Positions 1 through 6,801 of a stretch of DNA of 6,801 bases are shown piece after piece. The stretch comes from Bacteroidales bacterium (GTDB lineage Bacteria > Bacteroidota > Bacteroidia > Bacteroidales > F082): contig JAEEII010000266.1 of assembly GCA_016281295.1 (NCBI GenBank), positions 1 to 6,801 on the forward strand, in the 5' to 3' direction. The position numbers and the translations under genes were made by a program. The notes beneath the pieces are model-generated. The model was given only the letters and a program-made list of their open reading frames with translations. It did no database searches and had not been told where the DNA came from. How positions within the stretch are numbered: position 1 is the stretch's first letter; each line of letters starts with the position of its first letter.

Positions 1-1
1 G

Positions 2-190
2 ATAGAAAAACCCGATGGGAGCACCGTCAGAAGTTCCAGTGAAGAATGGAGCTTTGTGGTTGAATCGAACGAATCAAACGGTATTTCCGCTGATGATTTC
101 TTGAAGCAGACTGGTTGTAAATGGAGAAGCGGCTTCGGCAGGCCCTTTAAAATCACAAACGCCAACGGTTGGACGGTAAAACAATTGTGA
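2..190 (+). CDS. 3' end of an unrecognised gene (C-terminal 62 residues)
   Basis: The frame is open from the window's left edge to a TGA at 188-190 and translates to 62 residues, beginning IEKPDGSTVR and ending ITNANGWTVKQL. The start lies outside the window. The peptide is rich in Ser, Gly and Asn, with aromatic residues at intervals (EEWSFVVES, CKWRSGFGRPF); no membrane segment or known motif is visible. The stop is 6 nt before the ATG of the next gene, so the two are probably cotranscribed. A large gene whose variable C-terminus directly precedes a small gene is the arrangement of polymorphic toxins and their immunity genes, but only the tail is visible and no toxin family was recognised. 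That it is coding is fairly likely, from the open frame and tight junction. The function is unknown. Confidence 0.55.
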   Translation: MEKPDGSTVRSSSEEWSFVVESNESNGISADDFLKQTGCKWRSGFGRPFKITNANGWTVKQL

Positions 191-196
191 TACTTT

Positions 197-556
197 ATGA
201 GTACAATCCTCGAAAACACTGGGACGTGTGGCAAGTTGAATGTCCAGCTCCTGGAGTTGTTGAAAAAGCACGGCGGGATATTTTGCATCGATGAAGACAG
301 TCGGTTCACAACTTGGGCCGTCACGCTCTTCGACAAAGATGGGGGTGTCCCGCTGTCGTTGTCGTTGGTCGGATCCGTTGCGGAAATAGCGGTGAAGGAC
401 ATGGGTTGGGGTTATGAGGTGGTGGAAATCACCCGTTGCGAAGACTTTGCAGAAAGAAACGATGACTACGTTTTTATTTTGGCCGCCGTCGATGGAAACA
501 AAGTGACGATTGACGGGGTCAAAACGGTGATACAACTGTTGAAAACTGCAAAATGA
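197..556 (+). CDS. Hypothetical 119-aa soluble protein, possible immunity-type partner of the upstream gene
   Basis: This ORF of 119 codons starts at ATG 197, 6 nt after the preceding stop, and ends with TGA at 554-556. No Shine-Dalgarno sequence is visible, as is usual in Bacteroidota. The product looks like a small soluble alpha/beta protein. A short helix (LNVQLLELLKKHGG) leads into a likely strand region (TTWAVTLFDKDG), then an acidic middle and a hydrophobic strand (YVFILAAVDG), ending in a Lys-containing helix (VKTVIQLLKTAK). It has no signal peptide or membrane helix. It lies between a gene tail and copy 1 of the 106-aa membrane protein gene, 19 nt before it. Size, position and compactness fit an immunity protein, but this is inference from context; the family was not recognised. 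Other possibilities are a regulator or an orphan cargo gene. Confidence 0.65.
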   Translation: MSTILENTGTCGKLNVQLLELLKKHGGIFCIDEDSRFTTWAVTLFDKDGGVPLSLSLVGSVAEIAVKDMGWGYEVVEITRCEDFAERNDDYVFILAAVDGNKVTIDGVKTVIQLLKTAK

Positions 557-575
557 TGGTAAATTCCCAATTATT

Positions 576-896
576 ATGACCGCCCTCCTCTGGCTCATCC
601 AAAAAATCGCGCCCATCACCAACCTCGTCGGGCTGCTGGTGCTGCTCTCGGAACTCGTCTACAACGACATCGGCATCGGGACGCATGTATATCTCCTCGC
701 GGGCGGGCTCGCGCTCGCGGGGTTCGTACTCGGGTTCACAAATTGGGCGTTGGACGTTCCCCCGAAATTCTTCTGGACCAAATCGCGGGTGCAACTCTTT
801 GACAACCGCGTGGGCAACGCCTTCGGTTACGCCGTCATCTTCTTCCTGCTGCCGTTCTTCGTGGTAGGGGCGATGACGCTGGTGAGGAAATTGTGA
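576..896 (+). CDS. Repeated 106-aa three-helix membrane protein, copy 1
   Basis: The ORF has 106 codons, from ATG 576 to TGA 894-896. Three hydrophobic segments are visible: about residues 11-29 (ITNLVGLLVLLSE), 36-57 (a Gly/Ala/Leu-rich stretch, LAGGLALAGFVLGF) and 83-103 (YAVIFFLLPFFVVGA). A polar loop at about 58-81 carries K64, K69, R71 and R78 and the sequence FWTKSRVQLFDNRVGN. No cleavable signal is apparent. The protein is probably an inner-membrane protein of unknown function. The gene is GC-rich, unlike most genes to its right. A second full copy lies at 2928 and a truncated third at 3501. Copies 1 and 2 differ at about 12 of 106 residues by eye, mostly at the C-terminus (VGAMTLVRKL here). 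DNA similarity between the two starts essentially at the ATG, and each follows a different small gene. The family was not recognised; a channel, holin-like or immunity role is speculation. Confidence 0.8.
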   Translation: MTALLWLIQKIAPITNLVGLLVLLSELVYNDIGIGTHVYLLAGGLALAGFVLGFTNWALDVPPKFFWTKSRVQLFDNRVGNAFGYAVIFFLLPFFVVGAMTLVRKL

Positions 897-907
897 CATC
901 TTGTGGC

Positions 908-1202
908 ATGAAAACATTGTGCTTTTCCGATGTGGAACCCCTCCGGGCAGTATGCTTAAAAACGATTAAAGTAAAGAACGTTAACAATAAAGGGAGCAAG
1001 CCGAAAACCCCGAAAAGAGTAGGTGAATATTAAAAAAATGAGGAAGTAGTGAATCGAGCACTTGAAAAAGCTATGAAGAGAATTGTAAAAGAAGCAAAGA
1101 AAGATGGGATTCTTGACAAGACAAACCGAATCCGGCAAAAAGCAACTGACAGAACTGTTCAAGGCGTTTGGGCTCAAAGAAGTGTACGGGGTATTTGAGT
1201 AA
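908..1202 (+). pseudogene. Possible decayed coding stretch in the gap between copy 1 and the LRR gene
   Basis: This stretch separates membrane-gene copy 1 from the LRR gene and holds no intact ORF of useful size. One frame runs from ATG 908 through 41 codons to a TAA at 1031. It stays open beyond that stop to 1198 with a protein-like, Lys/Glu-rich sequence (NRALEKAMKRIVKEAKKDG). A neighbouring frame, ATG 1104 to TAA 1200-1202, reads TESGKKQLTELFKAFGLKEV and looks like a gene's C-terminus. Together they could be one small gene broken by an in-frame stop at 1031 and a frameshift near 1105-1130. The main doubt is composition: the plus strand is very A-rich here and gives Lys/Glu-rich peptides in any frame. 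The parent family was not recognised. Confidence 0.3.
935..947 (+). repeat. Half-palindrome remnant of the REP-like element
   Basis: The sequence gaacccctccggg has the intact left arm and a damaged right arm of the gaacccc-ggggttc palindrome, which is perfect at 3308, 3745, 3803, 4748 and 4806. It lies 39 nt after the stop of membrane-gene copy 1. The same palindrome begins 3 nt after the stop of copy 2. This suggests copy 1 was once also followed by the repeat array, which has since been lost or replaced by the AT-rich cargo to its right. Confidence 0.5.
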
Positions 1203-1237
1203 TAGCTTTATCTTTAAAAACACAACAACCGATATCA

Positions 1238-2443
1238 ATGGCAAAGTACAAAATTATTGATGGTGTGGGTATTATCCCCGAAGGCTTGGGGAAATTTGAA
1301 GAATATGCTTTTTTGAATAGCAAGAAATTGACCACTGTCGTGATTCCAAATTCTGTAACAAAAATCCCTACAGGTGCTTTTTCTAATTGTAAGAGTTTGA
1401 TTTCAGTGACCATACCCGATTCCGTAATTGAAATAGGTGATTTTGCATTCGATGGTTGTGAAAATTTGTCTTCTGTAAATATCCCTAATTCAGTAGTCAG
1501 AATCGGAGAGTTTGCTTTCAATGGTTGTGCGGGATTGACCTCTTTGGTTATTCCTGCATCCGTTACAGAAATTGATAATAATGCTTTTGATATGTGTTCG
1601 GGTTTAACCTCAATCCAAGTAAGTGAACACAATAATATCTATGATTCTCGGGACAACTGCAATGCAATTATAGAAACAGCAACGAATACACTGTTAAGGG
1701 GATGTGTAAATACCGTGTTCCTCGAATCGGTACCCATAATTGGAATGTTTGCCTTTGCCGGATGTGCTGGTTTGAAATCGTTAGTTATACCGGAATTCAT
1801 TACAAAAATGGGAATTGATGCGTTTTTTAGCTGCTCAGGATTGACTTCAATCAAAGTGAATGAACACAATAAATATTACGATTCTCGGGATAATTGCAAT
1901 GCGATTATAGAAACAGCAACGAACATCTTGTTCAGTGGTTGCCAAAACACCTTGATTCCTAACACGGTGTCCATTATAGATATTAATGCTTTCTCTGGAT
2001 GTGAAGGGCTAAAATCATTGAAAATTCCAAATTCAGTAACTAAAATTGGTAGAAGTGCTTTTAGCTGTTGTACTGATTTGACCTCTATTATCATTCCCGA
2101 TACTGTGACTGAATTAGGTGATTTTGCTTTCTTTAACACAAGATTGATTTCTGTGGTTATCCCAAGTTCGGTGACCAAAATCCCCAAATTTGCATTTGCT
2201 AATTGTAAAAGCTTGACATCTGTGAAAATACCTGATTCTGTCACCGAAATAGAGGACAATGCGTTTATGAGTTGCAAAAATCTTTCTTACGTAATCATTC
2301 CAAATTCCGTAACCAAAATCGGACGTTTTGCGTTTTGGGATTGTACCGGCTTGACATCTTTGGTTTTACCAAAAAAACTAACGCGGTTAGATGAATATGC
2401 TTTTGAAGATTGTGATAATCTTATCCTCTCATACCATTCCTAA
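1238..2443 (+). CDS. BspA-type leucine-rich-repeat (LRR_5) protein, 401 aa, no signal peptide
   Basis: The protein is almost entirely tandem repeats of about 23 residues with the consensus LTSVxIPNSVTKIGxxAFxxC. That is the BspA/TpLRR type (LRR_5), and about 14 units can be counted. Two units, at about residues 129-158 and 207-237, carry the insert EHNxxYDSRDNCNAIIETAT, a recurrent variant in Bacteroidales BspA-like proteins. Such repeats form a solenoid used for protein binding; surface versions act in adhesion. This one starts directly with MAKYKIIDGVGIIPEG. It has no signal peptide, lipobox, membrane helix or C-terminal sorting domain, so a cytoplasmic binding role is more likely. ATG 1238 is preceded by an A-rich leader. 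The gene is AT-rich compared with the flanking membrane gene copies, which suggests imported cargo. The acidic gene at 2513 follows after 69 nt. Family assignment is secure; the partner is unknown. Confidence 0.9.
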   Translation: MAKYKIIDGVGIIPEGLGKFEEYAFLNSKKLTTVVIPNSVTKIPTGAFSNCKSLISVTIPDSVIEIGDFAFDGCENLSSVNIPNSVVRIGEFAFNGCAGLTSLVIPASVTEIDNNAFDMCSGLTSIQVSEHNNIYDSRDNCNAIIETATNTLLRGCVNTVFLESVPIIGMFAFAGCAGLKSLVIPEFITKMGIDAFFSCSGLTSIKVNEHNKYYDSRDNCNAIIETATNILFSGCQNTLIPNTVSIIDINAFSGCEGLKSLKIPNSVTKIGRSAFSCCTDLTSIIIPDTVTELGDFAFFNTRLISVVIPSSVTKIPKFAFANCKSLTSVKIPDSVTEIEDNAFMSCKNLSYVIIPNSVTKIGRFAFWDCTGLTSLVLPKKLTRLDEYAFEDCDNLILSYHS

Positions 2444-2454
2444 ATCAGTTTTTT

Positions 2455-2489
2455 CTACATATATTAACTTCTTCGTTATATAAATGTAG
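2455..2489. repeat. AT-rich inverted repeat between the LRR and 127-aa genes
   Basis: The arms are ctacat-atat and atat-aa-atgtag, separated by about 13 nt. They form an imperfect stem of about 10 bp with a 2-nt bulge. No T-run follows on either strand, so it is a poor intrinsic terminator. It may instead be an operator-like or leader hairpin in the 69-nt gap. Apart from this inverted repeat, the gap holds only the A-rich leader of the next gene. Confidence 0.3.
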
Positions 2490-2512
2490 TTCAAGTAAAA
2501 ACACAATCAAAA

Positions 2513-2896
2513 ATGGAAAAATTATCGAAATATCAGGAAAAAGGCATCTGGATGTTACTCAGTAATATAAACAACAAAGAAGTTGTGCAGTGCATTTTAG
2601 AAACTCTCGGAAAGGAGAATTGGACTCGCAGTATTCTGATAGAAAGTGTCAGTTACTTAACGGAGGAGCAGGAAGATTTGTTGGAATCCTTAGGCGGGGG
2701 TTATACGAGTGAAGAGATTGATGAAATCCTTCACAATGATGACATCAATTTCGAGATAGCGGAAAAACTTAAAGAGCAGGGAGTCACCCATTATCTTTAT
2801 GAGAACGAGGAATATTTGGATGAAATCCGGGAAGGAAAAATCATTTGCGAGGGTATTAATCTAAAGGAGATTACAAAAAATATGATATTAGAGTAA
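2513..2896 (+). CDS. Hypothetical 127-aa acidic protein
   Basis: This ORF of 127 codons runs from ATG 2513 to TAA 2894-2896. It is preceded by the leader taaaaacacaa (2496-2506), identical to the one ahead of the LRR gene. The product is strongly acidic and mostly helical. It opens with MEKLSKYQEKGIWMLLSNIN, contains Glu-rich stretches (LTEEQEDLLESLGGG, YTSEEIDEILHNDD, LYENEEYLDEIREG) and ends with LKEITKNMILE. No signal peptide, membrane helix or recognised domain is present. It sits between the LRR gene and copy 2 of the membrane gene, 31 nt before the latter, in the same position the 119-aa gene holds before copy 1. Acidity and size fit an immunity protein or antitoxin-like partner, but no cognate toxin is visible upstream. 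The function is unknown. Confidence 0.7.
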   Translation: MEKLSKYQEKGIWMLLSNINNKEVVQCILETLGKENWTRSILIESVSYLTEEQEDLLESLGGGYTSEEIDEILHNDDINFEIAEKLKEQGVTHYLYENEEYLDEIREGKIICEGINLKEITKNMILE

Positions 2897-2927
2897 TGAG
2901 AGTGGATTTTCATTAAAGAAATAATTT

Positions 2928-3248
2928 ATGACCGCCCTCCTCTGGCTCATCCAAAAAATCGCGCCCATCACCAACCTCGTCGGGCTGCTGGTGCTGCTCT
3001 CGGAAATCGCCTACGGCGACATCGGCATCGGGACGCACGTATATGCCCTCGCGGGCGGGCTCGCCCTCGCGGGGTTCGTCCTCGGGTTCACGAATTGGGC
3101 GTTGGATGTTCCCCCGAAACTCTTCTGGACCAAATCACGGGTGCAGCTCTTCGACAACCGCGTGGGCAACGCCTTCGGTTACGCCGTCATCTTCTTCCTG
3201 CTGCCGTTCTTCGTGGCGGGGGTGGCGTTCGTGGTGGGGAAATGGTGA
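2928..3248 (+). CDS. Repeated 106-aa three-helix membrane protein, copy 2
   Basis: This is a full-length copy of the gene at 576: 106 codons from ATG 2928 to TGA 3246-3248, with the same three predicted membrane segments and charged loop. Differences from copy 1 are L27I, V28A, N30G, L40A, F65L and V97A, plus a divergent tail (GVAFVVGKW in place of GAMTLVRKL). Many DNA changes are synonymous (for example gac/gat, tcg/tca and caa/cag between 3093 and 3175), so the protein sequence appears to have been kept under selection. Similarity to copy 1 begins at about the ATG; the upstream sequence is unrelated and AT-rich. The first repeat palindrome starts 3 nt after the stop. It is probably an inner-membrane protein; the family was not recognised. 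Confidence 0.8.
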   Translation: MTALLWLIQKIAPITNLVGLLVLLSEIAYGDIGIGTHVYALAGGLALAGFVLGFTNWALDVPPKLFWTKSRVQLFDNRVGNAFGYAVIFFLLPFFVAGVAFVVGKW

Positions 3249-3250
3249 TG

Positions 3251-3483
3251 GAACCCCTACGGGGTTCTGCGGAACATCGTGGGGAACCGCACCGGGCTAC
3301 AGACATTGAACCCCTAACGGGGTTCATGGGGATGACGGAACGTGCATGCCATCATCCCCGTAAGGAAAACATTATCCGAGTAAACGGTTCCTACAAAAGA
3401 ACACGCCGCCATCCCCGTAGGGAATCCATATCTGTAGCGGGATCCGTGTCGGCGCGCCCGCATCATAACCCCATTAGGGGTTA
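3251..3483. repeat. REP-like palindrome array A (5 units)
   Basis: Five palindromes sit at a near-constant pitch. P1 is gaacccctacggggttc (3251-3267) and P2 is gaacccctaacggggttc (3308-3325). P3 is a damaged atccccgtaagga (3354-3366), P4 is atccccgtaggga (3411-3423) and P5 is taaccccattaggggtta (3466-3483). Centre-to-centre distances are about 57, 45, 57 and 57 bp. The P1-P2 spacer is 40 nt and holds ctacagacatt, the reverse complement of the 'atctgtagc' motif that follows P4. Units therefore occur in both orientations, as in BIMEs. Another inter-palindrome segment holds a small hairpin (ggatcc/ggcgcgcc region, about 3439-3459). No ORF here looks real. Confidence 0.8.
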
Positions 3484-3500
3484 CACGTTTGATGAAATAT

Positions 3501-3742
3501 CGGAAATCGGTCACATCGGCATCGGGACGTACGTATATGTCCTCGCGGGTGGGCTCGCGCTCGCGGGGGTCATCCTGGGGTTCACGAATTGGGCGTTGGA
3601 CGTTCCCCCGAAATTCTTCTGGACCAAATCGCGGGTGCAACTCTTTGACAACCGCGTGGGCAACGCCCTCGGCTACGCCGTCATCTTCTTCCTGCTGCCG
3701 TTCTTCGTGGCGGGGGTGGCGGTTGTGGTGGGGAAATGGTGA
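3501..3742 (+). pseudogene. Repeated membrane protein, copy 3, 5'-truncated
   Basis: Reading from about 3501, the frame ending at TGA 3740-3742 gives SEIGHIGIGTYVYVLAGGLA and continues to the tail GVAVVVGKW. It thus covers residues from about 25 to the end of the 106-aa protein, with two residues missing near the YGD position. The first transmembrane segment and the start codon are absent. The sequence upstream is palindrome P5 and its flank, and no in-frame ATG, GTG or TTG lies between that and the conserved part. It is therefore almost certainly not expressed as the normal protein. The remaining frame has no stops, so the truncation is probably recent. Its middle matches copy 1 and its tail matches copy 2. 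Confidence 0.8.
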
Positions 3743-3744
3743 TG

Positions 3745-4086
3745 GAACCCCTGACGGGGTTCTGCGGAACATCGTGGGGGACCGCACCGGGCTACAGATA
3801 TTGAACCCCTAACGGGGTTCATGGGGATGACGGAACGTGCATGCCATCATCCCCGTAAGGAAAACATTATCCGAGGAAACGGTTCCTACAAAAGAACACG
3901 CCATCATCCCCGTAGGGGATCCATATCTGTAGCGGGATCCGTGTCGGCGCGCCCGCACAACCCCGTCAGGGGTTCCATGTCTGTAGCAACGGGTTGCACA
4001 TCGCGTCCGCCACAACCCCGGTGGGGGGTGCATGCCCGTGGAAACGAATCCCAACAATCGTTCGTCACATCCCCATTCGGGGCATT
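3745..4086. repeat. REP-like palindrome array B (7 units), 3' of the transposase gene
   Basis: The units are P6 gaacccctgacggggttc (3745-3762), P7 gaacccctaacggggttc (3803-3820), P8 atccccgtaagg (3849-3860), P9 atccccgtaggggat (3906-3920, perfect), P10 aaccccgtcaggggtt (3959-3974), P11 aaccccggtggggggt (4014-4029) and P12 atccccattcggggcat (4069-4085). The pitch is 53-58 bp except for one step of about 45. P6-P10 copy array A; P11 and P12 are additional. The P9 and P10 spacers both start with cat(a/g)tctgtagc and carry a second hairpin. After P10 this is gcaac-gg-gttgc (about 3986-3997). After P11 it is acgaa...ttcgt. Three-part units of palindrome, motif and hairpin repeat up to the end of the minus-strand transposase gene. 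Confidence 0.8.
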
Positions 4087-4125
4087 TGTATATGCCGAAT
4101 CGAATCCGTAAGGAAGGACCGATTG

Positions 4126-4587
4126 TTACAACACGGGATGGAAAATGTATTGTTCGTCATAATCAACGCCAAAATCATTTAGAATTTTGACATATTCTTC
4201 CTGGAATGTCTTCTTTTTGTGATGTTGAACCTGATTCTCGATATAGCTCGCCACATTCGGGATGGCGGATCTGGCGTAGCTGAAAACCCCGTACCCATTC
4301 TGCCAGGAAAACCAACCTGGACGATAGAATTTCTTGTTAATCCACAAAGTGGAGCTACGTTTCACATCAGCCATCAACGAGGCACAAGAAACATCTGGGT
4401 TCATACCAGTCAAAATATGGATATGATCTGCCACTCCTCCAATGCTCAACAGCTTGCATCCGTGATTGGTGATGCACCCCGTCATGTATTTGTACAATTC
4501 TTCCTTCCAATCGGGTTGGATAAGACACTGTCTGTGTTGTACAGCGAAAATGTAATGGTGGTAAATCTGAGAATACGTATTTGCCAT
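4126..4587 (-). CDS. IS200/RAYT-type HUH Y1 transposase, 153 aa
   Basis: This is a complete single-domain Y1 transposase (Transposase_17/COG1943 type), with a length typical of the family. The visible features are the HUH motif DHIHIL (H55, H57), which holds the metal ion; the WQNGYGVFSYA segment (about 95-105); and the catalytic-tyrosine helix SYIENQVQHHKKKTFQEEY, with Y115 the likely nucleophile. These enzymes cut and join single-stranded DNA at hairpins; RAYT members are domesticated relatives linked to genomic REP palindromes. No tnpB or guide-RNA-like partner gene is present. The gene lies between palindrome arrays B and C, with atcccc/ggggat or gaacccc/ggggttc hairpins on both sides. 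Start ATG 4587 is supported by the family-typical N-terminus MANTYSQIYHHYIFAV. It looks intact, so it may be active. The distinction between RAYT and plain IS200 rests on the context. Confidence 0.9.
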   Translation of the reverse strand: MANTYSQIYHHYIFAVQHRQCLIQPDWKEELYKYMTGCITNHGCKLLSIGGVADHIHILTGMNPDVSCASLMADVKRSSTLWINKKFYRPGWFSWQNGYGVFSYARSAIPNVASYIENQVQHHKKKTFQEEYVKILNDFGVDYDEQYIFHPVL

Positions 4588-4613
4588 AATTTTTTATTTT
4601 TTTTAATTTGCTG

Positions 4614-4621
4614 CAAAAATA
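4614..4621 (-). promoter_or_regulatory. Candidate -7 box for the transposase gene
   Basis: Read on the minus strand this is TATTTTTG, a full match to the Bacteroidota -7 consensus TAnnTTTG. It lies 26 nt before the transposase start codon in an AT-rich leader. No convincing TTTG -33 element is at the proper distance, so the call rests on the -7 box and position only. Confidence 0.4.
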
Positions 4622-4655
4622 CAAAATTTCATAACATGTTGATAATCAAATATTT

Positions 4656-4675
4656 ATTTACAATTAATTGTAAAT
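4656..4675. repeat. 20-bp perfect palindrome in the transposase leader
   Basis: Half-site atttacaatt is followed immediately by its reverse complement aattgtaaat, with no loop. It lies in the AT-rich stretch 4588-4727, which contains no ORF of note. Its distance to the transposase start (about 70 nt upstream on the minus strand) and its symmetry suit a dimeric operator. A structured end of the original IS200-like element is the alternative. Confidence 0.5.
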
Positions 4676-4730
4676 TTTATCTGCGATATGCTGCGTTTTT
4701 TTTGTTTTGTTGCATTTTAAAATATCGATG

Positions 4731-4823
4731 GAACCCATACGGACAGGGAACCCCTGACGGGGTTCTGCGGAACATCGTGGGGGACCGCACCTGGCTACAG
4801 ACATTGAACCCCTGACGGGGTTC
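4731..4823. repeat. REP-like palindrome array C, 5' of the transposase gene
   Basis: A damaged unit gaacccatacgga (4731-4743) is followed by two perfect palindromes gaacccctgacggggttc, at 4748-4765 and 4806-4823. The two are joined by a 40-nt spacer nearly identical to those at 3268-3307 and 3763-3802 (tgcggaacatcgtggg, then ggctacaga.att). The dyad of two palindromes around a fixed 40-nt spacer therefore occurs three times in the window. The boundary between the AT-rich transposase leader and the repeat DNA is sharp at about 4728. Confidence 0.8.
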
Positions 4824-4891
4824 AAAGGGGGCAACGGAACGTGCCCGCCACAACCCATTCACGCCATCATCGCGATTATCGAAAATTATGT

Positions 4892-4899
4892 TATTTTTG
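4892..4899 (+). promoter_or_regulatory. Candidate -7 box for tcdA
   Basis: TATTTTTG matches the Bacteroidota -7 consensus TAnnTTTG and lies about 90 nt before the chosen tcdA start. It is the only good match between palindrome array C and the gene. No clear -33 TTTG is visible. If it is used, the transcript starts near 4906, which rules out translation starts upstream of that point. Confidence 0.45.
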
Positions 4900-4990
4900 C
4901 GCGGCGATTGCAGACCGGTCATGTTCAACGGACTCCGCATGGCGGGCGCTGCGGCCACTGTTCGGCAAACAGAGGAGTCCGCGTAATCGC

Positions 4991-5791
4991 ATGGGCATAG
5001 AAAACGCCATATTCAACCGCATGACCCTGCTCGTCGGGGAGGCGGCGATGGAGCGCATCGCCAAGCAGCGGGTCATCGTCTTCGGCGTGGGCGGCGTCGG
5101 GAGCTGGTGCGCCGAGAGCTTGGTGCGCAACGGCATCCGCCACCTCACCATCGTCGATAGCGACCGCGTGTGCGTCACCAACGTCAACCGACAACTCCAG
5201 GCCACCACCAAGACGGTGGGACAGGTCAAGGTAGAAGTCCTCAAGGAACGGCTGCTCGACATCAACCCGCAGGCGGAAATCAACGCCGTCCAGGAAATCT
5301 ACTCCGCCGAGAACGCCGCGCAATTCCATCTGGAAACCTACGACTACATCATCGACGCCATCGACAGCTTGGAGCACAAGGCACGGCTGATCCTGCACGC
5401 CACCGAATGCCCGGGAAAGTTCTACTCCGCCATGGGCGCCGCCCTCAAGATGGACCCCACGAAAGTGTCGGTGACTGAGTTCTGGAAAGTGCAGGGATGC
5501 CCGCTGGCGCGCGCCCTGCGCAAACGGTTCAAACGGATTGGCGAGTACCCGCACAAAAAGTTCCAATGCGTCTATTCTCCCGAAGTGCTGCCCAACAAAG
5601 GCACCGTGACGACCTGTGGAACCAACGCCTGCCTCTGCCCGAAAGCCATCATCGCGGCAGGCAACCCCGACCTCATCAACCACGAATGGTGCTCCTCCAA
5701 GGCACAAATCAACGGCACCACCTCCCACATCACCGCCATCTTCGGCTTCACTCTCGCCGGATTGGTGATGCAAGACATCTGTTCGGAATGA
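4991..5791 (+). CDS. tcdA: tRNA threonylcarbamoyladenosine dehydratase (TcdA/CsdL)
   Basis: TcdA is an E1/ThiF-fold enzyme that uses ATP to dehydrate t6A37 in ANN-decoding tRNAs to cyclic t6A, a cytoplasmic modification that aids decoding. With ATG 4991 the protein has 266 residues, the usual family length. Visible features are the nucleotide-binding loop GVGGVGSWCAE (32-42), the strand end TIVDSDRVCVTNVNRQ (53-68) with family-typical Asp, Asn and Arg, DYIIDAIDS (118-126), MGAALKMDPT (148-157), and the C-terminal ITAIFGFTLAGLVM (247-260). Cysteines cluster at 193, 209, 214, 216 and 234. The frame is open upstream to about 4841, but that part is repeat-derived and lacks similarity; 4991 aligns best with other TcdA N-termini (IFNRMTLLVGE). 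It is transcribed from its own probable promoter at 4892 and converges with the symporter gene. Confidence 0.92.
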   Translation: MGIENAIFNRMTLLVGEAAMERIAKQRVIVFGVGGVGSWCAESLVRNGIRHLTIVDSDRVCVTNVNRQLQATTKTVGQVKVEVLKERLLDINPQAEINAVQEIYSAENAAQFHLETYDYIIDAIDSLEHKARLILHATECPGKFYSAMGAALKMDPTKVSVTEFWKVQGCPLARALRKRFKRIGEYPHKKFQCVYSPEVLPNKGTVTTCGTNACLCPKAIIAAGNPDLINHEWCSSKAQINGTTSHITAIFGFTLAGLVMQDICSE

Positions 5792-5805
5792 TGATTTAAT
5801 GGTAG

Positions 5806-5849
5806 GGGCGTATCGAATACGCCCTGTATTAGAGGCGTATCGAACACGC
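5806..5849. terminator. Palindrome pair between convergent genes; possible bidirectional terminator or second REP family
   Basis: The first hairpin has perfect 8-bp arms, gggcgtat and atacgccc, around cga (5806-5824). The second, gcgtat-cga-acacgc (5836-5849), is a copy with one arm mismatch. Both share the core gcgtatcga and sit in the 64-nt gap between the tcdA stop and the symporter stop. A strong stem between two convergent 3' ends suits transcription termination in both directions, although no long T-run follows. The repetition and core sequence also suggest a dispersed palindromic repeat, different from the gaacccc family. Confidence 0.5.
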
Positions 5850-5855
5850 ACTACA

Positions 5856-6801
5856 TTATCCAATTATTCCCGACACCAGAATCACTATCAGGGCGATTGG
5901 GGCAACGAAGCGCAGGATGAAGTAGTAAAGCTCGAAAAGTTTCCCTTTCAGCGCGCCGCCGTTGGTGATTTCGTCTTTGACTTCGACTTTCGGGTAGAAC
6001 CAGCCGAGGAAGATGGTCGTCGCCAGCGCACCGATAGGCATCAGGTAGGAGGCGGTGACGAGGTCGAAGAGGTCGAAGATGGTGCGGTCGAAAAGGGTCC
6101 AGTGCTTGATGGGGCCGAACGACAGGGTGCAGAATATGCCGATGACGAAGATGCTGATCATGCTGATGATCGAGCTTTTGCGGCGGCTCCAGTGGAGTTC
6201 TTCCACGGAGAAGGCCACGATGATTTCCTGCAGGGAAATGGTGGAGGTGAGCGCGGCAATGCCTAACAGCACGAAGAAGATGGCGGCGAACAAGGCCCCC
6301 ATCGGCATACTGTTGAAAACGTTGGGCAGCACCACATAGACGAGTTGCGGGCCGGCGGCGGGGTCCATGCCGAAGGAGAAGACCGCCGGGAAAATCACCA
6401 CTCCCGCCAATATCGCCACCAAGAGGTCGCACACGGAAATCCACAGGCTTGTCTTGAACAGGGAATCTTCTTTGCGGATGTAGGAACCGTAGGTCACCAT
6501 CGCGCCCATACCGAGACTAAGCGAGAAGAACGATTGTCCCAACGCGCCTAACACGCCCGCGCCGGTCAGCTTGCTGAAATCGGGCTTGAAGAGGAACTGC
6601 AGTCCCTCTTTCGCGCCTGGCAACGTCAATGAACGGACAACCATCAGCAACAGCAAGAAGAAGAGCACCGGCATCAGAATCTTGGAGATCTTCTCAATGC
6701 CCTTCTGCACACCGAAGGAAATCACTAACGCGGTGAGTATCAGGAAACAAAATTGATACAGCAACGGCCAGAACGAACCGGCGGTGAAGGAGGCGAAGGC
6801 A
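5856..6801 (-). CDS. Sodium-dependent symporter of the NSS/SNF family (5' end beyond the window)
   Basis: The minus-strand frame is open from the right edge to TAA at 5856-5858, giving about 314 C-terminal residues and starting mid-protein at AFASFTAGSFWPLL. NSS proteins have the LeuT fold and import amino acids or related solutes with Na+ across the inner membrane. Recognisable parts are the TM5 stretch GVQKGIEKISKILMPVLF, then the unwound TM6 region LGQSFFSLSLGMGAMVTYGS, whose Thr/Gly pattern matches LeuT's substrate and Na1 site. The TM8 motif GIAALTSTISLQEIIVAF carries the Thr-Ser pair of the Na2 site. Strongly hydrophobic segments run to the end (FVAPIALIVILVSGIIG). Substrate cannot be told from this part. 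TM1, with the rest of the Na+ sites, lies outside the window. The gene is intact as far as seen and is not functionally linked to tcdA. Confidence 0.92.
   Translation of the reverse strand, partial: AFASFTAGSFWPLLYQFCFLILTALVISFGVQKGIEKISKILMPVLFFLLLLMVVRSLTLPGAKEGLQFLFKPDFSKLTGAGVLGALGQSFFSLSLGMGAMVTYGSYIRKEDSLFKTSLWISVCDLLVAILAGVVIFPAVFSFGMDPAAGPQLVYVVLPNVFNSMPMGALFAAIFFVLLGIAALTSTISLQEIIVAFSVEELHWSRRKSSIISMISIFVIGIFCTLSFGPIKHWTLFDRTIFDLFDLVTASYLMPIGALATTIFLGWFYPKVEVKDEITNGGALKGKLFELYYFILRFVAPIALIVILVSGIIG

Follow-up and report, generated by a model that had tools for sequence, protein, structure and literature searches.

The locus analysed here raises the question of whether a transposase gene and the palindromes on both sides of it belong to one genetic system and, if so, to which kind. 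In the window, by which we mean the whole 6,801-nt stretch of Bacteroidales DNA that was analysed, a Y1 HUH transposase gene (tnpA) is accompanied by arrays of short palindromes, which a preliminary description took to be REP-like substrates of a RAYT-type enzyme. REP-hairpin systems are best known from Proteobacteria, and our results suggest that in many Bacteroidota tnpA is bracketed by hairpins of one design that represent an unrecognised cousin of these systems.

The window palindromes are real, and their number is far above chance. All 11 CCCC-N3-5-GGGG cores in the 6,801 nt fall inside positions 3254–4820 and, with three degenerate copies read by eye (near 3356, 3411 and 3851), they make up the 14 full or partial palindromes that had been claimed as a minimum. 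The 800 nt of noncoding DNA used for the stem test, which consists of three joined stretches, contains nine, seven and three non-overlapping perfect stems of at least 6, 7 and 8 bp, respectively, versus means of 1.42, 0.38 and 0.10 (maxima of 6, 3 and 2) in 300 dinucleotide shuffles. Both the regular spacing described earlier (the pitch is mostly 53–57 bp) and the variation of the arms with pairing preserved (GAACCCC, TGAACCCC, AACCCC, TAACCCC and ATCCCC) were recovered. A search of Rfam at gathering thresholds gave no match.

The window hairpins have a further regular feature that is missing from the preliminary description. This is a CTACAGAYAT tag (GTAG on the opposite strand), which stands at a constant distance from the loop in both orientations. 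The features are listed below, with bit scores and E-values from the covariance model R1 where it gave a match.

3251–3267, unstranded: hairpin GAACCCC-TAC-GGGGTTC without CTAC tag, which opens block 1 on the downstream side of tnpA (core search)
3254–3462, unstranded: duplicated stretch, copy 1 (96% identical to 3749–3957, spacing 495)
3294–3327, + strand: tagged unit, CTACAGACAT plus hairpin, loop TAAC (R1, 40.7 bits)
3408–3440, − strand: tagged unit with imperfect stem, loop TAC (R1, 16.3 bits, E 0.03)
3464–3497, − strand: hairpin TAACCCC-loop-GGGGTTA, tag not conserved, which closes block 1 (core search; R1, 17.1 bits, E 0.022)
3745–3762, unstranded: hairpin GAACCCC-TGAC-GGGGTTC without CTAC tag, which opens block 2, the duplicate of block 1 (core search; partial R1 match, 21.0 bits)
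3749–3957, unstranded: duplicated stretch, copy 2 (96% identity), of which relatives' loci have one copy
3789–3822, + strand: tagged unit, CTACAGATAT plus hairpin, loop TAAC (R1, 42.3 bits)
3903–3935, − strand: tagged unit, loop TAC (R1, 23.3 bits)
3956–3989, − strand: tagged unit closest to tnpA downstream, loop TGAC, gene-side tag (R1, 39.0 bits)
4016–4082, unstranded: two more CCCC...GGGG cores (4016 and 4071) at the end of block 2 (core search)
4126–4587, − strand: Y1 HUH transposase gene, 153 aa, TnpAY1 subclass 1.2 type with DHIH, WQ and YIENQVQHH (Pfam PF01797, 2.2e-23; NCBIfam; motifs)
4748–4765, unstranded: hairpin GAACCCC-TGAC-GGGGTTC in block 3, upstream side of tnpA (core search; partial R1 match, 20.8 bits)
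4792–4825, + strand: tagged unit upstream of tnpA, loop TGAC, gene-side tag (R1, 42.2 bits)

The palindromes had been assigned to three blocks flanking a single Y1 HUH gene. The gene is intact and is flanked on both sides, but blocks 1 (3251–3483) and 2 (3745–3974) are for the most part a single block doubled in tandem (a duplication of about 495 bp, with 96% identity over 209 nt between the copies), and thus the three blocks are not independent. At three syntenic loci (L136, L137 and L138; TnpA 96–97% identical), a single stretch matches both window copies, which indicates that the duplication is absent from these relatives. The simplest ancestral layout would have had one block on each side of tnpA. 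The window also carries a TcdA-like neighbour gene, which was found in three of 12 genomes.

The identity of the transposase bears directly on what the hairpins might be. The window protein passes the NCBIfam model for IS200/IS605 transposases (60.9 bits against a cut-off of 55) and fails the NCBIfam model for REP-associated tyrosine transposases, or RAYTs (20.6 bits against a cut-off of 80). Its motifs (DHIH, WQ and YIENQVQHH, the last of the form Y---Q--HH) match those of subclass 1.2 TnpA in Table 1 of Quentin et al. (2018; PMC6006769). Among 108 translated relatives (the window and L002–L113 minus five with stops or frameshifts), Y---Q--HH is present in 105 and WQ in 107. RAYT membership is ruled out by the model score together with the catalytic motif YIENQ, and the earlier ‘RAYT-type’ label has to be given up: the catalytic motif is Y---Q--HH and not Y--NP, and the tag lies opposite the canonical GTAG side. 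Many homologues are annotated as ‘REP element-mobilizing transposase RayT’, which we take to be a COG name and to which we gave no weight. An AlphaFold2 model of the protein (mean pLDDT 86), being a single chain from which a swap of the tyrosine helix between subunits is not readable, retrieved the TnpA proteins of IS608 and ISDra2 as its top matches in a fold search (E about 1e-7); the TnpAREP–REP complex 4er8 ranked 27th with an rmsd of 2.7, the lowest among the transposase matches listed.

The association of hairpins with this type of transposase extends far beyond the window. A scan of genome contigs confirmed at least 577 relatives, from which the best 80 loci were kept, and the closest relative among the matches listed is 86% identical and comes from a sheep-rumen Bacteroidales MAG (L001). 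In these best 80 of at least 577 loci, the density of stems with 7 bp or more is 1.58 per kb up to 400 bp from tnpA and 0.41 per kb at distances above 2 kb. A count in the same 80 loci, made blind to the loop model, found that the commonest near-gene loops with their closing pair are CGTAG (15), CGTTAG (13), CTAACG (9) and CTACG (5), none of which is within the 25 commonest far-away loops. When loop-anchored hairpins were chosen regardless of tag, CTAC began 18 or 19 nt 5′ of the loop in 107 of 199 (92 and 15), and the remaining CTAC occurrences in the counted range lie mostly one array pitch further out.

Our working definition of the hairpin demands a stem of at least 5 bp, a TAAC, TGAC, TCAC or TAC loop and a CTAC, TTAC or CTAT tag at 18–19 nt. 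Such a hairpin lies within 300 bp of tnpA at 86 of 113 loci (the window plus L001–L113 except L084; L001 and L081 denote a single locus, and closely related loci do not count as independent), including 43 with copies on both sides. There are 188 copies in at most 67.8 kb near tnpA versus three in the 941 kb of background sequence that lies beyond 2 kb from it. The tag usually faces the gene, as is true of the nearest upstream copy at 62 of 70 loci and of the nearest downstream copy at 48 of 59, and the window obeys this rule with the units at 4792–4825 (upstream) and 3956–3989 (downstream). A stricter rule (stem of at least 7 bp, core loop, no tag required, within 400 bp) is positive at 39 of 112 loci (15 of the 32 from the family and 24 of the 80 from the scan), which counts against the pairing. 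The proposal that the hairpins and the transposase family belong together is therefore supported by an association seen at many Bacteroidota loci, and not in the window alone.

The hairpins vary in a manner that follows the transposase beside them. For 41 tetraloop units hand-picked from 87 tagged candidates with perfect stems of at least 6 bp (alignment A3), 92.7% of cells are paired, partly by construction because the candidates had to have such stems, and the covariation score is 0.622 versus 0.184 on shuffling (0 of 500) and no more than 0.14 when slid. Five of the seven pairs vary in letters on both arms and the two loop-adjacent pairs never do, such that A3 reveals letter differences between units and not selection for pairing. 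Between loci, arm letters track TnpA identity, with a Mantel r of 0.397 for the 45 loci with at least two hairpins (0 of 5000 permutations), 0.276 for a wider set of 67 loci (0 of 5000) and 0.461 for 27 family loci; the sets drop L043, L052, L056, L078 and L100, which have stops or frameshifts, and keep L084 of a distant lineage. Among the 45 loci, at least six of the seven arm letters are shared by 12% of 510 locus pairs at 50–60% TnpA identity, by 93% of 46 pairs at 70–90% and by all 13 pairs above 90%. Part of this correlation comes from linked descent, which is here inseparable from other causes.

A control was provided by 20 loci of a distant Y1 lineage (29–34% identical) in the same bacterial family, chosen from many and including at least two near-duplicate pairs. 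Hairpin density is 3.97 per kb beside these genes versus 3.79 per kb beside subclass 1.2 genes, and the hairpins of the distant lineage are of other classes, with stems such as GCGTGCC and GCATCTC. A TAAC/TAC-type loop is found in none of the 62 hairpins beside the distant lineage versus 50 of 95 beside same-family subclass 1.2 genes, and thus hairpin class tracks TnpA lineage and not genome or intergenic position alone. Within one genome (G001), several tnpA paralogues (L081, L082 and L083) have different hairpins beside each.

A site between a kinase gene and a tRNA-Thr gene, where the G001 cassette sits, allows presence and absence to be compared among relatives. The kinase was found in 82 of 104 genomes of the family at E 1e-100; 30 loci were fetched and 15 were examined. 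Hairpins and tnpA both follow the kinase in G001, G004 and G022, with the G004 contig stopping short of the tRNA. In ten genomes (G008, G027, G005, G028, G024, G026, G025, G018, G021 and G029), neither such a hairpin nor tnpA is present between the kinase and tRNA-Thr, which follows soon after the kinase; the G024 contig ends within the tRNA. Two others lack tnpA and have no tRNA within reach, one with hairpins (G016) and one with none of the tagged kind (G011). At this site, array and tnpA come or go jointly (three genomes versus ten), which argues against tnpA landing beside pre-existing hairpins.

Dispersal through genomes was assessed by running R1 on the 104 family genomes, where counts are lower bounds (67 candidates per genome were scored with strict filters). 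Matches are present in 56 of these genomes, with a maximum of at least 39 in one, and thus the hairpins are found well beyond the window locus. We hand-counted 42 of the genomes as tnpA carriers (E at or below about 1e-30, or a shorter match with at least 50% identity). R1 hairpins are present in 32 of the 42 genomes with a subclass-1.2-like tnpA versus 24 of the 62 without a detected one (Fisher p = 2.6e-4, kinship ignored), and at least five matches are present in 17 of 42 versus 11 of 62 (p = 0.014, kinship ignored). The expectation that hairpin number would track tnpA holds in part: hairpins are commoner in genomes with the gene, but several genomes without a detected subclass-1.2-like tnpA have many (G052, 36; G051, 33; G008, 32; G050, 31; G047, 11), which is evidence against the pairing. 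Also against it, eight of 32 genomes without any Y1 match at E 1e-20 still have R1 hairpins, and ten of the 42 tnpA-bearing family genomes have no R1 match. Several R1 matches in G050 and G052 lie at contig ends, and it is possible that repeat-flanked tnpA was lost from these draft assemblies.

A further set of 16 genomes was reached via tnpA-bearing loci, inside or outside the family. R1 matches occur in 11 of them, the highest count being at least 28 in G001, followed by Flavobacterium cutihirudinis (16), F. daemonense (16), Dyadobacter sp. MSC1_007 (9), Flavobacterium sp. J49 (5) and six genomes with one or two matches each; the other five have no R1 match, which again counts against the pairing. 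A strict pattern search of ten genomes gave matches in G001 only, at eight sites.

Dispersed intergenic copies exist, as had been anticipated. Of 82 R1 matches, 30 were fetched (several are neighbours of each other and some lie beside tnpA), and all 30 are outside open reading frames of at least 120 aa, though such frames cover 75% of the sequence. With the limit lowered to 80 aa (22 loci), several matches fall inside short reading frames, and the two matches at L129 are both within frames (about 205 and 174 aa); gene calls based on open reading frames are unreliable in GC-rich repeats. One G001 site has flanks that are 95–96% identical to G008 and G027, where they lie at two separate places in each genome, and the break is about 4 nt past the tag of a hairpin unit. 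Cleavage close to the tag could explain this single case, as could ordinary recombination.

Given these data, three explanations deserve to be weighed. The one that we consider probable is a REPtron-like unit in which a subclass 1.2 TnpA is coupled to a family of hairpins, most likely its targets for binding and cleavage in single-stranded form. This reading draws on sequence comparison, which covers the architecture, the enrichment beside tnpA, the gene-facing tags, the tracking of arm letters with TnpA, the joint presence or absence and the dispersed copies.

An unlikely alternative is that the locus is an ordinary minimal insertion sequence of the IS200/IS605 type, in which the nearest hairpins are the ends, the whole tnpA unit is mobile and the outer hairpins are debris of ends. 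Like subclass 1.1 elements such as IS608 and ISDra2, the window protein has the HUH and Y---Q motifs (with the Q kept), passes the IS200/IS605 model and shares the fold, its nearest matches by E-value being those two TnpA proteins. There are subterminal hairpins, the nearest tagged ones lying 63–100 bp from the gene at 31 of 70 loci upstream and 33 of 59 downstream, and the cassette is present or absent en bloc at the kinase/tRNA-Thr site. However, WQ stands here in place of W[TS], and each of the ten family genomes with a tnpA copy of at least 65% identity has just one, although repeats may have collapsed in these draft assemblies. Moreover, the conserved tag lies inside the hairpins, on their gene side, whereas the cleavage sites of IS200/IS605 elements are outside the hairpins, and the tandem arrays and solo hairpins exceed what two ends would supply. 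Still less probable is that the hairpins belong to the host, as terminators, mRNA ends or structural repeats, and that tnpA merely inserts beside them, as some insertion sequences target REPs: the hairpin-rich genomes without a detected tnpA and the location of all 30 examined matches outside long reading frames favour it, but the readable kinase–tRNA gap without tnpA has no such hairpin in ten of ten relatives, hairpin class tracks TnpA lineage both within G001 and across lineages, and the nearest copies mostly stand in inverted orientation, tag toward the gene.

The REPtron-like unit can be placed among described systems. As in REPtrons of the RAYT/TnpAREP kind (class 2), a Y1 gene is flanked by hairpins that are also dispersed between genes, and a tetranucleotide of the GTAG type is present. 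The tag of RAYT systems, by contrast, is at the 5′ foot of the hairpin (GT[AG]G, 0–2 nt) whereas here it is 7–8 nt 3′ of the hairpin on the GTAG strand. RAYT-associated REPs often number over 100 per genome; the highest counts here are in the tens (maxima of 39 and 28, both lower bounds). The catalytic motif is Y--NP in RAYTs, as given in Table 1 of PMC6006769, versus Y---Q--HH here. In the same table, TnpAY1 subclass 1.2 resembles our proteins in its motifs (Y---Q--HH, WQ and DH[IV]H), length (near 148–150 aa), occurrence in Bacteroidetes and low copy number, and it is entered as ‘REP: no’, which describes the subclass and does not define it; that survey's account of the subclass describes it as generally without typical terminal IS200 structures. 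Hairpins flank most of the copies studied here (86 of 113 loci), in contrast to that entry. The REP search described in PMC6006769 demanded GTAG or GTGG 0–2 nt 5′ of the stem, and hairpins tagged 7–8 nt off the other side would thus have been unfindable. TIRtrons (TIRYT; PMC3733652) likewise have a Y1 gene between inverted palindromic repeats with some dispersed copies, but their repeats carry GGGGWSAS-type motifs, and the TAAC loop and CTAC spacing were not found in the available portion of that account. A literature search of open-licence papers gave no account of hairpins paired with subclass 1.2 TnpA. The best reading is accordingly a REPtron-like system of subclass 1.2, not RAYT, as a variant of the REP kind.

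If this REPtron-like reading is correct, the candidate substrate would be 5′-CTAC-N7-8-[stem]TAAC[stem]-3′ on one strand and hairpin-N7-8-GTAG on the other. TnpAREP cuts at CT near the hairpin, and loop-dependent recognition, with specific loop letters needed, is known for two REPtron systems, according to the sections of PMC8266576 on these systems. By analogy, TnpA may recognise the single-stranded hairpin through its loop, with the tag serving as a cleavage or guide site, and the stem letters might confer clade specificity. If the tag or its vicinity is cleaved, hairpin units could copy, form tandems and spread, while the tnpA cassette itself would seldom move.

More broadly, we lean cautiously towards a phylum-wide REP class, undescribed in the open-licence literature, that would combine an IS200-like Y---Q--HH transposase with hairpins whose polarity is reversed (GTAG follows the hairpin, and the loop is near-invariant), in which loop and tag would form a lineage-wide code and the stem letters a clade-specific one. 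If so, the class would occupy a position between IS200 elements, which are mobile, and RAYTs, which are domesticated. Subclass 1.2 TnpA, described without insertion sequence or REP features, had been left without a substrate, and the roughly 30-nt candidate, in which the positions of loop and tag scarcely vary, opens its function to direct testing. If TnpA cuts these hairpins, REP-type systems span Bacteroidota under another recognition rule, and searches that demand GTAG at the 5′ foot of the hairpin miss them.

The reach of the association was also examined in other sources of DNA. Plasmids yielded 32 records (best identity 47%) and phages one (25%), and none of 21 pattern matches in viral contigs was confirmed. 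In Cytophagales, tnpA was found at E 1e-35 in 15 of 59 genomes, at 24 loci of which one was already known (L228). Eleven of the 23 new loci fit the working definition (seven on both sides) and 12 fail, which counts against the pairing, and the direction of the tag is weaker (6:2 upstream and 6:4 downstream). A Persicobacter copy (L226) has other hairpins and no tag, also against the pairing. Among the 12 failing loci, several have a GTAG/CTAC tag beside hairpins with other loops (L227 and L229, by eye), and a Bernardetia plasmid copy (L225) has a CTAC tag followed by a short hairpin with the loop TCT (by eye). Tags beside such other-loop hairpins suggest that the tag may be kept more widely than the loop.

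A second, more distant lineage of Y1 transposase genes in the same bacterial family as the window (20 loci, L142-L161) carries hairpin classes of its own kind on its flanks, with stems that include GCGTGCC and GCATCTC, among others, and loops such as GGA/TCC and TTT. This lineage and its hairpins apparently constitute another transposase-hairpin pairing.

Tagged hairpins, in which a CTAC-type tag lies 18-19 nt before a TAAC/TAC-type loop, are numerous and identical at L122, L123 and L126 in two further genomes of the family (G050 and G052), and several of them are situated at contig ends. No subclass 1.2 transposase gene (tnpA) was detected in these two hairpin-bearing genomes, and the identical hairpins are possibly the ends of an unassembled mobile element. 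Elsewhere, plain translation of the tnpA matches at L043, L052, L056, L078 and L100 encounters stops or a frameshift, and we consider that these are possibly decayed copies.

Several additional features are present in the window:

576-896, hypothetical protein, 106 aa, full copy
1238-2443, BspA-type leucine-rich-repeat protein, 401 aa
2928-3248, hypothetical protein, 106 aa, full copy
about 3507-3742, 3' piece of the 106-aa protein gene, within the tandem duplication of ~495 bp
4656-4675, AT-rich palindrome, TTTACAATTAATTGTAAA type
5803-5856, palindromic repeat, TAGGGGCGTATCGAATACGCC type, two 27-nt copies

The two full copies of the 106-aa protein gene are 94% identical in DNA sequence, and their product has no Pfam match. 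Internal repeats, one of 237 nt, also occur in the BspA-type protein. The TAGGGGCGTATCGAATACGCC-type pair is located between convergent genes for a TcdA-like protein and an SNF-type transporter, and the AT-rich TTTACAATTAATTGTAAA-type palindrome may be regulatory. Several relatives (L087, L089 and L082) also have such a palindrome near tnpA, upstream of the gene.
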